Assembly (NCBI GenBank): GCA_022361195.1
Contig: JAKSBJ010000112.1
Location: 1 to 64,000, forward strand
Direction of reading: 5' to 3'
DNA: 64,000 bases
From: Flavobacteriales bacterium
GTDB taxonomy: Bacteria > Bacteroidota > Bacteroidia > Flavobacteriales_D > Crocinitomicaceae
The position numbers and the translations under genes are program-made. Positions 1 to 64,000 of the stretch are shown here, in pieces. The notes beneath the pieces were generated by a model that saw only the letters and a list, made by a program, of their open reading frames with translations, was not told where the DNA came from and made no database searches. The number at the start of each line of letters is the position of its first letter. Positions within the stretch are counted from its first letter, which is position 1.

Positions 1-579
1 ACCTAAGGGAAAAGAATAAAGCCCTTCAATGCTTTCTTCCATTACTAGTTTTCCTTGCAAGTCAAATATTTTAAGGTCGGCGCCAATTTGATCATCGCGT
101 AAAAAAACGGTTAAGGCATTTGCAAAATAATTTACCTTAATCCAAGGCCCGGCATCAATGCTTCCATCTTCCGTGGCATGATAAATAAAACTAATGGTAT
201 CAGCCTCTTTGGGATTCGTTTGTTCCGTTATGGCAAAACGAATGGTTCCATCCCCTTCTGTATCGTTTACCGAAAGATTAACAGAAATATAAGCTTGCTC
301 TCCTGGCGCCAATGATCCTAAAGAACCAAAAGTGGGAACATCATTAAAGCATCCCGTTGAAGTACAGGCTGAGACATGCCATTCAGAGGGAATGTCCAGC
401 TCAACATTTTCAAAATTGAGTGTTACAGACTGCTGCCCATCATTTTGAATAAAAATATACTCCGTATCATAATAGGCAAATGAAATCCAATTTTCATTTT
501 TGGGAGAAGGCGTAATGAGCAAGTCTTGACCAAAAGCACTCAAGGCAAACAAAAACGGTATGGAAAAAAGTAATTTCAT
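1..579 (-). CDS. Secreted protein with probable T9SS C-terminal region (partial, 3' end off window)
   Basis: The reading frame is open from an ATG at 579 to the left window edge, 193 codons visible. It starts with a signal peptide (MKLLFSIPFLFALSAFG, then QD). A beta-rich domain follows that has two nearby Cys residues (SACTSTGC) and an NxT-like extracellular composition. The last visible stretch (ADLKIFDLQGKLVMEESIEG) has the shape of a T9SS type A sorting domain, whose usual pattern is a short strand, then a 'DLxGK' turn, then a glycine-rich end. The protein is therefore probably exported by the Por/T9SS machinery. The function of the N-terminal domain is not recognised. The C-terminus lies outside the window, so the sorting-domain call is incomplete. 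Confidence 0.8.
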   Translation of the reverse strand, partial: MKLLFSIPFLFALSAFGQDLLITPSPKNENWISFAYYDTEYIFIQNDGQQSVTLNFENVELDIPSEWHVSACTSTGCFNDVPTFGSLGSLAPGEQAYISVNLSVNDTEGDGTIRFAITEQTNPKEADTISFIYHATEDGSIDAGPWIKVNYFANALTVFLRDDQIGADLKIFDLQGKLVMEESIEGLYSFPLG

Positions 580-661
580 CCTTGAATTAGACGCTTATTG
601 CTCTAAATTATTGCATTTTGAGCAGGATTTCCAATAAAGATCTATCTTTTTTCGGGAATCT

Positions 662-1966
662 CTATATAGCGTCTAAACTATCTTTTGGAATGTAACGCGT
701 AATAGGGAAAGAGTCAATTCGAGCCTTAATTGGCTTAATGAATTCCATATAATCAGGCAATAATGAATCAACCATTGGAACCGATTCAGGGAACTTTTCA
801 GCACGGTGGTTAATTTGTTTTCCGTTTTTCCAAAAACGATAACAAACATGTGGTCCGGTTGCCAATCCCGTACTTCCAACATATCCAATTACCTGCCCTT
901 GTGTTACATGAACACCTTTTTTAATTCCATCCGCAAAACCAGACATGTGCAGGTATTGGGTTGAATAAACATCATCATGCTTAATCTTTACATAGTTTCC
1001 ATTTCCACCCGAGCGGGTTGCGGCAATCACATAACCATCAGCTGTAGCCATAATTGGTGTTCCGTGAGGGGCAGCATAATCTGTTCCTAAGTGAGCTTTC
1101 CATCGTTTTTGTACCGGATGAAAACGTCGTCCGCTATAGCCCGAACTAATTCGTGAATATTTTACCGGAGCCATCAAAAACGGCCGTTTCATCTCCTTTC
1201 CATCTTCATTAAAATACCCCACTTTTTTGGTGGCTGAATCGAGCACATAACGGAAAGCGAAGAACTCTTTTCCCTGATGCTTAAAGTAAGCCGAATTGAT
1301 TTTTCCGACCCCATAGGGTGTTCCCTCTACTGATTTTTCGTCGTAAATGATTTTAAACTCATCTCCAGGGTGCAGGCGGAAGAAGTCAATGGTCCAGGCA
1401 AAAACTCCAGCAATATATTCGGCCAATTCTCCCGTCATATTAATATCCTCTAATTGTTGATCTAAAGCAAAAGTAAGGTTAGAGTTTTTGACAATTTCAC
1501 CCGAAATCATTCGTTCGGTAATTTGAGAAGGTTTTGACTTTTTCTCAACAAAAACCGAATCTGTAAAATCAAAAATCACATAGTCCACCACATTTTTAGG
1601 GTAAACACAATACAAAGCTTTTTCGGCTGTATCACCCAGCGCAGACAAAATCATAAAAGGATTTCCCTCTTTCACATATCTCAATCCAACCAGAGAATCT
1701 GCAGCTAATTCGGCCGCTACATTAATATCCCATTGGCTTACCCCATAAGGAGCAAACATGTGACTCATGGTCCAATTTGGCTGAACGGTATCTCGTCTTA
1801 CCTGAAAAGAGTCCAAATTAAAGCCATATTCAATATTGGGTGGTGGAACTTCAACAGAGTCTTTTACAGGTTGATCTTCCGGTTCTTCTGTTCCTCCTCC
1901 ACAAGAAAAAAGAGTGAAAACGGCTAAAAAAAGAGAAAAATAGACGGTTTTTATTGTGTTTTGCAC
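662..1966 (-). CDS. M23 family metallopeptidase, lipoprotein (peptidoglycan hydrolase)
   Basis: This is a 434-residue protein with a lipoprotein signal (L19-F-S-C22) and a C-terminal LytM/M23 domain. H292 and D296 (HLGTDYAAPHG) form the first zinc motif, and a GxTGLATGPH element holds H373. M23 enzymes cut peptide cross-links in peptidoglycan. A lipidated periplasmic form would act on the cell's own wall. The usual HxH motif here reads H373-V-C375, so the second His is Cys; Cys can bind zinc, and I recall this variant from other Bacteroidota M23 proteins. The N-terminal half resembles the OapA/opacity-type region that precedes many such domains. A TAATTTTG box lies at 2006-2013, about 40 nt upstream of the ATG. 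Confidence 0.9.
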   Translation of the reverse strand: MQNTIKTVYFSLFLAVFTLFSCGGGTEEPEDQPVKDSVEVPPPNIEYGFNLDSFQVRRDTVQPNWTMSHMFAPYGVSQWDINVAAELAADSLVGLRYVKEGNPFMILSALGDTAEKALYCVYPKNVVDYVIFDFTDSVFVEKKSKPSQITERMISGEIVKNSNLTFALDQQLEDINMTGELAEYIAGVFAWTIDFFRLHPGDEFKIIYDEKSVEGTPYGVGKINSAYFKHQGKEFFAFRYVLDSATKKVGYFNEDGKEMKRPFLMAPVKYSRISSGYSGRRFHPVQKRWKAHLGTDYAAPHGTPIMATADGYVIAATRSGGNGNYVKIKHDDVYSTQYLHMSGFADGIKKGVHVTQGQVIGYVGSTGLATGPHVCYRFWKNGKQINHRAEKFPESVPMVDSLLPDYMEFIKPIKARIDSFPITRYIPKDSLDAI

Positions 1967-2005
1967 GAGTTTTGGACGATTTTGGTTAGGAAATAGTCTT
2001 GGCTA

Positions 2006-2013
2006 CAAAATTA
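2006..2013 (-). promoter_or_regulatory. Possible -7 box for the M23 peptidase gene
   Basis: The minus strand reads TAATTTTG, an exact match to the Bacteroidota TAnnTTTG box, about 40 nt before the ATG at 1966. No clear -33 TTTG is found at the usual spacing, so support is only moderate. Confidence 0.35.
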
Positions 2014-2111
2014 CACAGGCAAGGCTTTGTTTTGAAGATGAAGTGTTAATCTTTATTAATAAGCAGATGTTTAGAATTCATTTTCCAGTGGTTTTGAGTA
2101 GATTCATTCTA

Positions 2112-3443
2112 ATGAAACCCTTTCTGCAATTCATTTTCCTGTCTTTGACTTTAATGATCTTTTGTTTTGGGGCAAATGCTCAACTAAGGAGTCATCAGTT
2201 CCTTTCGTCTGAAGAAGCTCAGGAGGATTTCCAAATTCTTTGGACGACTTTAAAAGAAGTTCACCCCGATTTATATCGCCTCAACTCCAAAATTAAAATG
2301 GATTCTCTTGCAGAGGAGATGAACCAAGACTTGGCAAAATCAAGTTCGGTTGGTTATCTCGAACTTCTTTCCAAAATAGCGGAATTGACTACAGCAGTAG
2401 GTGATATTCACCTGCAATGGTCACATTCACGAGATTACATCAAGTTCAGAAATCAAAATATCCCTGTTATTCCTCTGGTCTTTAAATATTGGGATGGGTC
2501 GTTCCTTTTAAAGGATGATTTTGGACAAAACTTACAATTTCAGTTGGGAACAAAAATCATCGCCATCAATGGAGAAAAGATGGATGATTATTTAGTGAAA
2601 AACTACCCACTATTGCCTATTCAAGGTGAGAATCATAACATTCAAGCCGAATGGTTAGCCAATTATTATCCTAATCACCACACCAATTTTTGGGAACAGC
2701 CTTCCTTTTACATTCTTGAAAGTCAATATCAAAACGAAACTATTAGGACAGATACTATTTGGGCACGAACAAAAGGTGAGTTTTTAACTTCTCGTCAAGA
2801 AGAGTCTACTAATACCTCCCCTTATCAATTCAAAATTGAAGGGCAAAAGGCTTTTTTAAAGATTGAATATTTTAAGAAGAAGTATTTCAATGAAGAACAT
2901 CCGGGAATGGATTTGGCTGAATTTGGGAGTTATTTGGACTCTGTTTTTCAAATCATTCATCAAGAAAAAATTGAACTGTTGGAACTCGATATTCAAGGCT
3001 TTAATGTTGGGGATCACCGTTACGGACAACTACTTTTTGCCCATTTGGTTGATCAACCTTTTCAATATGTCGAGGAGGTTAAACTGCCCCAATTTGATCA
3101 GCTCAGTGAGGAAAAATACGTTCAAGTGCTCAAAACCACTCCAGATTCTATTTTAAAGTCACTTAGTGCAGAACATCCACCAGCAATTTACCCTTTCTCG
3201 GGTCAATTAGATGTTCATGCCAATGGAATTAGTTTTTCGGCCAAAAGCCTCTTTTGTTCCAATTTGGTTAAAAGAACTCAAACTACTTTCAAAAAAGCTT
3301 GTGGAGCCGCTTATTACGGTATAAATTGTGGCGAACTCGCAGTGAACTTACCACATTCAGGCATCAAGGTTTATATACCAACTAAACAGCTCATTTGCAA
3401 TCCGGAATTCTATTCAAAGACGGAAGGCATTTTGTACAAATGA
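2112..3443 (+). CDS. S41 peptidase-like exported protein
   Basis: A signal peptide (MKPFLQFIFLSL...GANAQ) supports the start at 2112 (443 aa). The open frame runs back to 1956 but would overlap the divergent gene. The N-terminal half has the three-helix region typical of Bacteroidota S41 proteins (EDFQILWTTLKEVHPDLYR, ending in VGDIHLQW). The C-terminal half keeps the nucleophile region (NGISFSAKSLF) and the glycine-rich YYGINCGE region. The usual substrate-pocket motif DLRGNGGG is degenerate (DIQGFNVGDHR). S41 enzymes are C-terminal processing proteases. The degenerate motif leaves open whether this one is active or only a substrate-binding relative. Confidence 0.8.
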   Translation: MKPFLQFIFLSLTLMIFCFGANAQLRSHQFLSSEEAQEDFQILWTTLKEVHPDLYRLNSKIKMDSLAEEMNQDLAKSSSVGYLELLSKIAELTTAVGDIHLQWSHSRDYIKFRNQNIPVIPLVFKYWDGSFLLKDDFGQNLQFQLGTKIIAINGEKMDDYLVKNYPLLPIQGENHNIQAEWLANYYPNHHTNFWEQPSFYILESQYQNETIRTDTIWARTKGEFLTSRQEESTNTSPYQFKIEGQKAFLKIEYFKKKYFNEEHPGMDLAEFGSYLDSVFQIIHQEKIELLELDIQGFNVGDHRYGQLLFAHLVDQPFQYVEEVKLPQFDQLSEEKYVQVLKTTPDSILKSLSAEHPPAIYPFSGQLDVHANGISFSAKSLFCSNLVKRTQTTFKKACGAAYYGINCGELAVNLPHSGIKVYIPTKQLICNPEFYSKTEGILYK

Positions 3444-3507
3444 TTTCAATTTTAGTTTTTTGCTAAAATTGTTTGCTTTAAGTTTTCTTTTTTCGTACTT
3501 TCCTTAT

Positions 3508-3936
3508 ATGACCTTTTTGGGAAACGGAAATAAACGATTCGTCAACAAGCTCTTCCCAAAGAAGATGTTCGAAAGACGAAAAAAGCAAGAGCACGATACA
3601 GTTACTTATCATGCTCAAAGAAGAAAGTTTACCCCTTCTCAAAAGCAAAAAGAATCCTTGTTGAGCCGCATCAGTCTATTTGGTGGTTCTCTGCTCTTTG
3701 CAGGCTTATCTATACTCCTATACGTTCACTACGGACAATATGAACTGAATCAAAATGAAGAAAGAATTGAACATCAGAAAACTAAAGAAAGTGTCAATTC
3801 TTTGATTAAAAAAGGAGATCGCAACATGGAAATTCATGCTTACACTACTGCTTCGAAATACTATGAACAGGCTTTGGAAATTGACCCCAACAATACTGAG
3901 ATAAAGGTCAAACTATTTCGAGCTAAAAAAATGTAA
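3508..3936 (+). CDS. Single-pass membrane protein with a TPR motif
   Basis: I prefer the ATG at 3508 (142 aa) because a promoter-like TACTTT sequence sits just upstream, inside the longer open frame that begins at 3460. The basic N-terminal cytoplasmic segment (many K/R) is followed by one transmembrane helix (SLLFAGLSILLYVHYG). A short charged linker and one TPR-like helix pair follow (AYTTASKYYEQALEIDPNN). The family is not recognised. The topology suggests a small membrane-anchored scaffold with its TPR outside the cytoplasm. It runs convergently toward the SRPBCC gene, with about 20 nt between them. Confidence 0.7.
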   Translation: MTFLGNGNKRFVNKLFPKKMFERRKKQEHDTVTYHAQRRKFTPSQKQKESLLSRISLFGGSLLFAGLSILLYVHYGQYELNQNEERIEHQKTKESVNSLIKKGDRNMEIHAYTTASKYYEQALEIDPNNTEIKVKLFRAKKM

Positions 3937-3956
3937 CAGAAAACAATTAATAAATC

Positions 3957-4391
3957 TTAGGTCTTCTCCACCAAATCTTTGATGCTATTTAAAATGTCAG
4001 GAAGACCCTTTTGAGTATGATCCTGCATTTCTGGTTTGCTAAAACCTTCTTGCAGCCAGCTTAATTGCTGTTGATTTGGAGAAAGTGATTTTATAGAAAG
4101 GGAAACGTGCGAGTAGTTTTCTTCTTTATCCTCCAGGCCAGAATATTGTGCCCAGTAGGCATATTTCAAAAATTGATTGGGTACATTTTCCAACACGTTT
4201 CCCTTGTCCTGATATTTATATCCATCGTACACTCCCTGAAAGATAATGGGACTTCCCACTTTCCAATCAGTGATTGTTTCAGTTCCAAAAAGGTAAACTT
4301 TAATCTTTTCGGGGTTCACCAAAGCATCCCACACTTCTTCGGCAGTAGCGTTGATTATAATTTCAGCAGATGCTTTTAAACTCCTATCCAT
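3957..4391 (-). CDS. SRPBCC / AHSA1-type ligand-binding protein
   Basis: This 144-residue protein has the START-like SRPBCC fold signature: 'INATAEEVWDALVNPEKIKVYLFG' at the N-terminus (given here as one motif with its positions about 12-35), a central W.VG..I.F.G strand pair, and a C-terminal long helix. Members bind hydrophobic ligands or modulate partners; the AHSA1 branch is often called an activator of Hsp90 ATPase-like protein. It starts exactly at the base after the tryptophan dioxygenase stop codon, so the two genes are almost certainly co-transcribed and translationally linked. A specific ligand cannot be read from the sequence. Confidence 0.85.
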   Translation of the reverse strand: MDRSLKASAEIIINATAEEVWDALVNPEKIKVYLFGTETITDWKVGSPIIFQGVYDGYKYQDKGNVLENVPNQFLKYAYWAQYSGLEDKEENYSHVSLSIKSLSPNQQQLSWLQEGFSKPEMQDHTQKGLPDILNSIKDLVEKT

Positions 4392-5420
4392 TTATAGTTC
4401 GTCTTTTAGTTTTTCTTCTGTTTTAAGCGACTCAGCCAATACTTCCTCTACCCAAGATTTTCCCCATTCTTCAATTTCTGTCTCAGACCACAATTCCGGA
4501 TAAAAAATTCGGCGTTGAAAACGAGGCGGAAGGTATTTTTTCCAGTTCGTTCCACCAGTTCCTTTTTCATCACCTGCTGCTCCCCCCATATAATGTACAG
4601 CCGTTCTGTAATGTACCAAAGGCCAGTTCACATTCACATTAATATCCAACTCTCTTAGTCGTTGAATAAGCAATGGATTCTTTTGATCCTCTGCCGAAAG
4701 TTCCTGGTACTTTTTCCAAATATTAATGGGTTGATATTCATCTGCAAATCGATGAAAATCGGCTAAATATTTATTTTCAAAATCTCTTAAAGTGAGTGTT
4801 TTTTCACCCGTATCAGCCACAACAGCACCTCTACGCCAGTAAATGTTATCCAACTGCTCATGATAATCCGCATTCCACAGTTCTTCTCTTTTACTTTCGT
4901 GAACTAAATTCTTCAAATCTGTACTCGCAATTTCGATGTAACGATAACTCGCCGTTTGAAATCCACTCGCTGACAAAAGTGACATTCTGAACTTAGTAAA
5001 TTGCTCCTTCTCCATCCCAAAACGCATAATATCAAACGAACGGGTCAATGCCTCAAAGTATTTGTTAACCCGCTTTAAACGCTCTATGAAGAAATTTACA
5101 TCCAGATTATCTTTCCAACCCAAATCCTGCCCTGCATCAGAAATGTTTTTTCCGTTCTTACAAATCTGCTCCAGCTCATGTGAAATCAGTGAAAAATACA
5201 ATTCTGTAATTTGATGATAGACAATGAAGATCTTCTCATCCGGAAAATCCGTTTTAGGTTTTTGAAGACTCAATAAACTATCAACTTCAATATAATCCCA
5301 GTAGGTAAGTGGGTTTGCATAGATTAAACCGTCCAGATATGAATCAATATCCTGACCAATTAATGCATATTTTTCCTTTAATCGTTTTACTCGATCGAGT
5401 GTGCTTTCCTTGATTTCCAT
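4392..5420 (-). CDS. kynA: Tryptophan 2,3-dioxygenase
   Basis: This heme dioxygenase opens the indole ring of tryptophan to N-formylkynurenine, the first step of the kynurenine route. Family hallmarks are clear: TYWDYIEVDSLLSLQ, the distal-His region FIVYHQITELYF, the proximal-His region TAVHYMGG, and the substrate loop GTGGTNW near the C-terminus. I chose the ATG at 5420 (342 aa) because homologues begin about there and a TACCTTTA box (5441-5448) lies just upstream. A longer frame starts at 5453. No kynureninase or kynurenine monooxygenase gene is adjacent, so the pathway must be completed elsewhere. Confidence 0.92.
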   Translation of the reverse strand: MEIKESTLDRVKRLKEKYALIGQDIDSYLDGLIYANPLTYWDYIEVDSLLSLQKPKTDFPDEKIFIVYHQITELYFSLISHELEQICKNGKNISDAGQDLGWKDNLDVNFFIERLKRVNKYFEALTRSFDIMRFGMEKEQFTKFRMSLLSASGFQTASYRYIEIASTDLKNLVHESKREELWNADYHEQLDNIYWRRGAVVADTGEKTLTLRDFENKYLADFHRFADEYQPINIWKKYQELSAEDQKNPLLIQRLRELDINVNVNWPLVHYRTAVHYMGGAAGDEKGTGGTNWKKYLPPRFQRRIFYPELWSETEIEEWGKSWVEEVLAESLKTEEKLKDEL

Positions 5421-5609
5421 AGATGGACTTTTAGTGCCTTTAAAGGTAGACAATGTTTCCTAAAATGTGAGGGTGAAAAAATGTGATTTTAGTCAGGTTG
5501 GAGGTATTTTTTAGACAAAAGATAGTTAGATCATTGCACTAGCATATGAAAAGTACGATGAATTCAAGAAAAAGACAGTATGATAGAACGATGGTTGTTT
5601 AGCTATCTC

Positions 5610-6356
5610 CTAATTTGAAACTGGATAAAGCATGAATTCCTTTTTACAATAATCACAATCTCCGTATTCTTTATTTGGATGAGGCCGGAGAAGTTGAATT
5701 ACTTTCACTCCTTTTTCTGTCTTATTCAAATAGTATTTACGATCGGTTATTTTGAAAGCGGAAATGTAAGTAGCGCAATTATATCCTCCAATGAGCTTAA
5801 AGGATTTAAGGTCATTTGGAAAAGGAGATTGAAAGCTCATTTGATATGGAATTTTATTGACTGATTTACCAACATCCTGAATTTTTAGGACGATTGGTTT
5901 TCCATCTAACTTTGTATGGTACGAAAAGCCAGTTTTGGATTCGATATCCAACGTCCAACCTTTTAACTTTTCTTGCATGATTGGATCAAAGTCGATTTGA
6001 ATAGAATCCGAGTTCAAATATTCGTAAGATGGCTTTTGGCAACCTTCGGCATAGAATTCAAAAGAAGGAACAAACTCGTAGTCGTAAGCATCACTGGCAA
6101 TCACCCTACCGTAAAAATGATGATTGTTTTTTCGCTCCAAACCATCTTTATAACGGATGGATGATGTAATGATCACCGAATCTCCCTCTACCCAAAAGAG
6201 TTTCCAGGAATATTGACCATATTTCAAATCAGCTTCGGAAGTTTCAAAAACAATTTCCTCATCCGTCTCTTGAGAAGCCTTAAAGGCCAAAAAAGACAAT
6301 ACGGTTATCAAGAAAATTGAGTGTTTCAAATATCTACTTAAGTGCATATCAGCCAA
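5610..6356 (-). CDS. Exported protein of unknown function
   Basis: This 248-residue protein has a hydrophobic N-terminal signal (HSIFLITVLSFLAFKASQ). An internal start at the fourth codon (6347) is also possible. The mature part is beta-rich with scattered Cys. Near the C-terminus there is a CDYCKK motif (GDCDYCKKEFML), which could bind metal or form a disulfide. I do not recognise the family. It lies downstream of the DUF3108 gene in the same direction but is separated from it by a terminator hairpin, so it is probably transcribed on its own. Confidence 0.7.
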   Translation of the reverse strand: MADMHLSRYLKHSIFLITVLSFLAFKASQETDEEIVFETSEADLKYGQYSWKLFWVEGDSVIITSSIRYKDGLERKNNHHFYGRVIASDAYDYEFVPSFEFYAEGCQKPSYEYLNSDSIQIDFDPIMQEKLKGWTLDIESKTGFSYHTKLDGKPIVLKIQDVGKSVNKIPYQMSFQSPFPNDLKSFKLIGGYNCATYISAFKITDRKYYLNKTEKGVKVIQLLRPHPNKEYGDCDYCKKEFMLYPVSN

Positions 6357-6367
6357 AGTAACTAAAA

Positions 6368-6400
6368 AGACCGATCATCTCAAATGGAAATAACCGGTCT
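6368..6400 (-). terminator. Rho-independent terminator after the DUF3108 gene
   Basis: Read on the minus strand, AGACCG and CGGTCT pair (6395-6400 with 6368-6373) and are followed directly by TTTTT. It sits between the DUF3108 gene and the next minus-strand gene. Confidence 0.6.
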
Positions 6401-6443
6401 AACTACTAAACCATAAAGTTTTTGGTTTTTTTAAGTTTTATGT

Positions 6444-7253
6444 CTAGTCTATCTTGGCTAATTTATTGGCAAGTCCTTCCCACTCTACCAAGTGCATTTT
6501 CATAGAACCTACCTGTAATTTGGCTTTAGCCAGAACTGGAATTTTATTTTCATCCGCCGAAATGTAAACCGTTAGATCTTCCTCAGAAGTAAACACTCGT
6601 CCTTCCTGTACAACAGGAGCAAATTTGTGGCAAAGGAATTTTCCCTTTCTAATTTTCACAACCTCTTTTCCCTTGTATTTAATCTCTGTAGGATAAAGTT
6701 CATCATCCATGAAGATATTTACTAAAAAACGCTCATCCATTTTGGCTTTAGAGAAATCAAACGTTCTTGCATAATAGAAAGCAGAAATCATGTCCTGTAC
6801 CAAATCAGGCGTATCAAACTTCTTCCCCTCTCCATTATCCACTTTATTTTGATGCTGAAAAAAGGTGTAATCCTGATTCAACTTGTAACCTCCCTCATTT
6901 ATCCTCCGCACAAACATCCAAGGGAACATTCCTTCCGAGTCCATATAAGACTCATAGCGGTCGTTTACCTTATAAAACCATTCAAATGCTGATATCGTCT
7001 TTCCGGTTCCCTGAACTCTCCATAGCTTTCTCCCTTTCACCTTTTTATCGCTCAAATCTACCCGAAGAATTGCTTCACCAGCGTCAAAAATCCCATAGGT
7101 CATTCGATAACGTAGTTTTTCTCCTGGTTTAAATGCTTTTTGTTCTACCTTTTTAAACGGTTTCATTTTTTCCCCGTCTTCAAAAAAGATTGCGGCACTC
7201 TTTCCTATCAGTATAAAACCTGCCGCAAATAATGTTAATGCTAACTTTTTCAT
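6444..7253 (-). CDS. DUF3108 domain periplasmic protein
   Basis: This 269-residue protein has a signal peptide (MKKLALTLFAAGFILIGKSAA). It matches the DUF3108 pattern: 'GEKLRYRMTYGIFDAGEA' near residues 43-60, a central FEWFYKVNDRYESYMD strand pair, and a C-terminal LTVYISADENKIPV element. The family is predicted to be a beta-sandwich in the periplasm. Its biochemical role is unknown; it is often found near envelope genes. The upstream gap (7254-7492) shows no clear promoter box. A terminator hairpin lies downstream at 6368-6400. Confidence 0.85.
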   Translation of the reverse strand: MKKLALTLFAAGFILIGKSAAIFFEDGEKMKPFKKVEQKAFKPGEKLRYRMTYGIFDAGEAILRVDLSDKKVKGRKLWRVQGTGKTISAFEWFYKVNDRYESYMDSEGMFPWMFVRRINEGGYKLNQDYTFFQHQNKVDNGEGKKFDTPDLVQDMISAFYYARTFDFSKAKMDERFLVNIFMDDELYPTEIKYKGKEVVKIRKGKFLCHKFAPVVQEGRVFTSEEDLTVYISADENKIPVLAKAKLQVGSMKMHLVEWEGLANKLAKID

Positions 7254-7454
7254 ACTTTAAATTTTATGGTTCAGTACAGAGGGAAAAACAAATTCGATGC
7301 CAAAATGTAAAATGAGCACTTTTAAATCAGCGAGTAAACTGTCTGAATCGAAAAAAGATACAGATCAGCATATATTTTGAATAAAAATTTGTTTTAAACA
7401 AAGAAACTCCGTACATTTAAGCACAGAGTAAGTAGTTTTTTTCATTTCAAAAGT

Positions 7455-7486
7455 TGATAAGTCCGGCTAGGTTAGTTGGACTTATC
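7455..7486 (-). terminator. Terminator at the end of the PfkB-GT9 operon
   Basis: GATAAGTCC (7455-7463) pairs perfectly with GGACTTATC (7478-7486), a 9-bp stem. It lies just past the stop of the GT9 gene. The T-rich side on the plus strand (TCTTTTTT) makes it potentially bidirectional. Confidence 0.6.
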
Positions 7487-7492
7487 TCTTTT

Positions 7493-8485
7493 TTAGGGAT
7501 CCCGTTGTATCTCTTGTACTATATCACGATAGTCAACTGCTAATGGTTGGGGATTTTTTAAATTTTTTTTATCTTCAAACACTATCGTATTGATTCCCAG
7601 AGGCTTCCATCTTCCAGCATGAATAGGTTTTATGGTCGAAAATAAACCAATTGTATGAATTCCACACATTCCGGCAATGTGTAGAGGTCCTGTACTGGCT
7701 GCAACCAAATAATCTGCTTGCTCAATAAAAGAGATTAATTCCTCAAGCGTCATTTTACCACCCATATCGTGTATATAATTTGCCTGTGGTAATTGTTTTC
7801 GGAACATTTCTGCCTCCTTTTCGGTTCCTGTTACGAATATTTCATGCTCATCAGCTGATAATTCGTTCATCAGCTTCACAAAGTCCTCTAATGGCCATTC
7901 AACAGCAGATCCTTGGGATTTGGGATGCAGAATAATTTTTTTCTTCCCAATTGGAAATAAACTGCTGAACTTTTCGGGAAGTACATTCGGATTTTTAAAT
8001 CCTGCATATTCGGTCAATTCTGCCAAACTATAGAATTTACTTATTCCTAGAGGTTGCAGTAACTTACAATTGAGTTGAGATTCGTGTAAATCCGACCTTT
8101 TACGGCTGAAATTAGGACGATGGTTGCAGGTACTAAGGTGGTACAGGCGATGAGACGTTCCAATTCGATTTGGAATTCTGGCCTTCTTCACCTTTTTTGC
8201 CAATTCTTTCCTTGGGAAAACATGGATGAAGGTATCAACCTCCTGTGAAGCTAACCACTCAATTAATTCATCATCTCCCTTTTTTTCAAGTTCGGCCCAC
8301 TCCCATATTTCATCTACATGCGGACAACATTGAATAATGGGTCTGGTGTAGGTATTTCCCAAAAATACGATTTGAGCCGATGGAAAATGCTCTTTTAAAA
8401 TTCCGGCTAAAGGAAGGGTCAAAACCACATCTCCAATACTATCGGTACGGGAAATGACAATTTTATGTGGATTTGTAATACTCAC
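7493..8485 (-). CDS. Glycosyltransferase family 9 (heptosyltransferase-like)
   Basis: This 330-residue protein has the GT9 layout. The N-terminal Rossmann half opens with KIVISRTDSIGDVVLTLPL (the family's 'R.DxIGDvvlt.P' motif). The C-terminal half has the donor-site motifs ILHPKSQGSAVEWP and ASTGPLHIAGMCG. Family members add heptose or related sugars from nucleotide donors to lipid A core or other surface glycans at the cytoplasmic membrane. It is the last gene of the five-gene minus-strand operon, after the membrane glycosyltransferase-like gene with an 84-nt gap, and is followed by a terminator. Confidence 0.9.
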   Translation of the reverse strand: MSITNPHKIVISRTDSIGDVVLTLPLAGILKEHFPSAQIVFLGNTYTRPIIQCCPHVDEIWEWAELEKKGDDELIEWLASQEVDTFIHVFPRKELAKKVKKARIPNRIGTSHRLYHLSTCNHRPNFSRKRSDLHESQLNCKLLQPLGISKFYSLAELTEYAGFKNPNVLPEKFSSLFPIGKKKIILHPKSQGSAVEWPLEDFVKLMNELSADEHEIFVTGTEKEAEMFRKQLPQANYIHDMGGKMTLEELISFIEQADYLVAASTGPLHIAGMCGIHTIGLFSTIKPIHAGRWKPLGINTIVFEDKKNLKNPQPLAVDYRDIVQEIQRDP

Positions 8486-8569
8486 GAATGCTAAGTTAAA
8501 GCTATAAAATTTCCTTTAGAGCGGAATCCCTCATCTTTTATCCGCAACAGGATGTTGGTCTGCATTACT

Positions 8570-10345
8570 TTAACGGTATTCGTCAGAGAAGAAGTGGCGA
8601 ATTTGCATATCTCTAAACTCCACTTTTTCTTCAGAACCTCCATTCCAAAAATGGTATTTGATGGTATCTACCAATTGAGTAGGTTCAACCATATACTCAA
8701 TTCGTACCCATTCGTCTTTTTTTAAGAAAGGGGTAATATTAAAGGTTTTCTGCTGACTATTTTCGGACGATTTTAAGTCCACCACCAAACGGGTATTTTC
8801 TGCCTCTGTTCTTGATCGGGCATCAAATGAAAAAATAAGCTTAGAACCCTTTCGGATGTTTTTTAGCTGGCAGGAATTTCCACTTGCAAAATGATAATGT
8901 GAAGAAACATGTATGGTCCAATGTCCTTCCAAATCCTCCGCCGTTTTTAAGCTAAATTCTGGTAAAAATTCCGGGGAAAAGCTTAGCTCCTGAACTTCTT
9001 CCAAATCCCAATGGTCAAGCGGATAGATTTTCGCCTTTTTGTCAAAGTTTAGAAAGTTGTCCCAGTATTGTTCTTCTGTTGCAGAACCCATGGGAATAAT
9101 TCCTCGACGAATTTGATAAGCCTGGGCAATATTTAAACCAATAAATCCGACAGCCAATAAGGCTGTAAGTCCTTTTAGCCACAATTTGCCTTCCCTTATT
9201 TTTTCTAGAATCAGAATCAGCAAAAAGCCCAATAAAATATAATGATCAATCATCACCCTTTGGCTCATTCCGGCACCGTAATACCAGCACCACCAGCTAC
9301 TAAAAACGAAAATTCCAAAAACATAAAACGCAATGGCTATCAAAGCCCGTTTTTTGTTTTTCATAAACAACAGTACCAGACCCGGAATTAGAATGAATAA
9401 AACAATGGGAGTATAAGTCATCCATCCTTTAGTATAGGAAAACAAAAACTCTCGCCAGTGTGGATTTGAAAAATTAAACCCTTCCTCTCCATAAGAATAA
9501 ACAACCCAATGGCCTGTTTGGGCTTTCCATAGTAAAAAAGGAATTGAAAACACGGTTAATCCGATTAAAAACGTTTTTAATATGCTTAAAGGTTGTTTTA
9601 ACAGCTTAAATAGTGATTTGTAAAATTCGATTCCTGGAAAAAAGAAGAAGATTAATCCCACCACCATTGCATTAGTAGGTCGCGTAATTCCAATTAATGC
9701 CAAGAGCAAAACAGCCATCCCTATCCAACCATAGCGACTACTTTCCTTGAAGCGAAACAAGCAATACAACAATAGATTAATGAGGAAGAAATTGTGAATG
9801 TGCGTGACCGACTGATCATAGATGGTATAGAAAAAGACATTTGTGGCCAAAACGATCAAAATCATTGAAAAATTGATCAATTTTGACTCAAAACCAAGTT
9901 TTTTTAGCACTTTTTGATAAAAACTCAGCCCAAAAAGGAAATAAACCCAAAACCCAAAAAGGAAAAAGAATTGATAAATATTTGAATATCCATCCGCATC
10001 TAGATCAAAGATGAGAGCTATGGCATGCGCCATAAAAAAGAAGGGGGCATACAGAATAGCTACCCCAGGAAAAGTCTTATTCACCTTTTCACCTCCCTCC
10101 ACCTCCTTAACAAAAGACTTTCCGTAATTAGGCGGATAGTACTTTTCATTCATCTCTTTGGTGAAAGAATAGTCCAGATCCTGATAAATAAAGAGGGCTG
10201 GTAAATAAGCATAATAGGCCTGTGCATCACCAGCAATTGGACGCTCATAAGGATTGGTAAAATCCTTAGAAGAAAAATGGATAACCGCTAATAAAAGGGT
10301 GAGTAAAAGTGGTACTTTATAGGTATTAAGCAACTGACGTATCAT
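8570..10345 (-). CDS. Polytopic membrane protein, GT-C glycosyltransferase-like
   Basis: This 591-residue protein has about eleven hydrophobic helices in the first 400 residues. Its first periplasmic loop contains GDAQAYYAYLPAL, an acidic motif of the kind used by GT-C (lipid-sugar dependent) transferases. The last 170 residues are soluble and beta-rich, like a carbohydrate-binding module. It overlaps the next upstream gene by 4 bp (ATGA). With a GT9 gene downstream, a role in surface glycan or lipid-linked sugar transfer is reasonable, but the substrate is not readable. Confidence 0.75.
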   Translation of the reverse strand: MIRQLLNTYKVPLLLTLLLAVIHFSSKDFTNPYERPIAGDAQAYYAYLPALFIYQDLDYSFTKEMNEKYYPPNYGKSFVKEVEGGEKVNKTFPGVAILYAPFFFMAHAIALIFDLDADGYSNIYQFFFLFGFWVYFLFGLSFYQKVLKKLGFESKLINFSMILIVLATNVFFYTIYDQSVTHIHNFFLINLLLYCLFRFKESSRYGWIGMAVLLLALIGITRPTNAMVVGLIFFFFPGIEFYKSLFKLLKQPLSILKTFLIGLTVFSIPFLLWKAQTGHWVVYSYGEEGFNFSNPHWREFLFSYTKGWMTYTPIVLFILIPGLVLLFMKNKKRALIAIAFYVFGIFVFSSWWCWYYGAGMSQRVMIDHYILLGFLLILILEKIREGKLWLKGLTALLAVGFIGLNIAQAYQIRRGIIPMGSATEEQYWDNFLNFDKKAKIYPLDHWDLEEVQELSFSPEFLPEFSLKTAEDLEGHWTIHVSSHYHFASGNSCQLKNIRKGSKLIFSFDARSRTEAENTRLVVDLKSSENSQQKTFNITPFLKKDEWVRIEYMVEPTQLVDTIKYHFWNGGSEEKVEFRDMQIRHFFSDEYR

Positions 10346-11037
10346 TCTGCCCAGGCTCTGAATGCGTCGTCAATATAGACATTTTTCTCGCTCAGTACCT
10401 TGATCAACTCCTCCTTGAAGACCTTTCGGTCTTCTTTACGGATAACCGAAATTGGAAGAAAAATATTGAGGTCTTCTTTATACTTAAAGTTAATAAGATC
10501 ACTTTGATGCAGCTCTACTCTTTGCAAGCCCGTGTAATAATACAAGTGCATTTCACGGTCAAAATAAGCAACAACGTTCTTGTTTATTCCTATTCTGAAC
10601 TCCCGTCCACCCCTTAAAATTCGCACCAAAAACAAAATAGACTCCAACGCTAAAAAGGCTGTGCTTGCAATCATCGGCAATGTATACTCAGGATGTAATT
10701 TGGACATTTCAATGCTCAATACCATTAACGCAATCATGAAAGAAATCTCCAAAATTGTATTGACGATGGAATAATTACGAACTCCAGCAGCAATAGGCGC
10801 TTCAAAAGTGAAAAGGGAGAACTTTTTCATGTCCTTTACCCCTTGTAATCTTCTCACCACGCGAATTAGTCCAAAGAGTAGTAACAATAAGGATAACCCT
10901 ACCAATATCTCGGTTTTAAAAGGCATGCCTTTTAGGGTGAGCATAGACGAAATAGAAAGGTCATAAACAATCGCCACCGCAAGTGCAACATAAACAAATG
11001 CCACAACAAAAGAGAAGATGTTAACGGCTCTATTCAT
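10342..11037 (-). CDS. Four-helix membrane protein with PH-like C-terminal domain
   Basis: This 231-residue protein has two N-terminal transmembrane helices (FSFVVAFVYVALAVAIVY; GLSLLLLLFGLIRVV), two central ones (SIVNTILEISFMIALMVL; ASTAFLALESILFLV), and a soluble C-terminal domain. That domain looks like a bacterial PH-type beta barrel (VVAYFDREMHLYYY...IFLPISVIRKEDRKVF). The family is not named with certainty. It overlaps the DUF349 gene upstream by 8 bp and the GT-C-like gene downstream by 4 bp, so the three are translationally coupled. Confidence 0.7.
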   Translation of the reverse strand: MNRAVNIFSFVVAFVYVALAVAIVYDLSISSMLTLKGMPFKTEILVGLSLLLLLFGLIRVVRRLQGVKDMKKFSLFTFEAPIAAGVRNYSIVNTILEISFMIALMVLSIEMSKLHPEYTLPMIASTAFLALESILFLVRILRGGREFRIGINKNVVAYFDREMHLYYYTGLQRVELHQSDLINFKYKEDLNIFLPISVIRKEDRKVFKEELIKVLSEKNVYIDDAFRAWAE

Positions 11038-12790
11038 TCTCCTTTTCTGCTTCTTTCTCTGCCTCTCGGATCATTTTCAATCTTACCTTCCAGCCATCAA
11101 TTTGTTCCTTTGATTGCTCAATGTTTTTCATCACATTTTTAAACAATGGATTATTCTCATCAGCATTAGCAAAGAACCCGAGATTGGTTTCGTATTGATT
11201 GATTTCTTTATTGATATTGTCGATTTTAGATCGAATAAAGTTTCGTTCTTTTTGCAACAAATGTTCTTTGTTAGAACTTCCCAAAATCGAATCCAGTTTT
11301 GCCTGAAACAAAACTCTTTCCTTTTCTTCTTTATCCAATTTAAGACCTTCATATTTGGCATCTAGTGCCTCTTTATAAGCCTTATAAATCTTATCCTTAT
11401 CAGCTTTTGGAACGTGACCAATTGCCGCAAATTGTTCTGAGTAAGAACGAAGAGCTTCGATTGCTTTTTTTGGATCTGCATCTGGCTCATAAGCTTTGAT
11501 TTGCTCAATCAGCTCTTCTTTTTTCTTCAGATTATCCTGATTGGCCTCATCCATTGCTCCAAAATGGCCCTCTTTAGCAGCAAAGAAGAAATCAATTGGT
11601 TCACGGAAACGTTTCCAGAGTTTATTTTCGTGTCTTGGACCAGCCGAACCAGCATTTTTCCATTGCTTTTGCAAATTCAAAATCTTTTGGGTCGTCCCTT
11701 TCCAGTCTGTCGAATCTTTTAATTGATTCGCTTCTTCAATGAGCTTTTCTTTGGCATCTTTTATTTGACCAAAAGCATCGTTTTGACCATCATAGAATTC
11801 TTTTTTACGGCCAAAAAAGTCATCACATACTGCTCGGAAATCTTTCCAAACAACATCATTTTCTTCTTTTGAACCGTAGCCAATTTTTTTCCATTCGGCC
11901 TGCAATTCTAAAATAAGATCTGTTGCTTTTTTCCAGGACTTGTGCGAATCAAATGATCCACCATTCACCTCTTTCGCCTTTTCAATCAGCTCTTTCTTTT
12001 TCTCAATATTTTCGGCCTGTTGCTCACGACGACCCTCGTAGAACACCTTAATCTTGGCATAAACAGCATTTACTGCTTCCCAATATTCCTCTTTCACTTT
12101 TTCCCACTCTTCCTGATGTGTTCCACCTACCGAGTTCCATTCATCCTGAATAGCATGAAGGTTCTTTTCAATATCTCTGATCTTATCCTGTTCAAGCAAC
12201 ACTTTTAAACGGTCAACCAGTTCTTTTTTCAATTTCAGATTACGATTAAGATCGTGATCTTTAATCTCTTTATAGATATTGATGTTATACTGGAAGCTGT
12301 CTACCAAACCAGTAAATTCTTTTTGAATTTCCTGACGTTTGTCCCGTGGAATAGGTCCAACTTCCTTCCACCCCTCTTGAATATCACGAAAACGACCTAT
12401 TGCTCGTCCAATGTTTTCCTCATTTTGAATGAGGTCTTTCAAAGCCGCAATATACGTTCGTTTTTTCTCCAGATTTTGCTTTTCCCGCTCTTTGATTTCT
12501 CTTAGCTCAACGTTTTTCTTTTCCTTAAAAACGTTTCCAACCAATTTGAACTCTTCCAAAAACTCATAAACAGGTTTTTCAATGGATTCCGGCTTTTCTC
12601 CCGCTTCAATTCGAGCTAATTTTGAGCGTTCCCACGCTAGCTCTTCTTCTTCTTGAATGCGGTAAAATTCCGATACTAATTCATTGAATTCCTCTGCAAA
12701 TTCCAATACTTTCTCCTTTTCGGAAAGTTCTCTTATTTTCTCAACGATTTCAGCTTTCATCTGTCGATTTAATGAAGGGTGTTTAATCAA
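11030..12790 (-). CDS. DUF349 repeat protein
   Basis: This 586-residue, highly charged, alpha-helical protein is built of about six DUF349 repeats. Each shows the pattern 'W..(I/V)G..P....(K/E)(I/L)(W)..F', for example WKEVGPIPRDKRQEIQKEF, WKKIGYGSKEENDVVWKDF and WKNAGSAGPRHENKLWKRF. The C-terminus is a coiled coil (IDNINKEINQYETNLGFF). It is cytoplasmic with no signal. The family's molecular role is unsettled; some proteobacterial members have been linked to translation or stress. It starts 9 nt after the PfkB stop codon. Confidence 0.88.
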   Translation of the reverse strand: MIKHPSLNRQMKAEIVEKIRELSEKEKVLEFAEEFNELVSEFYRIQEEEELAWERSKLARIEAGEKPESIEKPVYEFLEEFKLVGNVFKEKKNVELREIKEREKQNLEKKRTYIAALKDLIQNEENIGRAIGRFRDIQEGWKEVGPIPRDKRQEIQKEFTGLVDSFQYNINIYKEIKDHDLNRNLKLKKELVDRLKVLLEQDKIRDIEKNLHAIQDEWNSVGGTHQEEWEKVKEEYWEAVNAVYAKIKVFYEGRREQQAENIEKKKELIEKAKEVNGGSFDSHKSWKKATDLILELQAEWKKIGYGSKEENDVVWKDFRAVCDDFFGRKKEFYDGQNDAFGQIKDAKEKLIEEANQLKDSTDWKGTTQKILNLQKQWKNAGSAGPRHENKLWKRFREPIDFFFAAKEGHFGAMDEANQDNLKKKEELIEQIKAYEPDADPKKAIEALRSYSEQFAAIGHVPKADKDKIYKAYKEALDAKYEGLKLDKEEKERVLFQAKLDSILGSSNKEHLLQKERNFIRSKIDNINKEINQYETNLGFFANADENNPLFKNVMKNIEQSKEQIDGWKVRLKMIREAEKEAEKENE

Positions 12791-12799
12791 ATATTCTGA

Positions 12800-13729
12800 T
12801 TAGAATACGCTTTCCATTTGAAAATGAGCCAAGCTTACAAAAGATTCTACTCTTGCATCAATTTCAGCTCCGTCCAGATTTTGTAATCTTTCCGTTCCAA
12901 ATTTCTCTACACAAAAAGATGCCATTGCCGATCCCATGATCACAGCTCTTTTCATATTCTCAAAAGAAATATCGTCAGTTTTTGCCAAATATCCAACGAA
13001 ACCTCCTGCAAAAGTATCTCCTGCACCAGTTGGATCAAATACTTCTTCTAATGGAAGGGCTGGAGCGAAGAATACATTCATCTCTTTGTCAAACAACAAA
13101 GCTCCGTGCTCTCCTTTTTTAATGATTAAGTATTTAGGTCCCATGTCCATGATGATTTTAGCCGCTTTTACAAGGCTATATTCTTTAGACATTTGACGAG
13201 CTTCTTCATCATTGATGATTAAAACGTCTACCATTGCAACTGTTTCCATTAGGTCATCCCAAGCAATGTCCATCCAAAAGTTCATGGTATCCATGGCAAT
13301 TAACTTTGGACGCTCATTTAAGCGCTCAATTACTTGTCGCTGAACAGCTGGTGCCAAGTTTCCTAACATCAAAAAATCAACTCCCTGATAGTTTTCCGGA
13401 ATAATTGGATCAAAGTTCTCCAATACATTCAATTCCGTCACCAAAGTATCACGACTGTTCATGTCGTTGTGATATTTTCCTGACCAAAAGAACGTTTTTT
13501 CACCTTCTTTGATTTGAATTCCTTCAATATCAACTCCACGACCTTTCAAATCTTCCAATGTTTCGTTCGGAAAATCTTCTCCTACAACGGATACAATTTT
13601 CTGATCAGAAGTAAAATATGACGATGACAGAGCAATGTAAGTACCTGCTCCACCAATGATTTTATCTGTTTTTCCAAATGGCGTTTCAATAGCATCAAAT
13701 GCAACGCTTCCTACTGTTAATAAACTCAT
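12800..13729 (-). CDS. PfkB family sugar/nucleoside kinase
   Basis: This 309-residue ribokinase-fold kinase has the N-terminal GGAGTYIAL motif, which caps the substrate, and the C-terminal signature DPTGAGDTFAGGF with the catalytic Asp and anion hole. It phosphorylates a sugar or nucleoside hydroxyl with ATP; the exact substrate is not evident, though the length suits adenosine- or ribokinase-like members. It is the first gene of the operon running down to 7493 and has the best promoter of this region directly upstream. Confidence 0.9.
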   Translation of the reverse strand: MSLLTVGSVAFDAIETPFGKTDKIIGGAGTYIALSSSYFTSDQKIVSVVGEDFPNETLEDLKGRGVDIEGIQIKEGEKTFFWSGKYHNDMNSRDTLVTELNVLENFDPIIPENYQGVDFLMLGNLAPAVQRQVIERLNERPKLIAMDTMNFWMDIAWDDLMETVAMVDVLIINDEEARQMSKEYSLVKAAKIIMDMGPKYLIIKKGEHGALLFDKEMNVFFAPALPLEEVFDPTGAGDTFAGGFVGYLAKTDDISFENMKRAVIMGSAMASFCVEKFGTERLQNLDGAEIDARVESFVSLAHFQMESVF

Positions 13730-13747
13730 CTTTTTAATTTAGTGTGG

Positions 13748-13779
13748 CAAATATAGGATTTCCCCCATCAAGCATCAAA
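13748..13779 (-). promoter_or_regulatory. Promoter of the PfkB-DUF349-GT operon
   Basis: The minus strand reads TTTG (13779-13776), a 20-nt spacer, then TATATTTG (13755-13748). This matches the Bacteroidota -33/-7 consensus in both sequence and spacing. The predicted leader before the ATG at 13729 is only about 14 nt. Confidence 0.6.
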
Positions 13780-13933
13780 CTAAAAAACGTAAATTCATTG
13801 TGAATTATAGGATTCTGACCCTCTAATTTCTATTTGGCAAGACGAATATTTTTCTGAAAGTGGAATAAAGACTCCGAAAACATAGGCAAAACTAAATTTT
13901 TGGTAGCTTCACTTTAACAAATCAAAAACATAA

Positions 13934-14287
13934 ATGAACATAGAAGAATTCAGAGATTATTGCATGAGCAAAGCTGGGGTAACAGAAGAATTTCCCTTTG
14001 ATGAAAACACCTTGGTTTTTAAGGTTATGGGCAAAATGTTTGCCTTAACAGGTTTGGAATTATTTGAGAGCATTAACCTTAAATGTGATCCTGAACTGGC
14101 CTTGGAATTGAGAGAGGAGTATCATGCTGTAAAGCCAGGTTACCATATGAGTAAAAAACATTGGAATACGGTGACCAATGGAGCCGATGCCCCAGACCAA
14201 AAAATTTATGAATGGATCGATGATTCCTATGAGCTTGTTGTAAAATCATTGACCAAAAAACTCAAAGAAGAATTGAAAAACTTATAA
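13934..14287 (+). CDS. MmcQ/YjbR family protein
   Basis: This 117-residue protein has the CyaY-like MmcQ/YjbR fold: 'MNIEEFRDYCMSKAGVTEEFPF' at residues 1-22, VFKVMGKMFALTG in the first strand pair, and the signature PGYHMSKKHWNTV near residue 75. These small proteins are annotated as possible DNA-binding proteins, but no firm function is established. It stands alone on the plus strand, diverging from the PfkB operon. Confidence 0.85.
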   Translation: MNIEEFRDYCMSKAGVTEEFPFDENTLVFKVMGKMFALTGLELFESINLKCDPELALELREEYHAVKPGYHMSKKHWNTVTNGADAPDQKIYEWIDDSYELVVKSLTKKLKEELKNL

Positions 14288-14340
14288 TTCTGTCTATTTC
14301 TTGTTAAAATAAGCTTACTTTGTTTCTTTAAAACCATACT

Positions 14341-15048
14341 ATGAACAATATCAAATACCTTTTTATTCTTTTTGTTCCAACCGTAATTCTTACTTCTTGC
14401 TTTAGCAGTGGTGATGACGACTTTTGGGATGATTTGATGGATTACGAATCCACAGCCTATGTAACAGTAGATAATGCAGCAGATACACTTGTTGATGTTA
14501 CCATTACTTCAGACGATACAACCATTGAGTTAAGTCTTTCAAGCTACACTACAGAGGAAATTGAGCTTCCTTACGGAAAATACCATGTTTTGGCCGAAAC
14601 CGTTACGGACAGTTTAGTTGTAGATGAAGATTTTGAATTAGATGAGGACGATTATGAATACGCCTACAATTTGAATCTAACAAAAGAAGATTACATTGTA
14701 GAGAACATTAAGTATACTGCCGGAACTGATTACTCTGCTTTATTGGAAGAATTAGAGCATGAGTTTGAATACGAAGGTGAAGTTTATAAAGGATATGACG
14801 CATACGTTATTAAAGGAGCTTTAGTAGTACCTGAAACATGGGATTACAATTTAGATGAAGAAGCTCCTGATGAGGTGACCATTACTGGTGGAGGTAACTC
14901 TACTACTCGATCAAAACTGTGGAGAGCTGAGTACTTTGTTACACTGCTTGAACTTGCTGAGTTATTAGAAAACTACGAGGAATACGGTGACGAGATTTTT
15001 GAAGACTACGAGGACGAGGAAGATATGGGAGCTGGAAGCTCATTTTAA
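14341..15048 (+). CDS. Acidic lipoprotein of unknown function
   Basis: This 235-residue protein has a lipoprotein signal ending at C20 (VILTSC). The mature protein is extremely rich in Asp and Glu, with beta-strand repeats and tyrosines. The tail DEIFEDYEDEEDMGAGSSF is almost all acidic. A TTACTTTG box at 14315-14322 lies just upstream of the ATG. I do not recognise the family. The acidity suggests an exposed, possibly cation-binding surface protein. The S4-domain gene begins 2 nt after its stop. Confidence 0.75.
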   Translation: MNNIKYLFILFVPTVILTSCFSSGDDDFWDDLMDYESTAYVTVDNAADTLVDVTITSDDTTIELSLSSYTTEEIELPYGKYHVLAETVTDSLVVDEDFELDEDDYEYAYNLNLTKEDYIVENIKYTAGTDYSALLEELEHEFEYEGEVYKGYDAYVIKGALVVPETWDYNLDEEAPDEVTITGGGNSTTRSKLWRAEYFVTLLELAELLENYEEYGDEIFEDYEDEEDMGAGSSF

Positions 15049-15050
15049 TT

Positions 15051-15419
15051 TTGAGTCGAGTTGACAAATACGTTTGGGCGGTTCGTTTAGCTAAAACCCG
15101 CAGCATGGCATCTAATTGGTGCAAGAGCAACAAAGTTTTGGTAAATGACGCCGTGGTAAAACCTTCTTATGTGGTAAAGATTGATGATGAAATTACCATT
15201 AAGAAAAATACAGCACTTTTCCGCTACAAAGTTCTGGATCTTCTGGACAAAAGAGTAGGTGCAAAATTGGTTGAAAATTACCTGCGTGACATCACTCCAC
15301 AGGAGGAAATAGAAAAGTACAAATTGTATCAGGAAAGTCAACGCCAATATCGACAAAACGGTTTAGGACGTCCAACTACCAAAGAACGAAGAGCTTTAAA
15401 CAAGTTCTGGAACTCTTAG
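15051..15419 (+). CDS. S4 domain RNA-binding protein (Hsp15-like), TTG start
   Basis: The S4 domain fills the first 60 residues: RVDKYVWAVRLAKTRSMASNWC (cited as residues 3-24), then NKVLVNDAVVKPSYVVK with the usual helix-turn-strand. The basic C-terminal tail (GRPTTKERRALNKFW) is typical of the heat-shock protein 15 / YrfH branch, which binds 50S subunits carrying stalled nascent chains. The start is TTG at 15051, 2 nt after the previous stop; no ATG gives a full S4 domain. A strong terminator follows at 15439-15469. Confidence 0.88.
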   Translation: MSRVDKYVWAVRLAKTRSMASNWCKSNKVLVNDAVVKPSYVVKIDDEITIKKNTALFRYKVLDLLDKRVGAKLVENYLRDITPQEEIEKYKLYQESQRQYRQNGLGRPTTKERRALNKFWNS

Positions 15420-15438
15420 AAATTTTAATATGAATGAG

Positions 15439-15469
15439 ATAGGGACTTAAAAAAGCCCCTATTTTTTTT
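15439..15469 (+). terminator. Terminator after the S4-domain gene
   Basis: ATAGGG..CTT and AAG.CCCTAT pair (15439-15448 with 15453-15462, one mismatch) around an AAAA loop, followed by a run of T residues. Confidence 0.75.
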
Positions 15470-15514
15470 GCTCGGTAGTTTATGGAATTTCTATCAAGAA
15501 CGTATCTTTAATAT

Positions 15515-16252
15515 ATGATGAAGAAACCAATTCCATGTGATCAAAAATGGATTGAGATGGAGGCAGTTCCGGGAGGTAGATTGTGTGCTAAATGTGCCAA
15601 TACCATTGTTGATTTTAGGAAAATGTCCTGGGGTAAAATCAAAGCCATACAAACAGAAAGCGGAAATACCACTTGCGGACTGTATTCTCAAAAACAGTTG
15701 GATAATTGGATGCCCGAGAAAAAGGATTCCAGCCCTTTACTTAAGCAAGCAATGGCGTCTCTTTTTTTAATGGGTGCCTTAAGTGGACAAAAAGTCTATG
15801 CCCATTCAGCTAGTGAAACCCATCCTGTTTTTTATTTGGAAGAAGAGGAGAAGAATATTGAACCTTTAAATGTAGTGAAGGATGATTCGACAAAAGTCAC
15901 CATTAGAGGAATGGTAACAGATTCTGAAACCAATGAGCCACTCACATTTGTCAAAGTCTACCTAAAAGAATTCCAAATTGGCGCTACAACCGATTTTGAT
16001 GGATTTTTCACCCTGCAAATTCCAAAATCATTGACCGATTCTTCACTTACGCTCACTGTTGAAGATATAATGTATCAATCTGCGAGTGTTGATTTAACAG
16101 ACAAAATGCTTAGTGGCTCTCTTTTTGAAATTCAGCTGGAAAAGGAAAAAGTAAACCTTAGTGTATTTTATGTCAGTGCACCTTCAAAACGAGACGAACG
16201 AAAATTAAAACGTCAGGAACGTCGCGAAAAAAGAAAAGCAAAAAGGAATTGA
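15515..16252 (+). CDS. Cys-motif plus carboxypeptidase-regulatory-like domain protein
   Basis: This 245-residue protein has a soluble N-terminus with four Cys (C8, C24, C27, C54) in the pattern C-x3-W...GGRLCAKC...VDF, likely a small zinc site. A hydrophobic segment follows (MASLFLMGALSG, about 86-97), then a CarboxypepD_reg-like beta-sandwich (VTIRGMVTDSETNEPLTFV...GATTDFDGFF). The C-terminal tail is very basic (RRERKLKRQ-like). This architecture recurs in Bacteroidota, but its function is unknown. It may signal between cytoplasm and envelope; that is inference. Confidence 0.8.
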   Translation: MMKKPIPCDQKWIEMEAVPGGRLCAKCANTIVDFRKMSWGKIKAIQTESGNTTCGLYSQKQLDNWMPEKKDSSPLLKQAMASLFLMGALSGQKVYAHSASETHPVFYLEEEEKNIEPLNVVKDDSTKVTIRGMVTDSETNEPLTFVKVYLKEFQIGATTDFDGFFTLQIPKSLTDSSLTLTVEDIMYQSASVDLTDKMLSGSLFEIQLEKEKVNLSVFYVSAPSKRDERKLKRQERREKRKAKRN

Positions 16253-16550
16253 AGTAGAGTATAAAGTAAGTTGGTATAAAGTAGAAAGATATAAGATCGC
16301 TGCGCTTAAGGATGAAAGACTGGTGTATGGAGGGGTAGAAATTATAAGAGTATCAAGATTGTGGGGCTGCAGATAGGATAAAGATGGTAGGAGTTTGGTT
16401 AATTGTGCTGGTTCGTTAATCTTTCTACTCAACTCTCTAGCTTCCAGCTTCATTTAGAGACAATGAAAATCAATCCATTCTATTTTTTTACTTTTAGAGG
16501 GTAGGGTTTATTGGATCGAGCCTGTTTTATCCATAAAAACATCACCTATT
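16253..16550. other. Intergenic stretch with short AT-rich repeats, no gene seen
   Basis: About 300 nt without a convincing gene. TATAAAGTA occurs twice (16260-16268 and 16275-16283) with further AGTAGAAAGATATAAG-like variants. An 82-codon open frame on the minus strand is low-complexity and not supported. Confidence 0.5.
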
Positions 16551-18161
16551 ATGAAAATGCTACCTTTTTCTATCATTTGCTGTTTACTATTTATTTGCTT
16601 TTATAGTTCAGCACAAACCTTAACCACATCTAATTTACCCATCATCAAAATTTACACTGATGGGGATGAAATTCCGGACGACCCCAAAATTACCGCTACT
16701 ATGGGAATTATTAATGGGGAAAGTGTGTTTAACAATGTCAATGATCCTTTTACAGATTATGATGGCCCCATTGGAATAGAAACCCGAGGAAATTCTACGC
16801 AAGGTTTTGATAAAAAGACCTACTCTATTGAGCTTCGTACACCCACTGGTGCTGATAGTTCGGTTGCTTTATTGGGAATGCCCAAAGAGGAAGATTGGAT
16901 TTTGCATGCTATGGTAATTGATAAGTCCCTACTCAGAATTCCTATGAGTTTTTATTTCATGCAGGAAATGGGACATTATGCAGCTCGTTGGCGTTATGTT
17001 GAACTCATGATCAATGATGAATACCGTGGCGTTTACATTTTAACCGAACGTATTAAACGAGACAAAAACAGAGTAGACATTGCCAAACTTAAAACCACAG
17101 ATATTTCAGGGCCCGAACGTACTGGAGGTTACATTTTGCGGATTGATTGGTTGGAAGATGATCCTCAGGGGTTTGAGTCCAATTATAATTCACTTGCTGG
17201 TGACCCCATGTTTTATCAATGGTACTATCCAAAAGCGGATAAAATTCAACCCGAACAGGCGGCTTACATCGAAAATTTTATGGATGAGTTTGAGGAGGCA
17301 CTTTGGAGTCCAACTTACCATAACAGTTTAGGTAAACATTATAGTCAGTACATTGATCTCACCTCTTTTGCTGATTTTATCATTATCAACGAACTCAGCA
17401 GAAATTCGGATGGTTATAAGTTGAGTTCTTACATCCACAAAGAAAAGGTGGGAGCAGGTAATAAGTTCAAAGCCGGACCCATGTGGGATTTTGACCAAAC
17501 TTATGGTTTATCAACTGTATGTGGAGGCCATGAAACTGAGGGGTGGAATTACACCCAGGAGCATCCCGATTGTGAAGACTACAATACCTTACCGCAGTGG
17601 TACAATAAACTTATGGCGGATCCACTTTTTCAAAATCATTTAAAATGTCGTTGGGAATTGCACCGGGCCAATCACTTGCATAAGGATTCAATTTATGATT
17701 GGATTGATGTTAATGCCAATTTACTGGACACACCCAAAGACAGAAACTTTACCAAATGGGATGTTTTAGGCGAAGCAATTTGGTCCGAACCAGAGCCTAT
17801 TCCAACAACTTATGCAGCTGAAATTAGCTATTTGAAAAACTGGATTTCCGATCGAATTGATTGGTTGGATGCTAACATTCCTGGTGATTGTTCGGCAGAT
17901 GTGGTTGGGCAAACAGAAGAAACTCCCTCCACCTTTAACTCTTTTCCAAATCCAACCTCATCCTCTATTCATATTACGTTATCCTATTTCTTAGAAGGAA
18001 TGACTTACCGCTTAGTTGGACTCAATGGTCAATTAATGGAAAGCGGAACTATTTTGAGTTCGGATTTTGATTTGGATATGAGCCAATATGCAAGAGGTGT
18101 TTACCTATTGGAAGTTCAAAGTTCTTTGGGGCTTATTCGGGGAAAAATTATCCGTTCGTAA
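16551..18161 (+). CDS. Secreted CotH kinase family protein with T9SS type A sorting domain
   Basis: This 536-residue protein has a signal peptide (to about residue 22, SSAQ). The CotH domain spans about 35-430 and shows GIETRGNSTQGFDKKTYSIEL (residues about 73-93), EDWILHAMVIDKSLLRIP, GVYILTERIKRDKNRVDI and the kinase-like GPMWDFDQTYGL. CotH proteins are atypical kinases of secreted proteins; in spore formers they phosphorylate coat proteins. The last 80 residues (FNSFPNPTSSSIHITL ... ARGVYLLEV) are a type A sorting domain, so the mature enzyme would be on the cell surface or released. Confidence 0.9.
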   Translation: MKMLPFSIICCLLFICFYSSAQTLTTSNLPIIKIYTDGDEIPDDPKITATMGIINGESVFNNVNDPFTDYDGPIGIETRGNSTQGFDKKTYSIELRTPTGADSSVALLGMPKEEDWILHAMVIDKSLLRIPMSFYFMQEMGHYAARWRYVELMINDEYRGVYILTERIKRDKNRVDIAKLKTTDISGPERTGGYILRIDWLEDDPQGFESNYNSLAGDPMFYQWYYPKADKIQPEQAAYIENFMDEFEEALWSPTYHNSLGKHYSQYIDLTSFADFIIINELSRNSDGYKLSSYIHKEKVGAGNKFKAGPMWDFDQTYGLSTVCGGHETEGWNYTQEHPDCEDYNTLPQWYNKLMADPLFQNHLKCRWELHRANHLHKDSIYDWIDVNANLLDTPKDRNFTKWDVLGEAIWSEPEPIPTTYAAEISYLKNWISDRIDWLDANIPGDCSADVVGQTEETPSTFNSFPNPTSSSIHITLSYFLEGMTYRLVGLNGQLMESGTILSSDFDLDMSQYARGVYLLEVQSSLGLIRGKIIRS

Positions 18162-18176
18162 CAAAATTTCACAAAA

Positions 18177-18208
18177 AAAGGCGGAACTCTTTTGGGAGTT
18201 CCGCCTTT
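18177..18208. terminator. Bidirectional terminator between convergent genes
   Basis: AAAGGCGGAACTC (18177-18189) and GAGTTCCGCCTTT (18196-18208) form a perfect 13-bp stem with a 6-nt loop. It sits between the CotH gene (+) and the next lipoprotein gene (-). Confidence 0.85.
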
Positions 18209-18236
18209 GTAGTTTAGGATGAAGATCCTTTATATC

Positions 18237-19103
18237 TTATCTACTTGCCGTTCCTGTTGGATTTGTTGCAGAAGCATTGTTGTTCATGTTATATGCAACA
18301 CCTGATCCTGCTGGTGATGGTAATTCATGTACCAAAGGTTTTAGCAAGAATGGATTTGCACTGTTATCTGGTGATGGCTCAACAGAAATTACAATTGTTC
18401 TTCCCGACAAATCTGTTGGGAACGTCAAACCACTTGGAGCATTCATTAAGAAATCCTCTCCTGGAAAAGCTGGTCCGGCAGTTGATCCACTGTAAGGAGC
18501 ATCATTATCCGCTACATTTGTAGCTGTGAAAGTTCCGGTAGAAACTGGCGTTCCGTCAATAACTGCCCATCCTTCATAAGCCCATCCGGCAGGTAAAGTT
18601 GGCAAGTTCAAACCTGCAGTTCCCGTTGCTGGATCGATGAACCAAACTCCGCTGGTTTCATCATCCATTGTTCCGTCAGTTGGAGTTGCCAACATATACG
18701 TTCCAGTTGCTGCGGTAAAGTCAGTTCCAATTGCAGATGCATGAGAAACACTCAAAGAAGCTTCTGAATCCGAAAAATCTCCGGCCAAGATATGTACGGC
18801 AGAAGGTGCTGGATCTGAATCATTTGCTGGTTCAATTGTCAAAACAAAAGAAGAAGCATCTTCCAGATTCTTTTTGTTTACAGAGAAAGTATTGGTTGAC
18901 ATGCTTCCTGAAGCATCAACGGTAAAAGTTCCCGTAGTAATAGCCTCTCCATCTACAATAATCCATCCCTCATACACGTAGGCAGACCCCAGGTCCTCTA
19001 GCCCGTTAATATTTAATGTTAAGTCCTCACTTTTGTTTTTCTTACATGAGGCAAAGAGTAAAACGGCTGATAATAAGCCTACTAAAACAGATGTTTTTTT
19101 CAT
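18237..19103 (-). CDS. Lipoprotein with two YEGW-type repeats
   Basis: This 288-residue lipoprotein has a lipobox ending LLFASC (C20) followed by a KKNKSED spacer. It carries two copies of a beta-rich unit, YEGWIIVDGEAITTGTF (about 44-60) and YEGWAVIDGTPVSTGTF (about 178-194), each followed by VEP/IEP-type strands. The unit resembles the C-terminal domain of anti-sigma-K (RskA-like) factors, but there is no transmembrane anti-sigma arrangement here. The function is unknown. It is convergent with CotH and shares its terminator. Confidence 0.75.
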   Translation of the reverse strand: MKKTSVLVGLLSAVLLFASCKKNKSEDLTLNINGLEDLGSAYVYEGWIIVDGEAITTGTFTVDASGSMSTNTFSVNKKNLEDASSFVLTIEPANDSDPAPSAVHILAGDFSDSEASLSVSHASAIGTDFTAATGTYMLATPTDGTMDDETSGVWFIDPATGTAGLNLPTLPAGWAYEGWAVIDGTPVSTGTFTATNVADNDAPYSGSTAGPAFPGEDFLMNAPSGLTFPTDLSGRTIVISVEPSPDNSANPFLLKPLVHELPSPAGSGVAYNMNNNASATNPTGTASR

Positions 19104-19348
19104 TTTTCAAAAAATTTTAGAAGTTGATAGGTAGACGGGCACGAAAAGAATGGCTTACAAATCAAAATCTTTCTTAACAAATTTTAAGGTTCTCCCAAAA
19201 GGTGAAATGTCAGGTTTTAAGGCTTTTTTCGATCTAATAATTCAGCTATCAAACATTTGAACCGTTTAAACTGTTTGATTTTTAGGGTAAGTTGCTTTTT
19301 CCTATATTTATGTATCCACCAAAAACTACATATCATTTCCCTTTTCAG

Positions 19349-20041
19349 ATGATGACAAAAAGGCGATTTTTTTGGGCGCTTATTCTTTTTACGGGCATTA
19401 TACAGTCTTGTGCTCCGGCACGTTTTGTAGAGCCTTTAGATAAAAAACAAGTGAGCGTTGGTGGAAGTTTTGGCGGACCTCTCATTCAATTTGGAGCCCC
19501 CATCCCAATTCCTTTAACATCAGTTGATGTAGGTTATGGTTTAGACTCTAACCTTACTGTTTTTGGATCATGGCATACAACAGCAGCATTGTTTAATAAT
19601 GCTCAGTTAGAAGGAGGGTTGACTCATCGATTCATTAAACAACGAAAGTACCTTCCTAATGTATCCGTTTCACCCTCTTTTCAGTTCATTTATAATTTCC
19701 CCAATAATCTACCAAAAATATGGCCGGTGTTAGATTTGAATACCTATTGGAATTATGGAAAACGGTCTAATTATTTTTATGTAGGACTCAATAACTACTT
19801 TGAGTTTGGATCCAATATTGTCAACGAACAAAATCCAGCTCGACACTGGTTGTTTAATCCTCAAATTGGACATGTTGTTAAGGGGAAAACCAACAATTGG
19901 CAGCTCACAGCCGAACTGAAGTTTTTGGGACCAAACATTGATAATACTTATGCCTTTATTCCTTATATGAGTCTAACTGGATCAAGAGGAGCAGCCGGAT
20001 TTTTTATTAGTTACCGTTGGTTATTTAATCAAAGAAAGTAG
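19349..20041 (+). CDS. Outer-membrane beta-barrel lipoprotein
   Basis: I start at the ATG at 19349 (230 aa): MMTKRRFFWALILFTGIIQSC gives a lipoprotein signal, residues 1-21. A TATATTTA box at 19303-19310 lies downstream of the earlier in-frame ATG at 19292, which argues against that start. The mature part alternates hydrophobic and polar residues with aromatic strand ends, typical of an outer-membrane barrel, and ends YRWLFNQRK. The family is not identified. The hydrolase gene starts 3 nt downstream, so the two likely form an operon. Confidence 0.7.
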   Translation: MMTKRRFFWALILFTGIIQSCAPARFVEPLDKKQVSVGGSFGGPLIQFGAPIPIPLTSVDVGYGLDSNLTVFGSWHTTAALFNNAQLEGGLTHRFIKQRKYLPNVSVSPSFQFIYNFPNNLPKIWPVLDLNTYWNYGKRSNYFYVGLNNYFEFGSNIVNEQNPARHWLFNPQIGHVVKGKTNNWQLTAELKFLGPNIDNTYAFIPYMSLTGSRGAAGFFISYRWLFNQRK

Positions 20042-20043
20042 GG

Positions 20044-20910
20044 ATGAGATACGCAAGGAACATAGCATATTGGGGGACTTTTATAGTGGGACTTTGTTTG
20101 ACTTTGGCAAGCTGTAAAAAAATGAACTTAGATGGTTTGGCCTTTCCACGGCAAACATTGGACGAATATGAGCTGGAGGACTATGACAATGTACAATTGG
20201 TTAGCATGACCTCTGTGGATGAAGAAAGTGGAGAGGAATACACCATTTACGGTGCTTATATCGGCGATATTTCATCCATTGCCACAGATACGGTTATTCT
20301 TTACTGTCATGGACAGTCACGGCATATGGATGCCTATTGGACGCGGGTAGATTTATTAGCCCATGTTGCTGGTCATCACCATTACGGTGTGTTTATGATG
20401 GACTACAGAGGTTATGGTATGTCCGAAGGAACACCAACCGAAAGAGGATTATATGAAGATGTAGATGCCAGTATAAGTTGGTTGAGGAGTCAGGGAGTTG
20501 AAGGAGGCCGGACCTTTTATTATGGCTTTAGTTTAGGATGCATTCCGGTAATTGATAGAGCTGCTTATCGGGAAGATTTTAAACCGGCTAAGATTATGTT
20601 AGAGTCGCCTTTGTCTTCGGTGGAGAATTTGGCTCAATCTTCATTGATTTTGGATGTTGATCCACAGTTTATGACAACTTTGGAGTTTAACAATGTCGAA
20701 AAAATCAAAGATGTGGATGTTCCATTGCTTTGGATGCATGGTGTTGAAGATGATTATATTGCTATTACAAACGGCGAAATGATTTACGAAAACCACTCCG
20801 GAGGATATAAAGAAGCTATAAGAGTAGAGGGAGCAGGACATGGTGATGTCCCGGTAGTTTTAAAAGCCAATCCTTACATTGAAATCATCGAAAATTTCAT
20901 GAAGCATTAA
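20044..20910 (+). CDS. Alpha/beta hydrolase, lipoprotein
   Basis: This 288-residue serine hydrolase fold has an N-terminal lipoprotein signal (LTLASCKK). Catalytic features are the nucleophile elbow GFSLGC (about 169-174), an acid in LWMHGVEDDYI, and the His in EGAGHGDVP. The oxyanion region is DYRGYGMSEG. It belongs to the broad BAAT/'lysophospholipase-like' branch; the substrate cannot be deduced. It follows an outer-membrane protein gene by 3 nt. Its TAA overlaps the stop codon of the convergent gene. Confidence 0.85.
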   Translation: MRYARNIAYWGTFIVGLCLTLASCKKMNLDGLAFPRQTLDEYELEDYDNVQLVSMTSVDEESGEEYTIYGAYIGDISSIATDTVILYCHGQSRHMDAYWTRVDLLAHVAGHHHYGVFMMDYRGYGMSEGTPTERGLYEDVDASISWLRSQGVEGGRTFYYGFSLGCIPVIDRAAYREDFKPAKIMLESPLSSVENLAQSSLILDVDPQFMTTLEFNNVEKIKDVDVPLLWMHGVEDDYIAITNGEMIYENHSGGYKEAIRVEGAGHGDVPVVLKANPYIEIIENFMKH

Positions 20911-21314
20911 TCTTCCTTTTTTTCTGGAATAAACTTGATACCGCCTCTGGAAATGTTCTCTGAAACTGAGGTGAACGGGGGATGAGATCCTTTTTGCCAT
21001 TCTCCATCCCGATAAACAATACTAAAATAGGCATAGTCCGGATGCTTAAGGCCATTACTCAAGTGTAAGCAATCCATCTCCTTAGGATTGTAATCAAAAT
21101 CAAAACAATTAGTAGAATTCAACGCATCTATTACCTCATCAACATTAAGGACATTATTTAATTGATGACTGGGTTTTAAGATTTTTCCCCTGATGTTTGT
21201 TTCTCGTGAACCGATGTACCGATTGAGTGCCCATTGCAGTTTTCCCTTCAGCTCTTGTTCGGGAGCTCCATCAACACACGAACAAAAAATAAACTGATCA
21301 GATTGCTGGCACAT
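20907..21314 (-). CDS. Small protein of unknown function
   Basis: I prefer the ATG at 21314 (135 aa, MCQQSDQFIFCSC); a longer frame to 21371 would overlap the upstream gene. The protein has several Cys near the N-terminus (CQQ, CSC) and later FDYNPKEMDCLHL. There is no signal peptide or membrane segment. The family is not recognised. It lies 37 nt downstream of a beta-barrel gene in the same direction, so co-transcription is likely. Confidence 0.65.
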   Translation of the reverse strand: MCQQSDQFIFCSCVDGAPEQELKGKLQWALNRYIGSRETNIRGKILKPSHQLNNVLNVDEVIDALNSTNCFDFDYNPKEMDCLHLSNGLKHPDYAYFSIVYRDGEWQKGSHPPFTSVSENISRGGIKFIPEKKED

Positions 21315-21351
21315 ACTTTTGCTTTGGAAAATCAATTTAAACAGAATTGGC

Positions 21352-22011
21352 TTAAAACAAGCTAAATCCAATTTTTATCTCGTAATAATAGGCAGGTAAA
21401 AATCGACCGGCTTCTTCGTCGTATTTTGTTCCATCAACCTGCCCGGATTCAATGGCTTCCTGTTCAAAATCTGCAACTCCAGACAAAACTCCAACTCTGT
21501 GTTCTACTCCCAAACCAATTGACCAGTCAATGTACAGTCGATCAATTAAAACCTTTCGTGAATGGCCAAAAAGAGCATAAACAAAATTGGAATTACGATC
21601 CACATCAATGAGTTTTGTGTAAGGCAATCCTGCATCGGAAAAATCAGCTTCTATCACAGCCTTTTTTTTCTGATAACGATATTGAAGTCCGAAATAATAA
21701 GTTTCCTCCCAACTTTTAGGATACCAACGTAAAGAGACATCGCTGAAATAACCACGAGTATATTCCTGATTACTTCCCCAAAACGGACGATAATAACGAC
21801 CAATGTCACCATCCAGGGTAAATGAATCATACAAACGAAACTCAGCCCCAATATCCAAATAAGAAGTAGGTGTTCGCCAATTGAGTAAAGAGAGTGCCGA
21901 AGTCTTTATGATAAGACCGGGACGTTCGGACATAGAATCCCCTTTAAAGAAATTGAATTGACCCACTGCTGAAAGTGAGCTTAAAAAGATTGCGATCAAA
22001 AAAGTTTTCAT
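21352..22011 (-). CDS. Outer-membrane beta-barrel protein
   Basis: This 219-residue protein has a signal peptide (MKTFLIAIFLSSLSAVGQ). The mature sequence has alternating strands rich in Tyr/Trp/Arg (DVSLRWYPKSWEETYYFGLQ), a conserved IGLGVEHRVG strand and a terminal aromatic residue (KIGFSLF), all typical of small outer-membrane barrels (DUF3575-like). The ligand is unknown. Confidence 0.75.
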   Translation of the reverse strand: MKTFLIAIFLSSLSAVGQFNFFKGDSMSERPGLIIKTSALSLLNWRTPTSYLDIGAEFRLYDSFTLDGDIGRYYRPFWGSNQEYTRGYFSDVSLRWYPKSWEETYYFGLQYRYQKKKAVIEADFSDAGLPYTKLIDVDRNSNFVYALFGHSRKVLIDRLYIDWSIGLGVEHRVGVLSGVADFEQEAIESGQVDGTKYDEEAGRFLPAYYYEIKIGFSLF

Positions 22012-22107
22012 GGCACAAAGAGCTGATTGTCAAGAATCAATAATTGTGCCGAATTATTGTCTTTTGCTTAAGTTCTTGAATTAAACCTCTAAATTCAGGT
22101 TTTTAAT

Positions 22108-23874
22108 CTAATCAGGTGGATAGGTTCTATAAATCAATTTAGGCCTTACCACATATCTAAATCCAACTGTGCTATAAGCACTATCTGCATCCTCAAAAAG
22201 TGTTGGGAAAATTCCTTCGAAATTAACTCCCCCATCGGAAGCATAACGTTCATCCAACCAATTGGACCCCATGATTAGTTTACCTTCATAATCATTTTTC
22301 CACTTCATTTGCCAGTCAGGCATTCCCTCATCTGAACCTGTATCGTTTATGCCTAATGCATTGTGTTTATAATTGATGTAATACACTGCCAGTTGATCGT
22401 AGTTCGTCGCATTATCCTCAGCCATCCACTCACTCACATTATTAGACAAAAAAGCAATTCCAGAAGGCAAATAATTCTCCTTAAGTCGTTTGTAAATTAC
22501 AGGCAGTATTTTTTGCAGCTCCTTATCATCAACCTTTTTGTATTCCTTTTTCAACTGTTTCAAAAGTTTGGTACCAAGCACCTGTTTTGCCGAATGAGGT
22601 TTTTGCGTAATCCAAAATCGGTCGAGTTTTCCTTGCTCATATAGCTCCTCATAGAGAATTTCCAGCCCTTCCTCGTTCGTCAATTTTAAATCTGTTGATA
22701 AAGGCATTTTGTTCCATCCTTTTTGCGCTTCGGCATCCATTCCACTCAAAACTGCATTTTCAACTTCATATGTTCTTGGAAGACTAACTGAGACCTCTGA
22801 TCCTTCAGGAATTAATTTACTGTTTAATAATTCTTGCTTCCAAAAACAAAAGGCGTTAGCCTGTGTCCAACTTACTCCAACAACGGGATAGTCGTTAAAG
22901 GCAGGGTGCCAGAAGTACAAATTGGTGAGCATTTCCGTTTTAGGATAGTTGTTTTCTTTTATCCAAACCGTTGTGTCAGGATAAACTTTCACTTTATTTT
23001 CTATAATAAACCAATCTCTCTTTTTATAGTCACGATCAGGCTCTAAGCTTTTAGTTTCCTCATTGTAACTGTATCTACGCGTAAAATCAAACGTGTAGTA
23101 AGTATACTCCAATTTAGAAACATCCAATGTTCTTCGTCTGTAAAATCGCTTGTCTGGCTCAAGATAAAACTCCTGCGTGACACTATCTACCCTGGCTGTT
23201 CCAAACTCCTTACGGTAGTCAAAGTTTTCCTTAAAAGGGAATAGTTCTCTATTCATTCCCCGTTCTGCAGCTGTAGCTTCTTTCCATTCCAAGTCTGCCT
23301 CACTAAAATAGATATCGTAAGGGATGTCCAACATTTCAAAAACCTCCTTATCGGTGAATAGATCTGAATCGTAAATACATTCCATAAACAATGAGTCTTT
23401 TACCCAATCAACAAACTCATGATACTCCGCATTGCTAACTTCAGTTTTTTTGAAATAATAGGGTTCAAAATAACTCCCTACGATTGACTGATAGTACGAA
23501 TCTCTTTCTTCCTGCGCGGTTTTTTCGTATTCCTCTAAGTTGCTATCATCAGATGTTGAATCAACGTATGTCAAGCCTTTCATTCGGCAATGATATCTTA
23601 AGCTATTGGCCTTGATGAAAGAAGTCCCCTCTAATCGCTTACGAGGTTCAATCAGCAATAAATCATCAGGCAAAACTTTTTTTAAAATTTTTAGTTCTTT
23701 GTTTGAAATGGAATAGACGAAAAAAGAATAATTGCCATTAATTGGATGTTTATACTGAAGATTTTGATATTGCTCTCCTAAAACGTCGACAGAAAGTGTG
23801 ATGGTTTTACCCCGGCCCTGAGAGAAAAGTAAAAGGCTAAGCCAGGAGAATGTGATAAACAGGAGGTACTTCAT
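22108..23874 (-). CDS. SUMF1/FGE-fold protein (Gld-like)
   Basis: The start at 23874 gives a signal peptide (MKYLLFITFSWLSLLLFSQG) and 588 aa. The formylglycine-generating-enzyme fold is seen in KTEVSNAEYHEFVDWV, HPAFNDYPVVGVSWTQANAFC and the C-terminal STVGFRYVVRP. The active-site Cys pair of true FGE is absent near the C-terminus (GSNWLDERYASDGGVNFEG), so it is not expected to activate sulfatases. In Bacteroidota this fold is used by GldJ/GldK-type gliding and T9SS lipoproteins. The large insertion between the halves is unusual, and no lipobox is seen. Confidence 0.8.
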   Translation of the reverse strand: MKYLLFITFSWLSLLLFSQGRGKTITLSVDVLGEQYQNLQYKHPINGNYSFFVYSISNKELKILKKVLPDDLLLIEPRKRLEGTSFIKANSLRYHCRMKGLTYVDSTSDDSNLEEYEKTAQEERDSYYQSIVGSYFEPYYFKKTEVSNAEYHEFVDWVKDSLFMECIYDSDLFTDKEVFEMLDIPYDIYFSEADLEWKEATAAERGMNRELFPFKENFDYRKEFGTARVDSVTQEFYLEPDKRFYRRRTLDVSKLEYTYYTFDFTRRYSYNEETKSLEPDRDYKKRDWFIIENKVKVYPDTTVWIKENNYPKTEMLTNLYFWHPAFNDYPVVGVSWTQANAFCFWKQELLNSKLIPEGSEVSVSLPRTYEVENAVLSGMDAEAQKGWNKMPLSTDLKLTNEEGLEILYEELYEQGKLDRFWITQKPHSAKQVLGTKLLKQLKKEYKKVDDKELQKILPVIYKRLKENYLPSGIAFLSNNVSEWMAEDNATNYDQLAVYYINYKHNALGINDTGSDEGMPDWQMKWKNDYEGKLIMGSNWLDERYASDGGVNFEGIFPTLFEDADSAYSTVGFRYVVRPKLIYRTYPPD

Positions 23875-23941
23875 ACAACTAGTATAAGCTGTTTTTTTGA
23901 AAAAGTTTCTCATTGTTCCTCAAAAAAACTACTTTCAAAAG

Positions 23942-24676
23942 ATGAGCGCAAAAAAAGGCATAGAACGACATCATGATTGGGGACCGGTACATCGACTTGT
24001 TATCCCCTACGAAGAAGTTGTAACACCCGAGGACAATTACCGTTTTCTCCATAAAGCCATTTCGGCCGTTTTTTTGTTTGCTAAACAAGGTATTCAGCTG
24101 TATTCCATGGATTTTCACATTTATATGGGTGATATTTATGCGCTATACCCTCATGGAACTGAAGAAATTACAAAGCCTTTTACCGTTTTTGTCGACAAAA
24201 ACATTCCGGCAGCTATTGATTTACAGCCAGAAATGGTGGGTGAACAACGAATAGAATTGGATGATTTTTCAGTTGATAATCTTTGTCAAAAAGCCATTGA
24301 ACTTCTCAATTTTGAAATTGAACAAAATCAAGATGAAGAATTGATTCCGATATGGAATGACATCTTTTTTAGGGCAATGACGGTTCCCATTCCAATTTCT
24401 TATGCTCAGGATGATTTTATTCCGTTAGAGTATAAAAGCTCAGGGGATCGTTACCCTATTGAACGAGCCGGAGAATTTGCACTTGCACACGGTCCTCATA
24501 AAAGGATTCTTCCGTACCCTCCCATTCGGATAGAGGTTGGCCATTCGGCAGGAGAACTCACTTTAGATATTTATATGCGTTGGTCTTACTTTTGGGATGA
24601 GGCATTTGAGGGATATCACTTCTTACAGAATTACATGGATGAGCTAAAAAAAGAGGGCTGGGTTAAGGAAGAATAA
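23942..24676 (+). CDS. Cytoplasmic protein of unknown family, tandem copy 1
   Basis: I start at the ATG at 23942 (244 aa); the frame extends upstream to 23897 without a better start. No signal peptide; acidic. Shared features with the next gene include IERHHD at residues 7-12, LHKAIS.VFLFAK, PFT.FVDKNIP, LDDFSVDNLCQKA, YPPIRI and RWSYFWDE.FEGYH. I do not recognise the family. The conserved His pair and several acidic residues could be functional, but this is only a reading of conservation between two copies. Confidence 0.75.
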   Translation: MSAKKGIERHHDWGPVHRLVIPYEEVVTPEDNYRFLHKAISAVFLFAKQGIQLYSMDFHIYMGDIYALYPHGTEEITKPFTVFVDKNIPAAIDLQPEMVGEQRIELDDFSVDNLCQKAIELLNFEIEQNQDEELIPIWNDIFFRAMTVPIPISYAQDDFIPLEYKSSGDRYPIERAGEFALAHGPHKRILPYPPIRIEVGHSAGELTLDIYMRWSYFWDEAFEGYHFLQNYMDELKKEGWVKEE

Positions 24677-24712
24677 TTCAATATAAAAACACGACAAACT
24701 ATTTTTCAAAAT

Positions 24713-25456
24713 ATGAATTCAAAAAAAGACATAGAACGACATCATGATACAGGAAGGGTTCATCAACTTGTTATTCCCTATCAGGAAGGTGTGACTCCAG
24801 ACAACGATTACGACCTCCTTCACAAAGCCATTTCATCTGCTTTTTTGTTTGCTAAAAACGGTATTCAATTCTACTCCATGGACTACTACATTTCGATGGG
24901 AACTGTTCTATGTCCTTTTCCTTATACGACAGACGGAATTACGAATCCATTCACCCTTTTTGTAGATAAGAACATTCCATCCGTTATTGATTTAAGGCCA
25001 GAAAGGGTGGGGGAAAAACGAGTAGACCTGGATGATTTTTCAGTGGATAATCTCTGTCAAAAAGCACTTGAACTTCTCAATTCTGAAATTGAACAAAACG
25101 AGAATGAAGAGTTGATCCCTGTATGGGGCGAGATTTACTTTAGAGGCATGACCATTCCTTTTCCTGCTTCCTATGCCGAAGATGGTTCTATTCCGTTAAT
25201 TTATGGATCGTGGACTGAGCGTTATCCCATTAAGCAGGATGGGGATTTTGTCCTTGCACATGGTCCACTTGAAATCAGGGCTCCTTATCCTCCTATTAGA
25301 ATAGGAATACGGCATGATGGAGGCGTATTCACATTAAACATTTACACACGTTGGTCTTACTTTTGGGATGAGACATTTGAAGGGTACCATCTTATTCAGG
25401 ATTATATCAAAGAACTAAAAAAAGAAGGCTGGGTTGAGGTAGAAGAGGAAGAGTAA
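24713..25456 (+). CDS. Cytoplasmic protein of unknown family, tandem copy 2
   Basis: This 247-residue protein is clearly homologous along its entire length to the previous gene, with roughly 60 percent identity judged by eye. The same blocks are kept: IERHHD, VIPY.E.VTP, LHKAIS, FVDKNIP, LDDFSVDNLCQKA, ELIP.W, SYA.D, LAHGP, PPIRI, RWSYFWDE.FEGYH, ELKKEGWV. The two genes are separated by 36 nt, so they are a tandem duplication, probably co-transcribed. The function is unknown. Confidence 0.75.
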   Translation: MNSKKDIERHHDTGRVHQLVIPYQEGVTPDNDYDLLHKAISSAFLFAKNGIQFYSMDYYISMGTVLCPFPYTTDGITNPFTLFVDKNIPSVIDLRPERVGEKRVDLDDFSVDNLCQKALELLNSEIEQNENEELIPVWGEIYFRGMTIPFPASYAEDGSIPLIYGSWTERYPIKQDGDFVLAHGPLEIRAPYPPIRIGIRHDGGVFTLNIYTRWSYFWDETFEGYHLIQDYIKELKKEGWVEVEEEE

Positions 25457-25538
25457 CCAAACTTAATCTCCATTTATACCAAGTCCTTTTTATTTTCGTT
25501 TGAGTTCTTGTTTTACCATTTTTCAAGTACAATTTCAT

Positions 25539-26735
25539 ATGATTAAGACCCTTTTCTTGTCGCTTTTTGTCACTTTATCTTCTCTCCTTACTTTCTCGCA
25601 AGATTCTTTAATTGGAAAAGAAGTCCCAGATTATACATTTTCAGATGTTTTAAACAGTGATCAAAAAGACATTCGGTTAAGTGATTTAAAGGGGACTCCT
25701 ATTGTATTGGATTTTTGGGCCACCTGGTGCACTCCTTGCATTAGTGGAATGAAAAAACTAGAAGAGTATCAGGAAAAATATGGTAATGAGATTAAGATTA
25801 TCGCTGTTTCATTAGATAATCGCCTAAGACTCCAAAACTATGTTGAATCGGTAAAACCAAAAATCACCATTGTAGCCGACACAATTCATCAAACTATATT
25901 TCCTTATAAAGTCATTCCACATACCATATTAATTGACCGTGAAGGAATAGTTCGCGCTGTTTTAAATGGAAAAACGGTTGAGGAGGAAATGCTTTTAAAG
26001 TTGATGAATGATCAACCCATTGAAGTTGTCAAAAAGAAGGAGGAACAACAATCCAAAACCAACAAAACTCCTAAGATTATTGATGCTGTCTCCACTTCCG
26101 ATTATACTTATACTCTTTCGCAAGGCGAAAAAGGAAAAGGAAGTCGCTTTTTGGTCAAGGATAGAAATAGAATACCCTACGCCATGGAAATTACAAATTC
26201 AATTCCCTGGTGGTTGTATGTTAGAGCATATGATTTATCCTCTCCCCTTCGACTTTATGTAGACGGATTTGATGAAGATGAATTGGCGTTTGAGCGTTAT
26301 AGCCTTTCTATTGAAGTAGCCCCCAATTCTGAAAAAGATATCTATACCATCGGTCAGGAAGTTCTGAGTCAACACCTTCCCTTTAAAGCCGAATATACAA
26401 TCCTTAAAACGGATAGTCTATTTGCTCTTGAGGTGTTAGACTCGGCTAAATTACCTCCAGTTTCTACTTTAGAAAAACGATCTTACCAAATGTACGGTCC
26501 AGTTTTTATGGGTGATCGTATTCGACTAAAAACCTTGTTGGGTTATTTGGAAGAACAAACCATGACACCCATTTTAGATAAAACCGGTCTTACTGACTTT
26601 TACGACATCCATCTGGACTGGCAATTTGAAGCTCCTGAGACCATTCATCGTGAATTGGCCAAATATGGTTTAAAACTGGAGAAAATTTACCAGGAGGTGG
26701 AAGTAGAGTATTTAAGGATTACGAAACCTACTTAG
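25539..26735 (+). CDS. TlpA-like thiol-disulfide protein with C-terminal TIGR03435-like domain
   Basis: The start at 25539 gives a signal peptide (MIKTLFLSLFVTLSSLLTFS) and 398 aa. Residues about 25-160 form a TlpA/thioredoxin domain with the redox motif WCTPC (in FWATWCTPC) and the cis-Pro segment VIPHTILI. The remainder, to residue 398, ends in DKTGLTDFYDIHLDW, which resembles the C-terminus of the TIGR03435/DUF3738 family. It is a periplasmic or envelope oxidoreductase fused to a domain of unknown role. Its stop codon overlaps that of the convergent gene. Confidence 0.82.
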   Translation: MIKTLFLSLFVTLSSLLTFSQDSLIGKEVPDYTFSDVLNSDQKDIRLSDLKGTPIVLDFWATWCTPCISGMKKLEEYQEKYGNEIKIIAVSLDNRLRLQNYVESVKPKITIVADTIHQTIFPYKVIPHTILIDREGIVRAVLNGKTVEEEMLLKLMNDQPIEVVKKKEEQQSKTNKTPKIIDAVSTSDYTYTLSQGEKGKGSRFLVKDRNRIPYAMEITNSIPWWLYVRAYDLSSPLRLYVDGFDEDELAFERYSLSIEVAPNSEKDIYTIGQEVLSQHLPFKAEYTILKTDSLFALEVLDSAKLPPVSTLEKRSYQMYGPVFMGDRIRLKTLLGYLEEQTMTPILDKTGLTDFYDIHLDWQFEAPETIHRELAKYGLKLEKIYQEVEVEYLRITKPT

Positions 26736-29329
26736 CCCCGAATAATCTTCTTCTGCTTAGTTCCAGCTTTAATCACATAAGTACCTTTAGGTAAAGACTG
26801 CAAATTGATGTATTTGACATTTCCAGCATCAATCACTTTTTTACTTCCCAATAACTGGCCATTTAAACCGTAAATTTCAATCTCGTCAACCACAACATTT
26901 TGGAAATATAAGAGATCCTTTACTGGATTTGGATAACAAACAAAAGCTTGTTCTTCCGATTCTTCAATTCCAATAGATGGAGGTTCTTCTAAATTATCAA
27001 TCCAACTAATGTCATATGACCACATAGAACGGGAGTAGGTTCCGGCAATGAGTTTTTCATTAGGAACATCCAAATGCAATTCCGAAATGGTAGCCATTGG
27101 CAAATCGGTTCCAACATAATCCCAAGATTCACCTCCATTTTCACTGAAATAAACTCCTCCGTCCAAAGCAGCAAAAATGTAATCATCATCGTGACCAGGG
27201 ACTACTAAAACATCATTTACCGTAATGGACGGTAAATTGGATGAAATATCGGTCCAGCTTTCACCATTATCCTCCGATTTGTACAAATACGATTCTGTAT
27301 CATTGAGTTCATAACCCGAAAAGGCTATAAAGACCACCCCTTCATTATTGGGTGAGGATTTAATGGCCGTACAATAACGATTGGGTAAACCGGCAGAAAT
27401 TCCAGACCAACTCCAATCTGTTCCCGCACCTTCGCCTCTCCAGGCCAAACCATCTGTTGTACCTGCAAAAATCATCCCTTCATCCCAATACGACAATTCT
27501 ATTTCAGAAACAGTATGCTGGCTTTCATTCCCTTCAAAAACTCCCCATGCTACTTTCGTTAAGTCACCACTAATTTCTTCATAACCTGACCAAGGTGCAA
27601 ACTGCATTATTTTAATCTGTGAGGTCCCAACAAATAGCTCCTGAGTAAATTCATTGACAGCATAAGGCATGTCCCAATTTACCCTGTCAGGATCAAAAAC
27701 CGGAGGTGATATCCATAACAATCCGGATGAGGGACCATCATAATACAATCCACCATTTTGAGTTTCATAGTATCTTCCTCCTTCGTCCAACTCCATCCAG
27801 GTTTGACGAAATCCGTCTCCACCAAATAAACGAATCCAATTATCAGGATCCAATCCATTACCCTGCATAGAACCATTGTCTTGAGCTCCTCCTCCGTAAA
27901 TACCATCGTTTAAAGGATCTACATCAATGTGATAAAATTGAGTTACCGGAATATCATCTATATCCTCCCAAATAAAACCAAGATCATCGGTCTTATAAAT
28001 TCCACCATCAGTAGCAATAATTTGCCCTGTAGCTGAGGTAAACAAAATATCGTGCTTATCGGCATGCACTTCATAGGTATCCCACTCAGGAACGTTTTGG
28101 AACCAACTCAATCCACCATCAGGCGAATACCACTGCTCAACCCCTTGAATCACTAATTGATCTTCATCATAAGGATTGAGGTGAATTTGGCCAAAATACC
28201 ATCCAAAACCTCCCATTATTTCAGGATCTAATCCACTTGCATATACATTGAGAGCCGTCCAGCTCATTCCTCCGTCAGTCGTCTTATAAACATCTGTTGG
28301 ATTTAAGGTGATATTGTCCACAAAGAGCGCATAAAGTGTATTGGGATTTGAAGGAGCGATTTCAATTCCTACTCTGGATTCATTCGTTGGTAATCCACCG
28401 CCCAATTCAGTCCAATTATCTCCTCCGTCCGTGGTTTTAAAAATGTGCGAATCAGGACCTGAAACTTTTGCTTGAAACGGAAGATTGATTCGGTTAAAAA
28501 ACCCAGCGTACAAAATATCCGGATTAGTAGGGTCCATGACCATATCACAAACTCCCGAAGAATCTGAAACAAAAAGAACATTTTCCCAGCTCATTCCACC
28601 GTCAGTAGATCGGTAAACTCCCCGGTCATTGGTTTTTTCGTAGGTATTTCCTAAGGTTCCAACAAAAATACGATCAGGGTCAGTCGGATCGATGTGAATC
28701 TCCGTAACAATTCCCATCTCTTCAAGTCCCATATGTGTCCAACTATCACCTTCATCTTCAGAAAGGTAAACTCCATTTCCTATGTGCGAACCACCGCCGA
28801 AATTACGATCACCGGTTCCTACCCAAATCTTTTCCGGATCGGTTGGATCGAGCTTAATTTCTCCGATAGCGAGATAAGCGTGATCGTCAAAAATGGGTGT
28901 ATAGGTTGAACCACCATCGGTTGTTTTAAAAATTCCACCATTGGCCGCTCCAGCATAGAAAATATCAGGATCGGTAGGATGTGCCTCTAACACATTAAAA
29001 CGTCCACCAATGTTATTAGGACCTTCTTGTTGCCAGCTATTGGATAGAATCACATCACGACTCACTGCCGACAAGGATGCATGTTCCTGCACCTCATCCA
29101 TCCGCAAGAGAAATTCCTCTTTATTAAATCCGTTGGGATAAGATCGCATCTGCCTCCAATGATCATTAGGAGCAGGATTTTTTGTCTCTTCCTCAGCAGA
29201 TGAAGTGGCCTTAACCACCTCATCTGTAGGAAAATCTTTTTCGTTTAATGAGCAGGAATGTATTCCTCCCAAACAGAGGGCAAAACTTAGGCCAATGATC
29301 CCTCTGGTGTTTTTTTTCAAACGCAGCAT
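26732..29329 (-). CDS. Secreted BNR/sortilin-repeat protein with T9SS type A sorting domain
   Basis: This 865-residue protein has a long N-terminal signal (ending SFALCLGGIHSC). Residues about 85-780 contain many BNR-like Asp-box repeats (SxDGGxxW), e.g. STDGGMSWENV, TTDGGDNWTEL, SENGGESWDYV, which build beta-propellers of the sortilin/xyloglucanase type. The last 75 residues (CYPNPVKDLLYFQNVVV...LPKGTYVIKA) are a T9SS sorting domain. It is expected on the surface. No catalytic residues are recognised; such propellers bind sugars or proteins. Confidence 0.85.
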   Translation of the reverse strand: MLRLKKNTRGIIGLSFALCLGGIHSCSLNEKDFPTDEVVKATSSAEEETKNPAPNDHWRQMRSYPNGFNKEEFLLRMDEVQEHASLSAVSRDVILSNSWQQEGPNNIGGRFNVLEAHPTDPDIFYAGAANGGIFKTTDGGSTYTPIFDDHAYLAIGEIKLDPTDPEKIWVGTGDRNFGGGSHIGNGVYLSEDEGDSWTHMGLEEMGIVTEIHIDPTDPDRIFVGTLGNTYEKTNDRGVYRSTDGGMSWENVLFVSDSSGVCDMVMDPTNPDILYAGFFNRINLPFQAKVSGPDSHIFKTTDGGDNWTELGGGLPTNESRVGIEIAPSNPNTLYALFVDNITLNPTDVYKTTDGGMSWTALNVYASGLDPEIMGGFGWYFGQIHLNPYDEDQLVIQGVEQWYSPDGGLSWFQNVPEWDTYEVHADKHDILFTSATGQIIATDGGIYKTDDLGFIWEDIDDIPVTQFYHIDVDPLNDGIYGGGAQDNGSMQGNGLDPDNWIRLFGGDGFRQTWMELDEGGRYYETQNGGLYYDGPSSGLLWISPPVFDPDRVNWDMPYAVNEFTQELFVGTSQIKIMQFAPWSGYEEISGDLTKVAWGVFEGNESQHTVSEIELSYWDEGMIFAGTTDGLAWRGEGAGTDWSWSGISAGLPNRYCTAIKSSPNNEGVVFIAFSGYELNDTESYLYKSEDNGESWTDISSNLPSITVNDVLVVPGHDDDYIFAALDGGVYFSENGGESWDYVGTDLPMATISELHLDVPNEKLIAGTYSRSMWSYDISWIDNLEEPPSIGIEESEEQAFVCYPNPVKDLLYFQNVVVDEIEIYGLNGQLLGSKKVIDAGNVKYINLQSLPKGTYVIKAGTKQKKIIRG

Positions 29330-29395
29330 GTCCTTAAAATAGTCGTTTCTATTTTAATAACGTACAACTATCTTTTGAGTTGGAGCTTTTATTGA

Positions 29396-31891
29396 CTATT
29401 TGGGGTCTAATATGTCGTCAACTCTATCAACGATATCCTGTAAGTGGTATTTACTCATTTTATCAGAAGTTCGTCCAACAGCCGATTTAGCTGAAGATTG
29501 AACCGCTTTTAACTGTGCTTTTACAATCGAACGAACATCAGACTGGCTTACGTTAATAGAAGCTCTCATTTCAAAACGGAACGATCCAAACATAATCACA
29601 TTAATTCCATCATCTGTCATTAAATAGTTCATTCGGTCAATGTAAGCTTTTTGAAGGTTTCTTCGGTAAGCATCAATTGTTGCTCCCGTTTTTAACTCAC
29701 TCCAAATTCCCTCTCTCAAACCTTCCATCATATCCAACAAAGTATAAGCCGACTCTCCGTTTAACACTTCATTTTCAATTAAACGTCCCATTCGGTCAAA
29801 ATCCAAGAGGCTGTTTAACGTCCGTACCTGCATTTTTCTGATTCGCTCAACAGCTCCTGAGAATTCAATTTTGTTAAAGATATTTTGATCAATTAACCAC
29901 TCTGGTGTTGTGAAGAGTTCATCGTGCAAGAATTGCATACATTTTTCCTGATGTGCTTTGTCAACGTGAGTATAAACTGGCCCTTCCTGATCGTAGGTTT
30001 TATAGTATTCATAAATTCCACCAATGTTAGAAGAAACATGTCCCATATAACGTCCATACTGAGATAACAAATGTCCGTACATCTCTTGCAAATCATCATA
30101 GTTTTTACCTGGTTCAGCAGTCCACTTAATCAGGTTTGGCATGATTCGTTTCAAATTGGCAATACCATATTGGCTGGCCTTTACCGCGTCATCCCCTAAG
30201 TCCTCCGTTTGTGAGCTTGGGTCAATTACACCAAACTGCTGCTTTCCAAATCGGTATAAAGGATCACCTGCATGCTCCAAAATCCACTTATCTAAAGTTT
30301 CTTTTTCATCTTCAGCTGTTTCAGCATCCAAAATTGGACGGTATCCCCAGTTAATGGCATATTTATCATATATCCCAATATTTGGCATCAGAGCTACATC
30401 ACCATCACCTGGTTGCGCAACATAATTGAATCGTGCATAATCCATAATTGAAGGTGCCGTTCCATAAGTTTTAGTAAAAGATGGAGAACGTAAAGAATCT
30501 ACCGGATAAGCAACACTTGATCCCATATTATGCGGCAATCCTAAAGTATGTCCAACCTCGTGAGAAGAAACAAATCGAATTAGTCGACCCATCACCTCTG
30601 TATCGAAATCATACTTTTGAGCATCCGGATTAATAGCGGCTGTTTGAATGAAGAACCACCCTCTTAACAAGCTCATCACATTGTGATACCAGTTAATATC
30701 TGACTCTAAAATCTCTCCTGATCGTGGATCACTTACGTGCGGACCATTAGCATTTGGAATTGGAGAAGCCAGGTAACGAATTACAGAGATTCTGGCATCT
30801 TCTGGACTCCATTCAGGATCTTCTTCAGGAGTTGGAGGGTATTTACAAATAATTGCATTTTTAAATCCAGCCGCTTCAAAAGCCACTTGCCAATCTTCTA
30901 CCCCTTGTTTAATAAATGGTCTCCACTCCTCTGGTGTAGCACGGTCGATGTAATAAACAATTGGTTTTTTAGGTTCTACCAATTCTCCCGCTTTAAACTT
31001 CTCAATGTCTTCATCTTTCACCTCTAACCTCCATCTGTCCAAATAGCGTACAGTTTTACTCTTTTGGTCTTCCAAACCATAATCTGTTTGGGCAGAAGTA
31101 AACCAACCGACTCTTTCATCAAAATTTCTTCGTTTCATCGGTTCTTTCGGTAATAACAACATGGAATTGTTTAACTCAATAGAAATAGAACCTGTACTGT
31201 AATTGGATGGTGGACTTAAGGCATTGTAAGTTTTAACATGTCTCGATTCAATGTTGATCGGATAACTCTTAATTGATTCGATGTACGATCGTTTACTATC
31301 CAAATTGGTTACTTTAAACGGTTTTCGACGGTAAACCGGCAATCCCAGAGACTTGATGTCCGAGGTAAATAAGGATGTAACGTCAATCACCGTTGAGGTT
31401 GAATCCTTATTAAAGGCTTTGATTGGAAAAATGGATAAAATAGGCTCGAAATTTGAGTTTTCAACCGCCTCATGAACTGGTAATGAGTCCGCCGCATAAA
31501 TTCGGTGCGAAACCACGCGCAAAAGAACTTTCTCATCTTTCTTTTGCCATCTCAAAACCTGTTCGTTTTGTTTTCCACCACCAAAACCAAGTCCGGTAGC
31601 TGTTTTTGAAATTCGAGTTACCATGAGCATTTCACGCTCAAAAAGAGAATCCGGAATTTCGTAGTAATATTTTTCTTCGATTTTGTGAACATTGAACAAG
31701 CCCGAATCCGTTTTGGCCTTTTTCGTGATCACTTTATTATAAGGCTTTATCCCATTTGAAGAAGGCGGATCGGCCTTAACCATTTCACTTCCCTTCTTTT
31801 TCTTTTTTCCTTTTTTTTGGGCATAGGTGGGCTGTTGTACAACAACTAGAAGTAACAACAGCATTAAAATTCTGTAGCTAATTTTCAGCAT
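29396..31891 (-). CDS. Zinc-dependent metalloprotease (DUF5117/DUF5118 type)
   Basis: This 831-residue protein has a signal peptide (ending PTYAQ) and the N-terminal DUF5118/DUF5117 arrangement (LMVTRISKTATGLGFGGGKQ near residue 86). The metzincin-like zinc motif H444-E445-V-G-H448-T-L-G-L-P-H454 is followed by a Met-turn region (PSIMDYARFNYVAQP). This is the extended HExxHxxGxxH pattern of metzincins. It is expected to act outside the cytoplasm, presumably degrading proteins or peptides. The last 250 residues are a helical domain common to the family. The gene stands alone. Confidence 0.88.
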   Translation of the reverse strand: MLKISYRILMLLLLLVVVQQPTYAQKKGKKKKKGSEMVKADPPSSNGIKPYNKVITKKAKTDSGLFNVHKIEEKYYYEIPDSLFEREMLMVTRISKTATGLGFGGGKQNEQVLRWQKKDEKVLLRVVSHRIYAADSLPVHEAVENSNFEPILSIFPIKAFNKDSTSTVIDVTSLFTSDIKSLGLPVYRRKPFKVTNLDSKRSYIESIKSYPINIESRHVKTYNALSPPSNYSTGSISIELNNSMLLLPKEPMKRRNFDERVGWFTSAQTDYGLEDQKSKTVRYLDRWRLEVKDEDIEKFKAGELVEPKKPIVYYIDRATPEEWRPFIKQGVEDWQVAFEAAGFKNAIICKYPPTPEEDPEWSPEDARISVIRYLASPIPNANGPHVSDPRSGEILESDINWYHNVMSLLRGWFFIQTAAINPDAQKYDFDTEVMGRLIRFVSSHEVGHTLGLPHNMGSSVAYPVDSLRSPSFTKTYGTAPSIMDYARFNYVAQPGDGDVALMPNIGIYDKYAINWGYRPILDAETAEDEKETLDKWILEHAGDPLYRFGKQQFGVIDPSSQTEDLGDDAVKASQYGIANLKRIMPNLIKWTAEPGKNYDDLQEMYGHLLSQYGRYMGHVSSNIGGIYEYYKTYDQEGPVYTHVDKAHQEKCMQFLHDELFTTPEWLIDQNIFNKIEFSGAVERIRKMQVRTLNSLLDFDRMGRLIENEVLNGESAYTLLDMMEGLREGIWSELKTGATIDAYRRNLQKAYIDRMNYLMTDDGINVIMFGSFRFEMRASINVSQSDVRSIVKAQLKAVQSSAKSAVGRTSDKMSKYHLQDIVDRVDDILDPK

Positions 31892-32066
31892 GGTGATAAA
31901 TTTTGGTGCATTAAAGATATTAATTCAAACCAGTTGGTTTTAAAAAGTATTTTAAGCGGTAATATTTAAAGTTCTAATGTAAAATGAGGGGATGAACAAA
32001 TGGTTACATCACCGGGCGAATTATCCTAAAATTTAACCAACCATAAATTTTTTTTTATTCCGAATA

Positions 32067-32090
32067 GGGGGAAACTTATTTTCGATTGTC
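32067..32090 (+). promoter_or_regulatory. ECF-type promoter motif upstream of the GIN-domain gene
   Basis: AATAGGGGG, a 14-nt spacer, then TTGTC. GTC lies 16 nt after the G-run, the usual ECF -35/-10 spacing. The same motif with the same spacing occurs at 33481-33506 and 36467-36492 in this window. Confidence 0.6.
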
Positions 32091-32120
32091 TTAGAGAAAA
32101 CGACAATGAAATTTTATATC

Positions 32121-32852
32121 ATGAAAACAATTAAAATAACAATACTTGCAGTCTTATTAGGAGCCGGATTTACATCTTGTAAAAAGGGAGGTGTCTTTTG
32201 CTATAAGAATGATGGGGATTCCATCACAGAAACGCGAAGCCTATCTGATTTTGACGAAGTTGCTCTAAGCATGTCATCCACTGTAAATATTGTACAGGGG
32301 CCCGAATCAAAAGTAACCATTACAGCCAGTGAAAATGTGATGGAGATTATCGAAACCAAGGTAAAAGGAGACGTCTTGGAGATTGATGTGAAAAAAGGAA
32401 AATGCTTAAAGGGTAAAAACGACATTATTTTTGACGTTGAGACACCTAATCTTGAGGGTATTATTATTTCGGGGTCAGGAGATGTAAATGTGAAAAACAA
32501 ATTAATCACCAATGCTTTGGATGTAGTAATTAGTGGAAGTGGTGATGTGGATTTAGACAGTTTACAAACCAACTCAATGTCTACTACCATTTCCGGATCG
32601 GGAGAGTTGGATGTTCGTACAATAGCAGCTATGAACCATCATGATATTGTGATTAGTGGATCAGGAGAAATTCATGCCTTTTATGCAGAAGCATTGGAAT
32701 GTGAAGTGGATATTTCAGGATCGGGAGATTGTAATGTGAATGTCATTAATAACTTAATAGCAACTATTTCGGGAAGTGGTGATGTTGTCTACAAGGGTAC
32801 ACCAAAAGTAGAATCAACTGTTTCGGGATCAGGATCAATAAGACCGTTCTAA
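32121..32852 (+). CDS. GIN domain (DUF2807) lipoprotein
   Basis: Start at 32121 (243 aa): lipoprotein signal MKTIKITILAVLLGAGFTSC. The mature part is the GIN domain, a right-handed beta-helix with the repeated motif ISGSGD (six or more copies: SGSGDVNV, SGSGDVDL, SGSGELDV, SGSGEIHA, SGSGDCNV, SGSGDVVY, SGSGSIRP). The fold is shared with adhesin-like proteins, but the family function is unknown. Its own ECF-type promoter lies at 32067-32090, so it is likely controlled by the sigma factor encoded just downstream. A terminator follows its stop. Confidence 0.88.
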   Translation: MKTIKITILAVLLGAGFTSCKKGGVFCYKNDGDSITETRSLSDFDEVALSMSSTVNIVQGPESKVTITASENVMEIIETKVKGDVLEIDVKKGKCLKGKNDIIFDVETPNLEGIIISGSGDVNVKNKLITNALDVVISGSGDVDLDSLQTNSMSTTISGSGELDVRTIAAMNHHDIVISGSGEIHAFYAEALECEVDISGSGDCNVNVINNLIATISGSGDVVYKGTPKVESTVSGSGSIRPF

Positions 32853-32867
32853 ATAGTTCTATATCAT

Positions 32868-32906
32868 AATCAAAGGGGGTGATTTCTTTCCCTATCCCCT
32901 TTGATT
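32868..32906 (+). terminator. Terminator after the GIN gene, overlapping the sigma-factor promoter region
   Basis: AATCAAAGGGG (32868-32878) pairs with CCCCTTTGATT (32896-32906), 11 bp, followed by CTTTAACTTT. A -7-like box of the next gene starts only 4 nt after the stem. Confidence 0.6.
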
Positions 32907-32909
32907 CTT

Positions 32910-32917
32910 TAACTTTG
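32910..32917 (+). promoter_or_regulatory. Possible housekeeping -7 box of the sigma-factor gene
   Basis: TAACTTTG matches TAnnTTTG exactly and ends 8 nt before the TTG start at 32926, implying a leader of only a few nucleotides. No ECF motif is found here. Confidence 0.4.
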
Positions 32918-32925
32918 TCACTGTT

Positions 32926-33480
32926 TTGGACAAGCAGCAAGAAACAATTAACCTGACCGATTTTGAGACCCTGTTTAAGCGTCACTATGCTGAGCTGTGT
33001 GGTTTTGCCAATAAATATCTGGAAGATTTAGAGGCGGCGGAAGAAGTGGTTCAGGCTTTTTTTGTGAAATTATGGGAAAACAAAGAAAAGCTGCAGGAGA
33101 TACAATCTGTACGATCTTATTTATTCTCGTCCGTTAAAAATGCTTGTTACAATCAGTTAAAGCACATCAAAATCAGGGAAGAATACAAAGCTCATAATCA
33201 GCGTGAGATGGATCAGGAAAAAAACAATGTGGAGGATGAATTTGCTGCCAGTGAACTGGAAGACAAAATTCGTCAGTCCATTGATAGACTTCCCGAAGGC
33301 CGAAGAAAGATTTTTATCATGAGCCGCTTTGAGGGATTGAAATATAAAGAGATAGCAGAAAAATTAAATATTAGTATAAAAACAGTTGAAAATCAAATGG
33401 GTAGTGCCATTAAACACTTAAAAACAGATTTGGCAGATTACATTTTATTCCTGGCACTGGCCTTTTTTATTTCGGGCTAA
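32926..33480 (+). CDS. ECF-type RNA polymerase sigma factor, TTG start
   Basis: This 184-residue protein has sigma region 2 (FKRHYAELCGFANKYL...AEEVVQAFFVKLW, residues about 15-52) and region 4 (RLPEGRRKIFIMSRFEGLKYKEIAEKLNISIKTVE, about 123-157, quoted in parts) with its helix-turn-helix. It is of the Bacteroidota 'sigma-70 family, expansion' type that pairs with FecR. Only a TTG start (32926) gives a full region 2. The final helix (YILFLALAFFISG) is hydrophobic, which is typical of this group. It precedes the anti-sigma gene by about 60 nt. Confidence 0.9.
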   Translation: MDKQQETINLTDFETLFKRHYAELCGFANKYLEDLEAAEEVVQAFFVKLWENKEKLQEIQSVRSYLFSSVKNACYNQLKHIKIREEYKAHNQREMDQEKNNVEDEFAASELEDKIRQSIDRLPEGRRKIFIMSRFEGLKYKEIAEKLNISIKTVENQMGSAIKHLKTDLADYILFLALAFFISG

Positions 33481-33506
33481 TAGGGGTAAATTGCGTTTGA
33501 ATTGTC
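33481..33506 (+). promoter_or_regulatory. ECF-type promoter motif upstream of the anti-sigma gene
   Basis: AATAGGGGT (beginning in the sigma stop codon), 14-nt spacer, TTGTC at 33502-33506. Same spacing as the other two copies. It would add independent transcription of the anti-sigma gene and its downstream neighbour. Confidence 0.6.
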
Positions 33507-33542
33507 ATCTTATTGACGATGGATATGAAAGGAGAAATAGAA

Positions 33543-34544
33543 ATGAACGATTCCGTTTTGATGGCTTACATCAATGATGAGCTGTCTGCTGAGGCAAAAG
33601 CTTCTGTGGATCGTTGGTTATTGGCCTCCGATCAAAACATGAGTCATTTTAATCAGTTAAAATCCAGTTGGGAATTAACGGGCGAATTGGATCCACACCC
33701 CGTTGCAGTTGATACGGATAAAGCCTGGGATAAGGTTTTGAATCAAATTAGCAGCAAAGAAGAAAAAGTAATTCCTTTAAAACCATCTGGCTTTAACAGA
33801 AGATGGATTGGAATTGCCGCCGGAATTGTGATTTTATTGGGTGTTTTCTCCATCTTTAAATTTATTGGAGGAGAAAATCCTGAAGGAGGAACGTTGGTTT
33901 CTTCCAATTCAATACTTGTTGATACTCTAGGAGATGGATCTATCATCTCTCTCAACGAAAATTCGAGTTTAGCCTACTCAGGAGATTTTAATGATGAAGA
34001 ACGAAGAGTTGAATTGAGTGGAGAAGCCTTTTTTGAGGTAGAACGAAACGAAAGCAAACCTTTTATTGTTGACTTACATTACGATTCTTACGTTCGGGTT
34101 TTAGGAACCTCTTTTAATATTAAAGCCCTTGAAGGTGATAGTTTAACTGAGGTCTCGGTAAAAAGTGGAAAAGTAGAGTTTGGATCGGAAAAAGAAAAAG
34201 TGATTCTAACCGCAGGACAAGCGGCAGTTATGAATCATCATACCGGAAAAATTACGCGCTTAGATGATGTCTCAACCATGGTAAACCTTTATTGGTTGGA
34301 TAGGCAGTTGGAGTTTGATGCCGTTAATTTAATTGATGTCGTAGAGATTTTAAATGGAATCTTTGCGGCTGAAGTGGTTTTAGAATGTCCATTAATGGCT
34401 GATGAGCTTATCCGAACTTCGCATGATAAAGATGAATCAATCGAAGATGTCCTTGACGTAATTGCAGAGGTACACGGATTAAACGTCCAAAAAAATCAAA
34501 CCGAAGGTGGCGACACCTACACCCTATCTTGTGATGAACTTTAA
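33543..34544 (+). CDS. FecR family anti-sigma factor
   Basis: I start at 33543 (333 aa) because AAAGGAGAA (33528-33536) forms a rare, clear ribosome-binding site 7 nt upstream; earlier in-frame ATG/TTG codons overlap it. The N-terminal cytoplasmic anti-sigma region (MAYINDELSAEAKASVDRWL) is followed by one transmembrane helix (RRWIGIAAGIVILLGVFSIF), a periplasmic FecR domain (GDGSIISLNENSSLAYSGDF... KPFIVD) and a C-terminal DUF4974 domain. It is expected to hold the neighbouring sigma factor until a surface signal arrives. Confidence 0.9.
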   Translation: MNDSVLMAYINDELSAEAKASVDRWLLASDQNMSHFNQLKSSWELTGELDPHPVAVDTDKAWDKVLNQISSKEEKVIPLKPSGFNRRWIGIAAGIVILLGVFSIFKFIGGENPEGGTLVSSNSILVDTLGDGSIISLNENSSLAYSGDFNDEERRVELSGEAFFEVERNESKPFIVDLHYDSYVRVLGTSFNIKALEGDSLTEVSVKSGKVEFGSEKEKVILTAGQAAVMNHHTGKITRLDDVSTMVNLYWLDRQLEFDAVNLIDVVEILNGIFAAEVVLECPLMADELIRTSHDKDESIEDVLDVIAEVHGLNVQKNQTEGGDTYTLSCDEL

Positions 34545-36450
34545 ACGGCTGATTGTATTGGTTTTTTTATTGGTTCCGTTGGGTTTACAAGCCCGAACAG
34601 GAATTTTGGACAAGATCATTTCAGTTGAAATAAAGAACACTCCCATACGGCTAATCCTTCAAAAAATTGAAACTGTCGGCCAGGTAAGATTCTCTTACAA
34701 TCCGCAGTTGGTTGAAGAAGATAAAATTGTCAGTTTAAGTATGAAATCCAGGACCATTCGATATGGTCTTTCTTTGATTTTTGACGAAACCATCCGCTTT
34801 AAAGAAGTAGGTAACCACATTGTTTTACTTGAGAACGAAAGTCCAGAACTAATCCGTGAACGAAAGAAACTCAAGCTCAACTATATCTTTAAAGGAAAAA
34901 TTACCGATAAACGAAGTGGAAAAAGCATCTCTAATGCCAGTATTTACGAAGTAGATAGTCGCCACACTTCCATTTCATCCGCCACTGGAGAATACGAACT
35001 TTTAATTCCTAAAACCACCCAGGTAAAGAGTTTATACTTTGGTAAGAAAGGTTATCACGATACCGTAATTGTTGTAAAAGCCACCGAAACTGAATCCGTT
35101 CAAATTGATATTGCCCTTGTACCCATTGAAAAAGATATCAGTAAAATAGATCCGAGCGAAATTAAACCCATCAGTAATCAACCTATTGAAGAACGGATTT
35201 TCTCCGGAATCATGATCTCTGATGAAACCTATCACCATTCCGAAAACCTCTCGGAATTAGACGAAACTCGTTGGGCTCAAATTTCCTTGGTACCGTCCGT
35301 AAGTATCGGATCCGACCTCTCCACAAAAGGATTAATTACCAACCACTTTTCACTCAATGTTCTTGCAGGCTATTCAAATGGCGTTTACGGAGTAGAAGTT
35401 GGCGGAATTTTAAACATTAACAAAGGAAATGTTTGGGGTGCACAAGTGGGCGGAATCAGTAATATGGTAGGTGGCAATGTCACTGGATTTCAAGGCGCCG
35501 GAATTGTCAATTTAGTAAAAGGAGATTTTTATGGTGCACAAGTAGGAGGAATCGCCAATTTGATTCAAGGAAACTACAGAGGAGTACAGGTGGGAGGAAT
35601 TAGTAGTATTGTAAAACGAGACTTTATTGGCGTACAGGTTGGTGGAATTACCGCTATTAGCCGTGGTGGTTTTTATGGCATTCAATTAGGCGGAATTAGC
35701 AGTGTCACTTTTGAAAAATTCATTGGATTTCAAATTGGTGGAATTCACAACATTGCTCGCGACAGTTTTTATGGCGGACAAATAGCGGGTATCTCCAATC
35801 ATTCCGGCGGAACCCAAAACTTCCTTCAAATTGCCGGAATTTCCAATTACTCCAAAGGAAATATGGGTTTACAACTTGGTGGAATTGTCAACTATACCCA
35901 GGAAAACAAAGGTTTGCAAATAGGATTGGTTAACATTAGCCGAAGAGGAAATGGAGTAGCTCTTGGGCTTTTTAATTTTGTACGAGAAGGATATCATAAA
36001 ACGGAGATTTTTACTGATGAACTTTTTCACCTCAACCTGGCCGTTAAAACCGGCTCTCAACGATTTTATAACATCTATACCGCTGGTATGCGTTTTGGCT
36101 TAGGGCAGCAAAATAATATGTACACAGTTGGGATGGGATTTGGAACCTATTTTAACCTCTCCGAAAAACTCATGACCAGTTTAGATTTTACCGGAAAAAT
36201 TGCCGTTGAAAATAATTTCTCCTCCCTCAATTTTGCATCCCTCTATCAATTTTCACCTACCCTGGATTTTAAAGCCGCCAAATGGATTACCTTATTCGCG
36301 GGACCTTCTGTCAACGTTAACGTCATGCAATTTCAGGACGCTGAAGGTAATTATAGCTCCGATGCCGTTTGGAATCCTATCTATACAGAATCCTTTACTG
36401 GCGGGAGTTTGCAGCTATGGCTGGGAGGTAAATTAGGAGTTAGACTATAA
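34534..36450 (+). CDS. STN-domain protein with 16-residue QxGGIxN surface repeats and C-terminal barrel-like domain
   Basis: The ATG at 34534 overlaps the anti-sigma stop by 11 bp (638 aa). After a signal peptide there is an STN domain (about 20-100: ...RLILQKIETVGQVRFSYN), a CarboxypepD_reg-like region, then about eleven tandem units of 16 residues, e.g. QVGGISNMVGGNVTGF, QVGGIANLIQGNYRGV (about 275-450). It ends in a barrel-like domain shared with the gene at 38880. The repeats resemble the surface-repeat family named after Leptospira LA_2272. STN domains bind the periplasmic side of TonB-linked signalling, so it may connect the sensor to the surface. Confidence 0.78.
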   Translation: MNFKRLIVLVFLLVPLGLQARTGILDKIISVEIKNTPIRLILQKIETVGQVRFSYNPQLVEEDKIVSLSMKSRTIRYGLSLIFDETIRFKEVGNHIVLLENESPELIRERKKLKLNYIFKGKITDKRSGKSISNASIYEVDSRHTSISSATGEYELLIPKTTQVKSLYFGKKGYHDTVIVVKATETESVQIDIALVPIEKDISKIDPSEIKPISNQPIEERIFSGIMISDETYHHSENLSELDETRWAQISLVPSVSIGSDLSTKGLITNHFSLNVLAGYSNGVYGVEVGGILNINKGNVWGAQVGGISNMVGGNVTGFQGAGIVNLVKGDFYGAQVGGIANLIQGNYRGVQVGGISSIVKRDFIGVQVGGITAISRGGFYGIQLGGISSVTFEKFIGFQIGGIHNIARDSFYGGQIAGISNHSGGTQNFLQIAGISNYSKGNMGLQLGGIVNYTQENKGLQIGLVNISRRGNGVALGLFNFVREGYHKTEIFTDELFHLNLAVKTGSQRFYNIYTAGMRFGLGQQNNMYTVGMGFGTYFNLSEKLMTSLDFTGKIAVENNFSSLNFASLYQFSPTLDFKAAKWITLFAGPSVNVNVMQFQDAEGNYSSDAVWNPIYTESFTGGSLQLWLGGKLGVRL

Positions 36451-36466
36451 TTTTTTAGATTCCCAA

Positions 36467-36492
36467 TAGGGGGTATTTCTTTTTGAGTTGTC
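36467..36492 (+). promoter_or_regulatory. ECF-type promoter motif upstream of the TonB-receptor-like gene
   Basis: AATAGGGGG at 36465-36473, 14-nt spacer, TTGTC at 36488-36492. Same arrangement as the motifs at 32067 and 33481. It lies about 30 nt before the ATG at 36522. Confidence 0.6.
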
Positions 36493-36521
36493 ATGAAAGT
36501 GAAAAACACAAAAAGAATAAA

Positions 36522-37361
36522 ATGAAAACCAAAAACTTCCTCCTCTTTTGTTTGTTCATCCTAACTGCTTCAGCCGTTTTTGGACAAAACTTAACACAAA
36601 CCGTTCGTGGAACTGTTATTGATTTTGATACGAAAGTTCCAGTAATTGGAGCTAAAGTAATTGTTGTTGACAGCACCCTTTCATTAGGAGCCATCTCAGA
36701 CGTTAACGGAGATTTTAAAATTGAAAATGTTCCGGTTGGAAGAATCCAATTACAAATTAACAGTGTCGGTTATCAGCTTATTAACCTTCCCAACATTTTA
36801 GTTGAATCGGGGAAAGAAAAAGTTTTGACACTGGAAATGGTAGAAGACATTCAAACCTTAAGCAAAGTCACCGTTACCAGCCAAAAAGATAAATCTGAAT
36901 CCATCAACAAAATGGCAACGGTAAGTGCCAAAACCTTTACAGTAGAGGAAACCAATCGTTATGCCGGAAGCTTGAACGATCCTGCCCGAATGGTTTCAGC
37001 CTTTGCGGGAGTTACTGGAAATGCAGAGGGAGATAATGACATTGTAGTAAGAGGAAATTCACCTCGAGGGATTTTATGGAGATTAGAAGGTATTGATATC
37101 CCCAACCCGAATCACTTTGCCGGAGAAGGTTCAACCGGAGGACCTGTAAATGCACTCAATGGCTCTATGCTGGCCAATTCTGATTTTTTCTCAGGGGCAT
37201 TTGCTCCAGAATATGGAAATGCTGTCTCAGGTGTTTTTGATGTGAAATTTCGCCAAGGGAATAATGAAAAAAGAGAGTATACTTTCTCGGCTGGTTTAAT
37301 GGGAATTGATGGAACTCTTGAAGGGCCATTCAAAAAGGCTACAGAGGATCTTATTTGGTGA
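36522..37361 (+). pseudogene. TonB-dependent receptor-like gene, N-terminal part before a frameshift
   Basis: Start at 36522: signal peptide (MKTKNFLLFCLFILTASAVFGQ, residues 1-22), a CarboxypepD_reg-like domain (VRGTVIDFDTKVPVIGAKV) and a TonB plug (MVSAFAGVTGNAEGDNDIVV; GILWRLEGIDIPNPNHFAGEG). The frame then leaves the conserved sequence and stops at 37361. Restoring one base in the run of five A residues (37332-37336) joins it exactly to the barrel encoded from 37355. It is either a true frameshift, an expression-control site or a sequencing error. Under its own ECF-type promoter. Confidence 0.8.
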
Positions 37362-38872
37362 ACTATCGCTATTCAACCGTCGCCTTACTTGATAAAGCCG
37401 GAATCTTAGACTTCTCAGGTATTCCAATTTATCAGGATGCCTCTTTCAAATTTGTTTTTCCAACTAAAAAAATGGGAACCTTCTCTTTGATTGGTTTAGG
37501 AGGATTAAGTAAAATCGTTCAAACCGATGAAGACGATTCTACCGGATTTGTACATGGTATTTACGATTACAAAGCTGGAATGGGAGTAGCTGGATTGAAG
37601 CACACTTACATTGTTAGTCCAAAGATTTATGTTAAAAGTTATGTCGCTGCCATGAATTCGCACAGTGGAGGAGAAGGACAGTTTTTAAACTCGGACAGCG
37701 TGCTTTTTCTATCAGAAAGAGAAAAATTTCAGGATAACAAAATCAAAGCTCAAACTATCATCAACTACAAGTTGAATAAAAAGAACATGTTTCAGGTTGG
37801 TGGAACTTACACCTTTTTGAACTACGATTTCTTTTATGAAGACGATTACGATGATGAAGATGGGATAATGACCCGTCATCTAAATTCAAAAGGAAATGCT
37901 GACATGATGCAATCTTTTGTTAGTTGGAAGTATAGAATCAATAACGACCTAACCATTGTTTCGGGATTGCACCACACTCATTTTTTCCTCAACGGGAATT
38001 ATGCTATTGAACCCCGACTTGGAGCTAAATGGCAACTGAATCCGCGTAACAACATCTCATTGGGTTATGGAATGCACAGCAAAATGGAAAGTGTTTCGAC
38101 CTATTTGTACAATGAGTTGCAAGAAAACGGTGAATACTATTATCCAAACCGTAATCTCGACTTCTCGAAAAGTATGCACTTTGTAGCTGGGTATGGTTTG
38201 CAACTTAACGAAAATCTGCACTTTAAAACAGAAGTTTATTACCAGCATCTTTACAACATTCCGGTTGAGAATGACAGTACCAGCTACTACTCCTTAATCA
38301 ACTCTAACCAAGGAATTCCTGACATTCCGCTTGTCAACAAAGGAACTGGAAGAAACTATGGAGCTGAATTGACCTTGGAGCGATTCTTCCACAACAACTT
38401 CTATTATCTCCTTACAGGATCCATTTATAAATCGCAATACACTGCTTTGGATGGAGTTGAACGAGACAGTCGTTACGACGCTAATTATGCTGCCAACCTG
38501 CTTCTTGGAAAAGAGTTTAAGATTGGTAAAAAGAAACGTAACAAAACGATTGGAATCAATACTAAAGTGTCATTTATCGGTGGAAACCGTTACACACCAA
38601 TTGACTTAGAAGCTTCTAACGCCGCCGGACACACCGTTAGAAAATGGGATGAGCCTTACTCTGTAAAAGGAGACAATGTTTTCTTTATCAACTTGGGAGT
38701 TACTTATCGGGTTGACATGAAGCGAGCAAGTCATTCCTTTAAAATCGACATTCAAAACCTCACCAATAACAAAGCTGTGGTTTCGGAATATTATAGTTCC
38801 CGAACACAATCAATTGTCCACAGCACTCAATTACCTATGATTCCAAATCTTGTTTACACCATTAAATTTTAA
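37355..38872 (+). pseudogene. TonB-dependent receptor-like gene, C-terminal barrel part after the frameshift
   Basis: This is the continuation of the receptor in another frame: about 505 residues of outer-membrane beta barrel, starting SYLVNYRYSTVALLDKAGI (frame-restored) and ending in a strand with a terminal Phe (LVYTIKF). There is no promoter, signal peptide or credible start codon of its own. Together the two parts would encode about 780 residues. It is followed 8 nt later by the second repeat-protein gene, so both are likely in one transcript. Confidence 0.8.
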
Positions 38873-38879
38873 CATTATC

Positions 38880-40043
38880 ATGAAGTACATTATTGCTTTA
38901 GCTTTTATTTACGGAGTAATTTTCGCCGCTGTCTCTCAAGAGAATGATAGCAGCAATTATAACCGTCCTTTTCAAGCCTCTGTTTTCTACCCTTTAGGAA
39001 CCAATGGTTTGGAATCACCTAAATACACCAACAATGTTTCTTTTAACCTCTTTTATGGCCTCAATGGTGGACTAAAGGGAATTGAATTTGGAGGATTGGT
39101 AAACTCTAACCTTGGAAAAGTACAAGGCGCTCAATTTGCCGGTATTGCCAACATCAACGCCGACAAGGTAAACGGAGCCATGTTTAGTGGCATTACCAAC
39201 ATTGCCAAAGATTCAAGCATTATCATTGCTGCAGCAGGAATCTCCAATGTTTTAGGGAATTCGAGTTATGGGCTATTAGCTGCAGGAATTTCCAATACGA
39301 CTAATGGAGACTTTTCAGGTGGGCAATTTGCCGGAATCACTAATCAAAACAATGGTGCTTTTATTGGAGGTCAGTTTGCTGGAATAACAAATGTTAACAA
39401 TGGTGATATGACCGGATTTCAAGCCGCTGGAATTTCCAATATCAATGCCGGGCATTTAACCGGAGCTCAAATTGGACTCATAAATCGTTCTAAAAAAGTA
39501 ACTGGGGCTCAAATTGGATTGGTCAATATATCCGACAGTATTAAAGGTGTTCCTATTGGATTGATTAATTACGTTCGTCAGGGTTATCATAGCTTTGAGT
39601 TTTACGGAAGTGAGTCCATTTACGCCAACATCAACTTTAAGTTGGGAGTAGAAAAACTCTACACCATTTACAAAGTAGGATACTTCAACAACAATGGAGA
39701 AAATTACCTCACTTACGGGTTAGGTTGGGGAAGCATGACCAGCATCAACGATCGTATTAAATTATCATTAGACCTGTCGGCTAACCACATTGTTCAGCAC
39801 AACAACAATCCCGATTTGGATTTATTAGCCAAAGGAGATCTAAACTTTCGTTTTGTGTTGAACAAGTACATTGATTTGTTTGTAGGGCCAAGCTTTAACA
39901 CTTACGTTGCAGAGTATGATGTAGATAGTGAAGCACCTCTTTTGAACGTTCCATACACCTTTTATGAAACCGATTGGTGGAATGGTAACGGAAGTACCTC
40001 CATTTGGATTGGAGCCAATGCCGGATTGGGAATTCGGTTTTAA
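38880..40043 (+). CDS. Exported protein with 16-residue surface repeats, paralogue of 34534
   Basis: Start at 38880 (387 aa) gives a signal peptide (MKYIIALAFIYGVIFAAVSQ). About ten units of the same 16-residue type follow (e.g. QFAGIANINADKVNGA, QFAGITNQNNGAFIGG, QAAGISNINAGHLTGA). The C-terminal third (GLINYVRQGYHSFEFYG...) is collinear with the C-terminal domain of the gene at 34534. It lacks the STN and carboxypeptidase-like domains. The function is unknown; a periplasmic or surface solenoid attached to a barrel is likely. Confidence 0.8.
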   Translation: MKYIIALAFIYGVIFAAVSQENDSSNYNRPFQASVFYPLGTNGLESPKYTNNVSFNLFYGLNGGLKGIEFGGLVNSNLGKVQGAQFAGIANINADKVNGAMFSGITNIAKDSSIIIAAAGISNVLGNSSYGLLAAGISNTTNGDFSGGQFAGITNQNNGAFIGGQFAGITNVNNGDMTGFQAAGISNINAGHLTGAQIGLINRSKKVTGAQIGLVNISDSIKGVPIGLINYVRQGYHSFEFYGSESIYANINFKLGVEKLYTIYKVGYFNNNGENYLTYGLGWGSMTSINDRIKLSLDLSANHIVQHNNNPDLDLLAKGDLNFRFVLNKYIDLFVGPSFNTYVAEYDVDSEAPLLNVPYTFYETDWWNGNGSTSIWIGANAGLGIRF

Positions 40044-40116
40044 GCAGAACTTGTTTTACGGTCAGAAAAAAGGGGAGAGAAATGCTTATAGTTTCCTGAG
40101 CATGATCTCCTCTTTT

Positions 40117-41283
40117 CTATTTTTCAATCCAGGCCAATCCATCAGCTGAAAATGGACCAACTTTTTTGTATTTAGCTTCAATCACAATTTCACCCTTATG
40201 GTTTAGGTAACCCCATTTTCCACTTTCAGCATCACGGTAAGCTAATAAATCCGAATTTCCGTCAGATCCAATAATTCGAGAAACATTCGCTGTTGTAAAA
40301 GGAGTCCCATCTAAATGATAGTATTTTGGTGTATCCCCATTCTTAATCATGACCATTCCATCCTCTTCGTAATGGATCAAGAGTTCATTTTCACATTTAA
40401 AAACTTCCTGTCCGGTTTTATCAATTAATCCCTGTTTACGATCCGTATTTTCAACAACCGAATAGCCTTTTTTGAATTGATTAACCCTGTAATAAATACC
40501 TTTAATTACTACCTCATCTTTTAGGTTAATGAAACCATGTTGTGTACGATTTGGTCCAAAAGCCACTGAAATTAATCCTTCAGATAAGCCAGTCAACGAT
40601 CTGTATTTAGAAGTCAAAACCACTGCACCACTGCTATCAATAATGCACGATTTACCCTTGTATTTCACTCGGGCATACCCTCCATTAAAAGAAGTAAATC
40701 CGGCTTGGGCAAACTGAAACGGAATTACCATTTCTCCCTTTTTATCAAAGAACCCATATACTTCTTCAGTGGCATCATACGGACAAAGACAAACCATTCC
40801 CTCACTAAAATTCTGTGCACCAATATAATTCGCCTCAATAATTACCTTACCTAAACTGTCAACATAGCCCAATTTTCCACCTTTATAAAACTTACTCAAC
40901 CCTTCAAAAAAGAAACCGCTTTTCTCCGATCGGGCTCCCAAATCATTTCCGTTATGATCAATTAAGCGATATTGCTCTTCGCCATCAATTCGTACCCAGG
41001 TTGCAGTTGTATGATATGGATTTGCTTTATCATATTTACACTGAACCGCTAAATTTCCTTTGGTATCAATAAATCCATATCGATAAAAAGCCTTATTTCC
41101 TTCAATCACATATTTACGAACCTTGGCTCGACCATTTGAAAAATCGTAAACACTTTTTGCCCAAATAGAGAATTGTTCCTGTCCCTTTTCATTGATGTAA
41201 AAGAATTCTTTTTCGTACTGAGATTGAGAAAAGCTTGAGATTGTAAGGCTTAAAAAGCCTAAAAGAAAGATTACTTTTTGCAT
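40117..41283 (-). CDS. Exported WG-repeat protein
   Basis: Start at 41283 (388 aa): signal peptide MQKVIFLLGFLSLTISSFSQ (residues 1-20). The rest consists of WG (KWG) beta-propeller-like repeats with the pattern 'YGFIDxxGxxVIxxxYxxAxxF.xG', e.g. YGFIDTKGNLAVQCKYD, LGYVDSLGKVIIEANYI, YGFFDKKGEMVIPFQF and WGYLNHKGEIVIEAKY. WG repeats occur in proteins of unknown role. A CAAAGCTA box (TAGCTTTG on the minus strand) at 41301-41308 is a likely -7 element. Confidence 0.87.
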   Translation of the reverse strand: MQKVIFLLGFLSLTISSFSQSQYEKEFFYINEKGQEQFSIWAKSVYDFSNGRAKVRKYVIEGNKAFYRYGFIDTKGNLAVQCKYDKANPYHTTATWVRIDGEEQYRLIDHNGNDLGARSEKSGFFFEGLSKFYKGGKLGYVDSLGKVIIEANYIGAQNFSEGMVCLCPYDATEEVYGFFDKKGEMVIPFQFAQAGFTSFNGGYARVKYKGKSCIIDSSGAVVLTSKYRSLTGLSEGLISVAFGPNRTQHGFINLKDEVVIKGIYYRVNQFKKGYSVVENTDRKQGLIDKTGQEVFKCENELLIHYEEDGMVMIKNGDTPKYYHLDGTPFTTANVSRIIGSDGNSDLLAYRDAESGKWGYLNHKGEIVIEAKYKKVGPFSADGLAWIEK

Positions 41284-41300
41284 ATTAATCAAATGATTAT

Positions 41301-41308
41301 CAAAGCTA
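41301..41308 (-). promoter_or_regulatory. Possible -7 box for the WG-repeat gene
   Basis: Minus strand TAGCTTTG, exact TAnnTTTG, about 17 nt before the ATG at 41283. No clear -33 element at the usual spacing. Confidence 0.4.
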
Positions 41309-41329
41309 AAAGTAACAGAAAGTAGGAGT

Positions 41330-43240
41330 TTATCTTCGCCTTTTCTTTCTTTTTTCCTTGAGCCATTTTGGCATTTCCTTTTTATTGGATTTTTGGGAAG
41401 AACCATCTGCTGTTAGTTTCTCCAATAAATCGGCTTTTCCGGCATTGAGTAACTTATCTTTTACCCATTGACGATTCTCTTTTTTATACCAAAAGAAAAA
41501 GCGGTGCTGGTCTTTCTTTTCTTTTTCAGTTTTAGGGACAAATGTAGGCTTCATGGTATATGGGTGAACACCTGCATAATAAATCACCGTAGCCACTGTC
41601 ATTGGGGTTGGTGTAAAATCCTGCACTTGTTCCAGCCGGAAGCCCATGTCCTTGGTCTCTGCTGCTAAATTGGCCATATCTTCCTCTTTGCAACCTGGGT
41701 GAGAGGAAATGAAATATGGAATTAAGGGCTGATTTAGGCCATTTTTCTTCTGAATTCGATCGTAGGACTGTTTAAACTTATGAAAGTGTTTAAACGAAGG
41801 TTTACGCATAATTCGGAGTGTATCATCTGCCGTATGTTCGGGAGCAACTTTTAATCGTCCTGAAACGTGACGGGTAATAAGCTGTTCCATATACTCCTCG
41901 GCCGAGTCTTCTTCCAGTTTTTTATTGTAATCCTTCACCAAAAGGTCGTATCGTATTCCCGAACCTACAAATGCTTTTTTGATGTCAGGGTGTTTATCTA
42001 CAGCCTTATAAATAGAGGTTAATGGTTTGTGTGATGTATCCAAATTAGAACAGACTACGGGATGAATGCAGGATGGACTGACACATTTTTCGCAAATGGA
42101 CTCATCAATTCCTTTCATCCGGTACATATTCGCTGAAGGCCCACCCAAATCGGATAAATACCCTTTAAAATCAGGATGCTTAGTTACCTCATCTACCTCC
42201 TTCAAAATGGACTTTTCACTCCGTGAAGCAATGAACTTTCCCTGATGAGCCGAAATGGTGCAAAAGCTACATCCACCAAAACATCCACGATGCATGTTGA
42301 TCGAAAATTTGATCATGTCGTAAGCCGGAATTGCCCCACGCTTATGATACTTTGGATGTGGCAAACGGGTATAGGGTAAATCAAAGGATTTATCAATCTC
42401 CTTTTCGGTCATGGTTTGGTAAGGAGGATTGATGATTAACATTTGATCGCCTGACTTTTGCAAAATTCTGCGAGCATGTAGTTTATTAGACTCCACCTCT
42501 ACCGTTTTAAAATTAGCTGCATAAGCCAATTTATCCTTCAAACAATCATCATGCGAATTAAGGTAAACATCTTCCCAATTTTTGTTTTTGGGTAAATTAT
42601 CATTTACATCTTGCAAAACTGCCGTTTGTGGAATGGTTTTAATGGATGATAAAGGAACTCCCTTTTTAAGCAATCGCAAAAGTTCACGCAGTGGTTGCTC
42701 CCCCATTCCATATACCATCATATCTGCCCCACTACTTTCTAAAATTCCCGGCATCAATTTATCCGACCAATAATCGTAATGTGTTACCCGACGCAATGAG
42801 GCTTCGATTCCACCTAAAACCACCGGAACATCTGGATAAATTTCCTTTAAGATTTTAGTGTAGACAGTACTGGCATAATCCGGCCTAAATCCGGCTTCAC
42901 CACCAGGTGTATAAGCGTCTGACGACCGTTTTCGTTTAGCGGCTGTGTAATGATTTACCATTGAGTCCATACAACCTGAAGTCACTCCAAAGAAGTATTT
43001 AGGCTTACCGAACTTCTTAAAATCTCGGAGATCATCTCGCCAGTTGGGTTGAGGAATAATTCCAATTCTGAATCCCTCATCCTCTATAATTCGGCCAATA
43101 ACAGCCGTTCCAAATGCCGGATGATCGACATAGGCATCACCTGAAACCAATACTACGTCCAGCTCATCCCAACCGTGATGTTCCAGCTCTTTTTTGGTAA
43201 TGGGTAACCAATCCGAAAGAGGTCTTCGATCCTGAATCAT
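41330..43240 (-). CDS. ygiQ: YgiQ-type radical SAM protein
   Basis: This 636-residue protein has the YgiQ N-terminal region (LPITKKELEHHGWDELDVVL, VSGDAYVDHPAFGTAVIG), the radical SAM cluster motif in HRGCFGGCSFC (about residue 310; C-x3-C-x2-C) and the C-terminal extension. Radical SAM enzymes use a 4Fe-4S cluster and SAM to form a 5'-deoxyadenosyl radical. The YgiQ reaction is not established. A Bacteroidota -33/-7 pair ends only 6 nt before the ATG, so the transcript may be almost leaderless. Confidence 0.92.
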   Translation of the reverse strand: MIQDRRPLSDWLPITKKELEHHGWDELDVVLVSGDAYVDHPAFGTAVIGRIIEDEGFRIGIIPQPNWRDDLRDFKKFGKPKYFFGVTSGCMDSMVNHYTAAKRKRSSDAYTPGGEAGFRPDYASTVYTKILKEIYPDVPVVLGGIEASLRRVTHYDYWSDKLMPGILESSGADMMVYGMGEQPLRELLRLLKKGVPLSSIKTIPQTAVLQDVNDNLPKNKNWEDVYLNSHDDCLKDKLAYAANFKTVEVESNKLHARRILQKSGDQMLIINPPYQTMTEKEIDKSFDLPYTRLPHPKYHKRGAIPAYDMIKFSINMHRGCFGGCSFCTISAHQGKFIASRSEKSILKEVDEVTKHPDFKGYLSDLGGPSANMYRMKGIDESICEKCVSPSCIHPVVCSNLDTSHKPLTSIYKAVDKHPDIKKAFVGSGIRYDLLVKDYNKKLEEDSAEEYMEQLITRHVSGRLKVAPEHTADDTLRIMRKPSFKHFHKFKQSYDRIQKKNGLNQPLIPYFISSHPGCKEEDMANLAAETKDMGFRLEQVQDFTPTPMTVATVIYYAGVHPYTMKPTFVPKTEKEKKDQHRFFFWYKKENRQWVKDKLLNAGKADLLEKLTADGSSQKSNKKEMPKWLKEKRKKRRR

Positions 43241-43245
43241 TGGTA

Positions 43246-43279
43246 CAAAGGTATGAACATTTGTTCAGAGGTTTTCAAA
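43246..43279 (-). promoter_or_regulatory. Near-leaderless promoter of ygiQ
   Basis: On the minus strand TTTG (43279-43276), a 22-nt spacer and TACCTTTG (43253-43246). The last base of the -7 box is 6 nt upstream of the ATG at 43240, so transcription should start at or next to the initiation codon. Confidence 0.6.
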
Positions 43280-43283
43280 ACAA

Positions 43284-43317
43284 CAAAGAGGGATGCCTAA
43301 TTAGGGCTCCCTCTTTG
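43284..43317 (-). terminator. Terminator after the T9SS cargo gene 43395
   Basis: CAAAGAGGGA (43284-43293) pairs with TCCCTCTTTG (43308-43317), 10 bp, in the gap between the 43395 gene stop and ygiQ's start. Confidence 0.55.
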
Positions 43318-43394
43318 AAAAGAACATTTAGTAGAAATTGTTAACTACTACTATTTCAAATTAAACCAATTGCTAGTGAATTAAAGGTTTTGGA

Positions 43395-44924
43395 TTAATG
43401 TCTGATTACAATTTTAGATGGGTACACCTTTTCATTTTGTTTCAGTAATACAAGGTAAGTTCCATCGGCTAAATCAGTGTCAATAATGGTTGAACCAGTA
43501 TTGTTGTTTTGTTCATAAACCAATCTTCCATCTAAAGACAAAATATTAAGATCGTACTGTCCTTCAAAATTAACTTTGAAGTTTCCGTTAGACGGATTTG
43601 GCATAATGCTCAATTCTGACTGCGTTTCTTTCTCAATGCTCACCGTTCCACTCATACAATACGGAACCGGATCGGCATCGTAAAAATCGATTGCATCACC
43701 TGCCAAATCAATCACGTTTTGAACATTTTCAAGATTATCTCCATCCTCATTGTAAACAATGGCAAAGTCGTAACACAAAATCTGAAAAGGTCCAAATGAC
43801 TCCTCTTCAAAGCTCATCATCATACGACGATCACCCGGAACATTTTCTGCACTCAATTCAGACCATTCTTCCGGGCTATTTGGATTACCACTGTACAAGA
43901 AGTTTGTGTTCTCTGTTCCTCCATGACCAATTCCCCCTTCGGTAAAAGAAGTCCCATCAGGCCAAATAGCTCCCATGTAGTTGTAATAATCCGTTGATGT
44001 TGAAGGTGCCCCTGTTGCTCCTCCCGAAGCAGCATATGTTGCAAAAGCTCTTGCATCTTTATTTAAACCAACAATACCAACAGCAGCGACATCATCTCCT
44101 CCTCCAGTATTTCCGTTGTATCCAAACATGACATTATTTTCCTCATTAAAACCAACAAAATCATTATCGGCCAGGCCTACATCAATGTCGGCAAAACATG
44201 CTGCTCGAAAGTTAAAAAGTGTTTGTGTTCCACGATTAATCACCTTCATATTAATAAAAGTAGCATCCTCCCAATCAGAAGAATTGTATTGATATACTAA
44301 GTAGTGAACTTCAATTCCAATAGGATCTCCCCCTGTTTCATGAAGATCCGCTTTATCGTTAAGAATAATATAGACAGCCTCATCCCCTTTTATTTTTGGA
44401 TAGTCACCATGCGTGGGATCATAAACACCGTCTCCATCTGTATCAACAAAAGGAGCTAAATTAAAGCTTACGCCTTCAGCTACATCACCATGGGCCGGCC
44501 AGTTTAAAATGTTTTCGGGAGTTGTATACCCTATCTCATCATAGTTTTCTATATGGTTATCAATCTCGGCTTTGGTGACTGGGTAAACGGTATACTCTTC
44601 GGAGCCGGAAGGGTACTCAGCTGTACCATCAGTAGTTAAAGGTCCCGTAAATAAGTCCCCTTCAGGTGTATAGGTTTGAGCAGCAAGTTTTGTACTTCCA
44701 TTAACGTCCTCTCCTCCAAACCAAAATCCCATGCTATATATCATATGAGTCCCAGATCCGGCAGGTGCTTCATAGCCTGCTGAACTTGTTTCTGAATTGT
44801 GAAAAAATAATCCGTCATTGGATAAAGTTGCGCTAATATTATTCTGCTCTAAATCATAAAAGGTATACTGTCCAAAAGACACCACACCCAATGCAGAAAA
44901 TAAGATTGTAGTATAAAGTTTCAT
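43395..44924 (-). CDS. Secreted protein with T9SS type A sorting domain
   Basis: Start at 44924 (509 aa): signal peptide MKLYTTILFSALGVVSFGQ (residues 1-19). The mature region has Asp-rich, calcium-binding-like loops (DTDGDGVYDPTHGDYP) and beta-rich segments with DVEG/GGDD turns. The last 75 residues (SIMPNPSNGNFKVNFEGQYD...LADGTYLVLL) are a T9SS type A sorting domain, so the protein is exported to the surface or medium. The central domain is not identified. A CAAACTTA box (44949-44956) is a likely -7 element. Confidence 0.85.
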   Translation of the reverse strand: MKLYTTILFSALGVVSFGQYTFYDLEQNNISATLSNDGLFFHNSETSSAGYEAPAGSGTHMIYSMGFWFGGEDVNGSTKLAAQTYTPEGDLFTGPLTTDGTAEYPSGSEEYTVYPVTKAEIDNHIENYDEIGYTTPENILNWPAHGDVAEGVSFNLAPFVDTDGDGVYDPTHGDYPKIKGDEAVYIILNDKADLHETGGDPIGIEVHYLVYQYNSSDWEDATFINMKVINRGTQTLFNFRAACFADIDVGLADNDFVGFNEENNVMFGYNGNTGGGDDVAAVGIVGLNKDARAFATYAASGGATGAPSTSTDYYNYMGAIWPDGTSFTEGGIGHGGTENTNFLYSGNPNSPEEWSELSAENVPGDRRMMMSFEEESFGPFQILCYDFAIVYNEDGDNLENVQNVIDLAGDAIDFYDADPVPYCMSGTVSIEKETQSELSIMPNPSNGNFKVNFEGQYDLNILSLDGRLVYEQNNNTGSTIIDTDLADGTYLVLLKQNEKVYPSKIVIRH

Positions 44925-44948
44925 GAGTTTTTTTATTTGTATTACACT

Positions 44949-44956
44949 CAAACTTA
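44949..44956 (-). promoter_or_regulatory. Possible -7 box for the T9SS cargo gene 43395
   Basis: Minus strand TAAGTTTG, exact TAnnTTTG, about 24 nt before the ATG at 44924. No clear -33. Confidence 0.4.
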
Positions 44957-45063
44957 ACTTAAACCAGAGGCTTTTCACAGCTATAGATTTCTAAAAAAAC
45001 CCAATTCTATACCAGTCAAAATAATTTTACCAGAACTAAAACGATTTTGCCCTAAATCAAAAA

Positions 45064-45085
45064 AGGGAGACTAAAAAGCCTCCCT
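45064..45085 (-). terminator. Terminator after the SUMF1 gene 45110
   Basis: Read on the minus strand, AGGGAGGCT...AGTCTCCCT pairs (one mismatch, loop TTTT), followed by TTTTTT. It lies between the stop of the 45110 gene and the next gene. Confidence 0.6.
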
Positions 45086-45109
45086 GATTCAAAAAGTAAT
45101 TAAACCCTG

Positions 45110-45973
45110 TTACTTAGTACTTAAAAATGTCATTACCGGACGAAATCCTACAAACGGATTAGCAGCCGTAAATTCCTCTTCACTATCTACTCTAATATCA
45201 TGACCGGTAGAATACCAATGTCCTCCCATTGATACATTCTCTTTTGCTACCATTTCAGCTACATTTCCACTCATATTATACAAACCATAATCATTGGCAT
45301 AATAAGTCATGGTTGGAGAAGTATAAAAGCTTCCATCCTCAATAAATGAAGCTGCGGCTCCTTCAATGATAACTGGATTTCCATTTTCATCGGTCGTGAT
45401 GTTTTCTTCTCCTATATGCTTAAAGTTGGCTAGGTAATTTCCTTCATCATCTCTCAAATAAGGCCCATTCCAAGCATAAGCATTTTGCTGATTTCCGGCT
45501 TGTGCAGCATAAATCCATTCTTCTTTAAACGGTAAACGAAAATCGTTAATTACATCCCCATATAGTTCTTTTGACATTTCTGTTAAATAGATGCAATACA
45601 GTTCTGCTCCCTCTCGGGTTACCCCTACAACCGGATAATTATCATAAGCCGGATGACTGAAATACAGGTTTACCATTGGCTCCGAAAAACTTCCAAATTG
45701 ATTCCATACTGTGGTATCTGGAATAGCTTTTTGAAGATCTTCTTCTTTTCCGTTTTCTCTCAAATGTTGTACAAAGTCTCTGTATTCTTTATTGGTGACC
45801 TCATGTTGTGCCATAAAAAAGGCATTACAAGAAACATCTTGATCTCCAATGGTTGTGGTTCCACTTGGCACATAAACATAATTTTCCGGCACCTTAAATT
45901 TCTTTCGTTTTTTGTAAGTAAAGGATAAAAGACTGATTGAAATAAGACCAATAAGAATAGTGAATTTGTTCAT
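45110..45973 (-). CDS. SUMF1/FGE-fold protein (Gld-like), small
   Basis: This 287-residue protein has an N-terminal signal or anchor (FTILIGLISISLLSF) followed by a basic cluster (KKRKKFKVPENYVYV). It shares the FGE-like blocks AQHEVTNKEYRDFV, HPAYDNYPVVGVTREGAELYC and FRLPFKEEWIYAAQAG, and ends GFRPVMTFLSTK. As in the larger SUMF1 protein at 22108, the Cys pair of true formylglycine-generating enzymes is missing (GGHWYSTGHDIRVDSE), so a GldK/GldJ-like structural role fits better. Confidence 0.85.
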   Translation of the reverse strand: MNKFTILIGLISISLLSFTYKKRKKFKVPENYVYVPSGTTTIGDQDVSCNAFFMAQHEVTNKEYRDFVQHLRENGKEEDLQKAIPDTTVWNQFGSFSEPMVNLYFSHPAYDNYPVVGVTREGAELYCIYLTEMSKELYGDVINDFRLPFKEEWIYAAQAGNQQNAYAWNGPYLRDDEGNYLANFKHIGEENITTDENGNPVIIEGAAASFIEDGSFYTSPTMTYYANDYGLYNMSGNVAEMVAKENVSMGGHWYSTGHDIRVDSEEEFTAANPFVGFRPVMTFLSTK

Positions 45974-46036
45974 GAATGTTAGTTTTTTAGGTTGACTTAG
46001 AAAATAATGTTGAAACGTACTTTAGTTACATTTTTT

Positions 46037-46894
46037 CTATTTGAAATATAAGGCTATGGCTTTTATTTCAGCTTTTTTAAGCATTGGATATTCCTTTAGA
46101 AAATGCTTGGTGTAGATGATTTTCCCACTTTCCAAACTAACCAAAGAAATCTCTGTAAACTGATTTTGAGCAAAATACAATACGTAATGTTGTTTGTCTC
46201 TTTTTCGAATTACATCCAAATATTCTTCATGCGCAACGAGTCGATAACGAATTCCGGCATCCTCAATCTTTTCCATATCGATATAGTCCTGCGCTTGTTC
46301 TCGACTGATAAGTAAGGTATTTCCTAAAGGATTACCACTTTCTTCAATGATTGTTTCTGAGATAGAAGTATTTAATTGCGTTCCAACGTCCAATAACTTC
46401 TTTTCCTTAATCCACTTTAAACCTGCATTTAAAGAACCAATCATCATGTGGTTAAAGAGGTAGCGAGATGTATCTTTCATTAATGGATAAAAACCATTGT
46501 AGTACATATAGCCCAGTGTTCTCTCCATATTTACATCACCTTTATGTTCATAAAGTGCCCCAGGCAACAACATGAGTACGTATTGATTTTTACGATCTTG
46601 AAAATACTGTTTGGTGATCTTCTTTTTACGGACAAAAAGGGCCGTTGACTTCTTGTCTGGCTTTTGTAAACGTTCATTTACCTTAAATTCACTAATGGTC
46701 CAATTATTTTCCAAAGCACTAATCATACTTTGATCAAACAAAGAATCATCTGTTTTCATGAAGGTAATTCCGTACTTCAATAAATTTTGATAGGCAACTT
46801 GCTGTGCTCCCTGGTTAAATACCTGAGCTTGAGTTTTAAGTGATGTTCCTAAAAAGAAAAAAAGGTAAAGGGCAAATAATTGTCGTTTTTGCAT
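46037..46894 (-). CDS. Exported protein of unknown function
   Basis: This 285-residue protein has a signal peptide (MQKRQLFALYLFFFLGTSLKTQAQ, quoted as residues 1-24 region ending QAQ). The mature part is mixed alpha/beta, with MMIGSLNAGLKWIKEKKLL and repeated ISLVSLESGK-type strands. The family is not recognised. It lies upstream of the MarC gene on the same strand with a 53-nt gap that contains an imperfect inverted repeat, so it is likely a separate unit. Confidence 0.7.
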   Translation of the reverse strand: MQKRQLFALYLFFFLGTSLKTQAQVFNQGAQQVAYQNLLKYGITFMKTDDSLFDQSMISALENNWTISEFKVNERLQKPDKKSTALFVRKKKITKQYFQDRKNQYVLMLLPGALYEHKGDVNMERTLGYMYYNGFYPLMKDTSRYLFNHMMIGSLNAGLKWIKEKKLLDVGTQLNTSISETIIEESGNPLGNTLLISREQAQDYIDMEKIEDAGIRYRLVAHEEYLDVIRKRDKQHYVLYFAQNQFTEISLVSLESGKIIYTKHFLKEYPMLKKAEIKAIALYFK

Positions 46895-46947
46895 AGTGGT
46901 TGTTGTATGTGGCTAAAATATAAATAATGCCACAACCAACCGTTCTA

Positions 46948-47547
46948 TTATTCTGCTGGCATGGCAAATCCAAACAACTCTTTCGCATTATCGGCAAAGA
47001 GTTTTACGGCAATCGCTAACAAAATGATGCCAAACACCTTTTTAAGCACTGCAATTCCACCTTTACCCAGGAGTTTTTCAATTCGACGCGTCAGTTTTAA
47101 AACCGCGTAAACAATAATCATGTTAAGTAAAACAGCAATGGCAATATTAATCGCTGCATACTCTACTCGCAATGAAATTAAAGTTGTCATGGTACCCGCG
47201 CCCGCAATAAGCGGAAAAGCCAGTGGAACGATAGAAACAACTTTAGAATCATTTTCTTCTTCCCTAAAAAGCTCAAAGCCAAAAATCATTTCGGCACCCA
47301 GTGCAAATAAAATTAAAGCACCCACTACGGCAAAGGCCTTGAGGTCAACCCCCAATAAATTAAGAATACTCTCTCCCAAAAAGAGAAAGGCCAACATAAT
47401 TCCAAAAGCCACCAAAGAAGCTTTAAGTGAATTAATGGTTCCTGACTTTTGTTTAAGTTTAATGATGATCGGAATATTTCCGATAATATCGATAACGGCA
47501 AAGAGAATCATAAACGCTTTGCCCACCTCAATAATATTAAATCCCAT
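46948..47547 (-). CDS. MarC family inner membrane protein
   Basis: This 199-residue protein has six hydrophobic helices in the MarC pattern, starting FMILFAVIDIIGNIPIII, with the conserved LAFPLIAGAGTMTTLI segment before helix 4. It is an integral cytoplasmic-membrane protein of uncertain function; the family was once tied to multiple antibiotic resistance but this is not established. The ATG overlaps the purN stop by one base (TGATG), so the two genes are translationally coupled. Confidence 0.9.
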   Translation of the reverse strand: MGFNIIEVGKAFMILFAVIDIIGNIPIIIKLKQKSGTINSLKASLVAFGIMLAFLFLGESILNLLGVDLKAFAVVGALILFALGAEMIFGFELFREEENDSKVVSIVPLAFPLIAGAGTMTTLISLRVEYAAINIAIAVLLNMIIVYAVLKLTRRIEKLLGKGGIAVLKKVFGIILLAIAVKLFADNAKELFGFAMPAE

Positions 47548-48116
47548 CAGCTTAAGTTTTTAAGAAGTTGTTCTATAGTTGGAGCAAAATAACGATGTTC
47601 AAGCTCCAAAACCTTTCGGGCTATTTCTTCGGCTGAATCATTTTCATTTAAATTAACTGACTCCTGCCGAATAATGCCGCCCTCATCATAGTGATTATTA
47701 ACGTAATGAATTGTCATTCCAGAAACACTTTCGCCTGCTTCGCGAACTGCTTTATGAACATTCATTCCATACATTCCTTTCCCTCCGTAAGCTGGAAGTA
47801 AGGCCGGGTGGATGTTTACAATTGCTCCATCGTATTTTTCAACGATATCCGCACTTATTTTTTTGAGGTAACCGGCTAAAACCACGAAATCAACTTCATT
47901 TTCCAACAATTTATTTAATAATTCGCCATTCTCCAACTCCTGTTTTGAATGAATATATGTCGGAACATTAAAATTGGCTGCTTTCTGAAGTACTCCGGCC
48001 GAAGCATTATTTGTAATAACCAACACAACCTCAGCCAGATTACTCTGCTGAAAGTGTTGCATTATTTTTAATGCGTTACTACCGCCGCCAGATGCTAAAA
48101 TTGCAATCCTTTTCAT
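47547..48116 (-). CDS. purN: Phosphoribosylglycinamide formyltransferase
   Basis: This 189-residue GART enzyme transfers a formyl group from 10-formyl-THF to GAR in step 3 of purine synthesis. Signature elements are the N-terminal ASGGGSNALKIMQHF, the formyl-transferase motif VNIHPALLPAYGGKGMYG and the catalytic Asp region of HYVNNHYDEGGIIRQ. The length matches the E. coli enzyme. It is followed directly by marC and preceded by a -7 box (48139-48146). Confidence 0.95.
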   Translation of the reverse strand: MKRIAILASGGGSNALKIMQHFQQSNLAEVVLVITNNASAGVLQKAANFNVPTYIHSKQELENGELLNKLLENEVDFVVLAGYLKKISADIVEKYDGAIVNIHPALLPAYGGKGMYGMNVHKAVREAGESVSGMTIHYVNNHYDEGGIIRQESVNLNENDSAEEIARKVLELEHRYFAPTIEQLLKNLS

Positions 48117-48138
48117 GGTTTAAAGCTCAATTTGGGGG

Positions 48139-48146
48139 CAAAGTTA
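48139..48146 (-). promoter_or_regulatory. Possible -7 box of purN
   Basis: Minus strand TAACTTTG, exact TAnnTTTG, about 22 nt before the ATG at 48116. No clear -33. Confidence 0.4.
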
Positions 48147-48206
48147 CGCTTAAACATCCCGAAGAAAAAAATAAGTGATACATTTATTTACAAAATTTTC
48201 ACATTT

Positions 48207-48881
48207 ATGTCCTCAAAAACTCAAGCATTTATTCCATATGACCCGGTTAAGTTTACCGAAGAAGAAACGATTGAACGTGCACAATCATTTTACGAATTCA
48301 TGGATAAACGACGATCGGTTAGAGAGTTTTCGGATCGTGACGTACCCGAAGAGGTGATTCGGAATATTGTCTTAACTGCTGGTACAGCTCCATCAGGTGC
48401 TCATAAACAACCCTGGACTTTTTGCATTATCCGAAACAGTGAGCTCAAAAGCAAAGTGAGAGCATTGGCTGAAGAAGAAGAGCGCAAAAACTATGACGGG
48501 CGTATGAGCGAACGTTGGATAAAGGATCTAGAACCATTTGGAACCGATGCGGTGAAAGAATTCATTGACATTGCTCCCTGGATTATTATTGCGCTTAAAA
48601 AATCATTTGATTGGGATGAGGATGGGAATAAAACTCAAAACTATTATGTAAATGAGTCTGCTGGTATTGCCTGCGGAATGTTGATTACTGCCATTCACAA
48701 TGCCGGATTGGTGACCTTAACCCATACACCAAGTCCAATGAACTTTATTGCAAAGGCCCTAAACCGGCCTGAAAATGAAAAACCTTTTCTTTTATTACCC
48801 GTTGGCTATCCTGCCGAAAACTGTGAGGTTCCGGATCTTAAAAGGAAGGATTTTGAGGATATCGCAATTTATTTCAAGTAA
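48207..48881 (+). CDS. Nitroreductase-fold flavoprotein, iodotyrosine deiodinase-like
   Basis: Start at 48207 (224 aa). FMN-binding motif RRSVREFSDRDVP (35-47) and TAGTAPSGAHKQPWTF (57-72) resemble mammalian iodotyrosine deiodinase almost motif for motif. The substrate-lid residues of that enzyme, Glu, Tyr and Lys spaced 4 and 21 apart, are at E92, Y96 and K117 here, and the LLPVGYP...VPDLKRK tail is also shared. It is expected to reductively dehalogenate halotyrosines or related phenols. It stands alone, divergent from purN. Confidence 0.87.
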   Translation: MSSKTQAFIPYDPVKFTEEETIERAQSFYEFMDKRRSVREFSDRDVPEEVIRNIVLTAGTAPSGAHKQPWTFCIIRNSELKSKVRALAEEEERKNYDGRMSERWIKDLEPFGTDAVKEFIDIAPWIIIALKKSFDWDEDGNKTQNYYVNESAGIACGMLITAIHNAGLVTLTHTPSPMNFIAKALNRPENEKPFLLLPVGYPAENCEVPDLKRKDFEDIAIYFK

Positions 48882-48883
48882 AT

Positions 48884-48914
48884 TTTGATTTTCTGTATAT
48901 AAGTATTTTCTTTG
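48884..48914 (+). promoter_or_regulatory. Probable promoter of acpP
   Basis: TTTG at 48884-48887, 19-nt spacer, TTTCTTTG at 48907-48914 (one or two mismatches to TAnnTTTG), about 32 nt before the ATG at 48947. Confidence 0.45.
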
Positions 48915-48946
48915 CAGACTGAATTAAACCATTAAAACAGATTATT

Positions 48947-49183
48947 ATGTCTGATGTAAAATCAAGAGTAATGTCTATCATTGTAGACAAGTTAGGTGTA
49001 GCTGAAGACGAGGTTACTCCGGAAGCAAGCTTCACAAATGACCTTGGAGCTGATTCTTTGGACACTGTTGAACTTATCATGGAATTTGAAAAGGAATTCA
49101 ACATTGCTATTCCAGATGATCAAGCAGAAAAAATCCAGACAGTTGGAGACGCAATTGCGTACATTGAAGGAAACGCAAAGTAA
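48947..49183 (+). CDS. acpP: Acyl carrier protein
   Basis: This 78-residue acidic helical protein carries the phosphopantetheine site S37 in [10 protein letters not shown]. It shuttles acyl chains for fatty-acid synthesis. The gene is followed by fabF 51 nt downstream and rnc, an order common in bacteria. A promoter-like sequence lies directly upstream. Confidence 0.96.
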
Positions 49184-49234
49184 TTTTACATCCTTTCTTT
49201 ATCTCAACCCTTTTCATTCATTTAGTAAACTCAG

Positions 49235-50488
49235 ATGGAATTAAAAAGAGTGGTCGTAACAGGGCTTGGTGCCTTGACTCCTATAGGGAACACAACCGAT
49301 GAATATTGGAATGCTCTTATTAATGGAGTAAGCGGAGCGGCTCGAATCACGAATTTCGATCCGACAAAGTTTAAAACTCAGTTTGCTTGTGAGCTGAAGG
49401 GATTTGACGTCCTTGATCATATCGATCGTAAGGATGCAAGAAAGATGGATCCATTTACCCAGTATGCTATGGTTTCTTCAGCAGAGGCCATGGCAGACTC
49501 GGGACTTGATCTCGAAAAAATAAATCTGGATCGTGCCGGAGTAGTCTGGGGATCTGGAATTGGAGGTTTAAAGACCTTCCAGGATGAGTGCGAAGGCTAC
49601 TTTTCCAACGAAAAAAACCCAAGATTTAACCCGTTTTTTATCCCGAAAATGATTGTTGATATCGCTTCGGGGTGGATTTCTATTAAATACGGATTCCGCG
49701 GACCAAATTATGTAACTGTATCTGCTTGTGCATCTTCAAACAATGCATTAATTGATGCTTTTAATTTGATTCGTTTAGGAAAAGCCGATGTTATCATCTC
49801 TGGTGGATCTGAAGCTGCTGTTACTGATGCAGGAGTTGGAGGATTTAATGCTTTAAAAGCACTTTCAACCAGAAATGATTCTCCAGAAACAGCTTCACGT
49901 CCTTTTGATAAGGATAGAGAAGGTTTTGTTTTGGGAGAAGGTTCCGCTGCTTTAATCATTGAAGAGTTAGAACACGCTAAGGCAAGAGGGGCTAAGATTT
50001 ATGCAGAGATTGCAGGAGCTGGATTATCAGCCGATGCACATCATATTACCGCACCACACCCAGAAGGTTTAGGTGCAATATCTGTTATGAAGCAAGCAAT
50101 TGCTGAAGCACAGATTGATCCATCCCAAATGGATTACATTAATGTTCACGGAACATCTACCCCATTAGGGGACATCGCAGAGACTGTAGCTATCAAAGAA
50201 GTATTCGGTGAAGCAGCCTATGATCTGAATATTTCGTCAACAAAATCAATGACAGGTCACCTATTAGGTGCGGCTGGAGCCATTGAGTCTGTAGCTTGTA
50301 TTAAAGCTATCGAGAACAATATCGTGCCTCCAACCATTAATCACTTTACAGATGATCCTGACATTGACAATAAACTGAATCTTACATTTAATAAAGCACA
50401 AGAACGTACTGTAAACTATGCTTTAAGTAATACATTCGGTTTTGGAGGGCATAATACCTCCGTGATATTTAAGTCATACAACGATTAA
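49235..50488 (+). CDS. fabF: 3-oxoacyl-ACP synthase II
   Basis: This 417-residue beta-ketoacyl synthase condenses malonyl-ACP with acyl-ACP. The catalytic Cys lies in TVSACASSNNALID (about residue 164), and the two catalytic His in NVHGTSTPLGD (about 304) and STKSMTGHLLGAAGA (about 341). The C-terminus NTFGFGGHNTSV is canonical. It is between acpP and rnc. Confidence 0.96.
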   Translation: MELKRVVVTGLGALTPIGNTTDEYWNALINGVSGAARITNFDPTKFKTQFACELKGFDVLDHIDRKDARKMDPFTQYAMVSSAEAMADSGLDLEKINLDRAGVVWGSGIGGLKTFQDECEGYFSNEKNPRFNPFFIPKMIVDIASGWISIKYGFRGPNYVTVSACASSNNALIDAFNLIRLGKADVIISGGSEAAVTDAGVGGFNALKALSTRNDSPETASRPFDKDREGFVLGEGSAALIIEELEHAKARGAKIYAEIAGAGLSADAHHITAPHPEGLGAISVMKQAIAEAQIDPSQMDYINVHGTSTPLGDIAETVAIKEVFGEAAYDLNISSTKSMTGHLLGAAGAIESVACIKAIENNIVPPTINHFTDDPDIDNKLNLTFNKAQERTVNYALSNTFGFGGHNTSVIFKSYND

Positions 50489-50494
50489 TATAAT

Positions 50495-51211
50495 TTGCTA
50501 CGTTTTTTCACTTCTAAAAAGAAGGGTAAAGGTGACCTAAAATTAATTTCTTTTCTGGTCAAGAATTTGGGTTATCGACCTAAGGATCATATGCTTTTTG
50601 TTAAAGCTATGACGCATAAGTCCTACAGTAATACGCGGGAGGACTTGAAGAGTAATGAACGTTTGGAATATCTTGGTGATACGGTAATTGACCTGATTGT
50701 AGCTCGTTATTTATTTGAAAAATTTCCTGAAAAAGACGAAGGTTATTTGACCAAGGTCAAGTCGAAAATCGTTAATCGTAAAATGCTTGCCTATATTGGT
50801 GGTGAGCTGGAATTAAAAAAATACATTCGCTATAAAACAGGTCGATCGATTAGGATTGAAACTTTAGAAGGAAATGCTTTGGAAGCATTGGTTGGAGCTG
50901 TTTATCTTGATTCAAATTTTGAAACAGCTCAAAAGGTTTTTAATAACTATATCCTCAATAAATACGTTGATTTTAATACGGTTTTAGAGCAGGAAATTGA
51001 CTTTAAAAGTACTCTTCTCATTTGGGGGCAAAAGAATAAACTTTCGGTTAAATTCGTCATTACCGACGAGGCTGTTAAAGAAAATGGTTTCGTTTATACC
51101 TCTCAAGTTATTATCATGGGGAAAGAATGGGGTATGGGGAAAGGAAAGTCCAAAAAAGAAGCCGAACAACATGCGTCACAGGAAACACTGGCGTTACTCG
51201 GAGAATCTTAG
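50495..51211 (+). CDS. rnc: Ribonuclease III, TTG start
   Basis: This 238-residue endonuclease cuts double-stranded RNA and matures rRNA. The RNase III signature NERLEYLGDTVIDLIV is at about 56-71, with the second acidic site in TLEGNALEALVGAVYLD. The C-terminal dsRBD (FKSTLLIWGQKNKLSV...GKGKSKKEAEQHASQETL) is complete. The start is TTG at 50495, 6 nt after the fabF stop; the first ATG in frame is too far inside. Confidence 0.93.
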   Translation: MLRFFTSKKKGKGDLKLISFLVKNLGYRPKDHMLFVKAMTHKSYSNTREDLKSNERLEYLGDTVIDLIVARYLFEKFPEKDEGYLTKVKSKIVNRKMLAYIGGELELKKYIRYKTGRSIRIETLEGNALEALVGAVYLDSNFETAQKVFNNYILNKYVDFNTVLEQEIDFKSTLLIWGQKNKLSVKFVITDEAVKENGFVYTSQVIIMGKEWGMGKGKSKKEAEQHASQETLALLGES

Positions 51212-51232
51212 TTAACATCTCTCTTTCTAATC

Positions 51233-51270
51233 AAAAAAAATCCCCACCAATTTTTTGGCAGGGAATTTTT
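51233..51270. terminator. Bidirectional terminator between rnc and the convergent giant gene
   Basis: AAATCCC..CCAA pairs with TTGG..GGGATTT-like sequence with mismatches, flanked by A8 on the left and T5 on the right. Confidence 0.6.
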
Positions 51271-51289
51271 CCGATCAGTGCTGAAAAAG

Positions 51290-54200
51290 TTAACGGAGTA
51301 AAGTAACGTGTCCATTAAATTCATGTCGTTCTGAACGGTTATCTCTAACTAAAATCTTCCACACATATATATCTTCTTTTACTGGATTTCCTGCGTAGGT
51401 TCCATCCCATGGTGTATTGAGATCGTTGGTTTGAAATACTACCTCGCCCCAACGGTTAAACACCAAGAATTCGTAACCATCTTCAAGAATGTTAGATAAA
51501 ACTGGTTTGAAGTAATTATTTCTTCCATTTCCATCAGGGGTAAACGCATTAGGAACATACACGGTAAAATCACCTATCACTTCAACCCAATGTATTGCAG
51601 TATCCGAACAGCCGTTGTAATCAATAACCACTTGTTTTACTTCATACATACGTGCTTCTTCAAAAAGATGCATTGGTCTTTCCTCGGAGGAGATGTATTC
51701 ATCTTCAACATACCATTCCCAAAACTCCGGATTTCCTTTGGAAATATCGATTAACTCCGTGAGTTCGGCCTGGCGGGCGGGGTCAGGATTATAATAAAAA
51801 TCGGCGTCTGGGCTTTCAAGAACTTCAACTCCTACGACTTTTGAAAATTCAAAAGTACAACCATTATCAAATTCCATGGTTAGATTGGTATGAACGTTTC
51901 CGCTTCCACCAAATTCTACCACCAACGGATTGATATTGGAATAATTTTCGGTTTGTAAAGTCCAGTTAAAATTATCTAAACCATAATCATACTCCCCAAC
52001 TTCAAATTGAAATTGCGTTTGAATTAAATCACAACCCGAAGTTCTATCAGCAGTGATATTCACCACTGGAGGTACAAATACCGGAATAAACAAATCTGCT
52101 GATAATTCTTCACCACAGATATTGCGAATACTCACCGTATATTCAGACGGTCCTTCCGGGAACACATTATGCGGTCCTGGTCCAATCAAAGAAGCATCGG
52201 TCCACCACAAATCCGTTATGTAAGTCATGTCCTCGACAATTGCTTCAATTAATGCATCTCCTCCCTGACAAATGGTATCAGGAGTTCCTATCACACTTAA
52301 GTTTTCAGGATCAATAACAATGGGTTGAACCACAATTGTATCATAAATTGGAGGACATCCATAATCTGAAATCAAATCAATAGATATAACTGTTTCTTCC
52401 GTAATGGTTGATGAAAAGGCATTTCCTTCAAAAACAAAAGCATCATTGACATACCAATTGTAATCGTATAAATTATTGATATCATTGGTCAATACCACAA
52501 AATCAATCGTCTCCCCTGGACAAACAATTGAGTCGTATTCAATCTCTGCAATCACCTTATCGTACTCAATGATTTCTGCATTTCCATTGACCTCGCATCC
52601 ATTTAAATCGGTCACTGTGACGTCATAAAAACCGCTAACTAAACCACCAATAGTATCTGTTGTTTCATCTACATCCGGCCAATAAAAGTTATAAGGTGAC
52701 GTTCCTCCAACCGCCGCAGCAGTAACAACTCCTGCACTATCCCCAAAACAAAGAATATTACTTAGCACTTCAGTAGAAACTAATAATTGATCGGGCTGTT
52801 CTAAGGGAACATAAAGTGCATTGTCACAACCATTCGCATCTGTTACGGTAGCAATATAATTTCCAGCTCCTATGTTTATGGCCGCAGGGGTATATTGAAC
52901 TGGTTCTGTATTCCAACTATAAGAATAAGGTGGTGTTCCACCCCAGGCTGTTACCTCTGCCGAACCATTTTCATCTCCAAAACAAAGTGGTTCAGTTGTT
53001 TCGACCAATCCTACAATTAAAGGCGGTAGAGCATCAACCGTTACATCCATTTCTTCCACACATCCATTGGCATCGACTATAATCACCGTATAATTTCCCA
53101 CTGGCACATCGTACAAAACACTACTATCGGGACATGCGCAAGACCAACTATAACTAAAAGGAGGTGTTCCCCCTGTCATCTCAACAGAAACTGACCCGTC
53201 TGACCCTCCAGCGCAACTCACTGGACTGGCATCACCCACCGAAGCTGTTCCCGTTTCATTGTCTGGAAGAAAAACAGAAGCATCAGCCAAACACCCATTT
53301 TCATCGCTTACGGTAACCGAAATCGTTCCACTCGACAAACCACTCACCACATCCGTATCTCCGCTTACAGGCTCCCAAACGTAGGTCAAATCCCCAATTC
53401 CACCAGTAGTATTAGCGTAAACCATTCCATTTGCATCGCTGCAACTTTCTTCTTGAATCACTACAAGGTCAGCTGTAAATGGATCAGGTTCTTCAATCAC
53501 AGCAATAACAATTGCCTGACATCCATTGGCATCAGTAACATCAGCAATATAAGTTCCTGCACCCAAATCTGTCATATTGGGAGCATCATCTTCCAAACCT
53601 AACCAATCAACCACATATCCACCGACTCCACCCGAAAAACTGATGCTTACAGCACCATCTTCGTATCCATTACACGTTGCATTTGTAATTGTATTGATGT
53701 TAACTAACAATTCTGGCGGTTGTGTAAGATTTGAGGAAGCCGTAAACACACAACCATTGGCATCGGTCACGGTTAAATCATAAACTCCTGCTCCTATATC
53801 CGTTAAAGTCGCATCTGTTGACAGTGGGTCTTCCCATTCATAAGTATAAGGAGCGGTTCCACCACTTGCCTCAGCTATTATACTACCATCTTCTCCTTCA
53901 TAACAATTAGGAAGTATAGTGGTGAAATCAACGGCCAATGGATCCGGCTCAACAATATCAAAAAGCTGTGTATCCACACAACCTAAAGCATTCGTAGCCT
54001 CCACCCAATACGTTCCAGCAGTTAAACCAGAAATAGCATCATCCGTAGACATTGTGCTCCATTCGTAGGAATAAGTTCCATCATCTGGTAGAGCTGCAGC
54101 CGCTCCATCCGATCCTGCTGCACAATTTACTGCCGTAGTTGTTACGGTAAAGTCAATTGGCTCATCAATTGTAAATTCAACCGTAGTGGTATCAGCACAA

Positions 54201-55369
54201 TCGGTTCCTTTTTGAACAATGAGTGTTGCTGTATAAGTACCCGGAGCCGGATAGGTAAATGTTGGCTCAAAGGCAATACTGGAATCGGCTGGATTTCCCG
54301 TTCCAAAATCCCACCAAAAATCGGTTGCGGTTACACTTGATGTATTTTCAAAAGCCACCGTAAGTCCATCACAAATATCCGGAACATTAGCTCCAGCCTC
54401 AATAGGAGGAGGACAGTTTAGCACATTGAATTGAAAATCACGGGTAATTCTTCCCATTAATTCTCCATCTCTGTATTCATCTACCATTACGCCTACTACA
54501 AATTGTCCGGGACCAAAAGGTACACCTTCAATTAAACCAGCATCACTAATGGTTAAACCTGGTAAAAGACCCGGAGTTACATCAAGTGGATCGGTGGCTC
54601 CAAAACCAGGTTGCCAGGTAATGGGAGAGATATCAATGTTATCAGGCGCGGCTCCGGGGCCATAAGTTATTCCCGTTCCATTAAAACCATCAAAGGGGGT
54701 ATAAAAATTATAAACCAGTGAGTCTCCATCGGGATCACTGGCTGAAAAATCTAAGTTAAGTTCTTCTCCCGCACATACATAAACCGGTGGCATATTGTTA
54801 AACACCGGAGATGAGTTGGATGGATAGTCTGCCACATCGGGCAAATAAGCATAAAAAGTTTCACGTGCTGTTAAGGGATCGAGGATGTTGATAATTGTAG
54901 CATTTCTACAACAAATGGTAAAGTAGAGATGAAAACCCCCTGTGCCTTCGGACATGGTGACTGTAGATTCATAAATGGCTTCTTCCACACATATTCCCGG
55001 ATCAAATACACATGCCGGAACATCCGGAATAATAACTTCGTTGTTCACTAAAGGAAGATTATAAGAACTTGTTGGGGGCTCGGTTCCGTTTGCATGTCTT
55101 ACTTCTAAATCAACCGAAGGGGGTAAATCATACGTTCCGGGTGAACAATCTCGATACAACTTGATGGTTAACAGATATTCTGCTCCACCCAAGTGAGTGT
55201 AGGTAATTCCTCCTCCAACAACGTGGGTTGCGCGTGCCAAAAAAGTGCTCAAAAGCATGAATATAGCAGCAATTAAAAAAGATAGAAGGTAGCTTGTGTA
55301 GTGATTTTTTTGCCTGAGTTTGGGGTAGGGAATTCTATTCGACCCAGGGATCGGTGATCTCAACTTCAT
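51290..55369 (-). CDS. Giant surface protein with SprB repeats and T9SS type B sorting domain
   Basis: This 1359-residue protein has a long signal peptide (hydrophobic LLSFLIAAIFMLLSTFLARA, ending about 47). It has an N-terminal THVVGGGITYTHLGG domain, a PKD domain (about 340-420, FDWWDFGTGNP-like) and about eight SprB-type repeats of the form 'C.G..DG...V...GG..PY.Y.W' (for instance CAGGSDGSVSVEMTGGTPPF). The C-terminus (YVPNAFTPDGNGRNNYF ... FNGHVTLLR) is the gliding-motility-associated CTD, a type B sorting domain. It may be an adhesin used in motility or attachment. Confidence 0.9.
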   Translation of the reverse strand: MKLRSPIPGSNRIPYPKLRQKNHYTSYLLSFLIAAIFMLLSTFLARATHVVGGGITYTHLGGAEYLLTIKLYRDCSPGTYDLPPSVDLEVRHANGTEPPTSSYNLPLVNNEVIIPDVPACVFDPGICVEEAIYESTVTMSEGTGGFHLYFTICCRNATIINILDPLTARETFYAYLPDVADYPSNSSPVFNNMPPVYVCAGEELNLDFSASDPDGDSLVYNFYTPFDGFNGTGITYGPGAAPDNIDISPITWQPGFGATDPLDVTPGLLPGLTISDAGLIEGVPFGPGQFVVGVMVDEYRDGELMGRITRDFQFNVLNCPPPIEAGANVPDICDGLTVAFENTSSVTATDFWWDFGTGNPADSSIAFEPTFTYPAPGTYTATLIVQKGTDCADTTTVEFTIDEPIDFTVTTTAVNCAAGSDGAAAALPDDGTYSYEWSTMSTDDAISGLTAGTYWVEATNALGCVDTQLFDIVEPDPLAVDFTTILPNCYEGEDGSIIAEASGGTAPYTYEWEDPLSTDATLTDIGAGVYDLTVTDANGCVFTASSNLTQPPELLVNINTITNATCNGYEDGAVSISFSGGVGGYVVDWLGLEDDAPNMTDLGAGTYIADVTDANGCQAIVIAVIEEPDPFTADLVVIQEESCSDANGMVYANTTGGIGDLTYVWEPVSGDTDVVSGLSSGTISVTVSDENGCLADASVFLPDNETGTASVGDASPVSCAGGSDGSVSVEMTGGTPPFSYSWSCACPDSSVLYDVPVGNYTVIIVDANGCVEEMDVTVDALPPLIVGLVETTEPLCFGDENGSAEVTAWGGTPPYSYSWNTEPVQYTPAAINIGAGNYIATVTDANGCDNALYVPLEQPDQLLVSTEVLSNILCFGDSAGVVTAAAVGGTSPYNFYWPDVDETTDTIGGLVSGFYDVTVTDLNGCEVNGNAEIIEYDKVIAEIEYDSIVCPGETIDFVVLTNDINNLYDYNWYVNDAFVFEGNAFSSTITEETVISIDLISDYGCPPIYDTIVVQPIVIDPENLSVIGTPDTICQGGDALIEAIVEDMTYITDLWWTDASLIGPGPHNVFPEGPSEYTVSIRNICGEELSADLFIPVFVPPVVNITADRTSGCDLIQTQFQFEVGEYDYGLDNFNWTLQTENYSNINPLVVEFGGSGNVHTNLTMEFDNGCTFEFSKVVGVEVLESPDADFYYNPDPARQAELTELIDISKGNPEFWEWYVEDEYISSEERPMHLFEEARMYEVKQVVIDYNGCSDTAIHWVEVIGDFTVYVPNAFTPDGNGRNNYFKPVLSNILEDGYEFLVFNRWGEVVFQTNDLNTPWDGTYAGNPVKEDIYVWKILVRDNRSERHEFNGHVTLLR

Positions 55370-55760
55370 AGGATTTGGTTTTGCAGACTTGCATCCCTAG
55401 TCTTTGCTCGCAAATCCCAGTTACGGTTACATCAGAACAATGTAAAGATTAGTTAGAGTTAGAAGGATTTGAGGCCAATGGTTTATAGGGTATTCTTAAG
55501 CCTTGGTTCTTTTTTAATTTAAGAATAAAACAAAATACGTGTCAAGCCCCTCAACTTTCAAATGAGAATTCTTAAACGATGATTTACCCTCCTTCGTCGA
55601 CGTTGTTTTTTAATATGAATGTGCATTAAACGGTTTAGGTATAAAACAGCCCTTAATTTGACCTTTTTCGACAAACGGTCTTTGTCGAACTATTAAGTTA
55701 AATAAAAAAAGCCCGGACAGCTAGTGTCCGGGCTTTTCAAAAAATGAATTCTTTTTATCC
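55370..55760. other. 391-nt intergenic region with repeated octamers and an inverted repeat
   Basis: No gene is seen. The octamer ATTCTTAA occurs at 55492-55499 and 55568-55575, and its complement TTAAGAAT at 55519-55526. A perfect 9-bp inverted repeat (TTCGACAAA / TTTGTCGAA, 5-nt loop) lies at 55667-55689, before the terminator at 55707-55737. Confidence 0.5.
55707..55737 (-). terminator. Terminator after the Ig-like T9SS gene 55761
   Basis: AAAAGCCCGGACA (55707-55719) pairs with TGTCCGGGCTTTT (55725-55737), a 13-bp stem with a 5-nt loop. T-run on the minus-strand side. Confidence 0.85.
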
Positions 55761-57464
55761 TTAGAATTTCGTGATTTTATGGATCGCCATTTGCTCAGCA
55801 TTTTTTAATCGAAGCAAATAAGTTCCTGACTCAAAATCACTTAAGTCCACTTCAAAATTAAATGGTCCTTCAACATTCTTTTGTGATTGATAAACTACCG
55901 TTCCATCAACTGCTAAAATTTCAATTTCAAGGGCTGAAGTGTTTTCTGTTAACTGAATCGTGATGATCCCTTTTGTTGGATTTGGATAAACCTCCAAGTT
56001 AAAGATGGCACTTTCATCAAAACCTAAATCACAATCTTCTTCCGTTACTACAGTTCCTGTAGCAGTAGAATCTACACATCCGTCAAATGTTGCAGCGCAA
56101 GAATATGTTCCTTCAGCAGAAGCATAAATGGCATCTCCTGTTTCTCCCGCCATCAACGTTCCGTCTAAATACCAGTTATAATCTGTCCAACCAGAAGTAG
56201 CACTAATCATAACACTATCTCCTTCGCAGTAAGTAGCAGTTGCTTCAGGATCCAATGCAATTTCAGGAGCAGCTACAACAACTGCAGCAACTGCAGCTGA
56301 ATCTGCACATCCATCAGCATTCGTCACTAAAATGTTATAAACTCCAGGGTCAGTTACATCATAAGTTCCGGATGTCTCTCCCGAAATCTCAGATCCATTC
56401 ATATACCATTGTTGTGAAGCATCAGTCGTTCCGCTTAAGGTAATTGTTTCTCCATCACACAAAGTCAAATCACCATCAGGAGTAATTGTAACAACAGGTG
56501 CAGTTCCTGTACCGATCGTAATTGTATTTGAAGGGAAAGAACAAGGTCCCATAGTGATTACACAATAATAATCACCAGGAGCTGTAGCCTCAAAAGTAGG
56601 AGTTGTTGTTCCCGTACTTGATCCATCCTGAAACCATTCGTATGAATCTCCTTCTGTTGCTGTAATTGTAGCTACATCATCACCACAGATATCTGAAACA
56701 TCTGATTCGATCCATCTCAAAGGGAAAACCAATCCTTTTTTGTTTCCAGAAATTCCAGGAACAAATGCATCCACTACTCCATTCGTATCTACAACGAAAA
56801 ATTCCTCATCATTTACATCACCACAAAGGAAGTTTCCTCCTCCAATGTAAACCGCTCCACCACAGTTTTCGTAGGCACCTCCACTCAATGGAATATTAGT
56901 TGCGGCATAAGTTGTTGGATTTACTTTTTCCATGATATGTCCTGGTGAAGACCATCCGCTCCAACGGTAAAAATGACCATTGTCACTACAATAAGCCAAT
57001 GCTTCACCATCTGAATGACCTGTTGCAGCTGCTTCTGAAGTAATTGCAGCTGTTGCCGTATTTACTTCAAAGTATTGCTCACTAGGGCTTCCGTTTTCTC
57101 CAGTAATTGCGATTAGGCTAAATACATCTACATCACCTTCAAATGCTAGAGTGGCAATCCAATCACCCATATCACCAATATCCGTAATTGCGGCAGTTGC
57201 AGGGTCTAATATCCCTAAACGGCGATTACCTCCTGATTTATAGTTGACATAAATTTCTCCACTACAGGGTTGAATGGTAGCACCATTAATTCCTGCAACA
57301 ATCCCAAAATCTGATGTTATAGCAATAGTAGAAGTAATGGTCCAGGTAGAAGTATCAATCACTTCTAAATCCGTACTCTGCGGACCCATGGAATACAAAG
57401 GAATATTTTGACCAAATGATGTAGTCATTATTCCTAAACACAAAGCAAGTAATAATTTTTTCAT
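55761..57464 (-). CDS. Secreted Ig-like repeat protein with T9SS type A sorting domain
   Basis: This 567-residue protein has a signal peptide (MKKLLLALCLGIMTTSFGQ). The N-terminal part, to about 270, has a beta-propeller-like pattern with HSDGEALAYCSDNGHFYRW. Three Ig-like modules with conserved Trp and paired Cys follow (e.g. YEWFQDGSSTGTTTPTFEA). The C-terminal VYPNPTKGIITIQLTENTS...ESGTYLLRLKNAEQ is the type A sorting domain. Ligand unknown; exported. Confidence 0.87.
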   Translation of the reverse strand: MKKLLLALCLGIMTTSFGQNIPLYSMGPQSTDLEVIDTSTWTITSTIAITSDFGIVAGINGATIQPCSGEIYVNYKSGGNRRLGILDPATAAITDIGDMGDWIATLAFEGDVDVFSLIAITGENGSPSEQYFEVNTATAAITSEAAATGHSDGEALAYCSDNGHFYRWSGWSSPGHIMEKVNPTTYAATNIPLSGGAYENCGGAVYIGGGNFLCGDVNDEEFFVVDTNGVVDAFVPGISGNKKGLVFPLRWIESDVSDICGDDVATITATEGDSYEWFQDGSSTGTTTPTFEATAPGDYYCVITMGPCSFPSNTITIGTGTAPVVTITPDGDLTLCDGETITLSGTTDASQQWYMNGSEISGETSGTYDVTDPGVYNILVTNADGCADSAAVAAVVVAAPEIALDPEATATYCEGDSVMISATSGWTDYNWYLDGTLMAGETGDAIYASAEGTYSCAATFDGCVDSTATGTVVTEEDCDLGFDESAIFNLEVYPNPTKGIITIQLTENTSALEIEILAVDGTVVYQSQKNVEGPFNFEVDLSDFESGTYLLRLKNAEQMAIHKITKF

Positions 57465-57532
57465 TAGTTTTTGTTTTTAAATAACCATTAGATCGTTTTG
57501 CACCCAGAAACCTTAATTTTTTGGGTACAAAA

Positions 57533-57561
57533 AAACCGGTTATGAAGAACATAACCGGTTT
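57533..57561 (-). terminator. Terminator of metK
   Basis: AAACCGGTTAT (57533-57543) pairs with ATAACCGGTTT (57551-57561), 11 bp with a 7-nt loop; on the minus strand a T-run follows. Confidence 0.8.
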
Positions 57562-57580
57562 AAATTTAATTCAATTTTAT

Positions 57581-58834
57581 TTACAGTCCAAAAGACTCCT
57601 TTACCTTATCAACGTAATCTAGTTTTTCCCAGGTAAATGTTTCTACCTCAACTGCAACATTTTGACCTCCGTTAGTGAAGGTAATTGTTTTCGTTTCTGG
57701 CTCTCTACCCATGTGTCCATAGGCAGCAGTTTCAGAGTAAATTGGAGTTCTCAATTTTAATCTTTGCTCGATAGCAGCAGGACGCATATCAAAGATCTCA
57801 GTCACTTTCGCTGCGATTTCACCATCAGTTAAATCAACATTTGATGTTCCGTAAGTATCAATGAAAATACCCATTGGCTCAACAACACCAATTGCGTAAG
57901 AAACTTGTACTAATACTTCATTACAAACTCCTGCAGCAACAAGGTTTTTAGCGATATGACGAGTAGCATAAGCAGCTGATCTATCTACTTTAGAAGGATC
58001 TTTTCCTGAGAAAGCACCTCCACCGTGAGCTCCTTTTCCACCGTAAGTATCAACGATGATTTTTCTTCCTGTCAATCCAGTATCTCCGTGTGGTCCTCCA
58101 ATTACGAATTTACCAGTTGGATTGATATGGTATTTGATTTGGTCGTTGAATAAAGCCTGAATTTCTGGCTTTAATTTCGCCTTTACTCTAGGAATCAAAA
58201 TTTCGATGATATCCTTTTTAATTTTAGCCAACATCTCATCATCATTCTCCGAAAAATCGTCGTGTTGAGTTGAAACTACGATGGCATCAATTCTAACAGG
58301 TTGGTTATCGTCAGAATATTCAATTGTTACCTGTGATTTTGAATCAGGTCTCAAATATTTGATTTCGTTGTTTTCTCTTCTCAAGTCAGCCAACTCTACC
58401 AAAATTCGGTGTGAAAGATCCAAGGCTAAAGGCATGTAATTTGCCGTTTCTTTGGTTGCATAACCAAACATCATTCCCTGGTCACCGGCACCTTGCTCCA
58501 TAGGATCTTCTCTATCAACCCCACGGTTAATGTCATCTGATTGCTCGTGAATTGCAGAAATAACTGCGCAAGACTGAGCATCAAACTGATATTCTGATTT
58601 TGTATATCCTATTTTTGTGATGGTATCTCTGGCAATTTGCTGCACATCCAAATAGGCTGTAGATTTCACCTCTCCGGCCAAGGTAACTAAACCTGTTGTT
58701 ACCAATGTTTCACAAGCCACTTTTGAGTTTGGATCAAATGCCATGAAATGATCGATCAAAGCATCAGAAATTTGATCCGCGACTTTGTCCGGATGCCCTT
58801 CTGATACCGATTCTGATGTAAATAAATAAGACAT
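57581..58834 (-). CDS. metK: S-adenosylmethionine synthetase
   Basis: This 417-residue enzyme makes SAM from ATP and methionine. The signatures are the N-terminal [27 protein letters not shown] (the ATP-binding motif), [20 protein letters not shown] (about 254-273) and the C-terminal [14 protein letters not shown]. It has its own -7 box (58868-58875) and terminator, so it is a single-gene unit downstream of the two-component genes. Confidence 0.97.
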
Positions 58835-58867
58835 ATTTTCTTGTTTTTCTATCCGATATTAAGGAGA

Positions 58868-58875
58868 CAAAAATA
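58868..58875 (-). promoter_or_regulatory. Possible -7 box of metK
   Basis: Minus strand TATTTTTG, exact TAnnTTTG, about 34 nt before the ATG at 58834. No clear -33. The leader is too short for a SAM riboswitch. Confidence 0.4.
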
Positions 58876-58910
58876 ATTAATTTGTGGTATAAATCACGCG
58901 GGGAGGCGAT

Positions 58911-59573
58911 TTATTCGATTAAGCCGTTTCGAAAAGCAATTTTTATTAATCCGGCAACATTGGTTACGTCGAGTTTTTTCATCAGATTAGTGCGGTGCGT
59001 ATCAACTGTTCTGTGACTTATATTTAACCGTTCTCCTATTTCTTTATTGGTATAGCCATTGGCCACTTGTTTCAGTACTTCCAGCTCTCTTTCAGTTAAA
59101 TGAGCCAAAGAAAAATCCCCCGTATTTTGAGTCAATGTCTCATTGGTTTGAGCTGAAGATTGCAATGCGTTATTTACCTCTTCCGAAAAATAAGGCCCAA
59201 CTTCAAAAACGTGTCGAATGGCATTGATAACTTCTGATTTTTCAGAATTTTTTAAAAGGTATCCATCAATTCCTTTGGCAATTAGCTTTTTAATTAATTG
59301 CTTTTCGTTGTGCATGGAGATGATGATGATCTTAACCTCAGGATAGTTTCTTTTTATTTCTTCGGACGCTTGAATACCACTTACCTCTGGCATTTCAATG
59401 TCCATTAAAATAAGGTGAGGTTCCAAAACCTGAGTTAGACGAATGGCTTCTTCTCCACTATTTGCTTCACCTACTACTTGAAGGTCTTCTTCATTTTCTA
59501 AAAAGCCTCTTATACCGTCAATAATTAATTGATGATCATCTACCAATAAGATTCGCTTACTACTTGTCGCCAT
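58911..59573 (-). CDS. Response regulator, NarL/LuxR family
   Basis: This 220-residue protein has a receiver domain with acidic pocket D12-D13, phospho-acceptor D58 (ILMDIEMP) and Lys in YLLKNSEKS. A C-terminal LuxR-type helix-turn-helix follows: LTERELEVLKQVANGYTNKEIG (about 157-178), then HRTVDTHRTNLMKKLDV. It is the partner of the kinase encoded 31 nt upstream. Phosphorylation would permit DNA binding; the targets are not known. Confidence 0.94.
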   Translation of the reverse strand: MATSSKRILLVDDHQLIIDGIRGFLENEEDLQVVGEANSGEEAIRLTQVLEPHLILMDIEMPEVSGIQASEEIKRNYPEVKIIIISMHNEKQLIKKLIAKGIDGYLLKNSEKSEVINAIRHVFEVGPYFSEEVNNALQSSAQTNETLTQNTGDFSLAHLTERELEVLKQVANGYTNKEIGERLNISHRTVDTHRTNLMKKLDVTNVAGLIKIAFRNGLIE

Positions 59574-59604
59574 GCCTCATCAAATATACTTACTTCTTAT
59601 AAAG

Positions 59605-61422
59605 TTAAGTTGATTGATCTAATTTCACCCGAACGGTGACAATTGTTCCTGTTAAAGATCCAGCTTCATAATTCACCTCTCCATTTACTGTATTGAGTCG
59701 ACTTTTGATATTCGTGATACCGTGACCATCCGAACTCTGCTTCAAATCCATTCCTTGTCCATCATCCTCAACCATTAAAACCAACTGATTCCCGCTGCGA
59801 AATAACTGAACATTTAATTGTTTTGCCTTGGCATGTTTGATAACATTATTTACCAGTTCCTGGCAAACCCGGTACAACGCTAATTCTATTTTTTGATCGA
59901 ATCGGTTTAAGATATTAAAGCAGTCAAAATCGTATTGAAGATTTGAAAAGCTCAATGTTTTATCCAACATTTCTTCAATCGCCGAAACCAATCCGTATTC
60001 CTGCAGTACTTTGGGCATCATTTGGTGAGAAATTTCGCGTACCTCATCAGCTGTTTCGTCCAAAATTTTGGTGAGGGCTTTGAGTTTTTCGGATGCTACT
60101 TTTTCTTCATTCTCTGATAAATTAGACCAGGCCAATTTTAAACCGCTCAACTGTTGACCTACTCCATCGTGCAAATCTTTAGCAATACGTCTCCGTTCAT
60201 TCTCGGTGGCATCAAAAAGTGCTTCTAATCCTTTTTCTCGTTCGAGCAAGACCGCCTTGTTTTTTTCACTCTGTGCCTTTTTTGCTCGTATTTGAATGAC
60301 GAAAAGAGCCAATAAAATCACTGCACTTAAAATTCCTGAAATGGCATAAATCCACTTATCTCGATTAACAACTTCCAGCTCGGCCTCTACCCTTTTTTGC
60401 TGTTCAAGAACCCTACTTTTTTCTGTTTTTTCCGTTTCGTACTTTATTTCCATCTCCGAAAGGGAGTTAATTTTTTGTTCGTTGAGTAAACTATCTTTGA
60501 GTTGATACGATCGTTCGAGATGAAATAAGGATTTCTCCGTTTCATTCAATCGCTGAAAGGTTTTGAACAAAAAGAGATGAGTATGACTAAGCAAATCCGT
60601 GTAATGAACACTGTCTGCTTTTTCCAATCCTTTTTGCAACCATTCAACGGCCAATAGATCATCTCCTTTTTCATAATAGATTTCACCCTTGTTAGACCAA
60701 TTGATAGCAACGCCCTGGACATCACCCATTTGAGTTCGGATTTTAGTGGACTCATCCACATAATAAATGGCTGAATCGTAATCTTCTTTTATCCTATAAA
60801 CCTCAGCCAGATTATTTAGAATGTAGGATAAGCCCAATTGATTATTGGTTTTTAAAGCAATTTTCTCTGCTTTTTTGTAATACGTTACCGCTTTATCCCA
60901 TTTCCCCATCATTTCGTAGATGACACCACGATTGTTAAGAGAAGTTTCAACACAGCCATAATCCTCACAACTCATACATTCTTCATAGGAGCGATCAAGG
61001 TATTCAAGTCCCTTTTTATACTGCTTCTGCTTACGACTATAAACCGAAAGTTCGTTGCAGGTCCTTCCGATCCATTGCGCATTGTTTTCTCCTTCAAAAA
61101 TTTCAAGTGCCTTTAAGTAATTTGAGATGCATTTTTCGTAATCCCCCCTTAAATAGGTGACAATTCCAAGACTCAAATGTGCTCGTCCCAGGTAAATTGG
61201 ATCTCCATATTTTTCAGTAATTGAACGGGTTTTCTCCATCCACTCCACACCATCATTCATGTTTCGTGAAAAAACCGAATAGCTATTTTCCAATAAAAAC
61301 TCTATTCCATCTGATTCTGGCTTGATTGAGGCTTCTTGCCAAAGACTATCAGCATAGGAATTTTCAAAGCATGAACCACTAAGGTTCAATAAAACTCCAA
61401 TAATGCCGATGTACCATTTCAT
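59605..61422 (-). CDS. Sensor histidine kinase with TPR sensor region (HisKA_3)
   Basis: This 605-residue protein has a signal or anchor, then about seven TPR units (to about residue 320; e.g. ALEIFEGENNAQWIGRTCNE, YKKAEKIALKTNNQLGL). One transmembrane helix follows (WIYAISGILSAVILLALFVI, about 355-375), then a HisKA_3 domain with phospho-accepting H418 (RRRIAKDLHDGVGQQL) and a HATPase (DDGQGMD; GHGITNIKSRL). It pairs with the NarL-type regulator. It starts 15 nt after panC, so the three are probably co-transcribed. Confidence 0.92.
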   Translation of the reverse strand: MKWYIGIIGVLLNLSGSCFENSYADSLWQEASIKPESDGIEFLLENSYSVFSRNMNDGVEWMEKTRSITEKYGDPIYLGRAHLSLGIVTYLRGDYEKCISNYLKALEIFEGENNAQWIGRTCNELSVYSRKQKQYKKGLEYLDRSYEECMSCEDYGCVETSLNNRGVIYEMMGKWDKAVTYYKKAEKIALKTNNQLGLSYILNNLAEVYRIKEDYDSAIYYVDESTKIRTQMGDVQGVAINWSNKGEIYYEKGDDLLAVEWLQKGLEKADSVHYTDLLSHTHLFLFKTFQRLNETEKSLFHLERSYQLKDSLLNEQKINSLSEMEIKYETEKTEKSRVLEQQKRVEAELEVVNRDKWIYAISGILSAVILLALFVIQIRAKKAQSEKNKAVLLEREKGLEALFDATENERRRIAKDLHDGVGQQLSGLKLAWSNLSENEEKVASEKLKALTKILDETADEVREISHQMMPKVLQEYGLVSAIEEMLDKTLSFSNLQYDFDCFNILNRFDQKIELALYRVCQELVNNVIKHAKAKQLNVQLFRSGNQLVLMVEDDGQGMDLKQSSDGHGITNIKSRLNTVNGEVNYEAGSLTGTIVTVRVKLDQST

Positions 61423-61437
61423 ATCATGAAGAAATGT

Positions 61438-62280
61438 TTAAAAAAGTGCCATATTGTCGATGAGGCGAACTTTTCCACAGTAAGCAGCAATGCATGCTCT
61501 ACAATTGTCAACGGAAGTAGCACTTCGTAAGCTTTGATTATCCACTAATTCGAGGTATTCCAGTTCCAATTTAGAATTTTTACAAAAAGCAACCATTTTT
61601 TCTCTGATTACATTGACATCCTTGATTTCCTTGATCAATTGTTGACCATATTTTAATGTTTCAAATACATGTGTGGCCTCTTGACGCTGTGATTCATTTA
61701 AGAGAAGGTTTCGTGAACTCATTGCCAGACCATCTGTCTCCCGTTTTGTTTCCACACCTCGAACATCAACATCGAGATTTCTAATCTCTGTCATTCGGCG
61801 AATGACAGCCAATTGCTGAATATCCTTTTCACCGAAAAAGGCAATATCCGGTCGTATTAAAGAAAAAAAGCGTTCCACAACTCTTGCTACTCCAGTAAAG
61901 TGATTCGGACGGAATTCTCCTTCCATCACTTCATCAAGGAATCCCAGATCAATTTCGTATTTCTCCTTTGGATTAGGATAAATGTCCTCTACCTCGGGTA
62001 AAAATACCATATCACAACCCACTGATTTGAGCATTTCCAGATCTGATTTTTCCTTTCTTGGATAACGATTAAGATCATCAGAGTCATTGAATTGGGTAGG
62101 GTTTACAAAGATGCTTGCAACTACAAATTTAGTTTGTTTTTTTGCCGCCTCAATCAGGCTCAAATGCCCGGGATGCAAGGCCCCCATTGTTGGCACAAAA
62201 CCTAAAGTCATCTGACTTTCAGCCTCTTTCAAATTTGAAAGCTGGCTTAAAAGTGCTTTCGAATTCCTGATAATCTGCAC
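61438..62280 (-). CDS. panC: Pantothenate synthetase
   Basis: This 280-residue enzyme condenses pantoate with beta-alanine using ATP, the last step in pantothenate synthesis. The nucleotide-binding HIGH-type motif is in FVPTMGALHPGHLSLI, and the second motif in MSSRNLLLNESQRQEA. FGEKDIQQL is also present. It is divergent from the glycogen synthase-like gene, an arrangement I recall as common in Bacteroidota. Confidence 0.95.
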   Translation of the reverse strand: MQIIRNSKALLSQLSNLKEAESQMTLGFVPTMGALHPGHLSLIEAAKKQTKFVVASIFVNPTQFNDSDDLNRYPRKEKSDLEMLKSVGCDMVFLPEVEDIYPNPKEKYEIDLGFLDEVMEGEFRPNHFTGVARVVERFFSLIRPDIAFFGEKDIQQLAVIRRMTEIRNLDVDVRGVETKRETDGLAMSSRNLLLNESQRQEATHVFETLKYGQQLIKEIKDVNVIREKMVAFCKNSKLELEYLELVDNQSLRSATSVDNCRACIAAYCGKVRLIDNMALF

Positions 62281-62315
62281 GTGATTTATTTCTATAAATG
62301 TTTCGTATTCCGCGA

Positions 62316-62323
62316 CAAATCTA
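62316..62323 (-). promoter_or_regulatory. Possible -7 box of panC
   Basis: Minus strand TAGATTTG, exact TAnnTTTG, about 36 nt before the ATG at 62280. It is interleaved with the divergent promoter on the plus strand. No clear -33. Confidence 0.4.
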
Positions 62324-62332
62324 CGTTTTCAG

Positions 62333-62363
62333 TTGATTTTTCGCTATTTTTTTTGTACTTTTG
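62333..62363 (+). promoter_or_regulatory. Promoter of the glycogen synthase-like gene
   Basis: TTG (62333-62335), 20-nt spacer, TACTTTTG (62356-62363). Both match the Bacteroidota consensus. It lies 27 nt before the ATG at 62391 and so supports that start over the upstream in-frame codon at 62361. Confidence 0.65.
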
Positions 62364-62390
62364 TTTTCATTTAAAAAGCTTACACATTTT

Positions 62391-63212
62391 ATGGAAAAGA
62401 AAAGAGTCCTATTTATCTCTCAGGAGATTTCACCTTTTTTGACCCAGACAGATATTGCAAACATAGCGAGAAAATTACCTCAGGGGATCCAAGAGAGCGG
62501 AAAAGAAATTCGGGCATTTATGCCGCGATTTGGTTGTATTAACGAAAGACGACATCAATTACACGAAGTGATTCGTTTATCAGGAATGAACCTGATCATC
62601 AATGACGTAGACCACCCACTTATTATAAAAGTAGCATCGGTTCCACAAGCTAAAATTCAAGTATATTTTATCGACAACGAGGACTTTTTCAAGCGAAAAG
62701 CTACTGTAACTGACGAAAACGGTGAACCATTTGACGATAACGACGAAAGAGCTATGTTCTTTGGCCGTGGAGTATTGGAAACTGTTAAGAAATTGGGTTG
62801 GAAACCAGACATTATTCACTGTCATGGATGGATGACTGCTCTTACTCCATTGTATATTAAGAAGCTTTACCAAAATGACCCTCATTTCGCCGATGCAAAA
62901 GTTGTTTATTCGGTTTATGATAATGCATTTAACAAAAATTGGGATTCTAACTTTTACGAAAAGCTTAAATTTGACGGCTTTGACGAGGCTGATATCGCTT
63001 CTTTGAAAGAAGTTGATTTCAACACCTTGAATAAGTTGGCCATAGACGTCTCAGATGGTGTGGTGCAGGGAAGTGAAGAAATTGATCCAGAATTAACTGA
63101 AGCGATCAAAACTTCAGGAACGCCTAGTTTGGAATACTATCCGGAAGAATCCTGCGTTAAACCTATAGACGAGTTTTATGACCAGATTATAGAAGAACTA
63201 GTAATCGATTAG
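62391..63212 (+). CDS. GT5-domain-only glycogen/starch synthase-like protein
   Basis: Start at 62391 (273 aa). It contains only the N-terminal Rossmann domain of glycogen synthase: RVLFISQEISPFLTQTDIAN (about 5-24), FMPRFGCINERRHQLHEV, VYFIDNEDFF and the catalytic-His type motif PDIIHCHGWMTALTPLY. The GT1 C-terminal half, which binds ADP-glucose, is absent. Such short forms are known next to panC in Bacteroidota. Its activity is not established, so 'glycogen synthase' is only a homology label. Confidence 0.85.
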   Translation: MEKKRVLFISQEISPFLTQTDIANIARKLPQGIQESGKEIRAFMPRFGCINERRHQLHEVIRLSGMNLIINDVDHPLIIKVASVPQAKIQVYFIDNEDFFKRKATVTDENGEPFDDNDERAMFFGRGVLETVKKLGWKPDIIHCHGWMTALTPLYIKKLYQNDPHFADAKVVYSVYDNAFNKNWDSNFYEKLKFDGFDEADIASLKEVDFNTLNKLAIDVSDGVVQGSEEIDPELTEAIKTSGTPSLEYYPEESCVKPIDEFYDQIIEELVID

Positions 63213-64000
63213 ATGAACAAAAACACAAACGAAATAATGAGTTGGCGGAAGGTTTTTAAACTTTCCGCTACTTTTTTTTGCATTGGACTCATTAGCATTA
63301 GTTGTAAGAAGGAAACCACCAATATTGGAGATAGTCTTCAGTCCGAATCACTTAACCTTCAAAAAATAGACACTTTTACGGTTGTTACCTATTCAGACCT
63401 GGTAGACAGTATGGATAGTGATGAAACCAGTACGAACCTTTTGGGTTCATATGTTGATCCTATTTTTGGAAAAGTTGATTGTGGTGTTGTTACGCAAATT
63501 TTACCCAGCTCAGTCAATCCCGATTTAGGAACTTCGGCCTCAACCGTGATGGACTCAGTTGTTTTGAGTTTACGTTATTCAAGCCTACGCAAATACGGTA
63601 ACCTTCGTGATATGACTTTTGAGGTATATCAAATTACCGATCAGTTGCAACGTGACGATCAAACCTATTACACCTTTGATACACCTAATATTACAGGAAG
63701 TAATTTAATGCTGGCTGGGTCTGAAACGCAACTCCCTGCTATTTATGACTTTCAAATAGTTGGCACTGATACATTAGAAGCTCAATTGCGACTTCATTTA
63801 GATCCTTCATTTGGAGACTATTTAGTAGCAGCCAATGAAGCTGGTCAAATTTCTTCGGATGAAACTTTTTCTTCTTACTTCAAGGGGCTTTACATAAAAG
63901 TTGATGGATCGTCTTATGGAGAGGGAGAAGGAGCTGTACTTTACTTAAGTTTAGAGCATGAAGATTCTAAACTTTCTTTGTACTTCCACGATTCTTCTAC
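63213..64000 (+). CDS. DUF4270 lipoprotein (partial, 3' end off window)
   Basis: The frame starts at the ATG that directly follows the previous stop (an ATG at 63237 is also possible) and is open for 262 codons to the window edge. The lipoprotein signal ends in ISISCKKETT. The mature part begins NIGDSLQSESLNLQKID, the usual DUF4270 opening (beta-sandwich proteins of unknown function in Bacteroidota). It is likely co-transcribed with the GT5-like gene. Confidence 0.85.
   Translation, partial: MNKNTNEIMSWRKVFKLSATFFCIGLISISCKKETTNIGDSLQSESLNLQKIDTFTVVTYSDLVDSMDSDETSTNLLGSYVDPIFGKVDCGVVTQILPSSVNPDLGTSASTVMDSVVLSLRYSSLRKYGNLRDMTFEVYQITDQLQRDDQTYYTFDTPNITGSNLMLAGSETQLPAIYDFQIVGTDTLEAQLRLHLDPSFGDYLVAANEAGQISSDETFSSYFKGLYIKVDGSSYGEGEGAVLYLSLEHEDSKLSLYFHDSS

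Follow-up and report, generated by a model that had tools for sequence, protein, structure and literature searches.

ECF sigma factors are numerous among Bacteroidota and few of them have assigned promoters; as stated in 2020, no motif was known for any ECF factor of B. thetaiotaomicron (PMC7366714). The closest described arrangement is that of FecI-FecR-FecA (Fec in E. coli, Fox in Pseudomonas), in which the neighbours of an ECF sigma factor are a FecR-type anti-sigma factor bearing a FecR_C domain and an STN-domain protein, the contact between FoxR and FoxA via STN-like domains having been described (PMC11637429). Within the phylum, SigP of Porphyromonas gingivalis is an ECF sigma factor acting on surface and secretion genes, with C(T)AAA(G/C/T)A(T)A(C)T(A/G)A as its suggested target (PMC4800418), and the SM6 motif of Flavobacterium psychrophilum is a predicted ECF-type promoter, associated with T9SS genes, whose -10 region contains a CGT box (PMC9723704). 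The Bacteroidetes sigma-70 subfamily TIGR02985 is a sequence class for which no promoter is described in the literature searched.

The locus compared with described systems

The locus studied here, contained in a 64-kb window (the whole stretch of DNA analysed), resembles the Fec systems in its central genes, all on the + strand. Its ECF sigma factor gene (32926-33480, TTG start) encodes both sigma region 2 (Sigma70_r2, PF04542) and region 4 (r4_2, PF08281), and its product reaches 182.5 bits against TIGR02985, over the curated cut-off of 126.4, being thus by sequence a member of that subfamily. Adjacent to it stands a gene for a FecR-type anti-sigma factor with a FecR_C domain (33519-34544; PF04773, E 1.2e-14; PF16344, E 5.5e-6), unlike the case of SigP, which is regulated by PorXY and not by FecR. 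The end of the FecR gene is overlapped by that of an exported protein (34534-36450) with a predicted N-terminal STN-like domain, a CarboxypepD-like domain and LA_2272 surface repeats. Within the family of this protein, STN (PF07660) is matched in two of six members (best 8.2e-7) and CarbopepD_reg_2 in five of six; in the window protein itself STN falls below the Pfam threshold and the LA_2272 repeat is matched, and a single-sequence AlphaFold model is poor, with a mean pLDDT of 38.7 and only the repeat stretch (residues ~280-440) at 56-83.

Further downstream, a TonB-dependent receptor gene (36522-38872, +; CarboxypepD_reg, Plug) is split here between two reading frames (36522-37361 and 37355-38872), its orthologs being single ORFs of ~780-800 aa. 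Probably transcribed together with it is the gene of another LA_2272-repeat exported protein (38880-40043, +; NF047436), found in the same place in loci L079-L084. Unlike in FecI-FecR-FecA, the STN domain would here be carried not by a TonB receptor but by a surface-repeat protein, and the nearby TonB receptor lacks it: no Plug match was obtained in 34534-36450 and no STN match in 36522-38872. Upstream of the sigma gene, a GIN-domain (DUF2807) lipoprotein is encoded at 32106-32852 (+; start at 32106 or 32121; PF10988, E 4.8e-41).

A two-block motif in the window and its genome

Three + strand sites in the window match AATAGGGGK-N14-TTGTC exactly, at 32063-32090, 33479-33506 and 36465-36492; they lie directly upstream of the GIN, FecR and TonB-receptor genes, at distances of 15, 12 and 29 nt, respectively, from motif to ATG. 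The copies read TAGGGGGAAACTTATTTTCGATTGTC (32065-32090), of which orthologous copies exist, TAGGGGTAAATTGCGTTTGAATTGTC (33481-33506), which abuts the sigma stop codon and keeps the same position in L081, L100 and L243, and TAGGGGGTATTTCTTTTTGAGTTGTC (36467-36492), with the same position in L079-L084. The three copies with identical spacing claimed by the initial annotation are thus present, and so is the spacing given for them, TTGTC following the G-run plus G/T after 14 nt and GTC after 16 nt; the coordinates it gave were off by at most two bases, register with the other copies requiring 32065 as the start of the first. Beyond these perfect copies, every site in the window has at least three mismatches, in agreement with the claim that no further copy is found there, and the 15 sites with up to three mismatches, vs 10.8 expected, are at chance level, the signal being the three perfect copies.

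Over the 5.43-Mb genome, AATAGGGG-N15-TTGTC occurs three times, on one strand and always at the sigma/FecR locus; a pattern search with gaps of 14-16 nt returned only these copies, and a control pattern read backwards gave no match on the forward strand and one on the reverse. The motif is therefore not scattered, a point on which the regulon proposed from the window depended. When the genome was searched with a profile built mostly from relatives' sites, the three window copies ranked 1-3, C339:11326 came next, and noise set in from E ~0.7. Two one-mismatch copies are located outside the window, at C3:14149 and C339:11352, each directly upstream of a gene for a predicted exported protein. Matches with two mismatches were discarded as noise, 112 in all vs 196 for the backwards pattern.

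The C3 copy precedes an outer-membrane/S41-peptidase operon that carries the motif, unlinked to the cluster, in each of the three genomes where the operon was found and is placed in the predicted regulon, to which the exported-protein/serine-hydrolase operon on C339 probably also belongs. The surrounding surface-protein genes, originally put forward as the regulon, would be part of it, the whole being larger than the cluster.

The motif in related clusters

Relatives share the signal TAGGGGTAAA-N7-TnTnAGTTGTC, with 17 nt from TAGGGG to GTC. Variants counted, it recurs before orthologous clusters, where the initial annotation had proposed to look for it, standing at the promoter position in 32 of the 34 related sigma/FecR/STN clusters of the order (those holding the STN partner); the two lacking a pattern match are L252, a contig fragment, and L247, which has near-matches only. 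When the gap k of TAGGGG-Nk-GTC was varied from 5 to 30 in 22 cluster loci, 44 matches were found at k=17 and 0-1 at each other k, with none at k=17 on the opposite strand, and 14 further clusters gave 20 matches on the coding strand vs 0 on the other. A spacing of 18 occurs naturally in some genomes. Among the genomes of the order, 19 of the 34 with the STN gene carry the strict motif, vs 6 of the 365 without it (Fisher 1.9e-18, inflated by kinship). Gene orders vary (GIN-sigma-FecR-STN-TBDR, sigma-FecR-STN-GIN-TBDR or TBDR-sigma-FecR-STN), and despite these changes the motif remains before GIN, TBDR, sigma or FecR; elsewhere in the class, other families have it before sigma, FecR, STN and TBDR. 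Its cores persist across genera, but the flanks do not.

On the sigma tree, the motif label requires 4 changes vs 17.8 in shuffles. The loci of the closest sister sigma group, L103-L105, as well as those of L106 and L107, lack the motif; L102, too, is devoid of it, although weakly placed within the motif clade. Two kinds of candidate were rejected: TAGGGGTAA matches from remote families (L223-L229) of the same phylum, which have no linked cluster genes and were taken as chance or coding, and an L098 site (TAGGGGTTTT...AAAGTC) situated 422 nt before its sigma frame.

As initially annotated, the sigma gene of the window lacks the motif and has instead a TAnnTTTG box, TAACTTTG, at 32910-32917 (+), the predicted primary-sigma promoter of the gene. 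Ahead of this box, a hairpin with a 14-bp stem (32868-32906, +; -21.4 kcal/mol for 86 nt, z -3.3) forms a probable terminator, leaky or full, between GIN and sigma, where hairpin-like inverted repeats are also visible in L079, L080 and L100. A TAnnTTTG box precedes the sigma gene at 12 of 18 relatives' loci vs 0.88 expected, which favours the suggested housekeeping promoter, but the missing autoregulation does not hold throughout: several relatives have the motif immediately ahead of sigma, and in many of these the TAnnTTTG box comes after it. The lack of autoregulation is lineage-specific, other genera too having the motif before sigma. Transcription from the GIN promoter may also read through the hairpin into the window sigma gene.

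Reading as an ECF promoter and proposed circuit

The motif displays two blocks, a fixed spacing near 16 nt, a GTC-like -10, a short distance to the gene and directionality, and reads best, as judged by sequence comparison, as a promoter recognised by RNA polymerase with the ECF sigma factor of 32926-33480; sigma binding and transcription starts at these sites are predicted. Considering that the motif (i) is not scattered, (ii) stands before orthologous clusters, (iii) tracks the sigma clade and not its paralogs, and (iv) keeps a fixed ECF-type spacing, the ECF regulon first proposed for this sigma is supported. The promoter sequence, TAGGGGTAA/TTGTC, and the absence of direct autoregulation of the window sigma are differences from FecI-FecR-FecA; the TTGTC of this promoter, with an upstream TAGGGG element, is unlike the CGT box described for SM6 (PMC9723704), and the promoter is also unlike the target suggested for SigP.

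The promoter might be real and nonetheless be read by several related FecI-like sigma factors, with overlapping regulons and shared sites. With 47 sigma-70-type region-4 matches encoded in the genome, another sigma might read this site as well; the recognition helix of the sister paralogs is similar (KTVENQMG), and an overlap of ECF regulons has been discussed for F. psychrophilum (PMC9723704). However, the sister loci L103-L107 are entirely without the motif and the three strict genome copies all lie beside the 32926 sigma, so that such sharing seems rather unlikely. Still less probable is that a separate activator or repressor binds the motif and counts the sigma gene merely among its targets: the pairing of sigma and motif does come from sequence comparison, and the conserved blocks, separated by 17 nt, might be the halves of an operator, but the motif is non-palindromic and oriented relative to the gene at every locus, it lies close to starts and has an ECF-like spacing and a GTC -10, and the clusters showed no other conserved regulator gene, while sigma adjoins the motif in nearly all cases. 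Recent duplication of a sequence devoid of regulatory role would explain the identical cores of the three copies, and is scarcely credible given that their spacers and flanks differ, that the cores and not the flanks are conserved across genera in promoter position, and that the OM/S41 copies are unlinked.

Under the ECF-promoter reading, the promoter would comprise a -35-like TAGGGGTAA and a -10-like TTGTC, with 16 nt between TAGGGG and TGTC. Without signal, the sigma factor would be held by the membrane anti-sigma FecR, whose C-terminal domain would be contacted by an outer-membrane transducer, the surface-repeat protein with the predicted STN domain, whose gene comes next after that of FecR. 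Once triggered, this transducer would cause the sigma to be freed, and GIN, FecR with the STN protein, the TonB receptor with the repeat protein, and at least two unlinked operons would be switched on. The sigma gene itself would be expressed at a basal level from the TAnnTTTG promoter behind the hairpin; since FecR would be induced and sigma not, negative feedback is expected in this species. Taken as a whole, from promoter, sigma, FecR and transducer to regulon and basal sigma expression, the circuit is held to be very probable.

Elsewhere, S41 peptidases of the Prc and CtpA family process FecR-type anti-sigma factors. A Bacteroidia-wide mode of signalling, combining a non-transporter STN surface-repeat transducer, the promoter code TAGGGGTAA/TTGTC and, in some regulons, an S41 peptidase, possibly for feedback, can be suggested only tentatively and is somewhat doubtful.

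The distinctive switch sequence apparently has not been reported before: no report of the element was found in the literature, and a search by its letters returned unrelated sequences only, a prior listing being possible in the group tables of the ECF classification, which lay outside the search. Sequence alone here connects a sigma clade with its promoter and targets across many genera, with autoregulation rewired by lineage, and the locus points to a signalling partner that is no TonB receptor. The circuit can now be predicted in other genomes and is directly testable in cultured relatives.

Motif copies in the window and their consensus

The three same-spaced copies of an ECF-type motif proposed in the initial annotation were borne out: AATAGGGG, followed by G or T, 14 nt and TTGTC, is matched exactly on the + strand at 32063-32090, 33479-33506 and 36465-36492 (motifs 1, 2 and 3), ending 15, 12 and 29 nt, respectively, from the first plausible ATG, with the sigma stop codon immediately preceding motif 2. 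The same annotation had noticed no further copy, and all other places in the window indeed have at least three mismatches, three-mismatch matches being at chance level. Throughout the own genome (5.43 Mb), AATAGGGG-N14-16-TTGTC occurs three times, always at this locus, and a backwards-read control pattern matches once. A profile built on 35 sites, 32 from relatives, ranked the window's sites 1-3, partly by construction as they are within the profile, of which the pattern search is independent; rank 4 was C339:11326, elsewhere in the genome (E 3e-4), and the next match was noise (E 0.7).

Among 22 cluster loci, TAGGGG-Nk-GTC gave 44 matches at k=17, at most one at every other k from 5 to 30, and zero k=17 matches on the opposite strand; two or three of the 44 are unlikely to be promoters, for example L079:7003, which falls within a gene. 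The consensus of 35 sites reads AATAGGGGTAAA-n-T-nn-TT-n-T-n-AGTTGTCATA and shows no variation in TAGGGG or TGTC; TAGGGG and GTC were imposed by the site search, so that only the remaining positions are informative. Variants seen among fourteen further clusters include TAGGGGTC and, in genus g44, TAAGGG with GTGTC; in these loci all 20 matches of TA(G/A)GGG-N17/18-GTC lie on the cluster coding strand. Both sites show a natural spacing shift in two genomes of genus g18 (L244, L245), with a spacer of 18 rather than 17 nt.

Cluster genes, gene orders and the STN partner

The window cluster comprises genes for a GIN lipoprotein (DUF2807), the ECF sigma, FecR, an STN-like exported protein, a TonB receptor (TBDR) and a second LA_2272 repeat protein. 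The long exported protein after FecR combines an STN-like domain, a carboxypeptidase-regulatory-like domain and LA_2272 surface repeats; its start codon lies within the FecR 3' end (11-nt overlap, 34534-34544), an arrangement that suggests translational coupling. The TonB-receptor gene is broken across two reading frames at 37355-37361, through either a genuine frameshift or misassembly, its orthologs being single ORFs of ~780-800 aa.

In related clusters, reached via FecR orthologs in the family, the motif recurs before cluster genes in three orders: type A, the window's (motif-GIN-sigma-FecR-STN-motif-TBDR), with an additional motif ahead of FecR in the window, L081 and L100; type B (motif-sigma-FecR-STN-motif-GIN-TBDR; L086-L090, L092, L093, L095); and motif-TBDR-sigma-FecR-STN (L183, named a Cytophagales MAG, and L243). 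Unlike complete type B loci, L085 showed no receptor downstream of GIN, and the L096 sequence ends after STN. The genes are rearranged between relatives, yet the motif keeps its place upstream of them. In other families of the class, a phylum-wide sample placed the strict motif immediately upstream of sigma (L215, L219, L231, L232, L234), FecR (L216) or TBDR (L230), or adjoining STN genes (L213, L214). Three loci from such families (L212, L217, L218) carry the motif before a conserved ~206-aa exported protein with a common GYGAI(S/T)N stretch and no assigned function.

Across the order, 34 of 399 genomes contain the STN partner gene. The strict motif TAGGGGTAA-N12-TTGTC occurs in 19/34 genomes with it versus 6/365 without (Fisher 1.9e-18, inflated as the genomes are related), 28 of 42 strict matches being no more than 6 kb away from the STN gene. 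Counting variants, 32/34 STN clusters carry the motif; by pattern it is missing from L252, a truncated contig, and L247, with near-matches only (e.g., TAGGGT...CGTTGTC).

Probable cognate sigma factor and predicted distant targets

Attribution of the motif to the sigma at 32926 is not automatic, because the own genome has 47 sigma region-4 matches. When 54 sigmas are placed on a tree, 4 changes account for the motif label, versus 17.8 with shuffled labels; two labelled rows are unrelated sigmas that happen to sit close to a cluster. The motif is absent from the closest sister group with FecR and TonB receptor (L103-L105), as well as from L106 and L107, and L102, weakly placed inside the motif clade, also lacks it.

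Two one-mismatch copies lie elsewhere in the own genome: C3:14149, ahead of an outer-membrane-like (OM) gene with an S41 peptidase gene behind it, and C339:11352, ahead of an exported-protein gene and then a gene for a beta-lactamase-family hydrolase. The cluster-unlinked OM/S41 (Tricorn_C1) operon has the motif in 3/3 genomes found with it (L004:4150-6054, L235:615-2502, L236:602-2481). This operon provides an independent test: a search of 13 relatives gave a close S41 ortholog with an OM gene ahead in G004 and G005 only (38 % identity each), and in both the motif lies immediately upstream of that OM gene. At L005:4069-5853, a perfect TAGGGG-N15-TTGTC stands 18 nt upstream of the start of a 190-aa exported protein, behind which comes a lipoprotein hydrolase of the beta-lactamase family. 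The S41 proteases Prc and CtpA take part in FoxR-type signalling in Pseudomonas (PMC11637429), and we would guess that the S41 peptidase here might act in signalling feedback.

Sigma gene expression and proposed signalling

Housekeeping expression of a sigma gene devoid of the ECF motif, as initially proposed, holds for the window but not as a general rule, type B loci having the motif ahead of sigma, mostly with a TAnnTTTG box right behind; in those lineages the sigma gene would therefore be autoregulated as well. In this phylum the -7 box of primary-sigma promoters reads TAnnTTTG (PMC9723704, PMC7366714). Such a box occurs within 110 nt upstream of the conserved sigma domain in 12/18 relatives versus 0.88 expected, and 47-52 nt upstream of the same sigma residue in 6/8 type A loci. 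In the window, a TAACTTTG box lies 8 nt upstream of the sigma's TTG start, a hairpin upstream of the gene reaches -21.4 kcal/mol (z -3.3), and read-through from GIN may also contribute to expression. A box just 5-8 nt upstream of predicted TTG/GTG starts (window 32910-32928; L080, L100) suggests, from sequence, leaderless sigma mRNA with non-ATG starts.

The motif was not found described in open papers, ECF classification supplements being outside that search, and is apparently an unreported putative promoter element within known FecR/ECF-type signalling. In such signalling, FecR is known to hold the sigma and to receive its signal from an STN domain on an outer-membrane protein. A domain search found no STN domain in the window's TonB receptor, the STN-like domain being on the separate repeat protein; this is therefore a split form, in which the repeat protein would be the outer-membrane transducer signalling to FecR. 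In the window, an ECF promoter on FecR but not on sigma, present in only some type A loci (also L081 and L100), would be predicted to provide negative feedback.
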